Shown in pieces: positions 1 to 64,000 of a stretch of DNA of 64,000 bases. The notes under the pieces are model-generated. The model saw only the letters and a list, made by a program, of their open reading frames with translations. It searched no databases and was not told the DNA's origin. The stretch comes from Variovorax sp. HW608 (GTDB lineage: Bacteria > Pseudomonadota > Gammaproteobacteria > Burkholderiales > Burkholderiaceae_C). The stretch is from contig NZ_LT607803.1 of the NCBI RefSeq assembly GCF_900090195.1, positions 6,908,229 through 6,972,228 of the forward strand, read 5' to 3'. The translations under genes were made by a program, and so were the position numbers. The first letter of the stretch is position 1. Each line of letters begins with the position of its first letter.

Positions 1-686
1 GCCACGGTCTGCGCCACCGACACCGCCTGCCCCAGCGGACGGACGATGCCCGCCGTCAGACGCCACGCCGCGAACGCACCCAGCGCGAGCGCCGCGAGCG
101 ACAGCGCGATCAGCACATTGCGGCCACCCACATGGTCCGCCTCGATGCCGGCAGCGATACCGTCGATCTGCGCACGCTCGTAGTCGGCAAGCGCGCCCAC
201 CGACTTCTCGTACTTCGCAAGGCCTGCGGAGAACGGCCCCTCGACCAGCTTGTTCGCGCCCTCGATGTCGTTGTCGGCCTTGAGCTTGTTCATCACGCCC
301 AGCATCTCGAGCACGCTGCGGCGCGCCTCGGCCACCTCGCCGTAGAGCTTCTTCTCCTCCGGCGTGACCATGGTCGCTTCGATCTTCTTCTGCAGCGGAT
401 TGATGATGGCCTGAGCCGCGGCGAGGTCCTTCTTGAAGTAGGCCTCGGTGGCCGGGTCGGTCGCCTTCACGATCGCGAAGGTGCGCACGATGCTCGCGGC
501 GAGGTTCTTGGCCCACTCGGCCACCATGCGCTCCTTGGCCAGCGGGCCGGCGACCATTTGCTCGGTCGCGCTGCCCACGTTGGACAACCGATGCATGCCG
601 GTGGCGGCAATCAGCGCCATCAGGACCAGCATGGCGCCGAAGCCGATGGCCAGGCGCCTACCGATCTTCAGATCCTTCAATCTCAT
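1..686 (-). CDS. Methyl-accepting chemotaxis protein, N-terminal part (cut by window edge)
   Basis: Chemoreceptor that senses ligands in the periplasm and signals to CheA/CheW. The visible 228 residues begin MRLKDLKIGRRLAIGFG. A first membrane segment lies at about residues 12-31, a four-helix-bundle type periplasmic domain at about 35-188, and a second membrane segment (NVLIALSLAALALGAFAAW) at about 190-209. The reading frame runs off position 1 inside the HAMP region, so the methylation and signalling domains lie outside. It resembles the next receptor (785-2332), suggesting duplication. Its own sigma-28 type promoter lies at 750-776, so it can be transcribed apart from the cheW unit. Ligand unknown. 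Confidence 0.9.
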   Translation of the reverse strand, partial: MRLKDLKIGRRLAIGFGAMLVLMALIAATGMHRLSNVGSATEQMVAGPLAKERMVAEWAKNLAASIVRTFAIVKATDPATEAYFKKDLAAAQAIINPLQKKIEATMVTPEEKKLYGEVAEARRSVLEMLGVMNKLKADNDIEGANKLVEGPFSAGLAKYEKSVGALADYERAQIDGIAAGIEADHVGGRNVLIALSLAALALGAFAAWRLTAGIVRPLGQAVSVAQTV

Positions 687-749
687 CGCAATTCCTTCAA
701 TGGTTCGAACTGTCGGGACTGGCGGTCGGCCACCAGCGCAATCGTCTTC

Positions 750-776
750 TTATCGGCAGGACGCGAGCAAAGTTGA
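750..776 (-). promoter_or_regulatory. Sigma-28 (FliA) promoter for the chemoreceptor at 1-686
   Basis: Read on the minus strand: TCAACTTT, 11 bases, then GCCGATAA. The enterobacterial FliA consensus is TAAAGTTT-N11-GCCGATAA, so the -10 matches fully and the -35 in 6 of 8 positions with exact spacing. It lies 64 bases upstream of the receptor ATG at 686. The same architecture precedes flgM in this window. Seen in sequence; sigma-28 use is inferred. Confidence 0.75.
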
Positions 777-784
777 AGGGGCGA

Positions 785-2332
785 TTACGCTTCGTGCGTC
801 AGCCTGAAGACGCTGACGACCTGCGAGAGCCCGCCGGCCTGCTCCTGCAGCGATGCAGCCGCGGCGGCGGCCTCTTCGACCAGCGCCGCGTTCTGCTGCG
901 TGACCTGGTCCATCTGGGTGATCGCCTGGTTGATCTGCTCGATGCCCGAGGTCTGCTCCTGGCTCGCCGCGGTGATCTCGCCCATGATGTCGGTCACGCG
1001 GCGCACGCTGCCGACGATCTCGTCCATCGTCTTGCCCGCCTCGCCCACCAGCGCGCTGCCCATGTCGACCTTGCCCACCGAGTCATCGATAAGGCTCTTG
1101 ATCTCCTTGGCCGCGGCCGCGGAGCGCTGCGCGAGGCTTCGCACCTCGGCCGCGACCACCGCGAATCCCTTGCCCTGCTCGCCTGCGCGTGCCGCTTCCA
1201 CCGCGGCGTTGAGCGCGAGAATGTTGGTCTGGAAGGCGATGCCGTCGATCACGCCGATGATGTCCACGATCTTGCGCGACGAGGCATTGATGGCAGCCAT
1301 GGTGTCGACCACCTCGTTCACCACCCTGCCGCCCTTCACCGCCACTTCGGACGCCGAGACGGCGAGCTGGTTGGCCTGGCGCGCGTTGTCGGCGTTCTGT
1401 TTCACCGTGCTCGTGAGCTCCTCCATCGAGGCCGCCGTCTGTTCCAGCGAACTGGCCTGCTCCTCGGTGCGCGACGACAGGTCCTGGTTGCCCGATGCGA
1501 TCTGCCCCGAGGCGACCAGGATCGAATCGGTGGCGCTGCGGATGCGGCCCACCACGTCGGTCAGCTTGTCCTCCATCTCGCCCATGCCGCGCAGCAGGCG
1601 GCCGAAGTCGCCGCCGCGCTCGGTTTCGAAGTCCTGGCTGAGGTCGCCGGAGGCCACGGTCTCGGCAATCCGCAGCGCCTCGTCGATCGGTAGGGCGATG
1701 CTGCGCGTCAAGAGCCACGCGAGCACCGAGCCCACGGCAAGCGCCAGTGCGGCGAGCAGGACGAGTTGGTTGCGGCCCGAGCGGTAGAGCTCGTCGATGG
1801 AGGTCGCGGACTGGTCGATCTGCGCCTTCTGGTGCTTGACCATCGCGCGGATGCTCGCGTCGTAGGCGTCGAGCGTGGGCAGCAGCTTTTCCTGGCTCAG
1901 CTTCTGGGCTTCATCCGCCTTGCCGTCCGCCTTGAGCTTGAGGATGGTGTTGCGCAGCTCCACGTAGCCGGAGCGCTTCGCCTTGATGTCCTTGCTCAGC
2001 GCGAGCTCCTCGGGGGTGCTCAGTTGTTCCTCGAGCTTCTTCTGCGTCTCGTTGATGAGGGCGCTGGTCTTGCCGATGTTCTTCTGCAGGAACTCCTGCA
2101 CTTCAGCATCCTCGCTCTTGAGCAGGGCGAAAGTCCGCACGCTGTTGGTGCTCGTGGCCAGCAGCCAGTCCGTCGCCAGGCGCTCCTTCTCGAGCGATTG
2201 CCGCGCCATCTCCCGCGTGGCGTCGCCGACCTTCTGCAGCCGCACCACGCCGATGCCCGCGATCACGGCCACCAGCGCCAGCACCAGTGCGAATCCGCCG
2301 CCCAGGCGTGCACCGATCTTCCAGTCCTTCAT
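785..2332 (-). CDS. Methyl-accepting chemotaxis protein (complete)
   Basis: Inner-membrane chemoreceptor of 515 residues. It has TM1 at about 11-30, a four-helix-bundle sensor domain at about 35-188, TM2 at about 191-210, HAMP at about 212-265 and a cytoplasmic signalling domain to about 510. The signalling hairpin contains the diagnostic [18 protein letters not shown]. The C terminus ends VFRLTHEA, without the NWETF pentapeptide that recruits CheR/CheB in enteric receptors. The start is supported by GGAGGAGA just upstream. It follows cheW by 70 bases with no sigma-28 site between, so it is probably co-transcribed with cheW. Ligand unknown. Confidence 0.95.
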
Positions 2333-2402
2333 CCCTGTCTCCTCCAGATGGTCTGCTTGTGCGGCTTGTCAGCCTGTCTGCTTCTTGCGCGATGACCGCG
2401 CC

Positions 2403-2921
2403 TCAGGCGGCAAGCTTCTCGATCAGCCCCATCTCCTCGCTGGACATCAGCCGGTCGATGTCCACCAGGATCAGCATCCGCTCGTCCAGCGTGCCCAGCC
2501 CGATCAGGTAGTCGGTGTCCAGCACCGAGCCCATCGCCGGCGCCGGCTTGATCTGCTCGTGGGTCAGCGTGATCACGTCCGACACGCTGTCCACCACCAT
2601 GCCCACCACACGCCCGCCGATGTTCAGCACGATCACCACCGTGAACTGGTCGTAGCTCGGCGCTCCGATGCCAAAGCGGATGCGCATGTCGATGATCGGC
2701 ACGATGATCCCGCGCAGGTTCACCACCCCCTTGATGAATTCGGGTGCGTTCGCGATGCGCGTCACCGCGTCGTAGCCGCGCAGTTCCTGCACCTTCTGGA
2801 TGTCGATGCCGTATTCCTCGTCGCCGAGGGTGAAGGTGACCACCTCCAGCCGTCCCGCATCGGCGAGGGCCCGGGAAGCGGCACCGCCCGTGCGGGGCTG
2901 AAGGGTCGTGAACTCTGCCAT
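2403..2921 (-). CDS. cheW: Chemotaxis adaptor protein CheW
   Basis: Scaffold linking chemoreceptors to the kinase CheA. The 172-residue protein is a single CheW domain with a short Ala/Thr-rich N-terminal lead. The conserved core includes [20 protein letters not shown] and [15 protein letters not shown], the usual CheW beta-barrel signature. AAAGGAG precedes the ATG. It lies between flgJ (50 bases upstream) and a chemoreceptor (70 bases downstream). No cheA, cheY, cheR or cheB is present, so it is probably a second CheW copy attached to the flagellar locus or an outlier from the main che operon. Confidence 0.95.
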
Positions 2922-2971
2922 GGGGCTCCTTTGCGTTGGCGGTGAGACGGGGTTGCTTGGCTATCGGCAGA

Positions 2972-3955
2972 TCAGCCGAATTTCTGCATGATCCGAACGA
3001 GCTTCTGTCCGTACTGCGGATCGGTCGCGTAGCCCGCGCGCTGCAGGCCGTGCGCGGCTTCGGCCGGGTCGCCGGCGGTGACGACGCCCGCATAGCGCGG
3101 GTTGCGGGTCATGAAGCGCGCGTAGTCGGTAAAGGCTTCCTCGTAGGAGTCGTAGGCCCTGAACCTGGCGCGCACGCGCTGCGGCTCGCCGTCGACGTAT
3201 TCGGTGGTGGTGGTCTCGACCACGCGGCCCTGCCAGCTCTTGTCGGCCTTGATGCCGAAGAGGTTGAAGCTCGGCGTGCCGTCGTCGGCGCGGATCTCGC
3301 GCTTGCCCCAGCCCGATTCGAGCGCGGCCTGCGCGAGGATGAGCGGCGCCGGCACGCCGCTGGCCTCGCTCGCGGCCTGCGCCGATGCGCCCATGCGCTC
3401 GACGAAGGCATCGACATGGCCCTGCAGCGAGGCGGTCGCGGCCGAGCTGCCGCCGCGGTCGTTGTTCACCTGGTAGAGGCTCAGATCGACGCGGGTGGAC
3501 GGCACGGGCGAGGAGCCGAGCGGAATGCCCGAGTCCGGCTTCAGCGGAATTCCACCGCGCGGCAGGAGCGACATCGGCGCGGCCAGGGCATCCATGTTCG
3601 CCCCGCCCGAGGCGGCCTGGCGCTGCAGCTGCACCAGCATCGCCTCGGCGAGGCCGAGGCCGCGGCCCGAGAGGCTCTGCGAGAGCTGCTGGTCGAGCAT
3701 CGAGGTGTAGATCTTCTCGCTCTGGCTATCGAAGAGGCCGCTTTGCGGCGTCGCCTCGCGCATGCTCTTGAGCACCATGTTCATGAACATCGCCTCGAAC
3801 TGGCGCGAGGCCTGGCGCAGCCCTTCTTCCGGCGAGGTGCGGGTGGTGCGCTTGAGCGCATCGACGCCCTGCACGTCGAGCGCGAAGCGCTGGTCCAGCG
3901 CGCCGCTGCGGCTCGTATCGGCGACGCTCGAAGCAGGCATTGCGGTGATCGCCAT
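2972..3955 (-). CDS. flgJ: Flagellar rod-assembly protein / muramidase FlgJ
   Basis: Acts in the periplasm as rod cap and as peptidoglycan hydrolase opening the wall for the rod. The 327-residue protein has an N-terminal rod-binding domain (about 35-115, with FEAMFMNMVLKSMREA), a linker, and a C-terminal glucosaminidase-type domain (about 165-327) with ALESGWGKREI and FNLFGIKA. The glutamate in LESGWG is the expected catalytic acid. This two-domain form is usual for beta- and gammaproteobacteria. The ATG at 3955 follows flgI by 8 bases. It is the last rod/hook gene here; flgK and flgL are not next to it. Confidence 0.95.
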   Translation of the reverse strand: MAITAMPASSVADTSRSGALDQRFALDVQGVDALKRTTRTSPEEGLRQASRQFEAMFMNMVLKSMREATPQSGLFDSQSEKIYTSMLDQQLSQSLSGRGLGLAEAMLVQLQRQAASGGANMDALAAPMSLLPRGGIPLKPDSGIPLGSSPVPSTRVDLSLYQVNNDRGGSSAATASLQGHVDAFVERMGASAQAASEASGVPAPLILAQAALESGWGKREIRADDGTPSFNLFGIKADKSWQGRVVETTTTEYVDGEPQRVRARFRAYDSYEEAFTDYARFMTRNPRYAGVVTAGDPAEAAHGLQRAGYATDPQYGQKLVRIMQKFG

Positions 3956-3963
3956 GTCGGTGC

Positions 3964-5091
3964 TCAGATAATTTCGAGCTCGGCGCGCAGCGCACCCGCC
4001 GTCTTCATGGCCTGCAGGATGGACACCAGGTCCTGCGGATTCGCGCCCAGCGCGTTGAGGCCCTTGATCACGTCGGCCAGCGAAGCGCTGCCGCGCACCA
4101 TCTGCAGCGCGCCGCCGGCCTGGTTCACCGAGATCTGCGACACCGCCGACTCGACCGTGCGGCCGCGCGAGAACGGCTCGGGCTGGCTCACCACCGGCTC
4201 GGTGTTGATGACCACCGACAGGCTGCCGTGCGCCACCGCGCATTCGCTCACTCGCACCGCCTGGTTCATCACCACCGACCCGGTGCGCGCATTGATGACC
4301 ACGCGCGCAACGGCCTGCGTCGGCGTGACTTCGAGGCTTTCGAGGCGCGCGAGGAAGCCGACGCGCTCCTGCGGCGATTGCGGCGCACGGACCTGGATCA
4401 CGCGCGCGTCCACCGCATCGGCGGTTCCGAAGCCGAACTGGCGATTGATCGCCTCGACGGCCCGTTGCGCCGTCCCGAAATCCGAGCGCGTGAGTTCGAC
4501 CGTGAGCGCGCCTTCGCCGCCCACCGTGGACTCCACGGTGCGCTCGACGATCGCGCCGGCCGGAATCCGGCCCGAGCTGAGCTGGTTGATCTGCACCTTG
4601 CTGCCATTGGCGGAAGCGCCTGCGCCGCCCACGACCATGTTTCCCTGCGCGATCGCGTACACCGCGCCATCCGCGCCCTTGAGCGGCGTCATCAGCAGCG
4701 TGCCGCCGCGCAGGCTCTTGGCATTGCCCATCGACGACACCGTCACGTCGATCGCCTGCCCCGGCCGTGCGAACGAAGGCAGCGTGGCCGTGACCATCAC
4801 CGCCGCCACGTTCTTGAGCTGCATGTTCACGCCCTGCGGAATCGTGATCCCGAGCTGCTGCAGCATGTTGTTCAGGCTCTGCGTGGTGAACGGCGTCTGC
4901 ATCGTCTGATCGCCGGTGCCGTCCAGGCCCACCATCAGGCCGTAGCCGATCAAGGGGTTGTCCCGGACCCCCTGGATCGTCGCCAGCTCCTTGAGCCGCT
5001 CCGCGTGGACGGGGGAAGCAAACAGGCACGCAATGCCCAAGGCGATCGCGGCGAAGCGGCACGAAGTGCGTGAAGACTGGGGGTGTGTCAT
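3964..5091 (-). CDS. flgI: Flagellar P-ring protein FlgI
   Basis: Periplasmic P-ring subunit that forms the rod bushing in the peptidoglycan layer. The mature part of the 375-residue product starts after a Sec signal peptide ([18 protein letters not shown], cleavage around residue 30) with [19 protein letters not shown]. Motifs such as [15 protein letters not shown] and [11 protein letters not shown] are typical. Length fits the family (365-375). It starts 2 bases after the flgH stop and ends 8 bases before flgJ, so it is in the same operon. Confidence 0.96.
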
Positions 5092-5093
5092 AG

Positions 5094-5807
5094 CTAGAAA
5101 GGCGCTACGTTCAAGAAGAATCGCTGCAGCCAGCCCATGTTCTGCGCTTCGTCGATGTAGCCCTTGGCCGTGTATTCGATGCGTGCATCGGCCACCTGGG
5201 TCGAGAGCACGGTGTTGACGCCGGTGACGGTGCGGGGGTTCACCACGCCGGAGAAGCGGATGAATTCCGTGCCCTGGTTGATGCCCATCTGCTTCTCGCC
5301 GCTCACGAGCAGGTTGCCGTTGGGCAGCACGTCGGTCACGGTGACCGTGATCACGCTGTTGAAGGTGTTCGTGGCATTGGCACCGCCCTTTGCCGTGAGC
5401 GCATTGGTGCCAGACAGCTTCGCGTCCTGGTTGTCCAAGAGGCCGCCGAGCACCTTCGGGATCGGATTGAAGGCCGCGGTCATGCTTCCGTTGCGGCTCG
5501 TGTTGGCGCCCGAGTTCTTGCTCGCGTTGAGCTTTTCGCTGATGACGATGGTCAGGATGTCCCCGACGCTGCGCGGCCGCCGATCTTCGAACAGCGCGAT
5601 GCCGCGCCCGTTGTCCTGGAAGATCGCGCCCGAACGCGAGCGGTTCGGCAGCCCGGCCATCTCGTCGGCGCGCGCGGTCATCGGCTGATGCACCAGCGGA
5701 TCGCGCGGGATCTGCGCGCAGCCTGCGAAGAGAATGAGTGCCATGCCCGCCGCCGCCATGCGCCATGGCGAAGCGACACCGATTGCGCGCAGCGTGAGGG
5801 AGCTCAT
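5094..5807 (-). CDS. flgH: Flagellar L-ring lipoprotein FlgH
   Basis: Outer-membrane lipoprotein forming the L-ring. The signal peptide ends in a lipobox LFAGC, with the modified Cys near residue 29. Downstream motifs include GSIFQD-like [19 protein letters not shown] and [19 protein letters not shown], characteristic of FlgH. The ATG at 5807 gives 237 residues. A GTG at 5813 overlapping the flgG stop as GTGA would add two residues and is an equally possible coupled start; neither has a clear Shine-Dalgarno. Confidence 0.94.
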
Positions 5808-5809
5808 GG

Positions 5810-6592
5810 TCACAGCTGGGCGAGACGGGCCAGCATCTGGTCGGAGGTCTGGATCGCCTTGCTGTTGATCTCGTACGCGCGCTGCGTCGCGATCATGTTG
5901 ACCAGCTCTTCCACCACGTTGACGTTGGACGCCTCGGTGTAGCCCTGCGTCAGGATGCCCGCGCCATCCACGCCGGGGTTCACCACATTGGGCGCCCCCG
6001 ACGAATCGGTCTCGGTGTAGAGGTTCTCGCCCATGCTCTGCAGGCCGGTCGGGTTCAGGAAGGTCGCGATCTGGAGCTGGCCGACCTGCACCGTCGCCTG
6101 GCTGCCGGCCTGCGTGACCGACACGATGCCGTCGCGGCCGATGGTGAGGCTGGTGGCGTTCTGCGGGATCGTGATCGCGGGCTCGATCGTGTAGCCGCTC
6201 GCGGTCACGAGCTGGCCGTCGGAGTTGGTCTGAAACGAGCCGTCGCGCGTGTAGGCCATCGTGCCGTCGGGCATCGTGACCTGGAAGAAGCCCGAGCCGT
6301 TGATGGCGACGTCCTTCGGGTTGTCGGTCTTGGTCATGTTGCCCTGCGAGTGCATGCGCTCGGTGGCGACCACGCGCACGCCGGTGCCGACCTGCAGGCC
6401 CGAGGGCAGGCGGGTCTGGTCCGACGTCTGGCCGCCGACCTGGCGGATGTTCTGGTAGAGCAGATCCTCGAATACCGCGCGGCTCTTCTTGAAGCCGGTG
6501 GTGGACACGTTGGCGAGGTTGTTGGAGACGACGTCGAGCTGCGTCTGCTGGGCTTCGAGGCCGGTCTTGGCCACGTAGAGTGAACGGATCAT
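5810..6592 (-). CDS. flgG: Flagellar distal-rod protein FlgG
   Basis: Distal rod subunit of the axial family, exported by the flagellar type III apparatus. The 260-residue product begins [20 protein letters not shown] and carries the N-terminal axial motif [16 protein letters not shown]. The C-terminal coiled-coil segment ([20 protein letters not shown]) is shared with other axial proteins. Length matches E. coli FlgG exactly (260). It lies 47 bases after flgF in the operon. Confidence 0.97.
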
Positions 6593-6639
6593 GGAGAGGG
6601 CTCCTGCGGGTTTGCTGCGGGGTTGCTGCGGATGGCCAA

Positions 6640-7380
6640 TCAGCCGTAGGCGAGCAGCTTGTTGGCCGACTGCGCGTTGGTGTCGGCGGACTGGATGGAC
6701 TTCATCTGCATCTCGAAGCTGCGTCCGTTGGCGATCATGGCCACCATGGCTTCGACGGGATTGACGTTGCTGCCCTCGATCGCGCCAGCCGTGACGGTCA
6801 CCGCGGGATCGGCCTCGGCGGGCGGCAGGCCCTGGCGCATGCGGAACAGGCCGTCCTCGCCGCGCACCAAGTCGGTGGTCGGTGGGTTCACGAGCTTCAT
6901 GCGGCCGACCACGTTCAGGCCCGTCAACGGATCGCCGGGCGCGCGCGCGGTGATGCTGCCGTCGGCCGCGATGGTCACGGAGGAACCCGGCGGGATCACC
7001 AGCCCGCCGCCGTCGCCGACCACGGGGCGTCCGCCCATGGTCGTGACCTGGCCGTCGGATGCCACCTGGAGGTTGCCCACGCGGCTGTAGGCCTCGCCGG
7101 TCGGCGTCTGGACCACCAGCCAGCCGTCGCCGCGCACCGCGACATCGAGCTCGCGGCCGGTGTCGGTCACCGGGCCTTGCCGGAAGTCGGCGCCCGGCGT
7201 GGTCGCGGCCACGAAGGCACGCGTGGGCGATTCCTCGCCGACCACGGGCACCGCCCGGAAGGCGTTGATCTGCGCACGGAAGCCCGGCGTCGACACGTTC
7301 GCCATGTTGTTGGCGACCGAGGTCTGCTGCTCCATGGCCTGCTTGGCGCCGCTCAAGGCGACATACAGCATTCGATCCAC
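6640..7380 (-). CDS. flgF: Flagellar proximal-rod protein FlgF
   Basis: Proximal rod protein, 246 residues (family about 250). The N terminus [19 protein letters not shown] is followed by the axial motif [14 protein letters not shown], with the C-terminal helix [20 protein letters not shown]. It sits between flgE and flgG as in most proteobacterial flg operons, with 22 bases separating it from flgE. Confidence 0.96.
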
Positions 7381-7402
7381 TGATGGCTCCTGGCTCGTCG
7401 CT

Positions 7403-8617
7403 TCAGCGCATGTTCATCAGCGTCTGCGTGACCTGGTCCTGCGTCTTCACGGTCTGCGCGTTGGCCTGATAGTTGCGCTGCGCGACGATGAGGTTGACGA
7501 GTTCCGAAGTCAGGTCGACGTTGGACGATTCGAGCGCGCCCGATTGGAGCGAGCCGAGCTTGCTGCCTTCGGCCGGCGTGCCGGTGAGCGCGGCGCCGGA
7601 GGCCGCGGTCTCCGCGTACACGTTGTCGCCCTTCGGCTCGAGGCCGTTGGGGTTGGCGAACGACGAGAGCACGACCTGGCCCAACAGCTTGGTCTGCTCG
7701 TTGGAGAACTTGCCGGTGATGGTGCCGTCGGAATTGATCGCGAACGAGGTGAGCTGGCCGGAGGTGTAGCCGTCCTGCGCGAGCTTGCTCATGCCGTTGG
7801 CTGCGCCGACCTGCGTGGTGCCGCTCAGGTCGACCGTGATGTTCGACGCGGCCGAGCCGTTGCCGTAGTTGATGGTCGGCAGCGTGATCGTTCCGCCCGC
7901 CGGTGCGGTGAGGTTGCCGTTGGTGTCGAAGCTCAGGCTGCCGAGCGCCGCGCCGCCGTTGAGCGTCGTGCCGTCGATCGTGCCGTAGGTGTCCCAGCTG
8001 TTGGCGCCGGTCTTCACGAAGTACACCGACAGGTCGTGCGGGTTGCCGAGCGAGTCGTACACCGGGCCGATCGCGTTGGAATAGTTGTAGGTGGCGGAGT
8101 CGGTCGGATCGAACGGCGTCTTCGTCGGCACGGTGCTGCGCGAATCGACGTTGAACTCCGCCTGCACGCTGGTGGTCGCGTTCGGCGCCATCGGCGCGGT
8201 CGGGATCTGGATCGCCGTGGGCGTGCCGCCGCTGATGCCGCCGCTGGCGTTGACGCCGTAGCCGGTCAGGCGCAGGCCGGAGGCGTTGACGATGTAGCCG
8301 TCCTTGTCCTTGGTGAACTGGCCGTTGCGCGAGTACACGACTTCGCCGCTCGTGCTGGCGAGGCGGAAGAAGCCGTCACCGTTCAGGATCGCCACGTCGA
8401 GCGGGCGGCTGCTGGTCTGCGTCACGCCCTGCGTGAAGTTCTGCACCACGCCCGACATCGAGACGCCGAGACCGACGCGCGAACCGGCATAGATGTCCTG
8501 GAAGGTGGCGGTGGAGGACTTGAAGCCCACGGTGGCCGAGTTGGCGATGTTGTTGCCGATGACGTCGAGATTCGCGGCCGCGGCGCCAAGCCCGCTGATG
8601 CCCTGGGAAAAGCTCAT
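7403..8617 (-). CDS. flgE: Flagellar hook protein FlgE
   Basis: Main structural subunit of the hook. The 404-residue product has the N-terminal axial domain (MSFSQGISGLGAAAANLDVI, then GNNIANSATVGFKSSTATF), a variable Gly/Thr/Asn-rich D1/D2 region (about 140-330), and a C-terminal axial helix (LTSELVNLIVAQRNYQANAQ). An AAGGAA ribosome-binding site precedes the ATG. Length is close to Salmonella FlgE (403). It depends on FlgD, encoded next upstream, as scaffold cap. Confidence 0.97.
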   Translation of the reverse strand: MSFSQGISGLGAAAANLDVIGNNIANSATVGFKSSTATFQDIYAGSRVGLGVSMSGVVQNFTQGVTQTSSRPLDVAILNGDGFFRLASTSGEVVYSRNGQFTKDKDGYIVNASGLRLTGYGVNASGGISGGTPTAIQIPTAPMAPNATTSVQAEFNVDSRSTVPTKTPFDPTDSATYNYSNAIGPVYDSLGNPHDLSVYFVKTGANSWDTYGTIDGTTLNGGAALGSLSFDTNGNLTAPAGGTITLPTINYGNGSAASNITVDLSGTTQVGAANGMSKLAQDGYTSGQLTSFAINSDGTITGKFSNEQTKLLGQVVLSSFANPNGLEPKGDNVYAETAASGAALTGTPAEGSKLGSLQSGALESSNVDLTSELVNLIVAQRNYQANAQTVKTQDQVTQTLMNMR

Positions 8618-8652
8618 GATGGATTCCTTCGTTCAATGCGTTGGGTTGGATC

Positions 8653-9339
8653 TCAGAGATACATGCGCACATCGGACAGGCCGATGCTCTGGCCGCTCGC
8701 GAGTTCGAGCGTGACGCCGCTGGTGCCCTGCTTGACGGCGGCGACCTGCGCGAACGTGAGCGCGGTCGAGCTCACCGCGCTGCTGCCGTTGGTCGCGGCG
8801 ACGCTGAAGGTGTAGCTGCCTGCCGGCACCGCGTTGCCTTGGTCGTCCTTGCCGTCCCAGGTGACCGCATTGACGCCCGAGCTCATCGAGCCCGCGTCGA
8901 TGGTGCGGACGGTCTTGCCGCTGGCGTCGACGATCTTGATCTGCACGTCGGAGGCCGTGCCCGGAAGCTCCACCCCGAAGGCCTGCGGGGTCGGGTCCGC
9001 GCCGTCTGCGGACGCGGTGGTGGTGATGGTGTTGCCCGGCGAGAGCACGCGGGTGCCGATCAGCGAAGCGGCCTGCAGCACCTGGTTCGAGCCGGTCTGG
9101 CTCACCAGGCCCGAGAGCGTGCTGTTGAGCTTCTCGATGCCGCTCACGGTGCTCATCTGCGCGAGCTGCGAGGTCATTTCCGAGTTCTGCATCGGATTGA
9201 GCGGATCCTGGTTGTTGAGCTGCGCGACCAGCAGCTTGAGGAAGCGCTGCTCGTTGTCGTCGCTCGAAACGCTCGCGGTGCTGGCCGCGGCGCTGGCGGC
9301 GTTGACGCCGCTGATGGATGAGGTGTCGGCGATGGCCAT
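8653..9339 (-). CDS. flgD: Flagellar hook-capping protein FlgD
   Basis: Scaffold at the growing hook tip that lets FlgE polymerise and is later discarded. The ATG at 9339 gives 228 residues. The conserved FlgD core QRFLKLLVAQLNNQDPLNPM lies at about residues 28-47, followed by a FlgD Ig-like region (WDGKDDQGNAVPAGSYTFSV, about 150-170). An upstream extension of the frame is non-coding, because flgC and flgB occupy it in another frame. Confidence 0.95.
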   Translation of the reverse strand: MAIADTSSISGVNAASAAASTASVSSDDNEQRFLKLLVAQLNNQDPLNPMQNSEMTSQLAQMSTVSGIEKLNSTLSGLVSQTGSNQVLQAASLIGTRVLSPGNTITTTASADGADPTPQAFGVELPGTASDVQIKIVDASGKTVRTIDAGSMSSGVNAVTWDGKDDQGNAVPAGSYTFSVAATNGSSAVSSTALTFAQVAAVKQGTSGVTLELASGQSIGLSDVRMYL

Positions 9340-9365
9340 GGCTTTCTTCTTTCTTCGCGGTTGGA

Positions 9366-9782
9366 TTACTGGCCGATGGTCAGCGTCTTGACCATCAGCG
9401 TCTTGGCGGTGTTGAGCACCTCGACGTTGGCCTGGTAGCTGCGCGAGGCGGAGATCATGTTGGTCATCTCCTCGACCACGTTGACGTTCGGCATCGCGAC
9501 ATAGCCGTCGGCGTTGGCGTGCGGGTTCCTGGGGTCGTAGACCATCTTGGCGGGCGAGGGGTCCTCGACCACGCTCGAGACCTGCACGCCGCCGATGTCC
9601 TCTCGGCCCGAAGGCGCGACCTCGAAGACGACCTGCTTGGCGCGGTACGGCTGGCCGTCCGGGCCCGCGACGCTCTCGGCGTTGGCGAGGTTGCTGGCGG
9701 TCACGTTCATGCGCTGCGACTGCGCGGTCATGGCGGAGCCCGCCACGCTGAAGATGTTCATGGAGGCACTCGGGACTGGCAT
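9366..9782 (-). CDS. flgC: Flagellar proximal-rod protein FlgC
   Basis: Proximal rod subunit of 138 residues (E. coli 134). It contains the axial motif [20 protein letters not shown] and the C-terminal helix [20 protein letters not shown]. The ATG at 9782 is chosen because GAGGAG lies 7 bases upstream. An internal ATG at 9761 ([11 protein letters not shown]) matches the family N terminus but lacks a ribosome-binding site. Located 18 bases after flgB. Confidence 0.95.
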
Positions 9783-9800
9783 CGGACGGCTCCTCGCGCC

Positions 9801-10208
9801 TTAACTCTGGACTGCGGCCAGCATGGTCTTGATCTTCGCGCTCAGGACGGTGAGGTTCGACTCGTAGCGCAGCGCGTTGTCGGCGAAGTTGATGCGCTCG
9901 ACATCCATGTCGACGGTGTTGCCGTCGATGCTCGACTGCGTGGGCACGCGGTAGAGCAGGTCCTGGTCGGGCATCGACTGGGTTTCGCCCGCGAGGTGGC
10001 GCGACGAGGTGGTGGTCATCGCGAACGACTGCGCCTGGCGGCCCTGCTCGACGGCCTGCGAGAGCCTGCTGCTGAAATCGAAGTCGCGCGCCTTGTAGTT
10101 GGGCGTGTCGGCGTGGGCGATGTTGGCCGCCAGCACTTCCTGGCGCTCGGCCCGCAGATTGAGGGCTTCGCGGTTGAAGCGAAGCGCTGCATCCAGCTTG
10201 TCGATCAT
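9801..10208 (-). CDS. flgB: Flagellar proximal-rod protein FlgB
   Basis: First gene of the minus-strand rod/hook operon; proximal rod subunit of 135 residues (E. coli 138). It begins MIDKLDAALRFNREALNLRA and has the axial motif LAANIAHADTPNYKARDFDF. The C-terminal helix NALRYESNLTVLSAKIKTML completes the fold. The GGAAAGAAG stretch just upstream is the likely ribosome-binding site. Confidence 0.95.
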   Translation of the reverse strand: MIDKLDAALRFNREALNLRAERQEVLAANIAHADTPNYKARDFDFSSRLSQAVEQGRQAQSFAMTTTSSRHLAGETQSMPDQDLLYRVPTQSSIDGNTVDMDVERINFADNALRYESNLTVLSAKIKTMLAAVQS

Positions 10209-10383
10209 CTTCTTTCCATCCTTTGTGGCATCGCGTCCGCACTGGGCATGGCGACAGATGGAAAGCGAGTCTATGCACGGGACGCTTTTGCAATGGCTCG
10301 AACAAAGGGGGTTTTAGCCAGCACTTCGCCACTTCACTTTCGGGGGCGTCTTCCTAGAATTTCCCGGCAACACATCGACTCCC
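10209..10383. promoter_or_regulatory. Divergent promoter region between flgB and flgA
   Basis: The 175-base non-coding interval separates the leftward flgBCDEFGHIJ operon from rightward flgA. Both must be driven from here. No clear sigma-28 element is visible, which fits class II flagellar genes that use a master regulator such as FlhDC with sigma-70 or, in other lineages, sigma-54. I could not identify the activator site by eye. Confidence 0.5.
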
Positions 10384-11088
10384 ATGGAACAACGCAAGAC
10401 CTTCAGTCGTCTCCTTCGCATCGTTCTGCCGGCATGCATGGCGGGCGTCGGCATGGCTTCGTTCGCGGCTTCCGAGTTGCCAGAGGAGGCGCGCGAGGCC
10501 GTCCAACGCTTGCTGCAGGTGCAGACCGCAGGCCTGCCGGGCAAGGCCAGGGTGACGTTCATGCCCACCACCGGTGCGCTTCCGCCGTGCAGCGACTTCG
10601 AGGCCTTCATGCCGACCGGCACGGCGCCGTGGGGGCGAGTGTCCATCGGCCTGCGCTGCCGTGGCGAGAAGCCGTGGACCCGCTTCGTTTCGGCCAACGT
10701 GGCGGTGGAAGGCCGCTACTACGTCGCGGCGCGCGCGATCGAGCCCGGCATGACGCTCGGCGCCGGCGACGTCGTCGAGCGCACCGGCGATCTCACTGCG
10801 CTGCCGCGCAACGTGGTCACCGAGGCGACCGCCTTGCGCGGCGTGACCAGTGCCCAGCGCATCGCGGCCGGCGCGCCGCTGCGCAAGGAACACATGCGCA
10901 GCATGATCGTGATCCAGCAGGGGCAGACGGTGCAGGTGGTCGCGCAGGGCGCGGGCTTCACCGTCAGCACCGAGGGCAGGGCCATGACGCGCGCCGAAGT
11001 CGGCGCCGCCGTGCAGGCCAAGACGCGCGACGGCCGCCTGGTGAGCGGCATTGCCGACGAAGAGGGCCAGATCCGGCTCGCGCAGTAG
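10384..11088 (+). CDS. flgA: Flagellar P-ring assembly chaperone FlgA
   Basis: Periplasmic chaperone for FlgI P-ring assembly. The 234-residue product has a basic N terminus and a Sec-type hydrophobic segment (IVLPACMAGVGMASFAASEL). The C-terminal SAF-type region contains YVAARAIEPGMTLGAGDV and ITSAQ-like GVTSAQRIAAGAPLRKEHM, followed by VVAQGAGFTVSTEGRAM, typical of FlgA. It is transcribed divergently from flgB and sits 113 bases upstream of flgM. Confidence 0.93.
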   Translation: MEQRKTFSRLLRIVLPACMAGVGMASFAASELPEEAREAVQRLLQVQTAGLPGKARVTFMPTTGALPPCSDFEAFMPTGTAPWGRVSIGLRCRGEKPWTRFVSANVAVEGRYYVAARAIEPGMTLGAGDVVERTGDLTALPRNVVTEATALRGVTSAQRIAAGAPLRKEHMRSMIVIQQGQTVQVVAQGAGFTVSTEGRAMTRAEVGAAVQAKTRDGRLVSGIADEEGQIRLAQ

Positions 11089-11146
11089 CGGCATACGTAA
11101 GGACGCGTAGTGGTCTCCATGGATCGCCAATCCGGCCTTCTGGCCC

Positions 11147-11173
11147 TAAAGTTCCGCTGCGTTTCGCCGATAT
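11147..11173 (+). promoter_or_regulatory. Sigma-28 (FliA) promoter for flgMN
   Basis: TAAAGTTC, 11 bases, GCCGATAT: seven of eight -35 bases and seven of eight -10 bases of the FliA consensus TAAAGTTT-N11-GCCGATAA, with exact spacing. It ends 28 bases before the flgM start codon. In enterics flgM has such a class III promoter, so the anti-sigma factor rises when its target is active. The class III assignment here is inferred. Confidence 0.85.
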
Positions 11174-11201
11174 AGGGGCGAGCCCCCTTTGAGGAACCAT
11201 C

Positions 11202-11492
11202 TTGAAAATCGATCAACCAGCGTCTCCGGCGACGCCTCTCATCCGCCCCGCGAAGCCGGGTTCCGCCTCCGCGACCGCCGCCGCAGCCGCCGGGGCGTCG
11301 AAGGACGCCACGCAGGTGTCGGCGCAGGTCCACACGCTGCCGAGCGCCACCGGCGGTGATTTCGACGCCGCCCGCGTCGCGGCGATCCGGGAGGACATCC
11401 GCGCCGGGCGCTACCAGGTCAACCCCGAACGCATCGCCGACGGCCTGATGGACAGCGTGCGCGACCTGCTCGATTCCGGAAAGAACTCATGA
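11202..11492 (+). CDS. flgM: Negative regulator of flagellin synthesis (anti-sigma-28) FlgM
   Basis: Small cytoplasmic protein that binds and inhibits FliA until it is exported through the finished hook. The 96-residue product begins MKIDQPASPATPL, and its C-terminal half carries the family core ARVAAIREDIRAGRYQVNPERIADGLMDS. The start is an unusual TTG: GAGGA lies 6 bases upstream, no in-frame ATG precedes the conserved N terminus, and MKI is the usual beginning. Its stop overlaps the flgN start (ATGA). Confidence 0.93.
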   Translation: MKIDQPASPATPLIRPAKPGSASATAAAAAGASKDATQVSAQVHTLPSATGGDFDAARVAAIREDIRAGRYQVNPERIADGLMDSVRDLLDSGKNS

Positions 11493-11944
11493 ACACGATG
11501 CTGCTGTACCTTCATGCGGAGAAAACCTGCATCGAGGAATTCCTGGTGCTACTCGCGCAGGAAGAGAGCGCCATGACCGAGCGCCGCTTCGCTGATCTGG
11601 AACAGATCACCGAACAGAAGGTACAGCTGCTCGACCGCATCGCCGAGATCGACCGCCAGCGCGAAACCGCGCAATCGGCGCTCGGCTTCGAACCCGGCGC
11701 CGCCGGCGCCGACGCCGCGGCCGCGGCCGGCGGCGAAGCGACCCGCCAGGCCTGGCAGGCCCTGCAGGGGCTGGCCGAGAAGGCCCGCGCCCACAACCTG
11801 CGCAACGGGTCCATCGTCCATACGCACCTGGACTTCACGCACAAGGCACTGCAGTTCCTGCAATCGAGCGTGCAGCTCTTCTACGGACCGGACGGCAACC
11901 GCAAGACCACCTCCGGCGGCCGCACGCGCCTCGCGATGGGCTGA
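11489..11944 (+). CDS. flgN: Flagellar export chaperone FlgN
   Basis: Cytoplasmic chaperone for the hook-associated proteins FlgK and FlgL. The 151-residue, mostly helical product has a FlgN-like N-terminal region (ACIEEFLVLLAQEESAM-type, about 8-60), an Ala/Gly-rich insert at about 65-85, and a C-terminal segment with LQFLQSSVQLFYGPDGN, the usual client-binding end. ATGA overlap with flgM indicates translational coupling. It ends 13 bases from the convergent reductase gene. Confidence 0.88.
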   Translation: MNTMLLYLHAEKTCIEEFLVLLAQEESAMTERRFADLEQITEQKVQLLDRIAEIDRQRETAQSALGFEPGAAGADAAAAAGGEATRQAWQALQGLAEKARAHNLRNGSIVHTHLDFTHKALQFLQSSVQLFYGPDGNRKTTSGGRTRLAMG

Positions 11945-11957
11945 TGAGCCTGCCGAA

Positions 11958-13091
11958 CTACTTGCTGGGATTGAGCAGGTACTTCTCGCCGGTCGCCTGC
12001 TTCGAATAGACCGCGATCTCGCCCAGCGAAAGCGCCTGGGTCAAGGACACTTCCTTCGTGTAGCGGCTCGCGAAGGTCGTCTTCAGCTCGGCGGCCACGC
12101 GCGCCTTGAGCTTCTCGGCACCTTCCGGGCCGATCTTCATCAGGAACGGAAACAGCAGCCAGCCCCCCATCCCCCAGCTCATGCCGAAGCCGCGCGTGAA
12201 CTCAGTCGGACCGCGATCGAGCCCGCCGTAGATGTAGACCTGCTTGTGCGTGGTGGTGCCGTAGCGGCTGTATTCGGTCGCGGTGCGCAAGAGCGCGGCT
12301 TCCATGCAGTTGAGGATCTGCCCGGCCAGCTTGCCGCCGCCGGTCGCATCGAAGGCCAGCGTCGCGCCGGTCGCGACCAGCGCGTCGGTCAGGTCCTGCA
12401 TGAAGGTCGGCGAGGCGGCGTTGCACACGTACTTGGCGCCGATGGCGCGCAGGATGTCTTCCTGCTCCTTCTTGCGCACGATGTTGACGAGCGGGATGCC
12501 GTCCTTGATGCAGATCCGGTTGAGCATCTGCCCGAGGTTCGAGGCCGCCGCGGTGTGCACCAGCGCCTTGTGGCCTTCGCGCCGCATCGTCTCGACCATG
12601 CCGAGCGCGGTGAGCGGATTGACGAAGGATGAGGCGCCTTCGGCCGACGTCGCGCCGTCCGGCAGCGCCATGCATTGGGCGACGTCGATGCAGCGGTATT
12701 GCGTGTACATCGCGCCGCCGATCATCGCCACGGCCTTGCCCAGCAGGGCCTGCGCCTGCGGCGAGGCACCGGCTGCCACGACGATGCCCGCGCCTTCGTT
12801 GCCGACCGGCATGGATTGGTCCGCGCGGCCGCCCATGCTCTTCATGGCCGCTTCGGGAATGCTTGCGGTCACGATGGGCCGCTCGGGCGTGCCCGAGGCC
12901 TTCGCGGTGCCCAGGTCCGCCGCGCCGAACAGCAGGCCCAGGTCGGACGGGTTCATCGGCGAGGCCTCGACCCGCACGACGACTTCGTTCGCGCCGGGCT
13001 GCGGGACGGCGTCCTCCTGAAGCGAGAGTTCCAGCTCGCCGCTGCTGCGGACCAGGGAACGGATTTGCAGGGTCTTGCTCGGCACGGTCAT
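11958..13091 (-). CDS. Zinc-type alcohol dehydrogenase-like (MDR) NAD(P)H-dependent oxidoreductase
   Basis: Medium-chain dehydrogenase/reductase of 377 residues. It has a GroES-like N-terminal domain (EVVVRVEASPMNPSDLGLL, about 38-56) and a Rossmann domain containing ALVHTAAASNLGQMLNRICI and LAFDATGGGKLAGQILNCM. No structural zinc Cys cluster is visible, which points to the quinone-oxidoreductase/enoyl-reductase branch rather than a zinc alcohol dehydrogenase. Substrate unknown. The ATG at 13091 matches the domain boundary; a long upstream extension is shadow sequence inside the CNNM gene. No operon partner is obvious. Confidence 0.88.
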   Translation of the reverse strand: MTVPSKTLQIRSLVRSSGELELSLQEDAVPQPGANEVVVRVEASPMNPSDLGLLFGAADLGTAKASGTPERPIVTASIPEAAMKSMGGRADQSMPVGNEGAGIVVAAGASPQAQALLGKAVAMIGGAMYTQYRCIDVAQCMALPDGATSAEGASSFVNPLTALGMVETMRREGHKALVHTAAASNLGQMLNRICIKDGIPLVNIVRKKEQEDILRAIGAKYVCNAASPTFMQDLTDALVATGATLAFDATGGGKLAGQILNCMEAALLRTATEYSRYGTTTHKQVYIYGGLDRGPTEFTRGFGMSWGMGGWLLFPFLMKIGPEGAEKLKARVAAELKTTFASRYTKEVSLTQALSLGEIAVYSKQATGEKYLLNPSK

Positions 13092-13144
13092 GGCAGGTCT
13101 CCGGAAGGGGGCCGGCCAGTATAGGAGCCGGGTCGGTTCTTCGC

Positions 13145-14458
13145 TCAGGGCGCCGCTTCGGGCGAGCGCGCATCGGCATACGCCAGCACGCGGTCGATCC
13201 GCCTGCCGTCGAGCGCAGCCACCTCGAAGCACCAGCCGACGCAATCGATGCGCTCGCCGACCTCGGGCAGCTGGCCCGAGACGAACATCAGCAGGCCCGC
13301 GACGGTGTTGTAGCGGCCGCGGTCCTCGTCCGGCAGTTCCCGGATGCCGAGCCGCGCGCGCAGCTCCGAAACCGGCATCAGGCCATCGAGCTCCCAGATG
13401 CCGTCGGCGCGCTGCCGCGCCCAGGCCTCGGCGTGGGTCGGCGCCTGCAACTCGCCGGTGATGGCTTCGAGCAGGTCGCGCGGCGTCATCAGCCCCTGTA
13501 CCACGCCGTATTCGTCGACCACGAAGACCAGCCGGCCGGCACGCGAGCGGAACTGCTCGAGCATTTCCATGCCGGTCAGTGTCTCGGGCACGAACATCGC
13601 CGCCTGCACCGCTTCTCCCACCGTGCCCTGATGCTCCGGGCCGAGCTTGAGAAGATGCGCCACGCTGGTCACGCCCACCACGTCGTCGAGCGAATTGCGG
13701 CACACCGGGTACCACGAGTGGACCTGGTTGCGTGCGCCCGCTTCCGATACCTTCCCGAGGCTCTGGGCAATGGTCAACGAGGCGTCGAGCCATTCGATGT
13801 CGGCGCGCGGCACCATCAGCGAAGTCAGCCGGCGGTCGTCGAGGTGGAACACGTTGCGCACCATCTGGTGCTCGTGCATCTCGATCACGCCGGCATCGAC
13901 GCCCTCCTCCAGGCTGGCGGAGATTTCCTCTTCGGTCACCACGCGGGCAGCGTTCGAATCGATGCGCAGCACCTTGAGCATGGCCGCGGTCGCGCTCGAC
14001 AGCAGCAGCACGAAGGGCTTGGCGATGGAAGCGAGCCAACGCATCGGCCGCGCCACGTAGCGGGCCACCGGCTCGGGGTAGAGCTGGCCGATGCGCTTGG
14101 GCACCAGCTCGCCGAAGAGGATCGTGAAGAAGGTGATGCAGCTCACCACGACCGCAGTCGAGGCGATGCTGGCGGTGCCCCGGCCCAGGCCCAACTCCTC
14201 CATCCAGGCGCCGAGAGGCTCGGCGAAGGCAGCCTCGCCGACAATGCCGCTCAGCATGCCGATCGAGGTGATGCCGATCTGCACCGTGGAAAGGAACTGC
14301 GTCGGGTCTCCCATGAGCTTGAGCGCCGCGGCAGCGCCCGCGTCCCCCGTCTCGGCCAGCGCGGCAAGGCGCGCGCGGCGGCTGGTGGCGAGGGCCATTT
14401 CGGACATTGCGAACAACGCGTTGAGCGTGGTTAGCGCGGCCAGGAGGAAAACGTCCAT
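13145..14458 (-). CDS. CNNM/CorC-type transmembrane protein with CBS pair (hemolysin-family)
   Basis: Inner-membrane protein of the HlyC/CorC family, often linked to magnesium or cobalt efflux and labelled hemolysin by history. Of 437 residues, the N-terminal DUF21/CNNM domain (about 1-190) holds three to four membrane helices with NALFAMSEMALATSRRARLA. A CBS pair follows (about 210-340, TSLMVPRADIEWL and MTPRDLLEAITGEL). The C-terminal CorC/HlyC domain (about 350-430) has YNTVAGLLM. It is divergent from apaH with only 23 bases between the starts, so the promoters must overlap coding sequence. Transport substrate not determinable. Confidence 0.92.
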   Translation of the reverse strand: MDVFLLAALTTLNALFAMSEMALATSRRARLAALAETGDAGAAAALKLMGDPTQFLSTVQIGITSIGMLSGIVGEAAFAEPLGAWMEELGLGRGTASIASTAVVVSCITFFTILFGELVPKRIGQLYPEPVARYVARPMRWLASIAKPFVLLLSSATAAMLKVLRIDSNAARVVTEEEISASLEEGVDAGVIEMHEHQMVRNVFHLDDRRLTSLMVPRADIEWLDASLTIAQSLGKVSEAGARNQVHSWYPVCRNSLDDVVGVTSVAHLLKLGPEHQGTVGEAVQAAMFVPETLTGMEMLEQFRSRAGRLVFVVDEYGVVQGLMTPRDLLEAITGELQAPTHAEAWARQRADGIWELDGLMPVSELRARLGIRELPDEDRGRYNTVAGLLMFVSGQLPEVGERIDCVGWCFEVAALDGRRIDRVLAYADARSPEAAP

Positions 14459-14481
14459 GAACGCAGGAGAGAATGGGGATC

Positions 14482-15324
14482 ATGGCACTTTACTTGATCG
14501 GTGATCTGCAGGGCTGCGACGAACCCCTGCAGCGCCTGCTGGACACGATCGCCTTCTCGCCCAGCCGCGACAGGCTGGTCGTGCTCGGCGACCTGGTCAA
14601 TCGCGGACCCGCATCGGCCAGGGTCCTGCGGCGCATGCAAGGCTACGGCAATGCGGCGCAAAGCCTGCTCGGCAATCACGACCTGCATCTTCTGGGCGTC
14701 GCGCACGGCGCCCGCAAGGCCGGGCGCAAGGACACGCTCGCCGCCGTGCTGGAGGCGCCGGACCGCGAAGCGATGCTCGACTGGCTGCGTCACCAGCACG
14801 TGGCGCTGCGCCATGACATCGGCGGCGGCACGCTGCTGACAGTGCACGCGGGCGTGCTGCCGCAATGGACGGTCGACGACACGATGCGCCTTGCGGCCGA
14901 GCTCGAATCGGCCCTGCGCGGGCCGGACGTCGCGGAGTTCTTTCGCACCATGTACGGCAACGAACCTGCCGGATGGAGCGATTCGCTGACCGGCACCGAG
15001 CGCCTGCGCGTGATCGTCAACGCGCTGACGCGCATGCGCTACTGCACCGCCGAGGGTGTGATGGAGTTCGAGTCGAAGGATGCGGAGGCCGGAGCGCCCG
15101 AGGGCTTCATGCCGTGGTTCGACGTGCCGGGCCGCAAGACGAGGACCGCGACGGTAGCTTTCGGCCACTGGTCAACGCTCGGATGGGTGTCCAGACCGGA
15201 CCTGATCTCGACCGACACCGGCTGCGTCTGGGGCGGCTGCCTGAGCGCCGTGCGGATCGGCGCCACGCCGCAGGAGCGCGAGCTGATCCAGGTGAAGTGC
15301 CCGCAAGCCCTAGAGCCGGGCTGA
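14482..15324 (+). CDS. apaH: Symmetrical bis(5'-nucleosyl)-tetraphosphatase ApaH
   Basis: Hydrolyses diadenosine tetraphosphate to two ADP. The 280-residue protein shows the metallophosphoesterase motifs in order: YLIGDLQGCDE, VVLGDLVNRGP, LLGNHDLHLL, LTVHAGVLP and FGHWSTLG. The Gln in GDLQG replaces the His of E. coli GDVHG; to my knowledge this is common in betaproteobacterial ApaH. The start at 14482 (MALYLIGD) aligns with E. coli MATYLIGD; an upstream ATG at 14473 adds three residues and has AGGAGAG close by, so it is possible. It is convergent with rhlE, 3 bases apart. Confidence 0.93.
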   Translation: MALYLIGDLQGCDEPLQRLLDTIAFSPSRDRLVVLGDLVNRGPASARVLRRMQGYGNAAQSLLGNHDLHLLGVAHGARKAGRKDTLAAVLEAPDREAMLDWLRHQHVALRHDIGGGTLLTVHAGVLPQWTVDDTMRLAAELESALRGPDVAEFFRTMYGNEPAGWSDSLTGTERLRVIVNALTRMRYCTAEGVMEFESKDAEAGAPEGFMPWFDVPGRKTRTATVAFGHWSTLGWVSRPDLISTDTGCVWGGCLSAVRIGATPQERELIQVKCPQALEPG

Positions 15325-15327
15325 AGG

Positions 15328-16788
<1,461 letters not shown>

Positions 16789-16866
16789 GAAGCCCGCTAT
16801 TGTCGCATTTACGGGTTACCCCCAGTTTCCGCGCACTTTGTGTCGCTTCGCCAACCCCCGGCTCGC

Positions 16867-17757
<891 letters not shown>

Positions 17758-17830
17758 GACTCGCTCCTTGCCGTCGTTCCCGCGGCGCTGGCAGCATGGT
17801 ACGCGCTGCCGAACGCCGCCACCCGAGTGC

Positions 17831-18397
<567 letters not shown>

Positions 18398-18470
18398 GGC
18401 AGGTCCTGTTTCGGGGCCGCTATTCTAGGGGCCCGGGCTCCCCCGAAACCTGTACGTCCATCCAGCGGAC

Positions 18471-19760
18471 TCAGCCCGCGAGCGCTTGGGAAATCACCGT
18501 GCGCTCGATCAGCCGGTCGTCGCCCAGCACGATCAGCGCGAACAGCAGCTCCTCGAGGTTCGCGGCCAGTGCGGTCTTGCGCGCGATCAGCGGCGTGGCC
18601 TTCGGATCGATGACCACGAAGTCGGCCTCGCAGCCGGGCTGCAGGTTGCCGATGACGCCCTCCAGCCCCAGCGCCCGCGCGGCGCCCGCCGTATGGCGCC
18701 ACCAGAGCTGCGAGGGCGGGATGCTGACGCCGGGCTTGGTCTGGCCCTCGCGGCCGGCGTAGTAGGCCGCCATCATCGTGGTGAAGGGGCTGAAGCTGGT
18801 ACCACCGCCGACGTCGCTCGCGAGGCCGTAGCGGTAGCCGATGCGGTCGGCGCCCTCGAAATCGAAGAAGCCGCTGCCGAGGAAAAGGTTGCTGGTCGGA
18901 CTCACCGCCGCCGCGCTGCCGGTCTCGCGCATCAGGCGGCGGTCGTCGTCGTCGAAGTGGATGCAGTGCGCGTAGACGGCGCGCTCGCGCATCAGGCCGA
19001 AACCCGCGTAGATGTCGAGGTAGGAACGCGCCTGCGGGAACAGCTCGCGGGCCCAGCGGACCTCGTCCCTGTTCTCGGCCACATGCGAGTGGATCCAGGT
19101 GTCGGGGTACTTCGCCGCCAGCTCGCCGGCGCCGCGCAGCTGGGCATCGGTGCTGGTGGGCGCGAAGCGCGGCGTGATCGCATAGCCGAGGCGGTCGACG
19201 TTGTGCCACTTGCGGATGAGCTGCTCCGAGTCGATCAGACTCTGTTCAGCTTTGTCACGTACACCGTCGGGCGAATGGCGATCCTGAAGCACCTTGCCGG
19301 TCATCATGCGCAGGCGGCGGCGCTGCGCGGCCTCGAAGAAGGCATCGACCGACTGCGGATGCGAGGTCGCGAAGGTCAGCGAGGTCGTGACGCCGTTGCG
19401 CATCAGCTCATCAAGAAACACCTCCGCCACCTCGGCCGCATGGACCGGGTCGGCAAAGCGGGTTTCCGCCGGGAAGGTGTAGTTCTCGAGCCAGGGGAGA
19501 AGGCCGTCGGCAGGCGCTCCGATGATGTCGGTCTGCGGATAGTGGATATGCATGTCCACGAAGCCCGGCGCGATGATGCGGCCCGGCCAATGCGTGACGG
19601 GCACCTGCGGATGGCGTGCAGCAACGGCGGCGTAAGTACCCGCATCCTGCACGCGCTGCCGCCCGTTGGCATCGGGGCCGACGACGACGAGGCCGTCTTC
19701 GTCATGGACCGGCTGGCCGGCGGAATCGAATCGCAACAGGGAGGCACGGTACGCTTGCAT
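18471..19760 (-). CDS. guaD: Guanine deaminase
   Basis: Deaminates guanine to xanthine, which XdhAB then oxidises. It is a 429-residue amidohydrolase with the metal-binding motif PGFVDMHIHYPQTDIIG (HxH near residue 74), THSHVAEN-like WIHSHVAENRDEVRW, AHCIHF, and SDVGGGTSFSPFTTM, typical of GuaD. The start at 19760 (MQAYRASLLRFD) matches the family; upstream in-frame codons are atypical. Although it sits 2 kb from the purine transporter block, its role fits that block. Palindromic sequence lies 46-76 bases upstream of the start. Confidence 0.94.
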   Translation of the reverse strand: MQAYRASLLRFDSAGQPVHDEDGLVVVGPDANGRQRVQDAGTYAAVAARHPQVPVTHWPGRIIAPGFVDMHIHYPQTDIIGAPADGLLPWLENYTFPAETRFADPVHAAEVAEVFLDELMRNGVTTSLTFATSHPQSVDAFFEAAQRRRLRMMTGKVLQDRHSPDGVRDKAEQSLIDSEQLIRKWHNVDRLGYAITPRFAPTSTDAQLRGAGELAAKYPDTWIHSHVAENRDEVRWARELFPQARSYLDIYAGFGLMRERAVYAHCIHFDDDDRRLMRETGSAAAVSPTSNLFLGSGFFDFEGADRIGYRYGLASDVGGGTSFSPFTTMMAAYYAGREGQTKPGVSIPPSQLWWRHTAGAARALGLEGVIGNLQPGCEADFVVIDPKATPLIARKTALAANLEELLFALIVLGDDRLIERTVISQALAG

Positions 19761-19805
19761 GGGCTCGGAGGGTAAGGCAGCAATGCGGGTACACGATGTG
19801 CTTGC

Positions 19806-19836
19806 GCATATGGCCGCTATATGCAGGGCATATGCC
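19806..19836. promoter_or_regulatory. Palindromic possible operator upstream of guaD
   Basis: Two adjacent symmetric elements: GCATAT-N7-ATATGC (19806-19824) and the perfect 10-base palindrome GGCATATGCC (19827-19836). They lie 46-76 bases upstream of the guaD ATG in an otherwise featureless 199-base gap between guaD and a divergent glycosyltransferase gene. Symmetry and placement suggest a regulator site. Which protein binds is unknown. Confidence 0.4.
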
Positions 19837-19959
19837 GACACGCCGCCACTGTAATCCGATGGTACGCTTCAGCGGTTCCGGTGCCTGCCCGACGGCTCCA
19901 CCCTCTTCCCCAGGTAGATCGATGAATTCACGCGACGCCATCAAGAGCGCCAATTCAAG

Positions 19960-21108
19960 ATGAAAGTACTTCTGATCGCCAACTACGTCCCCGACGGCCA
20001 GACCAGCATGCTCGCTTTCGGGCGCATGCTGGAACGCGAGATGCCCCGCGTCGGCTGCGATCTCAGGGTCATCTCGCCGCCCAAGCGGATGCTGCGCGTG
20101 CCGGTCGGCTCGCGCTGGTGGAAGTGGCTGGGCTATCTCGACAAGTTCGTGCTGTTCCTCCCGCTGGTCAAGCGGCAGCTGCGCTGGGCCGACGTGGTGC
20201 ACGTGGCGGACCATTCCAACAGCATGTACATCCCGTGGGTGAAGGACAAGCCGAACGTCATCACCTGCCATGACGTGATCGCGGTGCAGGCTGCGCTCGG
20301 GATGGTGGAAGGCTGGGATGTCGGCTGGACCGGCCGCCAGTTCCAGCGCCTGATTTCCAAGGGACTCGGAAAAGCCGACGTCGTGGCCTGCGTGTCGGCC
20401 ATGACCCAGCGCGAACTGCTCGCGCTGGGCCTTGCGGACGAGCGCCATGTCACCGTCGTCCAGAACGGCCTGAACGACAACTTCGCGCCGGTGGCAGCGG
20501 ACGAGGCGCAGCGTCTGATCGCGCGCTTCGGGCTCTCGGTGCAGGACAAGTACCTGATCCATGTGGGCTGGGACATGGACCGCAAGAACCGCCGCCGCGT
20601 CCTCGAAGCCTTCATCGCGCTGCAGGAGCGCGCCGCGGCGGCCGGCAAGCCGCCGATGGCGGAGCGCCTGCTTTTCGTCGGCCCGGAAATGGTGCCCGAA
20701 ATGGCCGAACTGGCGCAAAAGCACGGCGTGGCCGACCGCGTCAAGGCGGTGCAGAAGGTGTCCCACGAGGAGCTGCGCGCGCTCTATGCGAGCGCGACGG
20801 CGCTGCTCTTCCCTTCGCTCCAGGAGGGTTTCGGCTGGCCGATCATCGAGGCCCAGGCCTGCGGCTGCCCGGTCTTCACCTCCGATCTCGCACCGATGAA
20901 CGAGATCGGCGGCGCGGGCGCGGTGTACGTGGATCCGCGCGATCCCGCCGCCATGGCCGAGGCGCTGGAAGCGGCCGAACCGCGCCTGGCCGAGATGCGC
21001 CGCCTCGGCCTGGAGAACGCCACGCACTACAGCGCGGCGCAGATGGCCAGGAACTACAGGGCCGCCTACGAGCGCGCCATCGGCGAGCGCGAGACGCACG
21101 CATCATGA
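19960..21108 (+). CDS. Glycosyltransferase family 4 protein
   Basis: Predicted cytoplasmic or membrane-peripheral retaining glycosyltransferase, GT-B fold, 382 residues. The N-terminal Rossmann half begins MKVLLIANYVPDGQTSMLAF. The C-terminal half has the sugar-nucleotide donor signature SLQEGFGWPIIEAQACGCPV (EX7E-like, about 287-306). Its stop overlaps the start of the following acyltransferase (ATGA), so the two are co-translated and probably act on one surface glycan. No wzx/wzy, sugar-nucleotide synthesis or other polysaccharide genes are nearby, so the glycan cannot be named. Confidence 0.92.
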   Translation: MKVLLIANYVPDGQTSMLAFGRMLEREMPRVGCDLRVISPPKRMLRVPVGSRWWKWLGYLDKFVLFLPLVKRQLRWADVVHVADHSNSMYIPWVKDKPNVITCHDVIAVQAALGMVEGWDVGWTGRQFQRLISKGLGKADVVACVSAMTQRELLALGLADERHVTVVQNGLNDNFAPVAADEAQRLIARFGLSVQDKYLIHVGWDMDRKNRRRVLEAFIALQERAAAAGKPPMAERLLFVGPEMVPEMAELAQKHGVADRVKAVQKVSHEELRALYASATALLFPSLQEGFGWPIIEAQACGCPVFTSDLAPMNEIGGAGAVYVDPRDPAAMAEALEAAEPRLAEMRRLGLENATHYSAAQMARNYRAAYERAIGERETHAS

Positions 21109-21767
21109 GGCGGCTGCTGGCCCTCGGCGTCGTCGTGCTGCCCTGGAAGATCAAGCGCTGGCTGCTGCGGCGCTTCTGGGGCTACCAGATCGCGGACGGC
21201 GCACGCATCGGGCTGGCCTACGTCTTTCCGGGCGAACTGGTGATGCACGAAGGCGCGCACATCGACCACTTCACCGTTGCCATCCACCTCGATCGGATGG
21301 AGTGCGGCGCGCACTCGTACATCGGGCGATCGAACTGGATCACCGGCCATCCGCGGCGCGGCGAGCACTTCAGGCATCGCGCGAGTCGCGATCCCACGCT
21401 CTTCCTGGGTGCGCATTCTTCCATCACGAAGCAGCACATCATCGACTGCACCGACCGGATCGAGATCGGTGCCTTCACCACCGTGGCGGGCTACCGCTCG
21501 CAGCTCATCACGCACGGCATCGACACTCACCAGAACCGGCAGGACTGCAAGCCGATCCGCATCGGCTCGTACTGCCTGCTCGGCACCCGCGTGACGGTGC
21601 TCGGCGGTGCAGTGCTGCCCGACCGCACCGTGCTCGGCGCCGGATCGCTGCTCAACAAGGCGCACACCGAGGAATACGTGGTGTACGCCGGCCAGCCCGC
21701 GAAGAAGGTCAAGAACCTGGATCCGGAGGGGGCCTACTTCCACCGCGAGAGCGGCTTCGTGCACTGA
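21105..21767 (+). CDS. Left-handed beta-helix (hexapeptide) acyltransferase
   Basis: Putative O-acetyl- or acyltransferase of the LbH superfamily, 220 residues. Hexapeptide repeats are loose, visible from about residue 40 to 195 (IGAFTTVAGYRSQLITHGI, then IRIGSYCLLGTRVTVLGGAV). A His within the HGIDTHQN segment (about 139-145) is a plausible catalytic base. The N terminus is basic with a short hydrophobic stretch. It is translationally coupled to the glycosyltransferase and followed by a GC-rich hairpin repeat that could end transcription. Confidence 0.85.
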   Translation: MRRLLALGVVVLPWKIKRWLLRRFWGYQIADGARIGLAYVFPGELVMHEGAHIDHFTVAIHLDRMECGAHSYIGRSNWITGHPRRGEHFRHRASRDPTLFLGAHSSITKQHIIDCTDRIEIGAFTTVAGYRSQLITHGIDTHQNRQDCKPIRIGSYCLLGTRVTVLGGAVLPDRTVLGAGSLLNKAHTEEYVVYAGQPAKKVKNLDPEGAYFHRESGFVH

Positions 21768-21773
21768 GGCTCA

Positions 21774-21860
21774 CCCCCAGCCTCGCCCACTTCGTGTGGC
21801 TCTGCACCCCCTCTCCGGGGGCAACCCCAGCGGCCCGGCGAAGCCGGTTCCGCGGGGTTC
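21774..21860. repeat. Dispersed GC-rich intergenic repeat, copy 1
   Basis: Located between convergent genes. The core CGGCCCGGCGAAGCCGGTTC (within 21829-21857) recurs at 41233-41260 with one A/G change, and the lead CCTCGCCCACTTCG (from 21781) recurs near 41207. Internal hairpins (CCCC-tctc-GGGG, and CCGGC-gaa-GCCGG) make it a plausible bidirectional terminator. Seen in sequence; function inferred. Confidence 0.65.
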
Positions 21861-21903
21861 CCGGCCTGGGCCACGCTGCATCGCGTGCGGGACCGGGGCA
21901 AGC

Positions 21904-23001
21904 TCACGGCGTCTTGCGTGTCACCCGGCCCTGCACGCCCTCGACCAGCCAGTTCATGTCGAGGATCTGCTCGTCCGCGAGCGACTGGCCCTTGGCGATG
22001 ACGACGCGACCCTCGTTGTCGCGCACGTCGGCCGCCACCGCCTGGAAGGGCTTGAGCTTGCCGCTCGCGATGTCCTTCTGGCGCGCCATCACTTCGTCCT
22101 GCACCGGCCTGGGCACCTTCGGACCGAAGTCGCCGACGCGGATCATCCCCTCCTTGACGCCGCCCCAGAGGCTGCCGCTCTTCCAGGTGCCGCCCTGCAC
22201 GGCCTTCGCGCGCTGGGTGTAGTAGTCGCCCCACTGGTGCGTGACCGCGACGAGCTGCGCATCGGGCGCGACCTTGCGCATGTCGGAGTGGTAGGCGATC
22301 GCGAGCTTGCCGCGTTCCTGCGCCGCGGCCATCACCGCGGTGGAGCCGGTGTGGAAGGCAATGACGTCCACATCCTGGTTGAACAGCGTCATCGCTGCCT
22401 CACGCTCCTTCGGCGGATCGAACCACTCGTCGAGCCACACCACCAGGACTCGCGCCTTCGGATCGACCGAGCGCATGCCCAGCGTGAAGGCGTTGATGCC
22501 CTGCAGCACCTCGGGGATCGGGAAGCCCGCGACGTAGCCGGCAACATGAGTCTTGGTCATGCGGCCGGCCGCCACGCCCGCGAGGTAGCGGCCCTCGTAG
22601 TAGCGCGCATTCGCGACAGCGACATTGGGCGCGGTCTTGTAGCCGGTGATCGACTCGAACTTCACGTCGGGGAAGTCGCGCGCCACCTTCAGCGTGGGCT
22701 CCATGTAGCCGAAGCTCGGAGTGAAGATGAGCTTGTTGCCCTGCTGCGCGAGGTCGCGGATCACGCGCTCGGCATCGGCGCCTTCGGCCACGTTCTCGAC
22801 ATAGGTGGTCTTCACCTTGCCGGGCAGCGCGGCCTCGACGGCCTTGCGGCCCTCGTCATGCTGGCGCGTCCAGCCGGCATCGGTGACCGGCGTGACGTAG
22901 ACGAAGCCGATCTTCAGCGGATCGGCCTTCGGTGCGGGTTGGGAAATAGCGGGAAGGAAAAAACAGGCGGCCGCGAGCGCGGCTGCGAGGTTTTTGTACA
23001 T
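21904..23001 (-). CDS. BMP-family (PnrA-like) nucleoside/purine ABC transporter substrate-binding protein
   Basis: Periplasmic binding protein of the BMP family, which binds purine nucleosides and related ligands. The 365-residue product has a standard Sec signal peptide (AAALAAACFFLPAISQPA) and no lipobox Cys. The mature part begins LKIGFVYVTPVTDAGWTRQH, with GYMEPTLKVARDFPDVKFES and VWLDEWFDPPKE, closely resembling the lipoprotein at 26646-27815. It has no adjacent permease; it may use the ABC machinery at 27868-31479 or be a second receptor with another specificity. Confidence 0.9.
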   Translation of the reverse strand: MYKNLAAALAAACFFLPAISQPAPKADPLKIGFVYVTPVTDAGWTRQHDEGRKAVEAALPGKVKTTYVENVAEGADAERVIRDLAQQGNKLIFTPSFGYMEPTLKVARDFPDVKFESITGYKTAPNVAVANARYYEGRYLAGVAAGRMTKTHVAGYVAGFPIPEVLQGINAFTLGMRSVDPKARVLVVWLDEWFDPPKEREAAMTLFNQDVDVIAFHTGSTAVMAAAQERGKLAIAYHSDMRKVAPDAQLVAVTHQWGDYYTQRAKAVQGGTWKSGSLWGGVKEGMIRVGDFGPKVPRPVQDEVMARQKDIASGKLKPFQAVAADVRDNEGRVVIAKGQSLADEQILDMNWLVEGVQGRVTRKTP

Positions 23002-23117
23002 GGTGTTCCTCTACATGGCCCCGGAATGAACTTCGGCACTGGGGGGCACCAGCGCCGACCCCCGAATTTTACCCGGGTCGCCTAGGCGCGGCGGCCGGGC
23101 ATGTCACGCCCGCGTCG

Positions 23118-23123
23118 CCTAGA
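23118..23123. repeat. IS target-site duplication, left copy (CCTAGA)
   Basis: CCTAGA directly abuts the left terminal inverted repeat and recurs at 25071-25076 immediately after the right one. Six-base duplications are normal for the IS1634 family. Confidence 0.85.
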
Positions 23124-25070
23124 CCGAACTTTGAGCTGCGAATGAGCGCAACCCCTTGATCCTGCTGAGTTTGTTCAGCGAGGCTGGGTGGGCTTACTGG
23201 GTACAGGCGGGATTGACGGCGAGCAGCTTGAAGGCCTTGTCCTGCAGCGGCGTGGGCCGCGTGGTGATGACGATCTTGGCGTTCGGATTCAGGCTCGTGT
23301 GGGTGATGTTGTAGGCGAGCGTGGCCAGGTCCTGCAGCAGCGTGCGCAGGCTGTGCAGCGGCAATCCGTCGCTGGCGTGCTTCGATGTGTCCTTGTCGCG
23401 GGCGTGCTCGGAGCGCACCGCCTTGGCGACCGGAGAAGCCCGCTGGCCTTGGGCCTGCTCGAGGAACTCGTCGTCGAACAGCATGGGCTTCAGGCGCTCG
23501 CGCAGGTGCCATTCGACGTAGTAGGCAAGCATGCACAGGAAGACATGCGCGCGAACACGCTCGGTGTTGTAGTGGAAGACCGGCCGCACATGCAGGTCCA
23601 CCGTCTTCATCGAGCGGAACGCGCGCTCCACCTGGGCCAGGCTCTTGTAGGCGGCCACCGCCGAGGTGGCATCAAGCTGCTTGGCGCTCAAGCTGGTGCG
23701 GATCACGTACAGCCCGTCCAGCGCGGTCTCGGCTGCGATCGAGTCGGCCTTGCGCCGGAATGCGAAGGTCGTCTCGGTGATCGTGAGCTCGAAGTGCTTG
23801 GCCACGTTGAAGCGGTCGATGAGGCGCCCCACGCGCAACGCGATGGCCTGCTCGCCGCGCAGCGGCTGGCGCGCACGCTGCGTGGCCGCGGTGATCTTGC
23901 CCAGATCGGCCTCGGTGGCCGCCAGCAACTCGGCGCGCTTGCGTGAGCGCTCGGCCGCCAGAAGCGGGTTGCGGCACACCACGAGCCGCTCGCCGGGAAA
24001 GTGCTCGCTGCTGACTTCGATGAGATTGCGCTCATCGAACAGCGACGGCTGGAAGGGCCCGAGCTCGGCGGCCAGCTGCGCGATTTGCGGCGCGCGCAGA
24101 CTGCTGATCCAGTCCATGCCCTGCGGCTTGAGCACCTGCTCGATGCGTGCCGAGGTCAGCATCCCGCGATCGCCCACCCACGTGATGCGTTCGATGCCAA
24201 AGCGCTGCTTGAGCTTGGCCACCTGCTCGGCCACCGTGGCCGGGTCGCCCGTGTTGCCGGCGAACACTTCGACGGCGATCGGGCAACCATCGGCGGCGCA
24301 GACCAGCCCGAACACGATCTGTGGATCGTCGCGCTTGCCGTCGCGCGAGTGGCCGCGCGCGGCCAGCTCGCAGCAACGCCCCGTCAGCCAGGTCGAGGTG
24401 AGGTCGTACAGCACCAACGTGCTGCCGGCCAGATGCTTGCGCGCCAGTCGTCGCTCGATCGCCGGCTGCGCGCCGTGCAGCCAGTCCAGCGCACGGTACA
24501 GATCATCGGCGCTGCACTGGCCCACGCCCAGCACGCGGCCCAGCGAGTGGGTGGCGGTGTCGTCGTGCAACATGCGATGCGTCGCGAGCTTGGAGCCGGG
24601 CGTGAGCACGCGCGCCACGAGCATGGCCAGCAACAGTGCGCGCAGGTCCTCGGGCGCGCTGGCAAACCAGGCCGGCGCGTCGCATTGGCGCGCGGCCGCC
24701 AGCACGGCGGCCACATGGCCGTGGGGCAGGCTGCGCTCGATGCTGAAGACCTCCTGCGCGTCGGGCACGGCCACGCCCCCGCGCAGCAACACCTTCAAGC
24801 CCTCTATGACCTCCGCACTCAGGCTCGACAGATTGGCCAGCGTGCGCTTGCGCACCTTGCCGTCTTCGCGATAGGACTCGCGCAACAGGATCGCGGGGGG
24901 TGAGTCGCGGTTGGGGACGGCCTCGATGTACATGGCTTCATGTATGGATCACGAATCGAGGAAATTCAAGTACAAAAATATCAATTTACATGGCTACATA
25001 TTTGCACACAAAAATAGCCGAAACCCGCGCCACGCTTGGGCTCCGGCTACTTCATGTGCTCAAAGTTCGG
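23124..25070 (-). mobile_element. Complete IS1634-family insertion sequence, 1,947 bp
   Basis: The ends carry perfect 13-base terminal inverted repeats, CCGAACTTTGAGC at 23124-23136 and its complement at 25058-25070. The element is bounded by the direct repeat CCTAGA (23118-23123 and 25071-25076). One intact transposase fills most of it. The 125 bases before the transposase start are AT-richer than the surroundings and likely hold its promoter. Intact ends, exact duplication and an unbroken gene suggest recent insertion. It sits between two purine-locus genes without breaking either. Confidence 0.93.
23194..24933 (-). CDS. IS1634-family DDE transposase
   Basis: Transposase of 579 residues, full length for the IS1634 branch of the IS4 superfamily. 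The N terminus MYIEAVPNRDSPPAILLRES is typical. The central RNase-H-like catalytic core includes STLVLYDLTSTWL (first Asp), ITWVGDRGMLTSARI (second Asp, in the VGDRG motif) and a late YVIRTS...YKSLAQVERAFRSMK segment carrying the YREK-like glutamate region. No frameshift or stop is seen, so it should be active. Confidence 0.95.
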   Translation of the reverse strand: MYIEAVPNRDSPPAILLRESYREDGKVRKRTLANLSSLSAEVIEGLKVLLRGGVAVPDAQEVFSIERSLPHGHVAAVLAAARQCDAPAWFASAPEDLRALLLAMLVARVLTPGSKLATHRMLHDDTATHSLGRVLGVGQCSADDLYRALDWLHGAQPAIERRLARKHLAGSTLVLYDLTSTWLTGRCCELAARGHSRDGKRDDPQIVFGLVCAADGCPIAVEVFAGNTGDPATVAEQVAKLKQRFGIERITWVGDRGMLTSARIEQVLKPQGMDWISSLRAPQIAQLAAELGPFQPSLFDERNLIEVSSEHFPGERLVVCRNPLLAAERSRKRAELLAATEADLGKITAATQRARQPLRGEQAIALRVGRLIDRFNVAKHFELTITETTFAFRRKADSIAAETALDGLYVIRTSLSAKQLDATSAVAAYKSLAQVERAFRSMKTVDLHVRPVFHYNTERVRAHVFLCMLAYYVEWHLRERLKPMLFDDEFLEQAQGQRASPVAKAVRSEHARDKDTSKHASDGLPLHSLRTLLQDLATLAYNITHTSLNPNAKIVITTRPTPLQDKAFKLLAVNPACTQ

Positions 25071-25076
25071 CCTAGA
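25071..25076. repeat. IS target-site duplication, right copy (CCTAGA)
   Basis: Second copy of CCTAGA, adjoining the right inverted repeat of the IS1634-type element. Removing the element and one copy restores a continuous sequence GTCG-CCTAGA-GGTC. Confidence 0.85.
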
Positions 25077-25169
25077 GGTCATTGCCGGTTCATGGCAGTG
25101 TCATCGCGCCGCCCTAGCCTTGAGGCGCTCATGCCAACCATCGCAACAAACATCGGCAAGGAGACGACC

Positions 25170-25382
25170 ATGGCCATCGACCTTCTGCGCCGGATCGCCG
25201 GCTCGCCCCTGCCGATGTCGTTCACGCAGACCGCGGATATCGACCAAGTCAGGATCCTGCGCGCCGCGGGACTGGTGGAGGCCTTCGTGCCGGCGGCGCA
25301 CCATCCTTCGATCGCGATGCTCCTGCAACGCCCGGCGCAGGTCGTCGGCATCACGCAGAAGGGATGGGACGAACTGCAGTGA
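25170..25382 (+). CDS. Small conserved-looking protein of unknown function (70 aa)
   Basis: A 70-residue product beginning MAIDLLRRIAGSPLPMSFTQ and ending ITQKGWDELQ. GGAG lies 6 bases upstream of the ATG, and codon use is GC3-rich like the neighbours. Its C-terminal half (RPAQVVGITQKGWDEL) reads like a small winged-helix-type fold, but I do not recognise a named family. It is convergent with add, 12 bases apart. An in-frame ATG at 25131 would add 13 residues. The IS right end is 100 bases upstream, so the insertion may have removed or changed its promoter. Confidence 0.7.
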   Translation: MAIDLLRRIAGSPLPMSFTQTADIDQVRILRAAGLVEAFVPAAHHPSIAMLLQRPAQVVGITQKGWDELQ

Positions 25383-25394
25383 CCCGCCGCGGAC

Positions 25395-26645
<1,251 letters not shown>

Positions 26646-27815
26646 TTACTTCTTCTCGCCGCCGGGCACCGAGCCTTCGACGCCCTTGACGTAGAAGTTG
26701 ATGCCGGTCAGGAACTTGTCGTCGGCGACCGCGCCGGCCGCCACCAGTTCCTTGCCGTCCTGGCCGACGATCGGGCCCTTCCAGATCGCGAAGCTGCCGT
26801 CCTTCAGGCCCTTCTTGACCTCCTCGACCTTGGCCTTGGTTTCGGCCGGCACGTCCTCGGCGATGGCGACGAGATCGATCGCGCCTTCCTTCACGCCCCA
26901 CCAGCTCTGGCCGGTGGTCCACTTGCCGTCGAGCACGTCCTGTGTGGCCTTGGTGTAGTACGGGGTCCAGTTGATGATCGCCGAGGCCAGGTGGGCCTTC
27001 GGGCCGTAGGCGGTCATGTCCGAATCCCAGCCGAAGGCGCGCTTGCCCTTTTCCTGCGCGGTCTTGAGCACGGCCGGCGAGTCGGTGTTCTGGAACAGCA
27101 CGTCCGCGCCGCCATTGATGAGGGCGGTGGCCGCTTCGGTTTCCTTCGGCGGGCTGAACCATTCGTTGACCCACACCACCTTGGTCGTGATTTTCGGGTT
27201 GACCGACTGCGCACCCAGCGTGAAGCTGTTGATGTTGCGCAGCACCTCGGGGATCGGCACCGAGCCGACCACGCCGAGCGTGTTGGTCTTGGTCATCGCG
27301 CCCGCGATGACGCCGGCCATGTACGCGCCTTCGTAGGTGCGGCTGTCGTAGGTGCGCATGTTCTCGGCAGTCTTGTAGCCGGTGGCATGCTCGAACTTGA
27401 CGTCCTTGTTGTCGGCCGCGACCTTGAGCATCGGCTCCATGTAGCCGAAGGTGGTGCCGAAGATCAGCTTGTTGCCCTGGCTGACCATGTCGCGCAGCAC
27501 GCGCTCGGCGTCGGCGCCCTCGGGCACGCTCTCGACGTAGGTGGTCTTGATCTTGTCGCCGAATTCCTTCTCGATCGCCTTGCGGGCGGTGTCGTGCGCG
27601 AAGGTCCAGCCGCCGTCGCCCACCGGCCCGACATAGGCGAAGGCGATGTTCAGCGGCCCAGCGGGTGCGGGAGCCGCCGCCGAAGGCGCCGGAGCGGCGG
27701 GCGCGGGGGCCGGCGCCGGGGCCTCTTCCTTCTTGCCGCAGCCGACGAGGGCGGCGGAGGCGACCGCCGTCAGAGCGGCCAGCTTCAGCAGGGTGCGCTT
27801 GTTCAGATCATTCAT
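26646..27815 (-). CDS. BMP-family nucleoside-binding lipoprotein of the purine ABC transporter
   Basis: Periplasm-facing lipoprotein that captures purine nucleosides for the ABC transporter encoded just upstream. The signal sequence ends LVGCGKKEE (lipobox, Cys near residue 26), followed by an Ala/Pro linker (about 33-53). The BMP domain begins LNIAFAYVGPVGDGGWTFAH, with GTTFGYMEPMLKVAADNKD and VVWVNEWFSPPKETE. Total 389 residues. It is 52 bases after the second permease gene and is followed by a strong terminator, so it closes the transporter operon. Similar to the soluble homologue at 21904-23001. Confidence 0.93.
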   Translation of the reverse strand: MNDLNKRTLLKLAALTAVASAALVGCGKKEEAPAPAPAPAAPAPSAAAPAPAGPLNIAFAYVGPVGDGGWTFAHDTARKAIEKEFGDKIKTTYVESVPEGADAERVLRDMVSQGNKLIFGTTFGYMEPMLKVAADNKDVKFEHATGYKTAENMRTYDSRTYEGAYMAGVIAGAMTKTNTLGVVGSVPIPEVLRNINSFTLGAQSVNPKITTKVVWVNEWFSPPKETEAATALINGGADVLFQNTDSPAVLKTAQEKGKRAFGWDSDMTAYGPKAHLASAIINWTPYYTKATQDVLDGKWTTGQSWWGVKEGAIDLVAIAEDVPAETKAKVEEVKKGLKDGSFAIWKGPIVGQDGKELVAAGAVADDKFLTGINFYVKGVEGSVPGGEKK

Positions 27816-27867
27816 TGTTTGAAATCCTCAAAGGGACGGGTTGGCGACGAAACAAAACGAAACCTGA

Positions 27868-28791
27868 TTATGAGCCGGGGTAGAACGGTTTTCCTATCGA
27901 AGCCGGCATGTTGGCGCGGATGAACGCGGGGTTGCGCGAGATCAGCGCCAGCACCACGATCGGCGCGATGTACTGCAGCATGCTCAGGAACTGGCTGGGC
28001 ACCTGGACCCCGGTGCTCTGGAGGTGGAAGCCGAGCATCGAGACGCCGCCGAACAGGTACGCCCCGAGCAGCACGCGGATCGGCCGCCAGGTCGCGAAGG
28101 TGGTCAGCGCCAGCGCGATCCAGCCCCGGCCGGCAACCATGCCCTCGACCCACAGCGGCGTGTAGACCGTCGACAGGTATGCGCCCGCGAGCCCGCACAG
28201 CGCACCGCCCGCGATCACCGCCAGGAACCGGATGCGCCGCACCGGGTAGCCCAGCGCATGCGAGGACTCCGGCGACTCGCCCACCGAGCGCAGCACCAGC
28301 CCGGACCGCGTGCGGTAGAGGAACCAGATCAGGCCGAAGGTGAGCAGCACCGCGAAGTACACCATCGGGTGATGGCGGAACAGGGCCGGCCCGACCAGCG
28401 GCAGGTCGCCCAGCACCGGCAGCGCATAGGAGGTGCTCGCCGGCAGCTTGGCCTGCACGAAGTTGATGCCCGCGAAGGCCGAGAAGCCGACGCCGAACAG
28501 GCTCAGCGCGAGCCCGGTCGCGTACTGGTTGGTGTTGAGCCAGATCACCAGCACGCCGAAAAAAGCCGCGAGCAATGCGCCCGCCGCCATGCCGGCCAGG
28601 AAGCCGAGCCAGGTGTTGTGCGTGGTCACCACGGTCGCGAAGCCCGCGATGGCGGCGCAGAGCATCATGCCCTCGGCGCCGAGGTTCACGATGCCGGCCT
28701 TCTCGTTGATCAGGAGGCCCAGCGCCGCGATGGCCAGCACCGTGCCGGCGCTCAGGGTGGAACCGAGGAGGAGTGCGTAGCTTTCCATCAT
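27868..28791 (-). CDS. ABC transporter permease (BMP-type nucleoside uptake), second permease
   Basis: Inner-membrane permease of the BPD_transp_2 family, 307 residues with about eight to nine hydrophobic helices. The signature LLINEKAGIVNLGAEGMMLC (about 27-46) is the EAA-like cytoplasmic loop region of this family. The ATG at 28791 overlaps the preceding permease stop (ATGA). Pairs with the permease at 28788-29945 as the membrane heterodimer, the YufP/YufQ arrangement of Bacillus nucleoside transporters. Confidence 0.93.
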   Translation of the reverse strand: MMESYALLLGSTLSAGTVLAIAALGLLINEKAGIVNLGAEGMMLCAAIAGFATVVTTHNTWLGFLAGMAAGALLAAFFGVLVIWLNTNQYATGLALSLFGVGFSAFAGINFVQAKLPASTSYALPVLGDLPLVGPALFRHHPMVYFAVLLTFGLIWFLYRTRSGLVLRSVGESPESSHALGYPVRRIRFLAVIAGGALCGLAGAYLSTVYTPLWVEGMVAGRGWIALALTTFATWRPIRVLLGAYLFGGVSMLGFHLQSTGVQVPSQFLSMLQYIAPIVVLALISRNPAFIRANMPASIGKPFYPGS

Positions 28792-29945
28792 GCAGCTCCT
28801 TCCGTGGTGGCAGGGCGGGCGACCGGGGCGGTCAAGGGGGTGCTGACCTGCAGCGACGACGTACCAGGCGCCACGGGCAGCGCCTTCGGCACGGCCTTGC
28901 GCCGGATGCGATACGCGATCAGCGTGTCGCAGGCCAGCAACGTGAAGAGCAGCAGCCCCTGGAACACACCGGTCAGCGATTTCGGCAAGCCCAGCCGCGA
29001 CTGCGCCAGCTCGCCCCCGATATAGAACATGCTCATCAGCACCGCCGAGAAGATCATCCCCACCGGATGCAGCCGCCCGACGAAGGCGACGATGATCGCG
29101 GCGAAGCCGTAGCCCGCCGGCACGTAGGGCGTGAGCTGCCCGAGCGGCCCCGCGACTTCGAGCGCACCGGCCAGGCCCGCCGCGCCGCCCGAGGCGAGCA
29201 GCGCGATCCACACCGCGCGCCGTGCCGAGAAGCCCGCATAGCGCGCCGCCGCCGGCGCCAGCCCGCCCACCTGCTGCGCGAAGCCCGCGCGCGTGCGGAA
29301 CAGGAACACCCACAGCGCCCCCGAGCCAAGCAGCGCGATGATGAGCCCGATGCTCACCCGCGAGCCCTTCATGAGCCGCGGAATCTGCGTCACCGCCTCG
29401 AAGGTCTTGGTCTGCGGGAAGTTGTAGCCGTGCGGGTCCTTCCACGGCCCGTAGACCATGTAGCCGAGCAGCAGCGTCGCGACGTACACCAGCATCAGGC
29501 TCACGAGGATCTCGTTGGCGTTGAACTTGTCGCGCAGGAAGGCCACGATGGCCGCCCACACCATGCCGCCCGCGATGCCCGCGATCAGGATGGCGGCGAC
29601 GATCCACTGGCTCGTGGTCTTGTCGGCCAGGAGCGCGACGCCGCCGGCCGCGATGGCGCCGAAGACGAACTGCCCTTCGGCGCCGATGTTCCAGACATTG
29701 GCGCGGAAGCACACCGCGAGGCCGAGCGCGATGATCAGGAGCGGCGTCGCCTTGACCATCAGCTCGCCGAGCGCGTAGCTGCTCTTGAGCGGCTCCCAGA
29801 AGAATACGAGCAGGCCCTTGACCGGGTCCTTGCCGAGCGCCGCGAACAGCGCCATGCCGATCAGCACCGTGATCAGGAGCGCCAGGATCGGCGAGCCGTA
29901 GCTCCAGAAGCGTGACAACTGCGGGCGGGGTTCGAGCTTAAGCAT
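28788..29945 (-). CDS. ABC transporter permease (BMP-type nucleoside uptake), first permease
   Basis: Inner-membrane permease of 385 residues with about nine hydrophobic helices and a family motif CFRANVWNIGAEGQFVFGAI at about residues 77-96. The start is ATG 29945 (MLKLEPRPQLSRFW); it overlaps the ATPase stop by 8 bases, arguing for translational coupling. An Ala/Pro/Thr-rich C-terminal tail (about 350-385) is not part of the family core. Confidence 0.93.
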   Translation of the reverse strand: MLKLEPRPQLSRFWSYGSPILALLITVLIGMALFAALGKDPVKGLLVFFWEPLKSSYALGELMVKATPLLIIALGLAVCFRANVWNIGAEGQFVFGAIAAGGVALLADKTTSQWIVAAILIAGIAGGMVWAAIVAFLRDKFNANEILVSLMLVYVATLLLGYMVYGPWKDPHGYNFPQTKTFEAVTQIPRLMKGSRVSIGLIIALLGSGALWVFLFRTRAGFAQQVGGLAPAAARYAGFSARRAVWIALLASGGAAGLAGALEVAGPLGQLTPYVPAGYGFAAIIVAFVGRLHPVGMIFSAVLMSMFYIGGELAQSRLGLPKSLTGVFQGLLLFTLLACDTLIAYRIRRKAVPKALPVAPGTSSLQVSTPLTAPVARPATTEGAA

Positions 29946-31479
29946 GGGCCACCTCCGAAGGCGCCGTGGCGGCATGGCGCGACTTGTCCCACAGGCCGCT
30001 CATCCACTCGCCGATCTGCGGCACCGTGGCGGCGGCGCGGTCGATCGAGGGCGACAGGCGCCCCTTGGCGATCACGTACAGCCGGTCGCTGATCTCGAAC
30101 AGCTCGTCGAGCTCCTCGCTGACCACCAGCACGGCGCAGCCCGCGTCGCGCAGCGCGAGGATCTCGCCGCGGATCAGCGCCGCCGCGCCCACGTCCACGC
30201 CCCAGGTCGGCTGCGAGACGATGAAGATCTTCGGGTTGGCGTCGATCTCGCGGCCGACGATGAATTTCTGCAGATTGCCGCCCGAGAGCGAGCGCGCCGC
30301 CGCGCCCGGCCCGCCGGCCTTCACGTTGAAGCGTTTGATGATGGCGGCGGCGTGCTGGTTCAGCGCGCGGGTGCGGATCCACCCGCCCTTGCCGACCGCG
30401 TTGCTGCGCGTCAGCAGCAGGTTGTGCGCGAGGCCCAGCGTCGGCACCGCGCCGCGGCCCAATCGTTCCTCGGGCACGAAATGCAGGCCCAGCGCGCGGC
30501 GCCGGCGCGGCCGGAAGTGCGCCGCCGCCTTGCCGAAGACCTCGATCATCCCGGCCTGGGCGCGCGAGTCCTCGCCCGAGAGCGCGTAGAGCAGTTCCTT
30601 CTGCCCATTGCCGGAGACACCGGCGATGCCCACCACCTCGCCCGCACGCACGTCGAGCGAGATGCCGTCCAGATCGACGCCGAACTGGTCCTCGCGCGCC
30701 AAGGTCAGCCCCTTCACCTGCAGCGCCACCCCGCCCGCATGTACCGGCCGGTGCATGAGCGGCGGCGGCTCCGCGCCGATCATCAGGCGCGAGAGCGATT
30801 CGTTCGATTCGTTCTGCGGGTTGCACACGCCGGTGACCTTGCCGCCGCGCAGCACGGTGCAGGCGGTGCACAGTTCGCGGATCTCGTGCAGCTTGTGGCT
30901 GATGTAGAGGATGCTGCAGCCTTCGGAGGCCAGCTTCTTGAGCACCACGAACAGCCTCTGCACCGCCTGCGGCGTGAGCACCGAAGTCGGCTCGTCGAGG
31001 ATCAGCAGCTTGGGGTTGGTGAGCAGCGCGCGGATGATCTCCACCCGCTGCATTTCGCCGACCGAGAGCGTGTGCACCGGGCGCGAGGGGTCGATGTCCA
31101 GCCCGTATTCGCCGGCCTTGGCCTCGACGCGGCGGGCCACTTCGGCGAGCGTCAGGCTCTTTTCGAGGCCGAGCCAGACGTTCTCGGCCACGGTCAGGGT
31201 GTCGAACAGGCTGAAATGCTGGAACACCATGCTGATGCCCAGCGCCCGCGCTTCCTGCGGATTGCGCACGTTCGCCGGCTGGCCGTCGAACATCACGCTG
31301 CCTTCATCGGGCTTGACCGAGCCGTAGATGATCTTCATCAGCGTGGACTTGCCCGCGCCGTTCTCGCCGAGCACGGCGTGGGTCTCGCCCGGGGCGACCG
31401 CCAGCGACACGTCGCTGTTGGCGACCACCGAGGGGTAGCGCTTGGTAATGTGCGCGAGCTGGAGTCTGTGGATTGTCAT
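29938..31479 (-). CDS. ABC transporter ATP-binding protein with two nucleotide-binding domains
   Basis: Energises nucleoside or purine uptake. The 513-residue protein holds two ABC domains. The first (about 5-235) has Walker A GENGAGKST, signature LSVGEMQRVEI and Walker B LLILDEPTSVL. The second (about 255-490) has a degenerate Walker A region GVSGNGQKELLYALSGEDSR and signature LSGGNLQKFIVGREI. This tandem form is typical of BMP/YufO-type and sugar (RbsA-like) importers. First gene of a coupled unit ending at the BMP lipoprotein. Confidence 0.94.
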   Translation of the reverse strand: MTIHRLQLAHITKRYPSVVANSDVSLAVAPGETHAVLGENGAGKSTLMKIIYGSVKPDEGSVMFDGQPANVRNPQEARALGISMVFQHFSLFDTLTVAENVWLGLEKSLTLAEVARRVEAKAGEYGLDIDPSRPVHTLSVGEMQRVEIIRALLTNPKLLILDEPTSVLTPQAVQRLFVVLKKLASEGCSILYISHKLHEIRELCTACTVLRGGKVTGVCNPQNESNESLSRLMIGAEPPPLMHRPVHAGGVALQVKGLTLAREDQFGVDLDGISLDVRAGEVVGIAGVSGNGQKELLYALSGEDSRAQAGMIEVFGKAAAHFRPRRRRALGLHFVPEERLGRGAVPTLGLAHNLLLTRSNAVGKGGWIRTRALNQHAAAIIKRFNVKAGGPGAAARSLSGGNLQKFIVGREIDANPKIFIVSQPTWGVDVGAAALIRGEILALRDAGCAVLVVSEELDELFEISDRLYVIAKGRLSPSIDRAAATVPQIGEWMSGLWDKSRHAATAPSEVAHA

Positions 31480-31545
31480 GCCTATGCCTGGCCTGTGGGT
31501 TGTGGTTCAAGCCCTGAACGCCTCTCGGCGATCGCCCTATTGTCG

Positions 31546-32910
31546 TCAGTGTCCGCCTATATAGATGAACTTGAAAAGGAACACGCCGCCGATCAGCCAC
31601 ACCATCCAGTGCACCTGCCTGGCCTGGCCGGTGAACAGCTTCAGCACCGCATAGGAGATGAAGCCGAACGCCAGCCCGTTGGCGATGGAATAGGTGAAGG
31701 GCATGGTCAGCGCCGTCACGACGGCGGGCACGACCTCTGTCGTTTCCTCCCATTCCAGTTCCGTCAATTCCTTCAGCATCAAACATGCCACGAAGAACAG
31801 CGCGGGCGCGGTCGCATAGGCCGGCACCGCGCCGGCCAGGGGCGAGATCACCAGCGCGGCCAGGAACAGCACCGCCACCGTGAGCGCCGTCAGCCCCGTG
31901 CGGCCGCCCGCCTGCACGCCCGCGGCGCTTTCGACGTAGGCGGTGGTGCTCGAGGTGCCGAGCAGCGAGCCGGCGAAGATCGCGCCGCTGTCGGCCAGGA
32001 GCGACTTGTTGAGGCGGTCCATCCGCCCCGGCACCAGGAGGCCCGCGCGGCGCGCAACGCCCATCAGGGTGCCGGTGGCGTCGAACAGCTCGACCAGGAA
32101 GAACACCAGCACCACGTTGAGGATGCCGCCCGAGAGCGCCGCCTTGATGTCCAGCTGCAGGAAGGTCGGCGCGATCGACGGCGGCGCGGCGAAGACGCCG
32201 TTGAAGGTGTTGCCGGCGAAGAAGAACGACAGCACCGTCACGGCGACGATCCCGATCAGGATCGCGCCCGGCACCTTGAGCCGGTCCAGCACCACGATCA
32301 GGAAGAAGCCGATGGTCGCCAAGACCACCTGCGGGGTGTGCAGGTCACCGAGCGTGATGTAGGTGGCCTTCGAGGGCGCGACGATGCCGGCGCTCTTGAG
32401 CGCGATGATCGCGAGGAAGAGCCCGATGCCGACCGTGATCGCCACCCGTATCGAGTGCGGGATGCCCTTGATGATCAGCTCCCGCACCCTGAACAGCGTC
32501 ACCAGCAGGAACAGGCAGCCCGAGATGAACACCGCCCCCAGCGCCGCCTGCCAGGTGAAGCCCATCTGCAGCACCACCACGTAGGCGAAATAGGCGTTGA
32601 GCCCCATGCCCGGCGCGAGCGCGATCGGGTAGTTGGCATAGAGCGCCATGATCGCCGTGCCGAGCGCCGCGATCAGGCAGGTGGCGACGAACACCGCGTC
32701 CTTCGGCATGCCCGCGTCGCCGAGGATCGTCGGGTTCACGAAGATGATGTAGGCCATCGTGAGGAAGGTGGTGAGCCCCGCCACGATCTCGGTGCGCACG
32801 GTGGTGCCGTGTTCCTCGAGCTTGAAGAGGCGCTCGGCCCAGCTTTTCGAGGGGCGCTGCCGTGGGATGTCCTGCCCGCCGAGGTCGAGCACTTGTTCAG
32901 TCCGGTTCAT
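31546..32910 (-). CDS. NCS2 purine permease (AzgA-like adenine/guanine/hypoxanthine type)
   Basis: Proton-coupled nucleobase permease of 454 residues with about 12-14 membrane segments. The early segment TEIVAGLTTFLTMAYIIFVN and LAPGMGLNAYFAYVVVLQMG are characteristic of the AzgA branch, as is FVELFDATGTLMGVA-type sequence (here LVELFDATGTLMGVARRAGL). It gives the cluster a free-base uptake route beside the ABC nucleoside route. It starts 68 bases after the LysR gene and may be cotranscribed with it. Confidence 0.92.
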   Translation of the reverse strand: MNRTEQVLDLGGQDIPRQRPSKSWAERLFKLEEHGTTVRTEIVAGLTTFLTMAYIIFVNPTILGDAGMPKDAVFVATCLIAALGTAIMALYANYPIALAPGMGLNAYFAYVVVLQMGFTWQAALGAVFISGCLFLLVTLFRVRELIIKGIPHSIRVAITVGIGLFLAIIALKSAGIVAPSKATYITLGDLHTPQVVLATIGFFLIVVLDRLKVPGAILIGIVAVTVLSFFFAGNTFNGVFAAPPSIAPTFLQLDIKAALSGGILNVVLVFFLVELFDATGTLMGVARRAGLLVPGRMDRLNKSLLADSGAIFAGSLLGTSSTTAYVESAAGVQAGGRTGLTALTVAVLFLAALVISPLAGAVPAYATAPALFFVACLMLKELTELEWEETTEVVPAVVTALTMPFTYSIANGLAFGFISYAVLKLFTGQARQVHWMVWLIGGVFLFKFIYIGGH

Positions 32911-32978
32911 CGTCTTGTCTCCGAGTCTTTATGGGTCGATGGCGTGGGTTCTTGCTGCTTCGCGACGCCGGGCGCGAA

Positions 32979-33953
32979 TCAATCCAGGTCTATCCGGTGC
33001 CGCTCGCAGCGGCGGGCCGCCGCTGCCGGCCGCAGCGAGGCGGCCACTTCCTTGGTCCGCTCGCGCAGCCAGCGCGCCGAGCTCGATGAATGGGTGCGCT
33101 CGTGCCAGAGCTGGTAGTACATGAGGCGCGGCAGCGGCACCGGGCATTCGAGGATCGCGAGCGGCAGCCGGTCGACGAAGCGCTCGCAGTACTGGCGGCC
33201 GGTGGTGAGCACCAGCAGGCTCGACGCCACCATGTCCGGGATCAGCCCGAAGTGCGCGCAGCGCGCGGTGATGTTCCGCTGCCGGCCCATCTCGTCGAGC
33301 ATCTGGTCGATGATCCCGCGCGCGCCGGGGTGCGTGGGCGTCGGCGCGATGTGCTCGGCCGCGAGCCAGCTCTCGAAATCCCAGCCGCGCCGCACCGCCG
33401 GATGGTCCTTGTTGACCAGCGAGACGATCTCGTCGCCGAAGAGCCGCGCCATGTGCAGGTCTTCCGGCGGCTTGAGCCAGTTGCCGATCACCACGTCGAC
33501 CTGCCCGAGCGACAGATGCGCGTGGTAGTCCGAATCGGACGACAGCGGGTGGATCTCGATGTGGCACATCGGCGCCTGGCTCTTGATGCGGGCGACGAGC
33601 TGCGGCAGGAAGAGCGGGTCCATGTAGTCGCTGGCCGCGATGCGGAAGGTGGTCTGCGCGGTCTGCGGATCGAAGCCGCGCGCGTCGCTGAACAGCATCT
33701 CGGCCGAGCGCAGGATCGCCGCCGCGGGCTCGATCATGCGCAGGCCCGCGTCGGTCGGCACCATGCCCGAACCGGAGCGCACCAGCAGCGGGTCGCCCGA
33801 GAGCTCGCGCAGCCGCTTGAGGGCGGCCGACACGGCGGGCTGGTACATCCCCAAGCGGATGGCGGCACGCGAAACGCTGCGATCGGTGAGCACGGTGTGT
33901 AGGACCCTGATCAGGTGAAGATCGATCTTGTCTAGTAGCGCCTGGTCTCTCAT
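32979..33953 (-). CDS. LysR-family transcriptional regulator (purine locus)
   Basis: A 324-residue LysR regulator with an N-terminal winged helix-turn-helix (about 10-70, SVSRAAIRLGMYQPAVSAAL) and a C-terminal effector domain (FRIAASDYMDPLFLPQLVAR from about 98). The C-terminal end is Arg/Ala-rich. It lies between xdhB and the NCS2 permease, all on the minus strand, so it is the obvious regulator of the purine genes. No divergent target is present, which is unusual for LysR and suggests it acts at a distance. Confidence 0.9.
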   Translation of the reverse strand: MRDQALLDKIDLHLIRVLHTVLTDRSVSRAAIRLGMYQPAVSAALKRLRELSGDPLLVRSGSGMVPTDAGLRMIEPAAAILRSAEMLFSDARGFDPQTAQTTFRIAASDYMDPLFLPQLVARIKSQAPMCHIEIHPLSSDSDYHAHLSLGQVDVVIGNWLKPPEDLHMARLFGDEIVSLVNKDHPAVRRGWDFESWLAAEHIAPTPTHPGARGIIDQMLDEMGRQRNITARCAHFGLIPDMVASSLLVLTTGRQYCERFVDRLPLAILECPVPLPRLMYYQLWHERTHSSSSARWLRERTKEVAASLRPAAAARRCERHRIDLD

Positions 33954-34018
33954 AACGGCCCGCAATCGTTCTGGTGGGTGCGGGCAGTTATACAGCGCGC
34001 TGTCACATGAAAGCGCCC

Positions 34019-36445
34019 TCAGGCGGCGGCGTTCTGCACCGCAGTAATCGCCCGCAGGATCGACTCGCTGGTCGCCGGCGCGGAGAGCGGCGGATCGACC
34101 TTGTGGTCGCCCACCGACGACACCGCATCGCGGATCGCGAAGAACACCGAGAACGGCAGCAAAAGCGGCGGCTCGCCCACGGCCTTGCTGCGGTGGATCG
34201 AATCCTCGAAGTTCTGGCCCTCGTACAGCCGCACGTTGAGCACCGGCGGGCAGTCGTTGGCGGTCGGGATCTTGTAGGTGCTCGGCGCGTGGGTGGTCAG
34301 GAGGCCGGTCTTCGGGTGCCACACCAGCTCCTCGGTCGTGAGCCAGCCCATGCCCTGGATGAAGGCGCCTTCGACCTGGCCGATGTCGACCGCCGGGTTC
34401 AACGACTTGCCGGCGTCGTGCAGGATGTCGGCGCGCAGCAGCTTCCATTCGCCGGTGAGCGTGTCGACGATCACCTCGCTCACGGCCGCGCCGTAGGCGA
34501 AGTAGAAGAACGGGCGGCCCTGCATCCTGTCCTTGTCCCAGCTCAGGCCGGGGGTGGCGTAGAAGCCGTCGGACCACAGCTGCACGCGATCGAGATACGC
34601 CTCGCCGACCACGCTGCTGAAGGACAGCGTGCGGCCGTTGACCTCGACCTTGTCGTTGGCGAAGCGCACCGCCGACGCCTCGCCGCCATGCCGCGCCGCA
34701 GCACAGGCGGCCAGCCGCTCGCGGATCTGGCGCGCGGCGTCCTGCGCGGCCTTGCCGTTCAGGTCGGCGCCGGTCGATGCGGCGGTGGCCGAGGTGTTGG
34801 CCACCTTCTGCGTGTCGGTCGCGGTGACCCGCACGCATTCGAAGCTCACGCCGAGCTCGTGCGCCACCACCTGCGCCACCTTGGTGTTCAAGCCCTGCCC
34901 CATCTCGGTGCCGCCGTGGTTCACCAGGATCGACCCGTCGTTGTAGACATGGACCAGCGCGCCGGCCTGGTTGAAATGCTTGACGTTGAACGAGATGCCG
35001 AACTTCAGCGGCGCGAGCGCGATGCCGCGCCTGAGCACCGGGCTCTTGGCGTTGAACTCCGCGATCTCCTCCCGGCGCGCGCGGTAGTCGCTGCTCGATT
35101 CCAGATCGGCCACCAGTTCGTCGATGATGTTGTCGACCACCGTCTGGCCGTACGGCGTCACGTTGTTCTCGGTCTTGCCGTAGAAGTTGATGCGCCGCAC
35201 ATCCAGCGGATCGCGGCCGAGCTCGCGTGCCACGCTGTCGAGGATGTTCTCCATCGCGATCGCGCCCTGCGGACCGCCGAAGCCGCGGAACGCGGTGTTG
35301 CTCTGCGTGTTGGTCTTGCCCGAGAAGCCGTGCATCTCCACGTTCGGCAGCCAGTAGGCATTGTCGAAGTGGCACAGCGCGCGGGTCATCACCGGGCCCG
35401 AGAGGTCGGCCGAGTGGCCGGCGCGGGAGACCATCGTGATCTCGGCACCGAGGATGCGGCCCTGGTCGTCGTAGCCGACTTCGTACTCGTACCAGAAGCA
35501 GTGCCGGCGGCCGGTGATCATGAAGTCGTCGTCGCGGTCCAGCCGCAGCTTGACCGGCCGCTTGAGCTTGTTGGCCGCCACCGACGCCACGCAGGCGAAC
35601 AGCGCCGACTGCGACTCCTTGCCGCCGAAGCCGCCGCCCATGCGCCGGCATTCGACGTGGACCTCGTTGGCGTGCAGGTGCAGCGCATGCGCGACCAGGT
35701 GCTGCATCTCGCTCGGATGCTGGGTCGAGCAGTACACATGCATCGCGCCGCCTTCCTTCGGGATGGCGTAGCTGATCTGGCCTTCGAGGTAGAACTGCTC
35801 CTGCCCGCCGACGTCGAGCTGCGCCTTGAGCCGGTGCGGCGCCTTCGCGATCGCCGCCTTGGCGCCGCCTTCGTCCGTGTGGCGCACCAAGTGCATCGGC
35901 GGCACCACGTACTGGGCCTTCGCATGCGCTTCCTGCGGCGTCAGCACGGGCGGCGCGGCCTCGATGTCGAGCGCCTCCCTGGCGCGCGCCGCGGCGCGGC
36001 GCGCGGCGTCGCGGGTCTCGGCGATGACCGCGAAGACCGGCTGGCCCATGTAGCGGATGTCGCCGCTGCAGAGGATCGGGTCGTCATGGACGATCGAGCC
36101 GCAGTCGTTGCTGCCGGGAATGTCGGCCGCGGTCAGCACCGCGACCACGCCCGGCATGGCGCGGATCGCATCGAGCTCCATGCCCTTGAGCCGGCCATTG
36201 GCCAGCGGCGACAGGCCCAGTGCGCAATGCAGCGTGCCCGCGAGTTCCGGGATGTCGTCGATGTAGGTCGCCTCGCCGGCCACGTGCAGCGCGGCGGACT
36301 CGTGCGGACGGCTGATGCCCACGCGGGCGCCGTCGCCGTGCGCCTTGGCTTCCGCATGGACGTCGATGCGCGCGGCGGTGTTCGAGGCGTAGTCGGCAAA
36401 GGCCTCGGCCGATTTGAAGAGCTTCGGATCGATCGGCTTGTTCAT
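34019..36445 (-). CDS. xdhB: Xanthine dehydrogenase, molybdopterin-binding subunit
   Basis: Large molybdenum-cofactor subunit of xanthine dehydrogenase, which oxidises hypoxanthine and xanthine to urate. The 808-residue protein has the aldehyde oxidase/xanthine dehydrogenase a/b hammerhead (about 45-160) and the Mo-binding domain with GGGFGGKESQSALFACV, FRGFGGPQGAIAMENILD, EMGQGLNTKVAQVVAHELGV and the late KAVGEPPLLLPFSVFFAIRD containing the catalytic Glu. It starts one base after the xdhA stop region, hence tightly coupled. xdhC, needed to insert the sulfurated cofactor, is not next to it. Confidence 0.96.
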   Translation of the reverse strand: MNKPIDPKLFKSAEAFADYASNTAARIDVHAEAKAHGDGARVGISRPHESAALHVAGEATYIDDIPELAGTLHCALGLSPLANGRLKGMELDAIRAMPGVVAVLTAADIPGSNDCGSIVHDDPILCSGDIRYMGQPVFAVIAETRDAARRAAARAREALDIEAAPPVLTPQEAHAKAQYVVPPMHLVRHTDEGGAKAAIAKAPHRLKAQLDVGGQEQFYLEGQISYAIPKEGGAMHVYCSTQHPSEMQHLVAHALHLHANEVHVECRRMGGGFGGKESQSALFACVASVAANKLKRPVKLRLDRDDDFMITGRRHCFWYEYEVGYDDQGRILGAEITMVSRAGHSADLSGPVMTRALCHFDNAYWLPNVEMHGFSGKTNTQSNTAFRGFGGPQGAIAMENILDSVARELGRDPLDVRRINFYGKTENNVTPYGQTVVDNIIDELVADLESSSDYRARREEIAEFNAKSPVLRRGIALAPLKFGISFNVKHFNQAGALVHVYNDGSILVNHGGTEMGQGLNTKVAQVVAHELGVSFECVRVTATDTQKVANTSATAASTGADLNGKAAQDAARQIRERLAACAAARHGGEASAVRFANDKVEVNGRTLSFSSVVGEAYLDRVQLWSDGFYATPGLSWDKDRMQGRPFFYFAYGAAVSEVIVDTLTGEWKLLRADILHDAGKSLNPAVDIGQVEGAFIQGMGWLTTEELVWHPKTGLLTTHAPSTYKIPTANDCPPVLNVRLYEGQNFEDSIHRSKAVGEPPLLLPFSVFFAIRDAVSSVGDHKVDPPLSAPATSESILRAITAVQNAAA

Positions 36446-36446
36446 C

Positions 36447-38030
36447 TCAGACTCCTTCCGCCACGACGGCGTGCGGCATCACGCTCCACACGCTGGTGGC
36501 TTCCACCGGCAACGGGTCGCTGGTGCGCGTTTCCAGCCACAGGCGCTGCAGCAGGTTCTGCGCCACCTGCAGGCGATAGTCGGCGCTGGCCCGCATGTCG
36601 GTCAGCGGCGTGAAGTCCTTGGCGAGCGCGAGCTTGGCGGCGTTGACCGTGGCCTGGGTCCAGGGCTTGCCGGCCAGCGCGGCCTCGGCGTTCGCGGCGC
36701 GCTTGACGATGGCGGCCATGCCGCCGAAGGCGAGCCGCACTTCCTTCACCACGTCGCCGTCGAGCTCGATCGCGAAGCCGCCGCACAGCGCCGAGATGTC
36801 GCAATCGAAGCGCTTGCTGATCTTGTAGGCCCGCACCTGCCGCGTCAGCGCGGCCTTGGGAACCGCGAGCCCTTGCACGAACTCGCCCGGCTCCAGGCGG
36901 TTCTTCATGTAGTCGACGTAGAAGTCCGGCAGCGGCATGCGGCGCAGTTGGCTGCCGCGGCGCAGCTCGATCTCGGCATCGAGCGCCATCAACACCGGCG
37001 GCGAATCGCCGATCGGCGAGCCGTTGGCGACATTGCCGCCGATGGTTCCGGCATTGCGGATCGGCGGCGAGGCGAAGCGCAGCCAGACGTCGGTCAGGCT
37101 CGGTATGCGCCGCGCGAGCGCCGCGAAGGCCGATTCGAGCGACGCGCCGGCGCCCAGGTAGAGCTCGTCCGCGCGCTCCTCGATCGCCTTCATCTCGGCC
37201 ACGTCGCCGACGTAGATGATGTCGCCGAGGTCGCGGAACTGCTTGTTGACCCACAGCCCGACGTCGGTCGAGCCGGCGAGCAGTTGCGCCGCCGGCTTGG
37301 CCTCGCGCAGCGCGGCCAGTTCGGCGAGCGTGGTGGGCGCATGGAAATGGTCGAGCCGCTGGCCCAGCGGCGCGGCGTACTCGAAGGTGCGGTCGTGCCG
37401 CAGCGCGGTCAGCGCTTCCACCACCGGCTGGGTGTCCAGGCGCACGGCCGGCAGGTCGAACATGCGCTGGCCGGCGTCGAGGATCGGCCGGTAGCCGGTG
37501 CAGCGGCACAGGTTGCCCGACAGGTCGTCGGCCAGTTGCTGCCGGGTCGGGCGCGTCTGGCCTTCCTGGTGGTGTTCGTAGGTCGACCAGAGCGACATCA
37601 CGAAGCCCGGCGTGCAGAAGCCGCACTGCGAGCCATGGCAGTCGACCATTGCCTGCTGCACCGGGTGCAGGCGCTGCACCGGATGCTTGTCATGCTGCTG
37701 CGCGTCATGGCCGTGGCTGCACTGGGCCTTGAGATCCTCGACCGTGAAGAGCGCCTTGCCGTGCAGCGTCGGCAGGAACTGGATGCAGGCGTTCACCACC
37801 TGCAGCCGCAGCCCGCCGACCGCGCCCTTCTCGCCCGGATCGGCCAGCTCGCCGATCACCACGGTGCAGGCCCCGCAATCGCCCTCGTTGCAGCCTTCCT
37901 TGGTGCCGGTGCAACGAGCGTCCTCGCGCAGCCAGTCGAGCACCGACCGGGTCGGGTGCACGCCGCTGACGTCGACGATCCGGCCGCGGTGGAAGAACTG
38001 GATGGGTTGCGTGGTCGTTGTCATGCTCAT
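36447..38030 (-). CDS. xdhA: Xanthine dehydrogenase, iron-sulfur/FAD-binding subunit
   Basis: Electron-transfer subunit with two [2Fe-2S] clusters and FAD. The plant-type ferredoxin motif CTGTKEGCNEGDCGACTVV (about 41-59) is followed by the second cluster CGFCTPGF and CRCTGYRPI (about 135-185). The FAD domain holds AGSTDVGLWVNK and TIGGNVANGSPIGDSPPVLM. The ATG at 38030 gives 527 residues; ATG 38024 is equally near the first motif. A further upstream start at 38060 adds an atypical sequence. First gene of the xdhAB unit, with an inverted repeat about 54-83 bases upstream. Confidence 0.95.
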   Translation of the reverse strand: MSMTTTTQPIQFFHRGRIVDVSGVHPTRSVLDWLREDARCTGTKEGCNEGDCGACTVVIGELADPGEKGAVGGLRLQVVNACIQFLPTLHGKALFTVEDLKAQCSHGHDAQQHDKHPVQRLHPVQQAMVDCHGSQCGFCTPGFVMSLWSTYEHHQEGQTRPTRQQLADDLSGNLCRCTGYRPILDAGQRMFDLPAVRLDTQPVVEALTALRHDRTFEYAAPLGQRLDHFHAPTTLAELAALREAKPAAQLLAGSTDVGLWVNKQFRDLGDIIYVGDVAEMKAIEERADELYLGAGASLESAFAALARRIPSLTDVWLRFASPPIRNAGTIGGNVANGSPIGDSPPVLMALDAEIELRRGSQLRRMPLPDFYVDYMKNRLEPGEFVQGLAVPKAALTRQVRAYKISKRFDCDISALCGGFAIELDGDVVKEVRLAFGGMAAIVKRAANAEAALAGKPWTQATVNAAKLALAKDFTPLTDMRASADYRLQVAQNLLQRLWLETRTSDPLPVEATSVWSVMPHAVVAEGV

Positions 38031-38083
38031 GCTCGTGGGGGCGATCAAGAATCGGGCCAACTGGAAGTTATTCCTTTAGCGGC

Positions 38084-38113
38084 GCCGATGCATACGGACA
38101 TGCCCATATCGGC
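38084..38113. promoter_or_regulatory. Inverted repeat upstream of xdhA (possible operator)
   Basis: GCCGAT-N18-ATCGGC, enclosing GCATACGGAC. The motif GCATAYGGMC also occurs upstream of guaD (GCATATGGCC from 19806). The site lies 54-83 bases before the xdhA start. Weak by itself; the recurrence at a second purine gene is the reason to record it. Confidence 0.3.
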
Positions 38114-38217
38114 TATGTCGGGGCTGGTATGCGACGCTGGGGAAAACCCTTGAATCAGCCCCTGGCGGTGACGACGACCACCGCGGCGATGCCACGCCCC
38201 GGCTACTGCTGGACCGG

Positions 38218-39009
38218 CTAACGGGAAACGGCTTCCGTCGCAGCAAGGATCACCGCCGCCACGTCAGCAGGTCGCGACAGGTGCGGAGCATGGCTGGTCG
38301 GCAGACTCACGACGCTTGCTTGAATCTTCTTGGCCAGGGCGCGCTGAAGATCAGGCTGGAGCATGTGGTCTTGCTCGCTGATGATGTACCAGGAGGGCTT
38401 CGTCTTCCAGGCAGCGAAGGACACCTTGTCTTCGAAATTCTTCCCCTGGGTGAGATGCTGCGTGGCGGCGATCACCTTGGTCTGCGCCGCCGGGACGTCC
38501 TGAGCCAGGTGCTTGGACACGCCCTCCTGCGTGAGGGTAAGGAAGCCATCCTTGTCCGCGGTGAGGTGGGTGAGGCCGGGAGGCGTCGGGTAGTCCTTGT
38601 TCAGGTCGGCAATCGACTGGTTCTCGGATGGGGCATAGGCCGCGACGTAGACCAGCGCCTTGACCTTCTCCTGTTGACCCGCCTCGGTGATGACGACTCC
38701 GCCATAGGAGTGGCCAACCAAGACCACCGGACCCGTTTCCCTGTTGAGGACACGGCGCGTGGCGGCCACATCGTCAGCCAGCGAAGTCAGCGGATTCTGG
38801 GCGGTCACCACTTTCAAGCCCTTGGCCTGGAGGAGCGGGATGACCTGGTTCCAGGTCGACCCATCCGCGAACGCACCATGCACGAGCACGACGGTCGGCT
38901 TCTGCGAAACGGCGTCAGAGACCGCCTTATCGGCTGGAGCCGCGGCGGTGGTCAGGGCCGCAGCGCCAAGGGCAGCAGCGGCAATTGCGTTCTTTGCGAT
39001 GGATTGCAT
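38218..39009 (-). CDS. Exported alpha/beta hydrolase
   Basis: A 263-residue alpha/beta hydrolase with a Sec signal peptide (AIAAAALGAAALTTAAAPA, cleavage near residue 26). The oxyanion motif TVVLVHGAFADGSTW lies at about residues 39-53, the nucleophile elbow VVLVGHSYGGVVITEA around residue 100 (Ser in GHSYGG), a late SEQDHMLQPD acid region and SHAPHLSRP with the catalytic His near residue 244. Such proteins are often annotated as esterases or salicylate-esterase-like. It is divergent from a LysR regulator at 39141, which probably controls it. Confidence 0.9.
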   Translation of the reverse strand: MQSIAKNAIAAAALGAAALTTAAAPADKAVSDAVSQKPTVVLVHGAFADGSTWNQVIPLLQAKGLKVVTAQNPLTSLADDVAATRRVLNRETGPVVLVGHSYGGVVITEAGQQEKVKALVYVAAYAPSENQSIADLNKDYPTPPGLTHLTADKDGFLTLTQEGVSKHLAQDVPAAQTKVIAATQHLTQGKNFEDKVSFAAWKTKPSWYIISEQDHMLQPDLQRALAKKIQASVVSLPTSHAPHLSRPADVAAVILAATEAVSR

Positions 39010-39140
39010 TCAGTCTTCCTTCGAGTTGAGCTGACCGAAGCCAGCGATTGATTGGTGTCGAGTCGAGAAAGCACTGTAGACCTGAAACATATCTGGTTAA
39101 ATGGTGCTCTGCTATCAAGAATAGAAACATCAAGGATCAA

Positions 39141-40028
39141 ATGGACAGGCTTTCCTCGATGCGGGTCTTCGTGAGGACGGTCGACCTGGGCTCGATCTCT
39201 GCTGCTGCGGGCGAACTTGCGTTGTCGTCGCAACTGGCCGGCAAACAGATCCGAGCGCTTGAAGAGTCCCTCGGCGTGAAACTCCTGAACCGAACCACCC
39301 GACGCCAGAGCCTGACTGACGAAGGGCGACTCTTCTACGAAAGAGCCACGAACATCCTCGCCGAGATGGAGGCGGCACAGGCGCAGATCGATGAGTCACG
39401 GTCACTGCCCAGGGGGCGCCTGCGCATCAGCGCTCCCATCACGTTCGGCAGTCGGGCCCTTGCTCCGCGGCTGGCCCGGTTCATGAAGGAGTACCCCGAA
39501 GTGACGGTGGAGTTGAGTCTCACCAATCGAACCGTCGACCTGGTCGACGAGGGCTTCGACGTCGTGTTTCGGACCGGCGACCTTCCAGACAGCGGTTTGA
39601 TCGCGAGACGATTGGCCCCGCATCGATTGGTCCTGTGCGCAGCTCCGGACTACCTGAAAAAGTCGGGTGTGCCCCGCACTCCGGAAGACCTCCAGCGGCA
39701 CGAGTGTCTCGTGTTCGCGCACACCTCGATGCGCACCCAATGGTCGTTCAACGGACCCAAGGGGTCGGTCACCATACCGATCAATGGCAGGTTCTCGACG
39801 GACAGCGGTGAAGCTCTCCGCGCGGCAGCCATAGCGGGCCTGGGCGTCATCCTTCAACCTTCGGAGCTGCTGGCCGAAGACATTCAGGCGGGCCGCCTGA
39901 CCAGACTCCTCGCGAAGTACGAGCCCAGTCCCCGCCCCCTGCATGCGCTCTACGCCCCCGACCGTCGAATGACGCCAAAACTGCGCAGCTTCCTCGACTT
40001 CGCGGCCAAGGAGTTCGGCTCTCGCTGA
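39141..40028 (+). CDS. LysR-family transcriptional regulator (divergent from the hydrolase)
   Basis: A 295-residue LysR regulator of the CrgA/DmlR-like group. It begins MDRLSSMRVFVRTVDLGSIS with the helix-turn-helix at about 15-65 (SISAAAGELALSSQLAGKQI), followed by the linker RGRLRISAPITFGSRALAPR, typical of this group. Divergent placement, 131 bases from the hydrolase start, suggests it regulates that gene. An AT-rich stretch (39070-39130) between them fits a shared promoter region. Confidence 0.92.
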   Translation: MDRLSSMRVFVRTVDLGSISAAAGELALSSQLAGKQIRALEESLGVKLLNRTTRRQSLTDEGRLFYERATNILAEMEAAQAQIDESRSLPRGRLRISAPITFGSRALAPRLARFMKEYPEVTVELSLTNRTVDLVDEGFDVVFRTGDLPDSGLIARRLAPHRLVLCAAPDYLKKSGVPRTPEDLQRHECLVFAHTSMRTQWSFNGPKGSVTIPINGRFSTDSGEALRAAAIAGLGVILQPSELLAEDIQAGRLTRLLAKYEPSPRPLHALYAPDRRMTPKLRSFLDFAAKEFGSR

Positions 40029-40061
40029 GGTAGGCCCTGGGTGCTTCGCGCGGCGCAGACC

Positions 40062-40964
40062 TCAGCGCTCGACGAAGAGCGCCTTGATCACCTCGCGCAG
40101 CCAGCTGTTCGCCGGGTCGGACTCGAAGCGCTTGCTCCAGTGCAGCGACACCGTGAAGTCGCGCAGCGGAAAGGCCGGCTCGACGATCGCGTAGCCGCCT
40201 TCCGCGGCGAAGCCGCGCGCGATGTTGCGGGGCATCACCACCGCGAGATCGGTCGCGCGGACGATGGCCGGCAGCACCATGAAGTGCTCGGTCGTGAGCC
40301 GCACGCGGTCTTCGAGGTTCAGCAGTTGAAGAATGCGGATGGTCTCGGCATGCGTGCGCACCGCCACGTATTCGAGCCGGCGCAGCGTCTCGAGCATGGC
40401 CTGCCCGGTGCGCCGCGCCCGCGCGAAAGGATGGCCCTTGCGCAGCAGCACGATGTAGCGATCCTTCAGCAGCATGACGCGCTGGGTGTCGCGCACCTTG
40501 GGCAGGAAGCCGAAGGCGAAGTCGATGCGGCCGCTGTCCAGCGCGGGTGCGATTTCTTCGGGCGCGAGCGGCATCGTCTCCAGCCGCACGCCCGGGGCGA
40601 GTTCGCCGAGCCGCGTCATGAGCGCGGGCAGGAAGCGGCCTTCGCCGATGTCGCTCATGTGGATGCGGAAGGTCTTGCGCGATTCGCCCGGCTCGAAGCG
40701 GTCGGGCTCGTTGAGCGCGTCCTCCAGCGTGCCCAGCGCCGACTGCACCGCCTGCGCAAGGCGCTCGGCGCGCGGGGTCGGCGCGACGCCGCCGGGGGCG
40801 CGGATGAAAAGCGCGTCCTTCAGCAGCAGGCGCAGCCGCCCGAGCCCATGGCTGGCCGCCGGCTGGGTGAGGCCGAGCGACTCCGCCGCCTTGCTCACGC
40901 TGCGCGCGCGATAGATGGCGTCGAAGAGCCGCAGCAGGTTCAGGTCGATCGCGTCGATATGCAT
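40062..40964 (-). CDS. LysR-family transcriptional regulator (beside iorAB)
   Basis: A 300-residue LysR regulator starting MHIDAIDLNLLRLFDAIYRA with the helix-turn-helix SVSKAAESLGLTQPAASHGL at about 20-39. ATGs at 40973 and 40991 would add 3 or 9 residues; none has a convincing ribosome-binding site. The long upstream extension of this frame is antisense to iorA and not coding. It is divergent from iorA with a cytochrome c remnant and a repeat in between, so regulation of iorAB is plausible but indirect. Confidence 0.9.
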   Translation of the reverse strand: MHIDAIDLNLLRLFDAIYRARSVSKAAESLGLTQPAASHGLGRLRLLLKDALFIRAPGGVAPTPRAERLAQAVQSALGTLEDALNEPDRFEPGESRKTFRIHMSDIGEGRFLPALMTRLGELAPGVRLETMPLAPEEIAPALDSGRIDFAFGFLPKVRDTQRVMLLKDRYIVLLRKGHPFARARRTGQAMLETLRRLEYVAVRTHAETIRILQLLNLEDRVRLTTEHFMVLPAIVRATDLAVVMPRNIARGFAAEGGYAIVEPAFPLRDFTVSLHWSKRFESDPANSWLREVIKALFVER

Positions 40965-41030
40965 GCCATTCATATTGCTTAGCTCGATCATTTTATTGAA
41001 GGTCCGTGCCGGTCCCCGCACACTCGCGGA

Positions 41031-41195
41031 TGGCCTCGAGCCAACCCACAAGAAAAGGACTACCTGCAGATGACCCTGCGCGAATTCCGCTCCGGCAAGC
41101 GCCCCGGCGACACGATGGCGATGGTCGATGCGGTCAATGGAATCCCGCCCGAGGACCTCGACACCCTCGCCTACGACATCTCTCGCCTGAAGTAA
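41031..41195 (+). pseudogene. C-terminal remnant of a class I cytochrome c gene
   Basis: The frame reads WPRANPQEKDYLQMTLREFR then SGKRPGDTMAMVDAVNGIPP, EDLDTLAYDISRLK and stop. This matches the C-terminal part of c-type cytochromes (an LxxQ/xDYL..L..FR.G.R segment and final helix LAxYISxL). The CxxCH haem site and signal peptide that should lie upstream are absent. An ATG at 41070 leaves a 41-residue ORF, but it would not form a functional cytochrome. Best read as decayed gene debris between a LysR gene and iorA. Confidence 0.65.
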
Positions 41196-41197
41196 GC

Positions 41198-41276
41198 CCA
41201 TCCCCGGCCTCGTCCACTTCGGGGGCGCACCTGGCGGCCCGGCAAAGCCGGTTCCGCGGGTGCCCTGGAAGAGCGC
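41198..41276. repeat. Dispersed GC-rich intergenic repeat, copy 2
   Basis: Shares the lead CCTCGTCCACTTCG and the core CGGCCCGGCAAAGCCGGTTC with the copy at 21774-21860; the middle segment is shorter. The hairpin CCGGC-aaa-GCCGG is kept. It directly follows the cytochrome c remnant stop, consistent with having been that gene's downstream terminator or repeat. Confidence 0.65.
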
Positions 41277-41309
41277 CAGCGCGATGCACATCGTTATGGA
41301 GTAAGACAG

Positions 41310-43463
41310 TTGGAAGTTTCGTTCAGCAAGGAAATCGAAGCCTTGCGCCTCGGCGCCGGCGACACCTTTCACGGCGAGGGCATCCTCGCGATCACCAAGG
41401 GGCTGCTGCAGTCGGGCGTGGCCTACGTCGGCGGCTACCAGGGCGCGCCGGTCTCGCACCTGCTCGACGTCATGGTGCAGGCCAAGCCCTACATGGACGA
41501 GCTCGGCGTGCACGTCGAAGCCTGTTCCAACGAGGCCTCGGCGGCGGCGATGCTCGGCGCCTCGATCCACTACCCGCTGCGCGGCGCGGTGACCTGGAAG
41601 TCGATCGTCGGCACCAACGTGGCGGCCGATGCGCTGTCCAATCTCTCGTCGCCCGGCGTGCGCGGCGGCGTGCTGATCGTGGTCGGCGAGGACTACGGCG
41701 AAGGCGCCTCGGTGATCCAGGAGCGCACCCATGCCTATGCGCTCAAGTCGAGCATGTGCCTGCTCGATCCGCGGCCCGACCTGGGCGTGATGGTGAACAT
41801 GGTCGAGCACGGCTTCCGGCTCTCGGAGCACTCGAACATGCCCTGCATGATGGAGCTGCGCATCCGCACCTGCCACGTGCGCGGCAGCTTCGAATGCGGG
41901 GACAACCTGCCGCCGCCGGTCTCGACGCGCGCCTTGATCGAGGAGCCCGCGGGCTTCGACTACATGCGGCTCGCGCATCCGCCGGTCACCTTCCGCCATG
42001 AAAAGCTCAAGGGCGAAGAAAGACTGCCCGCGGCGCGGCGCTACATCGCCGAGAACGAGCTCAACGAACTGATGCCGGGCAAGCACGCCGATCTCGGCAT
42101 CGTGGTGCAGGGCGGGCTCTACAACGCGCTCGTTCGCAGCCTGCAGCAACTCGGGCTCGCCGACGCCTTCGGGGCGACGGACATTCCGCTGCTGGTGCTC
42201 AACGTCACCTATCCACTGGTGCCGGAGGAGGTCGCGGACTTCTGCGCCGGCAAGCGCGCGGTGCTGGTGGTCGAGGAAGGCCAGCCCGAATACATCGAAC
42301 AGGAGATCGCCACCCTGCTGCGCCGCCGCGACATCCAGACCGCGCTGCACGGCTGCGACATGCTGCCGCCCGCGGGCGAGCTTGGCGTCGAAGCGCTTGC
42401 GGGCGGACTCGCGACATTCGTGCAGCGCCATCTGCCGGGCCATGCACAGGACTCGGCGCAGGGCTGGCTCGCCGGCAACCGCGATCGCCGCGCAGCCGTG
42501 GCCGCCAAGCTCGAAACGCCGCTGCCCAACCGGCCGCCGAGCTTCTGCATCGGCTGCCCCGAGCGGCCGGTCTTCGCGGCCCTCAAGCTCGCGCAGCAGG
42601 ACAGCGGCCCGGTGCACATCGCCGCCGACATCGGCTGCCACGCCTTCGGCACCTTCGAGCCGTTCTCGATGGGGCACTCGATCCTCGGCTACGGCATGAG
42701 CCTCGCGAGCCGCGCGGGCGTCTCTCCGGTGATGCAACGGCGCGTGCTGTCGATCATGGGCGACGGCGGCTTCTGGCACAACGGGCTGCTGACCGGCGTG
42801 CAGAGCGCGCTCTTCAACGGCGACGACGCGGTGCTGATGATCTTCAAGAACGGCTACACCTCGGCCACCGGCACGCAGGACATCATCTCCACGCCCGACG
42901 ACGAGGTGAAGGCGCGGGCCGTCGACAAGCAGCAAAGCCTTGTCGACAAGAACCAGACCATCGAATCCACGCTCAAGGGCCTGGGCGTGCAGTGGCTGCG
43001 CACCGTCCATACCTACGACGTGGAGAAGATGCGCAAGACCCTCAACGAGGCCTTCACGAGCAGCTTCGACGGCCTGAAGGTGATCATCGCGGAGGGCGAA
43101 TGCCAGCTCGAGCGCCAGCGCCGCATCAAGCCATGGATCGCGAGCCTGCTGCGCCAGGGCAAGCGCGTGGTGCGCGTGAAGTACGGCGTCGACGAGGACG
43201 TGTGCAACGGCGACCATGCCTGCATCCGGCTGTCGGGCTGCCCGACCTTGACGATCAAGGACAACCCCGATCCGCTGAAGGTGGACCCGGTGGCGGTGGT
43301 GATCGACGGCTGCGTGGGCTGCGGCCTCTGCGGCGCCAACGCGCACGCGGCCACGCTGTGCCCGAGCTTCTACCGCGCCGAAGTGGTGCAGAACCCCAAA
43401 TGGCATGAAAGGCTGCTGCACAGCCTGCGCGGCGCCGTCGTTCGCGTTCTTCAGCCTGCATGA
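41310..43463 (+). CDS. iorA: Indolepyruvate ferredoxin oxidoreductase, alpha-type subunit (TPP and Fe-S)
   Basis: Thiamine-pyrophosphate enzyme oxidatively decarboxylating aryl-pyruvates to acyl-CoA in aromatic amino acid breakdown. It has 717 residues: N-terminal pyrimidine-binding domain (GYQGAPVSHLLDVM at about 42-55), central domain, TPP-binding domain with CIGCPERPVFAALK and IMGDGGFWHNG...NGYTS (about 410-560), and a C-terminal ferredoxin-like region. There, the first cluster motif is CNGDHAC (Cys632, Asp635, Cys638) with Cys644, so one usual Cys is Asp. The second is CVGCGLC (668-674) with Cys684. A TTG start is chosen because GGAG lies 8 bases upstream and no nearby in-frame ATG fits. 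Confidence 0.9.
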   Translation: MEVSFSKEIEALRLGAGDTFHGEGILAITKGLLQSGVAYVGGYQGAPVSHLLDVMVQAKPYMDELGVHVEACSNEASAAAMLGASIHYPLRGAVTWKSIVGTNVAADALSNLSSPGVRGGVLIVVGEDYGEGASVIQERTHAYALKSSMCLLDPRPDLGVMVNMVEHGFRLSEHSNMPCMMELRIRTCHVRGSFECGDNLPPPVSTRALIEEPAGFDYMRLAHPPVTFRHEKLKGEERLPAARRYIAENELNELMPGKHADLGIVVQGGLYNALVRSLQQLGLADAFGATDIPLLVLNVTYPLVPEEVADFCAGKRAVLVVEEGQPEYIEQEIATLLRRRDIQTALHGCDMLPPAGELGVEALAGGLATFVQRHLPGHAQDSAQGWLAGNRDRRAAVAAKLETPLPNRPPSFCIGCPERPVFAALKLAQQDSGPVHIAADIGCHAFGTFEPFSMGHSILGYGMSLASRAGVSPVMQRRVLSIMGDGGFWHNGLLTGVQSALFNGDDAVLMIFKNGYTSATGTQDIISTPDDEVKARAVDKQQSLVDKNQTIESTLKGLGVQWLRTVHTYDVEKMRKTLNEAFTSSFDGLKVIIAEGECQLERQRRIKPWIASLLRQGKRVVRVKYGVDEDVCNGDHACIRLSGCPTLTIKDNPDPLKVDPVAVVIDGCVGCGLCGANAHAATLCPSFYRAEVVQNPKWHERLLHSLRGAVVRVLQPA

Positions 43464-45073
43464 CGACCATGAATCGAGCCCAACCCATCACCCTCCTCAT
43501 CTGCGCGCTCGGCGGCGAAGGCGGCGGCGTCCTGACCGAATGGCTGGTCGATGTCGCCCGGCATGCCGGCTACGCGGCGCAGAGCACCTCGATCCCCGGC
43601 GTCGCGCAGCGCACCGGCGCGACCACCTACTACGTCGAAGTCTTCCCGGTGCCGCTGGCCGAGCTCGGCGGGCGGCGGCCGGTGTTCAGCCTGAGCCCGG
43701 TGCCGGGCGCGCTCGATGCGATCGTGTCCTCGGAGCTGCTCGAAACCGCGCGCCAGATCGGCAACGGCATGAGCACGCCAGAGCGCACGCTGGTCATCAG
43801 CTCTTCGAGCCGCACGCTGACCACGGCCGAACGCATGCCGCTCGGCGACGGGCGCGCGGATGCAGAGCGGCTGCTCGACGTGGTCAAGGCCTTCAGCCGC
43901 GAGCATCACGTGTTCGACATGGGCGCCGCTGCGCGCGATGCCGGCACGGTCGTGAGCGCGGTGATGCTCGGCGCGATCGCCGGCAGCGGGCTCTTCCCCT
44001 TCCCGCGCGAAGCGTACGAACAGGTGGTGCGCGGCAGCGGCGACAAGCTCAGCAAGATGGCCGAGGCCAGCCTGCGTGGCTTCGCGAAGGCCTTCGATGC
44101 CGTGAACGCGCCGCGCCAGCAGGCCGCGATGGTGACCGGCCTGCTCGCGACATCGAAGGATGAAACGCCCGCGGCGTCCGCGCTGCCGCAGACGGTCGCC
44201 AGCCAGTTTCCGCCTGCAGTGCACCCGATGCTCGCACTCGGCCACGCGCGCGTGCTCGACTACCAGGATGCGGACTATGCGCAGCTCTACGTGGACCGGC
44301 TCCAGAAGGTGCTCGCCGCCGAGCGCGGCGCCGACCCGTCCGGCGCCCGGGGCTTCGCCGTCACGCGCGAGACGGTGCGCTGGCTCGCGCTGTGGATGGC
44401 CTTCGACGACATCGTGCGCGTCGCCGAACTCAAGAGCCGCGCGAGCCGCGCGCGGCGCGTGCGCGACGAGGTCAAGGCCGGCGAGGACGACATCGTGAAG
44501 GTCTACGACCACTTCAAGCCCGGCGCTCCCGAATTCGCCGCGCTGCTGCCGCCGTCCCTTGCCGATCGCGTGACGGCGTGGGACCGCCGACGCTCCACGC
44601 CATGGGCGCTGCCGCTCAAGGTCGGCAGCCATTCGGTGGTCGGCATGGCGTCGCTGCGGCTGCTCGCGTCGCTGCGATGGCTGCGCCGGCGCGGGCAGCG
44701 CTTCGCGCAGGAACAGGCATTGATCGACCGCTGGCTCGATGCCGTCGTCAAGGGCACGGAGACGCACTGGCGCCTGGGCCACGAGATCGCGCTGTGCGGC
44801 CGGCTCATCAAGGGCTACGGCAGCACCAACGAACGCGGCAAGCACAACCTGCTGCACGTCATCGACCATCTCGCGATCGCCTCCCCGCAGGGCCACACGC
44901 CGGTCGCGCGCGCCGATGCGATTGCCGCCGCGCGCGAAGCCGCACTCGCGGACGAAGCCGGCACCGCGCTGGATGCCACCCTGGTGCGCCACGGCGCACC
45001 GCCGCGCCCCGTCAAGGAGCAGCCGATCCGCTGGATGAAGCGCGCGCCGAACTCGGCGACGCATGCGCGTTGA
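43460..45073 (+). CDS. iorB: Indolepyruvate oxidoreductase, beta subunit (extended form)
   Basis: Partner of the preceding TPP subunit; ATGA overlap shows coupling. The first 190 residues or so form the pyruvate ferredoxin oxidoreductase gamma-type domain (ICALGGEGGGVLTEWLVDVA, SIPGVAQRTGATTYYVEVF). The remaining approximately 330 residues are the extra domain found in proteobacterial aryl-pyruvate oxidoreductases (DUF6537-like, for example RLGHEIALCGRLIKGYGSTNERG). At 537 residues it is far longer than archaeal IorB (about 200). Complete, no frameshift. Confidence 0.9.
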   Translation: MTTMNRAQPITLLICALGGEGGGVLTEWLVDVARHAGYAAQSTSIPGVAQRTGATTYYVEVFPVPLAELGGRRPVFSLSPVPGALDAIVSSELLETARQIGNGMSTPERTLVISSSSRTLTTAERMPLGDGRADAERLLDVVKAFSREHHVFDMGAAARDAGTVVSAVMLGAIAGSGLFPFPREAYEQVVRGSGDKLSKMAEASLRGFAKAFDAVNAPRQQAAMVTGLLATSKDETPAASALPQTVASQFPPAVHPMLALGHARVLDYQDADYAQLYVDRLQKVLAAERGADPSGARGFAVTRETVRWLALWMAFDDIVRVAELKSRASRARRVRDEVKAGEDDIVKVYDHFKPGAPEFAALLPPSLADRVTAWDRRRSTPWALPLKVGSHSVVGMASLRLLASLRWLRRRGQRFAQEQALIDRWLDAVVKGTETHWRLGHEIALCGRLIKGYGSTNERGKHNLLHVIDHLAIASPQGHTPVARADAIAAAREAALADEAGTALDATLVRHGAPPRPVKEQPIRWMKRAPNSATHAR

Positions 45074-45254
45074 CTCTCAAGGTAAACGCCGATTTACGAC
45101 CCCGCTGATTCTTATAAAAAATAACTGAATTGCGCACTGCACAAACACGACAACACGTGCGCGCCACCCCCCATCGACGATTCAACAACACCCCCGAGTC
45201 AGAGTAGGAATGTCAGTCACCCAACACCCCCTCCACAGATCCGTACGTGCGGAG

Positions 45255-46763
45255 CTACCGCATACGGCTCCTGCCTTGGGTCATGACGATCAGACGCTGG
45301 TTCGGGTAGGGGTGGCAGATGTTCGGGACAGGCAGCCAGCGCGCCATCAAGCGATACATGCGTCGCCAAGGCAGGTCGTGGCTCTGGCTGCGGCGGCACA
45401 GCGTGCGATGCCACAGCCCGACGACCTGATGGCGGAATGTCCTCAGCCGCGCGCCGTTGCACGGCACGCCGAAGTAGCGCGCATGCCCAGTCACCACCGC
45501 CCGCAGGTACTGGCCCTGCTCCGGGATGGGTTGGTGCATGCGCCTTCTGAGTTCGAGCTTGATCACCTGCAGCTTGGCTCGCAGGCGTTTGGCACTGGTG
45601 AGTCGCAGGACCATGAACTTGCCCTTTCGGGTCGTCCCGCAGCAATGCGTGAACCCCAGGAAGTCGAAGGTCTGCGGCTTGCCTTGTCCCTTGCGGCGTC
45701 GGTTCTCGTGGGCGAAGCGCCCGAACTCGATCAGCCGCGTCTTCTCGGGATGCAGCTTCAACCCGAACTGGCCCAGCCGCTCGGCCACCGCGCGCTGGAA
45801 GCGCTCGGCGTCATCACGGAACTGGAACCCCGCAACCCAATCGTCGGCGTAGCGCACGACGATCACGTCACCCCGGGCATGGCGCCCCCTCCACTGCTTC
45901 ACCCACAGGTCCAACGCATAGTGCAGGTAGATGTTGGCCAGCAGCGGACTGATGCTCCCGCCCTGAACCGTCCCCAACTCACCTTGCGTGAGCCTGCCGT
46001 CCTCCAGCACGCCCGCGTGCAGCCATTTCTTGATCAGCCGCACCACGCGCGTGTCAGCCACGCGATGTTCGATGAACTTCACCAGCCAGTCCCTTTCGAT
46101 CGTGTCGAAGAACTTGGCGATGTCCGCATCGAGTATCCAGTTCACCTTCCTTGCGCCCACACCCACCGCCACGGCATCCAGCGCGTTGTGCGCGCTGCGC
46201 CCGGGCCTGAAGCCGTAGCTGAACCCGAGGAAGTCCTGCTCGTAGATGGCGTTCAACACTTCGACCGTGGCACGCTGGACGAGCTTGTCCTCCAGCGCCG
46301 GCACGCCCAGCGGGCGCTTGCTGCCGTCGGCCTTGTCGATGTACACCCTCTTCACAGGCTGGGGCCGGTAGCCCCCTCGGGCCAGCCGCTCGGACAACTC
46401 CAGGAGATTGCCCTCCAGGTCCTGTCCGTACGTCTGCCAGGTCTGGCCGTCCACCCCGGCGGCCGCGTCGCGCTTGAGCGCGAGGTAAGCCGCCCGCAGG
46501 CGTTCGACCGCGTAGATGTGATGCAGCAGTCCCGTGAACTTCGCATCACGACGGCCCTTTGCCGTCTGTCGTATGCCATCGAGCGCGGTTCCCATGTCAT
46601 AGACCCGCACCGATCTGCGGGACATGCGCGCCGCGATGGCATTTCCCTTGGCCTGCCGCCTTCCCTCCACCACCTCCGCCGCCGCAGGAGCTTCCCCCGC
46701 AGCCTTGTTCGGCAGCTTCTTCGGTACTACGCAGCAGTCCGACTTCCCGCGCCTGTGGCTCAT
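45255..46763 (-). CDS. ltrA: Group II intron reverse transcriptase/maturase
   Basis: Intron-encoded protein of 502 residues that splices the intron and copies it into DNA. The RT domain (about 60-370) has the catalytic YADD at residues 305-308 and GTVQGGSISPLLANIYLHYA upstream. The maturase (X) region has ITGHARYFGVP-like VVTGHARYFGVPCNGARLRT. There is no HNH endonuclease extension after it, as in endonuclease-lacking lineages. The stop codon lies inside domain V, a layout also known in related introns. ATG 46763 (MSHRRGKSDCC) is the family start; the longer upstream frame is intron domain I. Confidence 0.93.
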   Translation of the reverse strand: MSHRRGKSDCCVVPKKLPNKAAGEAPAAAEVVEGRRQAKGNAIAARMSRRSVRVYDMGTALDGIRQTAKGRRDAKFTGLLHHIYAVERLRAAYLALKRDAAAGVDGQTWQTYGQDLEGNLLELSERLARGGYRPQPVKRVYIDKADGSKRPLGVPALEDKLVQRATVEVLNAIYEQDFLGFSYGFRPGRSAHNALDAVAVGVGARKVNWILDADIAKFFDTIERDWLVKFIEHRVADTRVVRLIKKWLHAGVLEDGRLTQGELGTVQGGSISPLLANIYLHYALDLWVKQWRGRHARGDVIVVRYADDWVAGFQFRDDAERFQRAVAERLGQFGLKLHPEKTRLIEFGRFAHENRRRKGQGKPQTFDFLGFTHCCGTTRKGKFMVLRLTSAKRLRAKLQVIKLELRRRMHQPIPEQGQYLRAVVTGHARYFGVPCNGARLRTFRHQVVGLWHRTLCRRSQSHDLPWRRMYRLMARWLPVPNICHPYPNQRLIVMTQGRSRMR

Positions 46764-47154
46764 CGTCGTACGCCCTTGGGCTTCACGATGCGCTCTGCAG
46801 CCAGCGCTTCCCAGCGCTGCGCAGAAGGACGCGGGATCTCCCGGTTCCCGAACAAAGTGCTTGCGTGCGTGCTCGGGGTCTTTGACCGCGCGGGGTCCGC
46901 CTCTGCCTCGCCAATGCGGCAGCGACGGTGTGACCTTCGGCATTCTCCTACTGCCTCGGCACCCCGGACCACCCGCAGCTGTCGCCACGGGGCATGTATT
47001 ACGCGGCTCGATACCCGGCCCGCTCGTCCCCCTATCAACGCTTCGCCCACACCCTCGCGGATGTGCACGCATGACTCGGGGCCGCCGTAGCTGGCTAAGC
47101 CTTCAACGTATGAAACTTTCATTCACAACACTTTGCCGGTTTTGACCGGCGCAC
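46764..47154 (-). ncRNA. Group II intron 5' ribozyme region (domains I-III)
   Basis: This 391-base stretch before the maturase gene forms the structured 5' part of the intron. Open frames here (for example at 46760-47122) are RNA structure rather than genes. The stem GGCA-GTAGGAGAA-TGCC (46939-46955 region, minus strand) displays exon-binding site 1. The sequence GGCCCCGAGTCATGCG is a familiar conserved stretch of this intron group. Confidence 0.75.
46944..46949 (-). other. Exon-binding site 1 (EBS1) of the group II intron
   Basis: AGGAGA on the minus strand, displayed in the loop of a GGCA/TGCC stem. It is complementary to the last six bases of the 5' exon (TCTCCT, plus-strand 47155-47160 AGGAGA), as retrohoming requires. 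Confidence 0.75.
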
Positions 47155-47165
47155 AGGAGACACCC

Positions 47166-48212
47166 ATGTCGACACCCCGCTTCACGCCCTCGGTCGCCAC
47201 GCGCGCCGTCCTCGCGCTTTCGGCGGCGCTGGCCCTGGCCGGCGCACCCGCGCAGGCGCAGGACAAACCCGTCCAGCTCAAGATGTCGAGTTGGGTGCCG
47301 GCGCAGCATCCGCTGAACCCCTCGCTGCAGGCCTGGGCCGATGACATCAAGAAGGCGTCGAACGGCACCATCACCGCGGTGCTGTTCCCCTCGGAGCAGC
47401 TCGGCAAGGCTTTCGACCACTACGACATGGCGCGCGACGGCATCGCCGATTTCGCCTACATCAACCCGGGCTACCAGCCGGGCCGTTTCCCGATCATGGC
47501 GGGCGCCTCGCTGCCCTTCCTGTTCTCCAACGGCAAGAGCGGCACGGCCGCGATCGACGCCTGGTACCGGCAATACGCCGCCACCGAGATGAAGGACGTG
47601 AAGGTCTGCTTCGCCTTCGTGCACGACCCCGGCACCTTCCACGGGCGCAAGAAGATCACGCTCCCGACCGACCTCAAGGGCATGAAGATCCGCCCGGCGA
47701 CCAGCACCATCGGCCAGATGGTCACTGCACTCGGCGGCACCAACGTGCAGGCCTCGGCGCCCGAATCGCGCGACATGCTGGAGCGCGGCGTGGCCGACGC
47801 GATCACCTTCCCGTGGGGTTCGATCGGCCTCTTCGGCATCGACAAGGTGGTGAGCTACCACATGGATGCGCCACTGTACGTCACGCCCTTCGTCTGGGCG
47901 ATGAACAAGGGCAAGTACGACAGCATGTCGGCCGCGCAGAAGAAGGTCATCGACGACCACTGCACCAGCGAGTGGGCCGAGAAGGTCGCCACGCCGTGGG
48001 CTGATTTCGAGTACGGCGGCCGCGCGAAGATCGCCGCGCAAGCCGGCCATGAGGTCTACAAGCTCACGCCCGAGCAGCTCGAAGCATGGCGCAAGGCCAC
48101 GGCACCGGTCGAAGCCCAGTGGGGCGAGAGCGTGAAGAAGGTCGGCCAGGATCCCAAGGCCGTACTGGATTCGCTCAAGGCCAGCCTCGCCAAGTACAAC
48201 TCGGCGCTGTGA
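47166..48212 (+). CDS. dctP: TRAP transporter solute-binding protein (DctP family)
   Basis: Periplasmic binding protein for a carboxylate-type substrate, 348 residues. The Sec signal peptide (AVLALSAALALAGAPAQA) is cleaved near residue 30. The DctP fold shows KMSSWVPAQHPLNPSLQAW, the FEIRPATST-like GMKIRPATSTIGQMVTALGG with the conserved Arg for carboxylate binding (near residue 177), and ESRDMLERGVADAITFPWGS. AGGAG lies 6 bases before the ATG; those same bases are the exon side of the group II intron junction. The intron separates this gene from its native upstream region. First of three coupled TRAP genes; ligand unknown. Confidence 0.93.
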   Translation: MSTPRFTPSVATRAVLALSAALALAGAPAQAQDKPVQLKMSSWVPAQHPLNPSLQAWADDIKKASNGTITAVLFPSEQLGKAFDHYDMARDGIADFAYINPGYQPGRFPIMAGASLPFLFSNGKSGTAAIDAWYRQYAATEMKDVKVCFAFVHDPGTFHGRKKITLPTDLKGMKIRPATSTIGQMVTALGGTNVQASAPESRDMLERGVADAITFPWGSIGLFGIDKVVSYHMDAPLYVTPFVWAMNKGKYDSMSAAQKKVIDDHCTSEWAEKVATPWADFEYGGRAKIAAQAGHEVYKLTPEQLEAWRKATAPVEAQWGESVKKVGQDPKAVLDSLKASLAKYNSAL

Positions 48213-48757
48213 TGGCGGCTGGAAGCGACAAGGCCCCGAGAAGAATCGGGGCGGCCGGCGACCGTTTCATCAATGCGATCGAATGGCTCGCCGCCTTGTT
48301 CGTGGGGATCGTCGCGCTCAACATCTTCCTTGCGGTGGTGCTGCGCAAGTTCTTCGACGCCTCGATCCCGGATTCATACGACTTCGGCCGGATGCTGCTG
48401 GGCATCCTGATCTTCTGGGGCATCGCGGCCACCAGCTACCGGGGCGGCCACATCACGGTCGACCTCGTGTGGACCGCCGCGAGCCCGCGCATGAAGCGCT
48501 GGATCGACGTCTTCGCCACCGTGGTGCTGCTGTTCGTGGTGACGGTGCAGACCGCCACGCTGTTCGACAAGGTGCGCGGCACCTACGTCGACCATGTGCT
48601 GACCTACGACATGAACATCCCGACCTGGCCCTTCTACGCGGTGGCCTGGCTCGGCGACGTTTCCGCCGTGCTGCTGATCGCGATCCGCACCTGGCGCCTG
48701 ATCTTCCACCCTGAACTTCTTCATGACGAGACGCCTGAAATGAAGGCTGATGAGTAG
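48212..48757 (+). CDS. dctQ: TRAP transporter small permease (DctQ family)
   Basis: Small four-helix membrane subunit of the TRAP transporter, 181 residues. Helices lie at about 25-50, 66-85, 105-125 and 145-165, with the family region GILIFWGIAATSYRGGHITV. The start ATG 48212 shares one base with the dctP stop (TGATG). Confidence 0.92.
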   Translation: MAAGSDKAPRRIGAAGDRFINAIEWLAALFVGIVALNIFLAVVLRKFFDASIPDSYDFGRMLLGILIFWGIAATSYRGGHITVDLVWTAASPRMKRWIDVFATVVLLFVVTVQTATLFDKVRGTYVDHVLTYDMNIPTWPFYAVAWLGDVSAVLLIAIRTWRLIFHPELLHDETPEMKADE

Positions 48758-48763
48758 GCAAGC

Positions 48764-50065
48764 ATGAGCACTGATGCAATCGCCATCCTGGGCTTCTTCG
48801 TTCTCTTTGCATTGATGCTCCTGCGCGTGCCGGTCGGCATGGCGATGGGGCTGGTCGGCGTCACCGGCTACGCATCGATCGTCGGCATCGGCCCGGCGCT
48901 CAAGCTGGTCGGACAGACATCGATGCGCACCGTGACCGACTACACCTTCGGCGTGATCCCGATGTTCATGCTGATGGGCGCGCTGGTCTCGGTGTCGGGC
49001 GTGAGCCGCGAGCTGTTCAAGGCCGCGAACTCGCTGATCGGCCACCTGCGCGGCGGCCTCGGCGTGGCCACGGTGCTGGCCTGCGGCGGCTTCGCGGCGA
49101 TCTGCGGATCGTCGGTCGCCACCGCGGCCACGTTCTCGGCGGTGGCCTATCCGGAGATGCGGCGCTTCGACTACCCGCAGTCGTTCTCCACCGGCGTGAT
49201 CGCCGCGGGCGGCACGCTGGGCGCGATCCTGCCGCCGTCGACGGTGCTCGCGGTCTACGCGATCCTCACGCAGCAGGACATCGGCAAGCTGTTCATGGCG
49301 GGCATCGTGCCCGGCATCCTCGCGATGACCATGTACGTGCTGACCATCATGGTGATCGTCAAGACGCGTCCCGGCTGGCTGCCGGGCGGGGAGGTCAAGC
49401 CGTGGTCGGAGCGCATCGCCGACCTGAAGAACGTGTGGGCGCCGCTGGTGCTCTTCATCTTCGTGATCGGCGGGCTCTACGGCGGCTTCTTCACGCCGAC
49501 CGAAGCCGGCGGCGTCGGCGCGAGCGGCGCCTTCATCCTCGGCGTGCTGCGGCGCAAGCTCGACGGCCCGAAGATCCGCGAGGCGCTGCTGTCGGCCACG
49601 CGCACCGCGGCGGCGGTGTTCACGGTGCTGATCGGCGCCCTGCTCTTCGGCTACTTCCTGACGATCACGCAGAGCCCGCAGAAGCTCACCGAGTTCCTCA
49701 CCGGCCTGGGCATCGGCCGCTACGGCGTGCTCGCGCTCATCATGCTGATGTACCTCGTGCTCGGCTGCCTGATGGACGCGATGGCGATGATCATCCTCAC
49801 CGTGCCGATCATCTACCCGGTCATCGTGCACCTGGGCTTCGACCCGATCTGGTTCGGCGTGATCATCGTGATGACGGTGGAACTCGGCCTGATCCATCCG
49901 CCCGTGGGCATGAACGTTTTCGTGATCAAGAGCGTGGTGAAGGACGTGAGCTTCACGACGATCTTCAAGGGCGTGCTGCCGTTCATCCTGACGGACATCC
50001 TGCGGCTGATCATTCTTATCGCGTTTCCGATCATTGCCTTGTGGCTGCCCACCAGAATGGGGTGA
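48764..50065 (+). CDS. dctM: TRAP transporter large permease (DctM family)
   Basis: Main sodium-coupled transport subunit, 433 residues, with about 11-12 membrane segments. Typical motifs are MLLRVPVGMAMGLVGVTGYA, GGFAAICGSSVATAATFSAV, GTLGAILPPSTVLAVYAIL and LIHPPVGMNVFVIKSVV. It starts 6 bases after dctQ and completes the transporter. The gene is followed by a palindromic repeat that likely ends the transcript. Confidence 0.95.
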   Translation: MSTDAIAILGFFVLFALMLLRVPVGMAMGLVGVTGYASIVGIGPALKLVGQTSMRTVTDYTFGVIPMFMLMGALVSVSGVSRELFKAANSLIGHLRGGLGVATVLACGGFAAICGSSVATAATFSAVAYPEMRRFDYPQSFSTGVIAAGGTLGAILPPSTVLAVYAILTQQDIGKLFMAGIVPGILAMTMYVLTIMVIVKTRPGWLPGGEVKPWSERIADLKNVWAPLVLFIFVIGGLYGGFFTPTEAGGVGASGAFILGVLRRKLDGPKIREALLSATRTAAAVFTVLIGALLFGYFLTITQSPQKLTEFLTGLGIGRYGVLALIMLMYLVLGCLMDAMAMIILTVPIIYPVIVHLGFDPIWFGVIIVMTVELGLIHPPVGMNVFVIKSVVKDVSFTTIFKGVLPFILTDILRLIILIAFPIIALWLPTRMG

Positions 50066-50097
50066 TGTTCGACGGGTCGGGGCGGGATCACGCCGAC

Positions 50098-50306
50098 GGT
50101 GTGCTCTGCTCCGCTCATGTCCCCCGGCCTGCGGCCTCCTCCTTTACTTCGCTGCGCAGAGCACACCATCGTCGCGATCCGGCACGGCGGTGGTCGATCG
50201 GCTGGCATAACGCGGCGCTTCCCATGGCGAGGGCATCGGGTGGTCCCCGCAGCGAAATAAAGGAGGAGCCCGAAGGGCGGGGGACATTCGCGGAGGGGAC
50301 CACCCG
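50098..50306. repeat. Twin-hairpin palindromic element between dctM and the thioesterase
   Basis: Two large hairpins. The first has the 12-base perfect arms GGTGTGCTCTGC (50098-50109) and GCAGAGCACACC (50156-50167). The second has CGGGTGGTCCCC (50237-50248) and GGGGACCACCCG (50295-50306). The interiors are inverted copies of each other: complement of the first reads GCAGCGAAGTAAAGGAGGAG, the second GCAGCGAAATAAAGGAGGAG, both followed by a GGGGGACAT stretch. The whole 295-base gap holds no gene. Confidence 0.8.
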
Positions 50307-50360
50307 GTGGCCTCGCCACGCCCCCGACCGCCCCTCTGCGAATTTCAACTTCACACCGAC

Positions 50361-50783
50361 ATGAGCATCGAAGTCACCTACACAGTACGCGTCGAATTCG
50401 GCGACTGCGACCCGGCCGGCATCGTCTGGTTTCCCAACTTCTTCCGCTGGATCGACGCCGCGTCGCGCCACTTCTTCGCCGAACGCGGCGTGCCGCGCTG
50501 GGAAGAGACGGCGCAGACGATGGGCGTCATCGGCACGCCGCTGGTCGACACGCACACGCGCTTCGTCAAGAGCGCGAGCTATGGCGAGACACTGAATGTC
50601 GCGGTCACGATTCCCGAGTGGCGCGAGAAGAGCTTCGTGCAGCGCTACCGCGTGATGCGCGGCGACGACCTGATCCTCGAATGCGAAGAGGTTCGCATCT
50701 TCGCGGCCAGGCGCGAAGGTGGCGGCATCCGCGCGGTGCCGATCCCGGCGGAAATCCGCAAGCTCTGCTCAGCGCCCGCCTGA
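50361..50783 (+). CDS. Acyl-CoA thioesterase, 4-hydroxybenzoyl-CoA thioesterase-like (hotdog fold)
   Basis: Hotdog-fold thioesterase of 140 residues. The catalytic region FGDCDPAGIVWFPNFFRWID has the Asp-Pro-Ala-Gly-Ile motif of the 4-hydroxybenzoyl-CoA thioesterase/YbgC family, with Asp16 or so as the catalytic acid. MSIEVTYTVRVEFGDCD at 50361 is the family start. It overlaps the convergent LysR gene by 15 bases at the 3' ends. Its substrate is unknown; an aryl-CoA is possible given the indolepyruvate genes 5 kb upstream, but there is no direct link. Confidence 0.9.
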   Translation: MSIEVTYTVRVEFGDCDPAGIVWFPNFFRWIDAASRHFFAERGVPRWEETAQTMGVIGTPLVDTHTRFVKSASYGETLNVAVTIPEWREKSFVQRYRVMRGDDLILECEEVRIFAARREGGGIRAVPIPAEIRKLCSAPA

Positions 50784-51746
50784 GCCTGGCGGGCGCTCCT
50801 GCACGAGCGTCCACAGTGCCTCGGCCGCCGGCGCCAGTTCCGCACGCTGGCGATAGAGCCTGATCTCGACAGGCACGTTCCAGTCGGCCGACGCGGCCGC
50901 AACCAGCGCGCCATGCTTCAACTCGGCCGCGATCAGGCTCTTCGGGAGCCAGGCCACGCCGCGCCCTTCGAGCGCCATCGTCTTCAGCAGGACCGCATGG
51001 TGCGCGGTGAACACGATCTCCACGCCCTGCGATAGCGTCGAGACGCTGTCGTCGCCGAACACCTGGCGCATCCGTGCACGCATGATGCGGCCGAGCCCCG
51101 AGGGTTCGCTGTAGGCGAGTACCGGGACGGGTGCGTCCGCCTTCGCGGCGTTCGCGACCTCCAGCGAATGCATCGCAGCACCGCCCGCGGCGCGCGGCGC
51201 GGACACCGGCAGCAGCACATCGTCCGACAGGCGCAGCATCGGAAACTCCGCCTCGTCGAGCCGCCCCGGCACCTCCGGGTGCCCATGGCACAGCACGAAC
51301 TGCACGCGGCGCTGCAGCGCGAGGTCCTCGCAGGCGTGGAAGCTGTCCGAGATGGTCTGGATCGGCCCGAGCCGCAACTGCGACTCCAGCCCGCCCAGCC
51401 ATTGCGGAAAGAAGGTGAGCGACAGCACATGCGTGGCTGCGAAGAGCAGGCTGGCCGCCGCCTGGTCGTGCGCGGCCCGCGCCTTGATGCGCGCCGATTC
51501 CAGTCGGGCCAGCGTGTCCTCCAGCAAGGGCAGGAAGCGCCGCCCCGCCGCCGTCAGCGCGGCCGGATGCGCGCTGCGGTCGAACAGGTCGACGCCGACC
51601 CACTCCTCCAGCGCGCGGATGTGGCGGCTGAACGCCGGCTGCGCGATGTTCCGCGCCTGCGCCGCGCGGGAGAAGTTGCCGCTTTCGGCCAGCGCCAGGA
51701 AGTCCTCCAGCCATTCCAGATCCAGCGGTCGGTTCCCCGGGCCCAT
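50769..51746 (-). CDS. LysR-family transcriptional regulator (D-tartrate-type cluster)
   Basis: A 325-residue LysR regulator beginning MGPGNRPLDLEWLEDFLALA, with the helix-turn-helix NFSRAAQARNIAQPAFSRHI at about 24-43. AGGA lies 9 bases upstream of the ATG. It is divergent from the gene at 51875 with a 128-base shared region, so it most likely activates the DHDPS-like/transport/SDR/tarD genes in response to their substrate. Confidence 0.92.
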   Translation of the reverse strand: MGPGNRPLDLEWLEDFLALAESGNFSRAAQARNIAQPAFSRHIRALEEWVGVDLFDRSAHPAALTAAGRRFLPLLEDTLARLESARIKARAAHDQAAASLLFAATHVLSLTFFPQWLGGLESQLRLGPIQTISDSFHACEDLALQRRVQFVLCHGHPEVPGRLDEAEFPMLRLSDDVLLPVSAPRAAGGAAMHSLEVANAAKADAPVPVLAYSEPSGLGRIMRARMRQVFGDDSVSTLSQGVEIVFTAHHAVLLKTMALEGRGVAWLPKSLIAAELKHGALVAAASADWNVPVEIRLYRQRAELAPAAEALWTLVQERPPGSGGR

Positions 51747-51874
51747 GCGATGCGTCCTTTCTTCCTGTTTCTCCGCGGAGATAGTTGTATGCGAATCGGG
51801 TATTGGACCGCATGCGCCCACGGGCGGGAAGATTCGCCCCATCGACACCCCATCACTCACCAGGAGACGACTGC

Positions 51875-52813
51875 ATGCCTTCGATCGCGAACTACAAGGG
51901 GATCATCCCCGCCATTTCGTGCCCCTTCACCCGTGACCACAGGGTCGACGAGCCCGCGCTGCGCAAGCTGGCTTCGTGGCTCGCCGGTCATGATGGCGTG
52001 GTCGCGGTCATGACCAACGGCCACACCGGCGAGGTGTTCGCGCTGACGCCCGCGGAGCGTGCCGAAGTCACCCGCATCGTCGCCGACGAGCTCAAGGGCC
52101 GCCTGCCGGTGATCTCTTCCATCGTCTGCGAAGGTCTGGCCGATGCCGCCGAACACGCCCGCGCCGCCAAGGCTGCCGGCGCGGTGGCGCTCGACGTCAT
52201 GCCGCCCCATCACTGGCTGCGCTTCGGCTTCACGCCGGGCCACGCACTGCAGTATTTCGAGGCGATCCACAAGGCGGCGCCCGAGCTCGATCTCGTGTGC
52301 CACGTCTACCCGGCGTGGACCCGCGCCTCGTACTCCTCGAAGCTGCTGGCCGATCTGGCCCGGCTGCCCTACGTGCAGGCCTTCAAGGTGGGCCAGCGCG
52401 ACATGAACAAGTACGCCCGCGACATCCAGGCGATCCGCGAGGCCAATGCGTCCAAGGCGATCCTGACCTGCCATGACGAGTACCTGCTGGCCTCGATGGT
52501 GCAGGGCGTGGACGGCGCGCTGGTCGGCTTCGCCACCTTCATCCCGCAACTCATCATCGACCTCTGGAACGCGGTGAAGGCCGGCGACCTCAAGCGCGCG
52601 ATGGAAGTGCAGGCGGTCATCACGCCGCTCAAGGATGCGGTCTACGGCGGCGGCGAGCCCACGGGCGAGGCCCACGCGCGCATGAAGGGCGGCATGTACC
52701 TGGCCGGCGTGCTCGACGACGCGACGGTGCGCCCGCCCACCGAGGCGCCCAACGCCGAGGAAGTGGAAGCCCTGCGCGCCGCCGTGAAGCGCGCGGGCCT
52801 GCTCAAGCGCTGA
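51875..52813 (+). CDS. Dihydrodipicolinate synthase-family lyase/aldolase
   Basis: TIM-barrel class I aldolase-family protein of 312 residues. It begins MPSIANYKGIIPAISCPFTR and has VMTNGHTGEVFALTPAERAE (the GTTGE-like motif, here NGHTGE), and Schiff-base Lys in QAFKVGQRDMNKYARDI near residue 168. The conserved Tyr is in HVYPAWTR. Not lysine biosynthesis, because the context is catabolic; candidates are keto-acid sugar or tartrate-like substrate lyases. AGGAG precedes the ATG. First gene of a four-gene unit. Confidence 0.88.
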   Translation: MPSIANYKGIIPAISCPFTRDHRVDEPALRKLASWLAGHDGVVAVMTNGHTGEVFALTPAERAEVTRIVADELKGRLPVISSIVCEGLADAAEHARAAKAAGAVALDVMPPHHWLRFGFTPGHALQYFEAIHKAAPELDLVCHVYPAWTRASYSSKLLADLARLPYVQAFKVGQRDMNKYARDIQAIREANASKAILTCHDEYLLASMVQGVDGALVGFATFIPQLIIDLWNAVKAGDLKRAMEVQAVITPLKDAVYGGGEPTGEAHARMKGGMYLAGVLDDATVRPPTEAPNAEEVEALRAAVKRAGLLKR

Positions 52814-52879
52814 TTCCGCCCACCGGAGCCGGTGCGGGTCCGGCCGGCTCTGCCGAACCAAAGATCCAGGAGACAAGAC

Positions 52880-53845
52880 ATGCGACGCAAGCACTTCATC
52901 CGCGCCGCGCTGGGCGCCCTCGCCCTCGCGGCGACCGCCAGCGGCTTTGCCCAGGCGTATCCGAGCAAGCCCGTGAAGGTCGTGATCCCGTTTCCGCCGG
53001 GCGGCACGCTCGATTTCGTGGGCCGCCTGCTGGCGCAGAAGCTCGCGGACCAGATGGGCCAGCCCTTCGTGGTCGAGAACCGCGCCGGCGGCAATGGCGT
53101 GATCGGCGGCGACGTGGTGGCCAAGGCGCCGGCCGACGGCTACACGCTGCTGTTCAATGCCTCGACCTTCACGACGGCGCCGATGACCATGAAGTCGGTG
53201 CCCTACAACGTGAACCGCGACTTCGCGCCCGTGGCGCTGGTGGCCAAGGCGCCGCTGTCGGTGGCGATCAACAAGAAGCTGCCGATCACCGACATCAAGT
53301 CGCTCATCGCATATGCGAAGGAGCATCCGGGCAAGATGACCTTCGCGGTCGGATCGGTCGGCTCGGCCGGGCATCTGTCCACCGAACTGCTCAAGCGCGC
53401 GGGCAACATCGACTACCTGATCGTGCCCTACAAGGGCACGGCGCCGGCCTTCCAGGACCTGATCGGCGGGCAGATCGACGGCTTCATCGATCCCATCCTC
53501 GGATCGCTGCAGTACCACAAGAGCGGCATGCTGCGCGTGGTCGCGGTGACCTCGGCGCAACGCGCATCCAGCCTGCCCGATGTGCCGACGGTGGCGGAAA
53601 CCATCCCGGGCTTCGAGTTCTACAGCTGGTACGGCCTCTGGGCGCCGGCCAAGACGCCGCCCGAGATCGTCAAGCGGCTCAATGCCGAAGTGAACAAGGC
53701 GCTGGCCGGCGACATGAAGGACAAGCTCAAGGAACAGGGCCTGCTGCTATCGCCCGGCAGCGCGGAGGATTTCGCGAAATTCCAGGGCAGCGACATGGAG
53801 CGCTCGCAAAAGATCGTGAGCGAGGGGAACATCCATGTCGAATGA
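52880..53845 (+). CDS. Tripartite tricarboxylate transporter (Bug-type) substrate-binding protein
   Basis: Periplasmic binding protein of the TctC/Bug family, 321 residues, with signal peptide (AALGALALAATASGFAQA) cleaved near residue 26. Family motifs are YPSKPVKVVIPFPPGGTLDF, QPFVVENRAGGNGVIGGDVV, GKMTFAVGSVGSAGHLSTEL and VPYKGTAPAFQDLIGGQIDG. No TctA/TctB membrane genes are nearby, so it is an orphan, common in betaproteobacteria. AGGAG lies 7 bases upstream. Ligand probably a C4 hydroxy acid such as tartrate, inferred from tarD. Confidence 0.93.
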   Translation: MRRKHFIRAALGALALAATASGFAQAYPSKPVKVVIPFPPGGTLDFVGRLLAQKLADQMGQPFVVENRAGGNGVIGGDVVAKAPADGYTLLFNASTFTTAPMTMKSVPYNVNRDFAPVALVAKAPLSVAINKKLPITDIKSLIAYAKEHPGKMTFAVGSVGSAGHLSTELLKRAGNIDYLIVPYKGTAPAFQDLIGGQIDGFIDPILGSLQYHKSGMLRVVAVTSAQRASSLPDVPTVAETIPGFEFYSWYGLWAPAKTPPEIVKRLNAEVNKALAGDMKDKLKEQGLLLSPGSAEDFAKFQGSDMERSQKIVSEGNIHVE

Positions 53846-54533
53846 ACTGCGGCACGTCGCGGTCACCGGCAGCAGCAGCGGCATCGGCCGCGCGATCGCC
53901 GAGGCGCTGCTGGCCGCGGGCTGGCGCGTCAGCGGGCTGGATGTCGCCAAGTCGCAGATCTCGCATGCGGCCTTCAGGCCCATCGAGGTGGACCTTTCGA
54001 GCGGCGAAGCCATCGCCGCCGCGGCTACCGACCTGCAGGACGCCGACGCACTCGTTCATGCAGCCGGCGTGCTGCGCGTCGGGCCGCTCGGCCAGCTCGA
54101 CCACGCGGGCGGCAAACTGATGTGGCGCCTGCATGTGGATGCCGCCGCGCGCATCGCCGATGCGATCGTGCCCGCGATGGCGCGGCGGCGAAACGGCCGC
54201 GTGGTCTTCATCGGCAGTCGTGTCGCGCAGGGCATGCCGGGCCGCGGCCAGTACGCGGCCACCAAGGCGGCACTCATCGCCATGGCGCGAAGCTGGGCGG
54301 CCGAAGTCGCCGACCAGGGCGTGACCGTGAACGTCGTCTCGCCCGCCGCCACGGCCACCGGCATGCTGGCCGATCCCGCGCGGGCCGCCAGCGCGCCGCG
54401 CCTGCCGCCGATCGGCAGGTTGATCGAGCCGGCCGAGATCGCCGCCCTCGTCGCCTACCTGCTGTCGCCCTCCGCCGCCGCCATCACCGGCCAGGACATC
54501 GCCATCTGCGGCGGCTCATCGCTATCGCGCTGA
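53835..54533 (+). CDS. Short-chain dehydrogenase/reductase (SDR)
   Basis: NAD(P)-dependent oxidoreductase of 232 residues. The cofactor motif TGSSSGIGRAIAEALLAAGW is at about 10-29, the NNAG-like HAAGVLRVGPL at about 74-84, and the catalytic YAATK (Tyr-x-x-x-Lys) at about 140-144 with Ser in VVFIGSRVAQG. The C-terminal GQDIAICGGSSLSR is typical. It overlaps the binding-protein gene by 11 bases. It may oxidise a hydroxy acid or keto-sugar acid made from the transported substrate. Confidence 0.92.
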   Translation: MSNELRHVAVTGSSSGIGRAIAEALLAAGWRVSGLDVAKSQISHAAFRPIEVDLSSGEAIAAAATDLQDADALVHAAGVLRVGPLGQLDHAGGKLMWRLHVDAAARIADAIVPAMARRRNGRVVFIGSRVAQGMPGRGQYAATKAALIAMARSWAAEVADQGVTVNVVSPAATATGMLADPARAASAPRLPPIGRLIEPAEIAALVAYLLSPSAAAITGQDIAICGGSSLSR

Positions 54534-54570
54534 ACCCTGCCTCTTCACTTCCTCCATCGAATCACACATC

Positions 54571-55737
54571 ATGAAGATCGTCGACATCATCGAATCCACC
54601 CGCCCGATCAAATCGGACATCCGCAACGCCTATATCGACTTCTCGAAGATGACCCTGAGCCTCGTCGCCGTGGTCACCGACGTGGTCCGCGACGGCAAGC
54701 CGGTGATCGGCTACGGCTTCAACTCGAACGGGCGCTACGGGCAAGGCGGACTGATCCGCGACCGCTTCCGCCCGCGCCTCATCGAAGCCGATCCGGCCAC
54801 GCTGGTCGACGAGACCGGCGAGAACCTCGATCCGCACAGGATCTGGGCGCGCATGATGATCAACGAGAAGCCCGGCGGCCATGGCGAGCGCTCGGTGGCC
54901 GTCGGCACCATCGACATGGCCGTGTGGGACGCGGTCGCCAAGATCGCGGGCAAGCCGCTCTTCCAGCTGCTGGCCGAACGCTACGGCAACGGCAAGGCCA
55001 ACCCCCGCGTCTTCGTCTACGCGGCGGGCGGCTACTACTACCCCGGCAAGGGCCTCGACGGGCTGCGGCAGGAAATGGAAAGCTACCTCGCGCGCGGCTA
55101 TTCGGTGGTCAAGATGAAGATCGGCGGCGCCACCTTGGCCGAGGACTGCGAGCGCATCGAGTCGGTACTCAGGATCCTCGGCCCCGGCCAGCAACTGGCC
55201 GTGGACGCGAACGGCCGCTTCGACCTGAAGACCGCCGTCGACTATGCCAAGGCGCTGTCGCAGTACCCGCTCTTCTGGTACGAGGAAGCGGGCGACCCGC
55301 TCGACTACGAACTGCAGGCGAAGCTCTCGGAGGTCTATGCGGGCCCGATGGCGACCGGCGAGAACCTGTTCTCGATGCAGGACGCGCGCAACCTGATCCG
55401 CCATGGCGGCATGCGCCCCGACCGCGACTGGCTGCAGTTCGACTGTGCGCTGAGCTACGGCCTCGTCGAATACCTGCGCACGCTGGACATGCTGAAGGAA
55501 TACGGCTGGTCGCCGAGCCGCTGCATTCCGCACGGCGGCCACCAGATGTCGCTGGCCATTGCGGCCGGACTCGGGCTCGGCGGCAACGAGAGCTACCCCG
55601 ATCTCTTCCAACCGTATGGCGGCTTCCCCGATGGCGTTCGGGTGGACAACGGCTACGTCAACCTGCCGGCGCTGCCGGGGATCGGCTTCGAAGGCAAGGC
55701 GGATCTGTACGCGGAGATGAAGGCACTCGGCGCCTGA
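54571..55737 (+). CDS. tarD: D(-)-tartrate dehydratase
   Basis: Enolase-superfamily enzyme that dehydrates D-tartrate to oxaloacetate, 388 residues. It closely resembles the characterised Bradyrhizobium TarD: IRNAYIDFSKMTLSLVAVVT, GYGFNSNGRYGQGGLIRDRF, VFVYAAGGYYYPGKGL, the KMKIGGA lysine (about 184-186), metal ligands in VDANGRF, YEEAGDPLDYELQ and TGENLFS, and PHGGHQMSLAIAAGLGLGGN with the catalytic His. Last gene of the unit. The strong similarity makes this one of the surest specific calls here, although sibling enzymes with other acid sugars exist. Confidence 0.9.
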   Translation: MKIVDIIESTRPIKSDIRNAYIDFSKMTLSLVAVVTDVVRDGKPVIGYGFNSNGRYGQGGLIRDRFRPRLIEADPATLVDETGENLDPHRIWARMMINEKPGGHGERSVAVGTIDMAVWDAVAKIAGKPLFQLLAERYGNGKANPRVFVYAAGGYYYPGKGLDGLRQEMESYLARGYSVVKMKIGGATLAEDCERIESVLRILGPGQQLAVDANGRFDLKTAVDYAKALSQYPLFWYEEAGDPLDYELQAKLSEVYAGPMATGENLFSMQDARNLIRHGGMRPDRDWLQFDCALSYGLVEYLRTLDMLKEYGWSPSRCIPHGGHQMSLAIAAGLGLGGNESYPDLFQPYGGFPDGVRVDNGYVNLPALPGIGFEGKADLYAEMKALGA

Positions 55738-55867
55738 AGCGCAGCCGCCCCACCGCTCCCCCGGTGTGGGCTTTGGCGCGCGCGCCGGACCGGCGCCCTG
55801 CACTTGTCCATGATCCCTTCATCTCCGCTGCACGTGACGAACGAGTACCCGTCGTCGAACCGAAGCA

Positions 55868-56608
55868 ATGGCCGTCTCCATCCTCCATGGCGTCGTGATC
55901 ACCGCGCTCGTTTCGACCCTCGTGGGGGCACGGATCGCGGCGGCAGACGAATTCGCGTCCGAACGCCGGCAGATGATGCAGGAAGTCATGGCCATTGCGC
56001 ACGAGACCGGGTCCATGACCGGCCGGCGAAGCTTCGACGACCAGGTGGTCGCCGCCATGGGCCGGATTCCACGGCATGCCTTCGTTCCGGCCGACCAGGT
56101 GCCTTCGGCCTATCGCAACCGCCCGCTGCCGATCGGCTACGGCCAGACCATTTCGCAGCCCTACATCGTGGCGCTGATGACCGACCTCGCCAAAGTGGCG
56201 CCGGGCGACACGGTGCTCGAGGTGGGCACCGGTTCGGGCTATCAGGCGGCGCTGATGTCGGTGCTGGCCCGCGCGGTCTATAGCATCGAGATCATCGAGC
56301 CGCTGGGATTGCAGGCGCAACAGCGCCTCAAGGCCATGGGGTACGACAACGTCGAGGTCCGGCTGGGTGACGGCTACGACGGGTGGGAGGAACACGCGCC
56401 GTACGACGCCATCCTCGTCACCGCGGCAGCCAGCCACATTCCGCCGCCGCTGGTCCGGCAGCTCAAGGTGGGCGGCAGGATGGTGATTCCGGTGGGCGCG
56501 GCCTTCATGGTCCAGCAGCTGATGCTGGTCGAGAAGAATCCCGACGGAACGATCAAGACCCGACAGATCCTGCCGGTGGCCTTCGTCCCGCTCACCGGCA
56601 AGCGCTGA
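55868..56608 (+). CDS. pcm: Protein-L-isoaspartate O-methyltransferase with export-like N terminus
   Basis: Methylates isoaspartyl residues using S-adenosylmethionine for protein repair. The 246-residue product has the PIMT motif sequence RHAFVPADQVPSAYRNRPLP, GYGQTISQPYIVALMTDL and SAM-binding VLEVGTGSGYQAALMSVLA (about 117-135). The N-terminal 25 residues (ILHGVVITALVSTLVGARIA) form a signal-peptide-like hydrophobic stretch absent from classical cytoplasmic Pcm. A shorter start at 55976 would remove it, but neither has a clear ribosome-binding site. It is 11 bases from the membrane aminopropyltransferase-like gene. Confidence 0.88.
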   Translation: MAVSILHGVVITALVSTLVGARIAAADEFASERRQMMQEVMAIAHETGSMTGRRSFDDQVVAAMGRIPRHAFVPADQVPSAYRNRPLPIGYGQTISQPYIVALMTDLAKVAPGDTVLEVGTGSGYQAALMSVLARAVYSIEIIEPLGLQAQQRLKAMGYDNVEVRLGDGYDGWEEHAPYDAILVTAAASHIPPPLVRQLKVGGRMVIPVGAAFMVQQLMLVEKNPDGTIKTRQILPVAFVPLTGKR

Positions 56609-56619
56609 GGGAGCGTTCG

Positions 56620-59073
56620 ATGGCGCAGACGCGCGCGTCTGCTTTCGAAGCAGCCGCGGCACCGCCGGTGATGGCCGTGGCACTGATCTCGGCTGCGGCA
56701 CTGGCCTACGAGATTCTGCTGATGCGGCTGTTCTCGATCGTGCTGTGGCACCACTTCGCCTACATGATCATCAGCCTGGCGCTCCTGGGCTACGGCGCCA
56801 GCGGCGCGGTGCTGACCCTGGCGCCGCGGGTGATGCAGCGACATTTCGCGCCGTTGTTCAGCGCGGCGGCGACGGCCTTCGGCGCCAGTGCCATCGGCTG
56901 CTTCCTGCTGGCGCAGCGCGTGCCCTTCAATCCGCTGGAACTGCTGTGGGATCCGCGCCAGCCGGCCTACCTGCTGGCGGTGTACCTGCTGCTCCTGCTG
57001 CCCTTCCTGTGCGCGGGCGCCTGCACGTGCATGGCGCTTTCCACCTTTCGCGGCATGCAGCCGCGCATCTACAGCTTCGACATCCTGGGCGCCGGCGCGG
57101 GGAGCCTGGGCATCGTGGCACTGTTGTTCGTGTTGTCGCCGGCCGCAGCCCTGAAGTTGCTTGGTGCGCTGGGCGGCATCGCGGCGGCCCTGGCCTGGCT
57201 CGAAAGCGGGCGCCCTCGGCGATGGCCGGCGGCTCTGCTGGCCGCTCTGGCCGGCGTGCCGCTGCTGTTGCCGGCCGCGTGGCTGGCGCCGGTCATGTCG
57301 CCGTACAAGGAGTTGTCCCAGACGCTGCGCATTCCCGAGGCGAGGGTCGTGCTCGAGCGATCGAGTCCGCTGGGCCTCGTCAGCGTGGTCGAAAGCCCGC
57401 GGATTCCGCTGCGCCACGTGCCGGGCCTGAGCCTCAATGCTTCGGTCGAACCGCCGCCGCAGTGGGGCATCTTCATCGACGGCGAAAGCCTCAGCGCGTT
57501 GACCCGCTTCGACGGGCAGCGCGGCAGCCTCGCGTACCTCGACCAGATCAGCTCGGCGCTTCCCTACCACCTGCTGCGCCGCCCGCACGTGCTGGTTCTG
57601 GGTGCGGGTGCCGGGGCCGACGTGCTGCAGGCCTACTACCACCAGGCGCGCGAGATCGACGCGGTGGAGCTGAACCCGCAGGTGGTCGACCTGGTCAGGC
57701 ATCGCTTCGCCGACGCCGCGGGCGGCCTCTATTCCGGGATCGCGCACGTGCACGTGGCAGAGGCGCGCGGCTTCGTCGCCGCCAGCGAAGCGCGCTACGA
57801 CCTCATCCAGGTGGCGCTGCTCGATTCGTTCAGCGCATCTTCAGCCGGCCTCTACGCGCTGTCGGAAAACTACCTCTACACCGTCGAAGCCTTGCAGGAC
57901 AGCCTGCGCCACCTGACGCCCGGCGGCCTGCTCGCGATCACGCGCTGGGTTTCGCTGCCGCCGCGCGACGCGCTGAAGCTCTTTGCCGCCGCCATCGCCG
58001 CGCTGGAGCGTTCGGGCATCGCCGATCCCGGCTCGCGGCTGGTGATGATCCGCAGCTGGAAGACCGTCACGCTGCTGGTCCGCAATGGCAGCTTCAGCGC
58101 CGATGACATCGCCGCGACCCAGGCCTTCTGCCGCGCACGCTCCTTCGACCTTGCGTTCTATCCCGGCATGCAGCCCGAGGAAGCGAACCGCTACAACGTG
58201 GTCGAGCGCCCCGACCTCTTCGACGGCGCCACGGCACTGCTGGGTCCGGACCGGGACGCCTTCATGCGCGACTACAAGTTCCACATCGCGCCAGCCACCG
58301 ACGACAGGCCGCATTTCTTCCACTTTTTCAAGTGGCGCTCGCTGCCCGAACTCCTGGCGCTCAAGGAACAGGGCGGGCTGCCGCTCCTGGAATGGGGCTA
58401 TCCGGTGCTGGTGGCGACGCTGGTCCAGGCCACGGTGGCCAGCCTTCTGCTGATCGGACTGCCCGTGGCGTGGGTCACCCGTGCCGGCGCCCGGCGGAAC
58501 GGGCCCGTCACACCGCCCCGTTCGCGCGGCCGCGTGCTGGTCTATTTCCTGGCGATCGGATTCGGCTTCATGTTCATCGAGATCGCGTTCATCCAGAAAT
58601 TCGTCCTCTTCCTGAGCCACCCACTGCGTGCCGTCGCGGTGGTGCTGTTCGCCTTCCTGCTCTTTGCCGGTGTCGGCAGCCGGGTGGCCGGGCGCCTGCA
58701 ACACCGGACGCGGCTCCAGCCTGCCCTGGCGATGGTGGTGGGAGGGCTGGCCGCGTCGGCGGTGCTCTGCCTGCTGCTGCTTCCCTGGCTCTTCCGGCAT
58801 GCGATGGGTTTGCCGGACGCAGCGAGGATGCTGCTCTCGGCCGTCCTCATCGCGCCATTGGCCTTCTGCATGGGCATGCCCTTCCCACTGGGTCTGTCGC
58901 GGGTGGAAGCCATCGACGCAAGGCTCATTCCCTGGGCCTGGGGCGTCAACGGCTGTGCGTCGGTCACCGGCGCTGTGCTGGCCACGCTGCTCGCGATCCA
59001 CGTGGGTTTCACCGCAGTCATCATCGCGGCGCTGCTGCTGTACATGCTCGCGGTGGCGTGCGCGCCGGGATGA
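56620..59073 (+). CDS. Polytopic membrane protein with spermidine synthase-like domain
   Basis: An 817-residue fusion. The N-terminal region (about 17-215) has six or so membrane helices, starting AVALISAAALAYEILLMRLF. A central SAM/aminopropyltransferase-like domain follows (about 300-560) with VLVLGAGAGADVLQAYYH, IDAVELNPQVVDLVRHRF and ALLDSFSASSAGLYALSENY. A second membrane block covers about 580-810 with GFGFMFIEIAFIQKFVLFLS. The family is widespread but uncharacterised; polyamine synthesis is not established. ATG 56620 follows GAGGGAG. Likely cotranscribed with pcm. Confidence 0.88.
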   Translation: MAQTRASAFEAAAAPPVMAVALISAAALAYEILLMRLFSIVLWHHFAYMIISLALLGYGASGAVLTLAPRVMQRHFAPLFSAAATAFGASAIGCFLLAQRVPFNPLELLWDPRQPAYLLAVYLLLLLPFLCAGACTCMALSTFRGMQPRIYSFDILGAGAGSLGIVALLFVLSPAAALKLLGALGGIAAALAWLESGRPRRWPAALLAALAGVPLLLPAAWLAPVMSPYKELSQTLRIPEARVVLERSSPLGLVSVVESPRIPLRHVPGLSLNASVEPPPQWGIFIDGESLSALTRFDGQRGSLAYLDQISSALPYHLLRRPHVLVLGAGAGADVLQAYYHQAREIDAVELNPQVVDLVRHRFADAAGGLYSGIAHVHVAEARGFVAASEARYDLIQVALLDSFSASSAGLYALSENYLYTVEALQDSLRHLTPGGLLAITRWVSLPPRDALKLFAAAIAALERSGIADPGSRLVMIRSWKTVTLLVRNGSFSADDIAATQAFCRARSFDLAFYPGMQPEEANRYNVVERPDLFDGATALLGPDRDAFMRDYKFHIAPATDDRPHFFHFFKWRSLPELLALKEQGGLPLLEWGYPVLVATLVQATVASLLLIGLPVAWVTRAGARRNGPVTPPRSRGRVLVYFLAIGFGFMFIEIAFIQKFVLFLSHPLRAVAVVLFAFLLFAGVGSRVAGRLQHRTRLQPALAMVVGGLAASAVLCLLLLPWLFRHAMGLPDAARMLLSAVLIAPLAFCMGMPFPLGLSRVEAIDARLIPWAWGVNGCASVTGAVLATLLAIHVGFTAVIIAALLLYMLAVACAPG

Positions 59074-59153
59074 CACCCCCCGCTGATCCCTGCCATGCGC
59101 CATACCTCGTTTGGAAGACGATTTGCATCGGCTCGGCGTGTCCAATCCTCGGC

Positions 59154-62100
59154 ATGGCGCCGCCGATCGTCCTCAAGCTGACCGGTCGTGAGAACACGAA
59201 GCCCGAGGTGCCCGCGCTTCTGCGGTCTTCCGCGCGAGGCATTGGTGGCCCCTCTTCAGAGGACGATTTCCTGCCCGACGGCCTTTTGACGCCGAAGGCC
59301 GGCATCGAGCTCGGCGCCGGCGCGCGCGGAGCTGCCGAGACCGCGGCCTGTGAGCTCACGGCGGCGGAAGACGAAGTGCTGGTGATCGACCTCGCCGACG
59401 GCAGCACGCTGATCACCAGCCCCGCCCGGCTGCGCGATGCCTTGCTGCGCAACCGGCCCGATCTGGTCGACGACGAGGGCCGCGTTCTCTTCGACCGCCT
59501 GAACGCCGAAGGCACGCTGCTGCAGCGCGGCGTGTTCCCGGATGCCGTCGGCAGCCTCGTGAGCCGCGTGGTGTCGTTGGCCGTGGGCCGCGATGCGCTG
59601 ACCGATGCGGCAGAGGCGCTCGTCGCCGGCAAGGGCGGCAAGCAGGCAGCGGCACTGGACGCCGGCGTGAGCTGGCTCGCCACCCAGGCGCTCATGACCG
59701 TCATCGAGGAGCGCCTCGGCCGCCCGGCCGGCCATCTCTACCGCTGGAGCGATGCGAGCGGCAAGCTCGAAGGCGGCGCGGCCGACGACGTCGCCGCGAT
59801 GACCGGCGCGGACGGCAAGGCGCGTGCTGCGCTGGTCTTCATCCACGGCACCGCATCGAGCACGCTCGGCAGCTTCGCCGACCTGCAGCGCAGCGACCGC
59901 GGGTTCTGGGCGCGGCTCGAAAGCCGGTTTCCGGGCGGCATCTACGGCTTCGAGCACCGCACGCTGTCCGAAAGCCCGATCGAGAACGCGCTGCAGCTCG
60001 CGACAGCCCTGCCCAAGGGCGCATGCATCAGCCTCGTGACGCATTCGCGCGGCGGCCTCGTCGGCGACCTGATGTGCCTCCTGGACATCGACCGCCACGT
60101 CGACGGCTACAGCTTCGCCTTCCCCGGCGTGGGCGATGCGCAGGGCCGCGAAGCCGAAGTGCACGAGGAGCTCGACAGCGCGCATGCCGAGCAGCGCGAG
60201 CAACTGCGCCATCTGTTCGCGATGCTGCGCGACAAGGCGCCGGTGATCGAGCGCTACGTGCGCGTCGCGAGCCCTTCGCAGGGCACCAAGCTCGCGAGCG
60301 GCAACTTCGACGTCTTCCTCTCGGGCCTCTTGACGCTGATCGGCCGCGTGCCGTTCTTCTTCGGCAATCCGATGTATTCGGCGTTCAAGCGCGTGGTGAT
60401 CGAGATCGCGCGCAACCGCACCAACCCGCACCTGGTGCCGGGCATCGAGGCGATGCTGCCCGACTCGCCGATGGCGGCGCTGCTGCGCGATGCGGCGGTG
60501 CAGCCCGGCATCCGCATGGCGCTGATCGCGGGCGACATCCAGGACGGCAACCTGCTCATGCGCATGGGCACGCTGCTCACCGACTTCCTGCTGTTCGACA
60601 ACACCGACAACGACCTCGTGGTCGACACCGCCTCCATGCTGGCCGGCATCGCGGTCAAGGCCCAGGCGCGCGTGATGTTCGACCGCGCAGCGGACGTCTC
60701 GCATTTCAGCTACTTCGCCAACCTGGAAACCCGCAGCGCGATGCGCGACTGGCTGGTGCAGGACCGGCCCGACGACCTCGCCGCCTTCCGCGTCGTGCCG
60801 CCGCAGTTCACCACCCTCGACGCGGCCGGCATCGGCGCCTCGCGCGACGCAGCCGGCGTGGAGCGGCCCATCGTCGTGGTGCTGCCCGGCGTGATGGGCA
60901 CCTGCCTCGATGCCGACGGCAAGCGCGTGTGGCTCAACCCGGTCAGCCTCGTTGCGGGGGGGCTCAGCGACATCGCCTTCGATGCCGACAAGGTGACCAC
61001 CAGCGGCCTCTTCGGCAGGACCTACGGCGCGATCTGCGACCACCTCGCCGGCAGCCATCGCGTGGTGCCCTTCCCTTACGACTGGCGCCAGCCGCTCGAC
61101 GTGCTGGGCGAGCGGCTCGGCACCTTCCTGGACCTGCTGCTGAAGCAGAGCACGCAGCCGATCCGCCTGCTCGCGCACAGCATGGGCGGGCTGGTGGTGC
61201 GCGCCTGCATCTACCGGCAGCGCGAGGTGATGGACCGGCTGATGGCGCGCGACGGCGCGCGCCTGGTCATGGCCGGCACGCCCCACCAGGGCTCGCATTC
61301 GATGGTCGGGAACATGCTCGGCAAGGGCGATGCGCTGCGCACGCTCGCGCGGCTCGACGTGCGCCACGACATGCAGCAAGTGCTCGACATCGTCTCGGGC
61401 TTCCGCGGGGCGCTGCAATTGCTGCCGCGCCCCGGCTTCATCGACACCTTCGAAGGCCAGCCCGACGGCGGCGAGCCGCAGCAGTACTGGCGCCCCGAGG
61501 GCTGGAAGACGCTGAAGGCGCTCAACACCGACCTGTGGTTCGGCGACCAGCGCTGCGGTCAGCCCGATGCCGAGACCTTGGCTTCCGCCGGCTGGCTGTG
61601 GACCGAGGACGCCAAGGCCGGCGCCGATGCCGTGCCGGCGCTGCCCGACGAATACCGCGCGAAGTCGATCTACGTCTTCGGCGTGGCTCCGAACACGCCG
61701 TGCGGCGTCCGCGTGGAAGCGCGCGGCGGGAGCCCGCGCCTGCGCATGGTCGCCACCGCGCGCGGCGACGGCACGGTGACATGGGACTCGGGCCGCATCG
61801 GCGGCATCGGCAGCTTCTACTACCTGCCGGCGGTGCATGGCGATCTGCTCTCGACCCCGTCGGCCTTCGCCGCGCTCGGCGAACTGCTCGTGAGCGGTAC
61901 GACCGTGGCACTCGAACGCACGCCGCCCGCCACGCGCGCGGCCGCGCCCGACCGCCCGGTGAGTTACGACCCCGGTCCGCCGAACGCCGTCGACGACGCG
62001 GACCTCGCCGCGGCCGTGGTCGGCGGCACGCCCGACGGCCACGTCACCACGCGCGCCAGGCAGCGGCTCGACGTCAACCTCAAGGCGATGGACCTGCGCT

Positions 62101-64000
62101 TCCTCTCGTGCCCGATCATGGTCGGCCACTACGAGAACGACACGATGGCCGGCACCGAGGCGCTCATCGACACCGAACTCATGGACGGCCAGCTCGCGCA
62201 GCGCCGCGCGCTCGACCTCTACGCTGGCCCGCTCGGCACCGCGGCGGTGGTGCTGCGCACGCCCAGTGCGATCGAGCGCCGGCGCGGCGTGCTCACCGGC
62301 GCGGTGGTCACCGGCCTCGGCAGCTACGAAGGCAGCCTGAGCCAGGACGCGCTGATGATCGCGGTGCGCGCCGGCGTGCTGCGCTACCTGCTGCAGGTGG
62401 TCGACGTGATGGGCCGCGAAGACCGCGAAGTGCCGCTCGCGACCCTGCTTCTCGGCTACAACTCCTCGGCCAACCTGAGCATCGCGGGCTCGGTCGAGGC
62501 GGTGGTGCGCGGCGTGGTCGATGCCAACGAGAAATTCAGGCGCACCACCGGGCTGTCGGTGCGCGTGTCGAAGCTCGACATCGTCGAGCTCTATCTCGAC
62601 ACCGCCATCACCGCGGTCTACGAGCTGCGCCAGCTCGCCCCGCGCCTGCAAACGGCTGCCGCGGCGAAAGACACGCTGCTGGCCTGCAACCCCGAGCTGG
62701 TGCAGGGCCCGGGGCTGCGCCAGCGCCTGTTCGATGCGCGCGGCGCGAGCTACTGGCCGCGGCTGATCGTCACCGATGCCGACGACCCGCCTGCCGCGCC
62801 GCGACCCGACGGCGCGACGCGGCTCGCCGACCGGCTGCGCTTCCTCTACGTCGGCCAGCGCGCGCGGGCCGAGACCGTCGTCCAGCAGCGCCAGCCGAGC
62901 CTGATCGAGACGCTGGTGCGCCAGCAGATCAGCCAGACGCAGTGGAACGCCGACTTCGGCCGCATGCTGTTCCAGCTCATCGTGCCGCCGGACTTCAAGG
63001 ATGCGGCGCGGCAGTTGCAGCGCATCGTGCTGGTGGTCGATGGCGCGACCGCCAACCTGCCGTGGGAGCTGATGCTGACCGATCCGCTGTTCACGCCCGA
63101 GGCGCAGACCGACGGCCCGCTCGTGCCGCTGGCGCTGTGCACGCCGGTGGTGCGGCAGCTTTCTTCCTCGGCGTACCGGCGCGATGTGCGGCAGAGCGTG
63201 GCGCGCAGCGCCTACGTGGTCGGCAACCCGTCGGTGCAGGGCTTCGCGGCGGCGTTTCCCGATCCCGCCCATCCGCAGGCCGGCGACCCCGACCCGCTTG
63301 CCGGCGCCGAAGTGGAAGCGACCGCGGTCGCGCGCCTGCTGACGAACCTGGGCTACGAAGTGGGCCAAGCCATCGGCGCCGACAACCTCGCCTCCGACGT
63401 GCTGGCGAAGCTCTATCGCAAGCCCTACCGCATCCTGCATGTCTCGGCGCACGGTGTGTTCGAGCAGCAGCACGTGGACGGGCTGCGCCGCAGCGGCGTC
63501 GTGCTCTCGGGCGGGCTGCTCATCACCGCGGCCGAGATCGAGGCGATGGAGTCGGTGCCCGAACTGGTCTTCCTCAACTGCTGCCACCTCGGCCGGGTCG
63601 ACCCGGGCGGCGCGCCCGGGCCGACCGTGCGCGACGGCAACAAGCTGGCCGGCAGCGTGGCGCGCGAGCTGATGGCGATCGGCGTGCGCTGCGTGGTGGT
63701 GGCGGGCTGGGCGGTCGACGACAAGCTGGCGCAGCAGTTCGGCGAGGTGTTCTACCGGTCGCTGCTGCAGAACCGCCGTCCCTTCGGCGAAGCCGTCTTC
63801 GAGGCGCGGCAGGCCCTCTGGGCCGCGCGGCCCGACAACCTGACCTGGGGCGCCTTCCAGGCCTACGGCGACCCGCTCTGGCTCGCCGAGCCCGCCGACG
63901 CGGCGGCCGGTGCCGCCAAGGGCGAAGCGCCCTTCGTCTCGATCGACGAGATGCTCGACGAACTCGCGCGCGCCCGGCTCGAGATTGCGCGCCGCCCCGA
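59154..64000 (+). CDS. Giant lipase-like/CHAT-domain protein (3' end beyond window)
   Basis: One open frame of over 1,615 codons. Domain order: a first alpha/beta-hydrolase module with oxyanion LVFIHGTASS (His231) and nucleophile VTHSRGGLVG (Ser298); a second, lecithin:cholesterol acyltransferase-like module with VVLPGVMGT (Pro578), PYDWRQPL and AHSMGGLVV (Ser676); a mixed linker of about 500 residues; and a CHAT caspase-like protease domain from about 1280, with HVSAHGVF (His1433) and FLNCCHLG (Cys1477, in the AC position of SACxTG). No signal peptide or membrane segment is visible. ATG 59154 is the only nearby in-frame start. It is not reported as a named system that I know of. Confidence 0.85.
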   Translation, partial: MAPPIVLKLTGRENTKPEVPALLRSSARGIGGPSSEDDFLPDGLLTPKAGIELGAGARGAAETAACELTAAEDEVLVIDLADGSTLITSPARLRDALLRNRPDLVDDEGRVLFDRLNAEGTLLQRGVFPDAVGSLVSRVVSLAVGRDALTDAAEALVAGKGGKQAAALDAGVSWLATQALMTVIEERLGRPAGHLYRWSDASGKLEGGAADDVAAMTGADGKARAALVFIHGTASSTLGSFADLQRSDRGFWARLESRFPGGIYGFEHRTLSESPIENALQLATALPKGACISLVTHSRGGLVGDLMCLLDIDRHVDGYSFAFPGVGDAQGREAEVHEELDSAHAEQREQLRHLFAMLRDKAPVIERYVRVASPSQGTKLASGNFDVFLSGLLTLIGRVPFFFGNPMYSAFKRVVIEIARNRTNPHLVPGIEAMLPDSPMAALLRDAAVQPGIRMALIAGDIQDGNLLMRMGTLLTDFLLFDNTDNDLVVDTASMLAGIAVKAQARVMFDRAADVSHFSYFANLETRSAMRDWLVQDRPDDLAAFRVVPPQFTTLDAAGIGASRDAAGVERPIVVVLPGVMGTCLDADGKRVWLNPVSLVAGGLSDIAFDADKVTTSGLFGRTYGAICDHLAGSHRVVPFPYDWRQPLDVLGERLGTFLDLLLKQSTQPIRLLAHSMGGLVVRACIYRQREVMDRLMARDGARLVMAGTPHQGSHSMVGNMLGKGDALRTLARLDVRHDMQQVLDIVSGFRGALQLLPRPGFIDTFEGQPDGGEPQQYWRPEGWKTLKALNTDLWFGDQRCGQPDAETLASAGWLWTEDAKAGADAVPALPDEYRAKSIYVFGVAPNTPCGVRVEARGGSPRLRMVATARGDGTVTWDSGRIGGIGSFYYLPAVHGDLLSTPSAFAALGELLVSGTTVALERTPPATRAAAPDRPVSYDPGPPNAVDDADLAAAVVGGTPDGHVTTRARQRLDVNLKAMDLRFLSCPIMVGHYENDTMAGTEALIDTELMDGQLAQRRALDLYAGPLGTAAVVLRTPSAIERRRGVLTGAVVTGLGSYEGSLSQDALMIAVRAGVLRYLLQVVDVMGREDREVPLATLLLGYNSSANLSIAGSVEAVVRGVVDANEKFRRTTGLSVRVSKLDIVELYLDTAITAVYELRQLAPRLQTAAAAKDTLLACNPELVQGPGLRQRLFDARGASYWPRLIVTDADDPPAAPRPDGATRLADRLRFLYVGQRARAETVVQQRQPSLIETLVRQQISQTQWNADFGRMLFQLIVPPDFKDAARQLQRIVLVVDGATANLPWELMLTDPLFTPEAQTDGPLVPLALCTPVVRQLSSSAYRRDVRQSVARSAYVVGNPSVQGFAAAFPDPAHPQAGDPDPLAGAEVEATAVARLLTNLGYEVGQAIGADNLASDVLAKLYRKPYRILHVSAHGVFEQQHVDGLRRSGVVLSGGLLITAAEIEAMESVPELVFLNCCHLGRVDPGGAPGPTVRDGNKLAGSVARELMAIGVRCVVVAGWAVDDKLAQQFGEVFYRSLLQNRRPFGEAVFEARQALWAARPDNLTWGAFQAYGDPLWLAEPADAAAGAAKGEAPFVSIDEMLDELARARLEIARRP

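What the first reader, a model, noticed from the sequence alone, without database searches (positions are those of the whole stretch)
59154..64000. Two lipase-like domains fused to a CHAT protease in one giant protein
CHAT domains are caspase-like proteases that in bacteria work in regulated cell death and phage defence, often with TPR partners, gasdermins or as Craspase. Here the CHAT domain (His1433/Cys1477) follows two alpha/beta-hydrolase modules with intact HSRGG and HSMGG elbows, one of LCAT (phospholipid acyltransferase) type. A protease that cuts its own fusion to free two membrane-lipid hydrolases is a plausible self-killing device. Domain content and active sites are seen; function is inference.
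Basis: partly seen in the sequence, partly recalled or inferred. Interest (0 to 1): 0.8.

Follow-up and report, generated by a model that had tools for sequence, protein, structure and literature searches.

The report
Protease-gated twin lipase, caspase partner lost
A very large bacterial protein joins two fat-splitting enzymes to a caspase-like protease and probably works as a controlled cell-killing weapon, but in this strain its usual partner, a second caspase gene next door, has been lost.

Summary
The frame is complete beyond the window: 59154-65090, 1978 residues. Models match lipases, lysosomal phospholipase A2/LCAT, and CHAT proteases with separases. A TPR-S-like end follows, recognised in 16 of 23 family members but not in the window protein.

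The family is patchy but conserved: in 104 distinct loci all three active sites are almost unchanged. New here: of 96 loci that could be judged, 62 have a C14 caspase gene just upstream. Neighbours of relatives include TIR, STAND, restriction-modification and peptidoglycan-hydrolase genes. Related lipase modules are fused to subtilisin or trypsin elsewhere. R928, kept in 103 of 104 sequences, lies in a variable linker between lipases and protease half: a candidate cut site.

The Variovorax strain in the window has lost the caspase gene and the ribosome-binding site; six close relatives keep the gene. Its protein has changed faster than neighbouring genes. Best reading: protease-gated lipase effector of a conflict system, orphaned here. 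Function is untested.

The parts
59154..64000 (+). Part inside the window of the 1978-residue protein (stop at window coordinate 65090, L002:9319): N-terminal beta-rich part, hydrolase 1, hydrolase 2, M17_N-like middle domain, CHAT, then a TPR-S-like C-terminus that lies mostly beyond the window
59769..60788 (+). Hydrolase 1 (about residues 206-545), DUF7379; nucleophile Ser298 at 60045-60047, candidate triad Asp487 and His517
   Evidence: Pfam; model (mean pLDDT 86.1 for residues 1-560) and lipase matches; S298 101 of 101, D487 and H517 104 of 104. The triad is my assignment from conservation
60861..61928 (+). Hydrolase 2 (about residues 570-925), LCAT/lysosomal phospholipase A2 type; nucleophile Ser676 at 61179-61181, candidate triad Asp872 and His895
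   Evidence: Pfam; profile against PDB; Foldseek 4x90 E 9.8e-10; S676 100 of 104 (4 Gly), D872 and H895 104 of 104. The triad is my assignment
61935..61937 (+). Arg928, nearly invariant Arg in a variable linker between the hydrolases and the protease half: candidate processing site
   Evidence: 81 of 81, 103 of 104; pLDDT under 50 at residues 928-930 inside a linker whose ten-residue means are 73-77
62061..62753 (+). Middle domain (about residues 970-1200), weakly like the N-terminal domain of M17 aminopeptidases in relatives
   Evidence: Peptidase_M17_N in 2 of 23; L174 E 6.3e-7, L176 E 0.0037
62955..63872 (+). CHAT protease domain (residues 1268-1573); His1433 at 63450-63452, Cys1477 at 63582-63584
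   Evidence: Pfam; Foldseek to Csx29, separase, gingipain R, SAVED-CHAT; H and C 100 of 100
59088..59147 (+). About 60 bp resembling the stretch just upstream of the caspase gene in related Variovorax; the caspase gene itself is absent here
   Evidence: matches L073 9065-9123 (83%), L069 9019-9078 (81%), L116 9019-9052 (88%); synteny with L116 resumes at window 59152, two bases before the ATG, and the L116 caspase has no match in the region

Best explanation
It is the lipolytic effector of a bacterial conflict (programmed cell death or anti-invader) system. The N-terminal half carries two lipase-fold hydrolases, one of lysosomal phospholipase A2/LCAT type. The C-terminal half carries a CHAT protease and a TPR-S-like region that probably senses a signal. 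On activation the CHAT protease, in most relatives judged together with or below a separately encoded C14 caspase, is proposed to cut at Arg928 and free or unlock the twin hydrolases, which then attack the cell's own membrane lipids. Shown by sequence or model: domains, fold matches, conserved active sites, caspase linkage, defence-type neighbours of relatives, the conserved Arg in a variable linker, absence of the caspase gene in the window strain. Inferred: the signal, cleavage, lipid substrate and killing. In the window strain the protein is probably an orphan with weakened expression and relaxed selection.
For: Domains and folds. Active sites in 104 loci. C14 caspase within 1.5 kb upstream on the same strand in 62 loci, absent in 34, not judgeable in 8; in 1.47 Mb of flanks only three other caspase hits, one directly downstream and two second downstream of the gene. 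Caspase His motif in 50 of 51 and Cys motif in 48 of 51; three tested caspases match PADLOC's caspase model at 8e-18 or better. Neighbours, by own gene calls in 80 of the 104 loci: TIR in 10 of 80 loci, 8 of 276 genes at distance 1-2, 6 of 358 at 3-5, 0 of 282 further out; STAND, TIR and FGE proteins, and an NB-ARC match below cut-off; restriction-modification genes on an Azotobacter plasmid; SIR2 and a nuclease near a short LCAT-CHAT relative, and TIR proteins on both sides of a CHAT relative, on Rhizobium plasmids. Protease swapping: DUF7379 with subtilisin, LCAT type with trypsin. R928. Loss in the window strain; elevated protein change.
Against: No enzyme, cleavage, toxicity or phage result exists. 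34 of 96 loci lack the adjacent caspase, so it is not essential to the family. The window locus is not in a recognisable defence island: the neighbours read are a PCMT-like gene, a spermidine-synthase-like gene and a sugar ABC transporter (names from recalled motifs). TIR enrichment is modest. TPR-S is not significant in the window protein itself. PADLOC finds only a weak BovA match in the window protein, E 0.0019. R58, which first looked like a second cut site, lies in an ordered helix in the model. The linker around R928 is only mildly low in confidence apart from residues 928-930. Foldseek TM-scores are modest (4x90 0.58 by target, Csx29 0.29, 1ji3 0.48) and the second model's overall arrangement is uncertain (pTM 0.54). 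Four of 104 sequences have Gly for Ser676.
Confidence: 0.55

Rival explanations
1. In the window strain the gene is a decaying remnant with no present function: the partner caspase and the ribosome-binding site are gone and selection on the protein has relaxed. (Not exclusive of the best explanation for the family.)
For: Caspase gene absent and GAGGAG-type site of three relatives missing. Nonsynonymous to synonymous changes on the window branch 80:124 against 30:106 on the L015 branch (p 0.0009) and 23:78 in six neighbouring genes of the window strain (p 0.0046); the same gene against neighbours on the L015 branch gives p 0.22. No sigma-70-like promoter found at 58900-59300.
Against: Frame intact over 1978 codons, catalytic residues kept. 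dN/dS to three close relatives is 0.15-0.20 (0.35 to the more distant L073), below neutral. 33 other loci also lack the caspase and keep the active sites, one of them with Gly for Ser676. Faster change could also be adaptation.
Confidence: 0.3
2. A secreted or injected antibacterial toxin (type VI or contact-dependent) in which lipases, proteases and wall hydrolases attack rival cells.
For: Peptidoglycan-cleaving or -binding proteins next to the gene in four loci: GH19 (L109), PG_binding (L142), muramidase (L144), GH108 (L065). Best profile match of hydrolase 2 in the PDB is 4r1d, which I recall as the type VI lipase Tle4.
Against: No secretion genes noticed beside the gene in the lists, though no search for them was made. 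No signal peptide apparent by eye. CHAT, TPR-S, caspase, TIR and STAND company is that of intracellular signalling systems.
Confidence: 0.12
3. A regulator of the cell's own lipid turnover or division, not defence; the CHAT domain acts as in HetF (recalled).
For: Some CHAT proteins serve development (recalled); the window neighbourhood is metabolic.
Against: Patchy presence (8 of 37 genomes of the genus, 22 of 349 of the order), relatives on plasmids, swapping of protease types, defence-type neighbours of relatives.
Confidence: 0.13
4. The C14 caspase, not CHAT, is the executioner, and the hydrolase-CHAT protein is only its activator or substrate.
For: Linkage in 62 of 96 loci; orthocaspases cut after basic residues (PMC6426788, abstract seen in listing).
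Against: R928 and the hydrolase sites are about equally conserved in loci without a caspase.
Confidence: 0.25

Closest known systems
TPR-CHAT protease Csx29 of Craspase (type III-E CRISPR)
   Same: CHAT protease; top Foldseek match (7y9x, E 4.6e-10); TPR-type region and CHAT in one protein
   Different: Here two lipases are fused to it; no Cas7-11 or Csx30 was noticed in the loci read (not searched for); the TPR-S-like part lies C-terminal to CHAT
SAVED-CHAT with PCaspase (type III-B CRISPR; biology recalled, structure 8tl0 seen)
   Same: A CHAT protease beside a separate caspase, suggesting a proteolytic cascade
   Different: No SAVED match in the Pfam scan; here the CHAT protein carries lipases
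VMAP/MoxR-vWA ternary systems and the EACC1-caspase two-gene system (Kaur et al. 2020, PMC7159879: passages and section 33 seen)
   Same: Caspase paired with an alpha/beta-hydrolase; protease proposed to deploy effectors by proteolysis; the DUF7379-subtilisin fusion L023 sits among MoxR/VMAP-like genes (below Pfam cut-offs)
   Different: The main text has no word beginning with CHAT or lipase; here both enzymes are one protein and no MoxR-vWA pair was noticed beside it
Protease-gasdermin pairs and CARD-NLR systems (PMC12881547 and PMC13236601, passages seen)
   Same: Protease-activated membrane-damaging effector; phospholipases named as alternative effectors
   Different: Effector is a lipase pair fused to the protease, not a separate pore former
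Lysosomal phospholipase A2/LCAT family
   Same: Hydrolase 2: Pfam LCAT in 23 of 23 members, Foldseek 4x90 E 9.8e-10
   Different: Part of a bacterial fusion; substrate unknown

Membership tests
CHAT proteases (PF12770) | Profile match over the curated cut-off and His/Cys dyad | tested here: met
   110.5 bits against cut-off 24; H1433 and C1477 100 of 100, 4 rows gapped
CHAT proteases (PF12770) | Caspase/separase-like fold | tested here: met
   Foldseek to Csx29, separase, gingipain R at E 4.8e-6 or better, with modest TM-scores
CHAT proteases (PF12770) | Proteolytic activity | not testable with these tools
   needs bench work
LCAT/phospholipase A2 type hydrolases (PF02450) | Profile match and fold with Ser-Asp-His triad | tested here: met
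   25.1 bits against 21; fold 4x90; S676 100 of 104, D872 and H895 104 of 104; triad assigned from conservation
DUF7379 (PF24096) | Profile match over cut-off; alpha/beta-hydrolase fold | tested here: met
   100 bits against 33; lipase structures matched
TPR-S (PF20308) | Profile match in the C-terminal part | tested here: inconclusive
   16 of 23 members match at E <= 0.01, the window protein does not
Craspase (type III-E CRISPR) | Cas7-11/gRAMP and Csx30 gene neighbours | tested here: inconclusive
   None noticed among the neighbours read; no dedicated search was made
VMAP/MoxR-vWA ternary conflict systems | MoxR AAA+, vWA and VMAP genes beside the effector | tested here: inconclusive
   None noticed by eye among the ORFs flanking the window gene, no profile search made; weak MoxR/VMAP matches beside the subtilisin fusion L023
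Known PADLOC defence systems | Strong match to a model | tested here: not met
   Window protein: BovA E 0.0019 only. The caspase of relatives does match PDLC02987, 8e-18

The most novel reading that the evidence does not exclude
A two-protease cascade (C14 caspase plus CHAT) that unlocks a fused pair of phospholipases by cutting at one conserved Arg: a lipolytic counterpart of gasdermin pyroptosis, widespread in betaproteobacteria, built from interchangeable protease and lipase modules (CHAT, subtilisin, trypsin), and caught in the window strain after loss of the upstream caspase.
Probability: 0.3. Interest if true: 0.8.

Novelty: new variant of a known kind. Interest (0 to 1): 0.62.

Why it matters
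Protease-released pore formers are known in bacteria, fungi and animals. A protease fused to its own lipases, with a caspase gene beside it, would add membrane-lipid destruction as a second output of bacterial caspase signalling, in a form that can be tested with point mutants. Its spread across several phyla, relatives on plasmids and module swapping suggest a defence family that the 2023 PADLOC models do not cover. The window strain offers a natural case of partner loss.

Tried and rejected
R58 as a second processing site: at first it looked as good as R928, but the model puts it in an ordered helix, so I dropped it. The two other C14 genes of the genome (2.05 Mb) as the moved partner: only 26-27% identity over 84 and 118 residues, in a locus with a large TssM-like ORF (TssM is a recalled name), rejected. 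Phage origin: no match in 50,697 phage records. NCBIfam and single-sequence PDB search: nothing. The VIA structural library was not available. Literature: eight searches of open-licence PMC papers listed no description of this architecture; DUF7379 occurs in none of the 25 papers listed of 28 found. The first script alignment had picked wrong-frame ORFs in six of its 29 rows and one truncated row, and was thrown away; one search replaces it. The presence count missed caspases that overlap an extended ORF; one search replaces it. A possible SLOG domain in the TPR-S neighbour protein is recalled and untested.

Rows left out: A1 used 23 of 29 rows; A2 used 52 of 57 listed loci plus the window; A3 used 50 of 56 plus the window; five duplicate loci were removed (109 to 104); the TIR count used the 80 loci with full gene calls.

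Full report
Observation. It starts at ATG 59154 and, in the own genome, ends at window coordinate 65090, giving 1978 residues. The third-codon-position G+C is 0.88-0.96 in this frame from about window 59,530 to 64,930. The four catalytic residues are where they were reported. Pfam gives DUF7379 (E 2.1e-28), LCAT (1.3e-5) and CHAT (1.3e-31), in that order.

Structure. AlphaFold models from 51 and 53 aligned family members have mean pLDDT 86.1 (residues 1-560) and 83.6 (540-1615). Foldseek matches the first part to bacterial lipases (1ji3, E 6e-6, TM 0.48 by target). It matches the second part to lysosomal phospholipase A2 (4x90, 9.8e-10, TM 0.58 by target), LCAT, the Craspase TPR-CHAT protease Csx29 (7y9x, 4.6e-10, TM 0.29), separases, the Arg-specific gingipain R (4.8e-6) and a SAVED-CHAT filament (3.1e-4). 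TM-scores are modest, in part because the query holds several domains, and the pTM of 0.54 means the relative placing of domains in the second model is not reliable. A profile search of the PDB agrees on phospholipase A2/LCAT relatives for hydrolase 2.

Family. 8 of 37 genomes searched in the genus hold a match at E <= 1e-100. Two more match in DUF7379 only; in one of them (L023) the protein also holds a subtilisin (Pfam), and the other (L024) shows the same motifs by eye. In the order, 36 of 349 genomes match at E <= 0.001 and 22 at E <= 1e-100. In 104 distinct sequences, rows with a gap set aside, Ser298 is kept in 101 of 101, Asp487 and His517 in 104 of 104, Ser676 in 100 of 104 (4 Gly), Asp872 and His895 in 104 of 104, His1433 and Cys1477 in 100 of 100. 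TPR-S matches the C-terminal part in 16 of 23 members, not in the window protein.

Partner. A C14 caspase gene lies within 1.5 kb upstream on the same strand in 62 loci; 34 lack it and 8 could not be judged. The first gene-call count put it at the -1 position in 51 of 80 loci; its cluster spans 52 loci, or 23 groups at 70% identity of the main protein. In 1.47 Mb of flanks the caspase profile (E < 1e-8) hits only three other places: directly downstream in L064, and second downstream in L095 and L132. The His motif is kept in 50 of 51 and the Cys motif in 48 of 51 caspases. PADLOC's caspase model matches three tested examples at E 8e-18 or better.

Company and module exchange. In the 80 loci with full gene calls, TIR genes occur in 10: 8 of 276 neighbours at distance 1-2, 6 of 358 at 3-5, none of 282 beyond. 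STAND, FGE and TIR proteins, TPR proteins and an NB-ARC match below its cut-off adjoin several loci without a caspase. Peptidoglycan-cleaving or -binding proteins adjoin four. On plasmids, an Azotobacter copy lies near annotated restriction-modification genes (S subunit and DNA methyltransferase), a short Rhizobium LCAT-CHAT protein lies near SIR2 and a nuclease, and another CHAT relative lies between TIR proteins. DUF7379 is fused to a subtilisin in L023, and an LCAT-type hydrolase to a trypsin in Qingshengfaniella. The recurring theme is one protease plus one or more lipases.

Possible switch. Among 18 basic residues kept in at least 95% of 81 sequences, R58 and R928 have the least conserved surroundings and the most indels, and a small next residue in 83% and 93%. 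Three others (R299, R1238, R683) also precede small residues, but in conserved surroundings. R928 is kept in 103 of 104 sequences and R58 in 97 of 98. The model gives pLDDT under 50 at residues 928-930, one of eight such dips, in a linker of ten-residue means 73-77 between hydrolase 2 and the rest. R58 is in an ordered helix, which counts against it. Since R928 is kept with or without the caspase gene, CHAT is the likelier cutter if it is a cut site. Gingipain R is Arg-specific (title) and, by recall, separases cut after Arg; orthocaspases cut after basic residues (PMC6426788, abstract in listing). In two realigned relatives the Arg is shifted by one or two places. In the minimal LCAT-CHAT protein an Arg stands there too, but in the LCAT-trypsin protein the context differs.

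Loss in this strain. The tree nests the window protein among six Variovorax proteins whose loci all carry the caspase (FastTree, 14 changes of state over the whole tree, with long-branch warnings elsewhere in it). More distant Variovorax homologues (L020-L022) lack it. In the window, about 60 bases resembling the stretch just before the caspase in relatives (59088-59147) lead straight to the ATG of the hydrolase-CHAT gene; synteny with L116 resumes at 59152. The AG-rich stretch before the ATG in L116, L069 and L015 is missing. On the window branch 80 nonsynonymous and 124 synonymous single changes are seen, against 30 and 106 on the L015 branch (p 0.0009; with the outgroup L073 agreeing 34:44 against 9:63, p 2.6e-5) and 23:78 in six neighbouring genes of the window strain (p 0.0046; the same comparison on the L015 branch gives p 0.22). 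Some constraint remains: dN/dS is 0.15-0.20 to three close relatives and 0.35 to L073. This fits relaxed selection after partner loss; adaptation is not excluded.

Interpretation and novelty. The idea that caspases and alpha/beta-hydrolases work together in bacterial conflict systems is in print (Kaur et al. 2020, PMC7159879, passages and section 33), and phospholipases are named as alternative death effectors in CARD-NLR systems (PMC13236601, passages). The fused twin-lipase CHAT protein with an upstream caspase was not seen in the listings of eight full-text searches of open-licence papers; subscription papers, including the 2015 paper I recall as introducing TPR-S, were not available. I therefore call it a new variant of a known kind.

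Noticed in passing
L023:8875-18197 and L024: In two other genomes of the genus the DUF7379 hydrolase is the C-terminal end of a protein that also holds a subtilisin (Pfam in L023, by eye in L024); in L023 it sits beside an AAA+ (MoxR-like), a VMAP-M20-like and a hydrolase-like gene, possibly a new MoxR-type ternary system.
   Followed up: partly
L173:5839-8361: Qingshengfaniella plasmid protein fusing an LCAT-type hydrolase to a trypsin-like protease.
   Followed up: partly
L174:5737-10235: Rhizobium plasmid: minimal LCAT-M17_N-CHAT protein near a SIR2/pYEATS protein and a nuclease.
   Followed up: partly
L109:8167-9795, L142:2050-3069, L144:2266-3237, L065:5151-5774: Peptidoglycan-cleaving or -binding proteins next to the lipase-CHAT gene in four distant loci, three of them in the place usually held by the caspase; suggests a lysis link.
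   Followed up: partly
L095, L117, L132, L051: Four relatives have Gly in place of the second lipase Ser (HGMGG), so hydrolase 2 may be inactive there.
   Followed up: no
L152:7519-15442: Two further C14 caspase genes of the window genome, about 6 kb apart; one lies beside a large TssM-like ORF (recalled motif); both unlike the partner caspase.
   Followed up: partly
L096:15943-17910 and relatives in 15 of 80 loci (six of them 541-656 residues): A TPR-S protein, which weakly matches a PADLOC TIR effector model near its N-terminus (4e-5), follows the lipase-CHAT gene in several Accumulibacter loci; it may make or sense the signal.
   Followed up: partly
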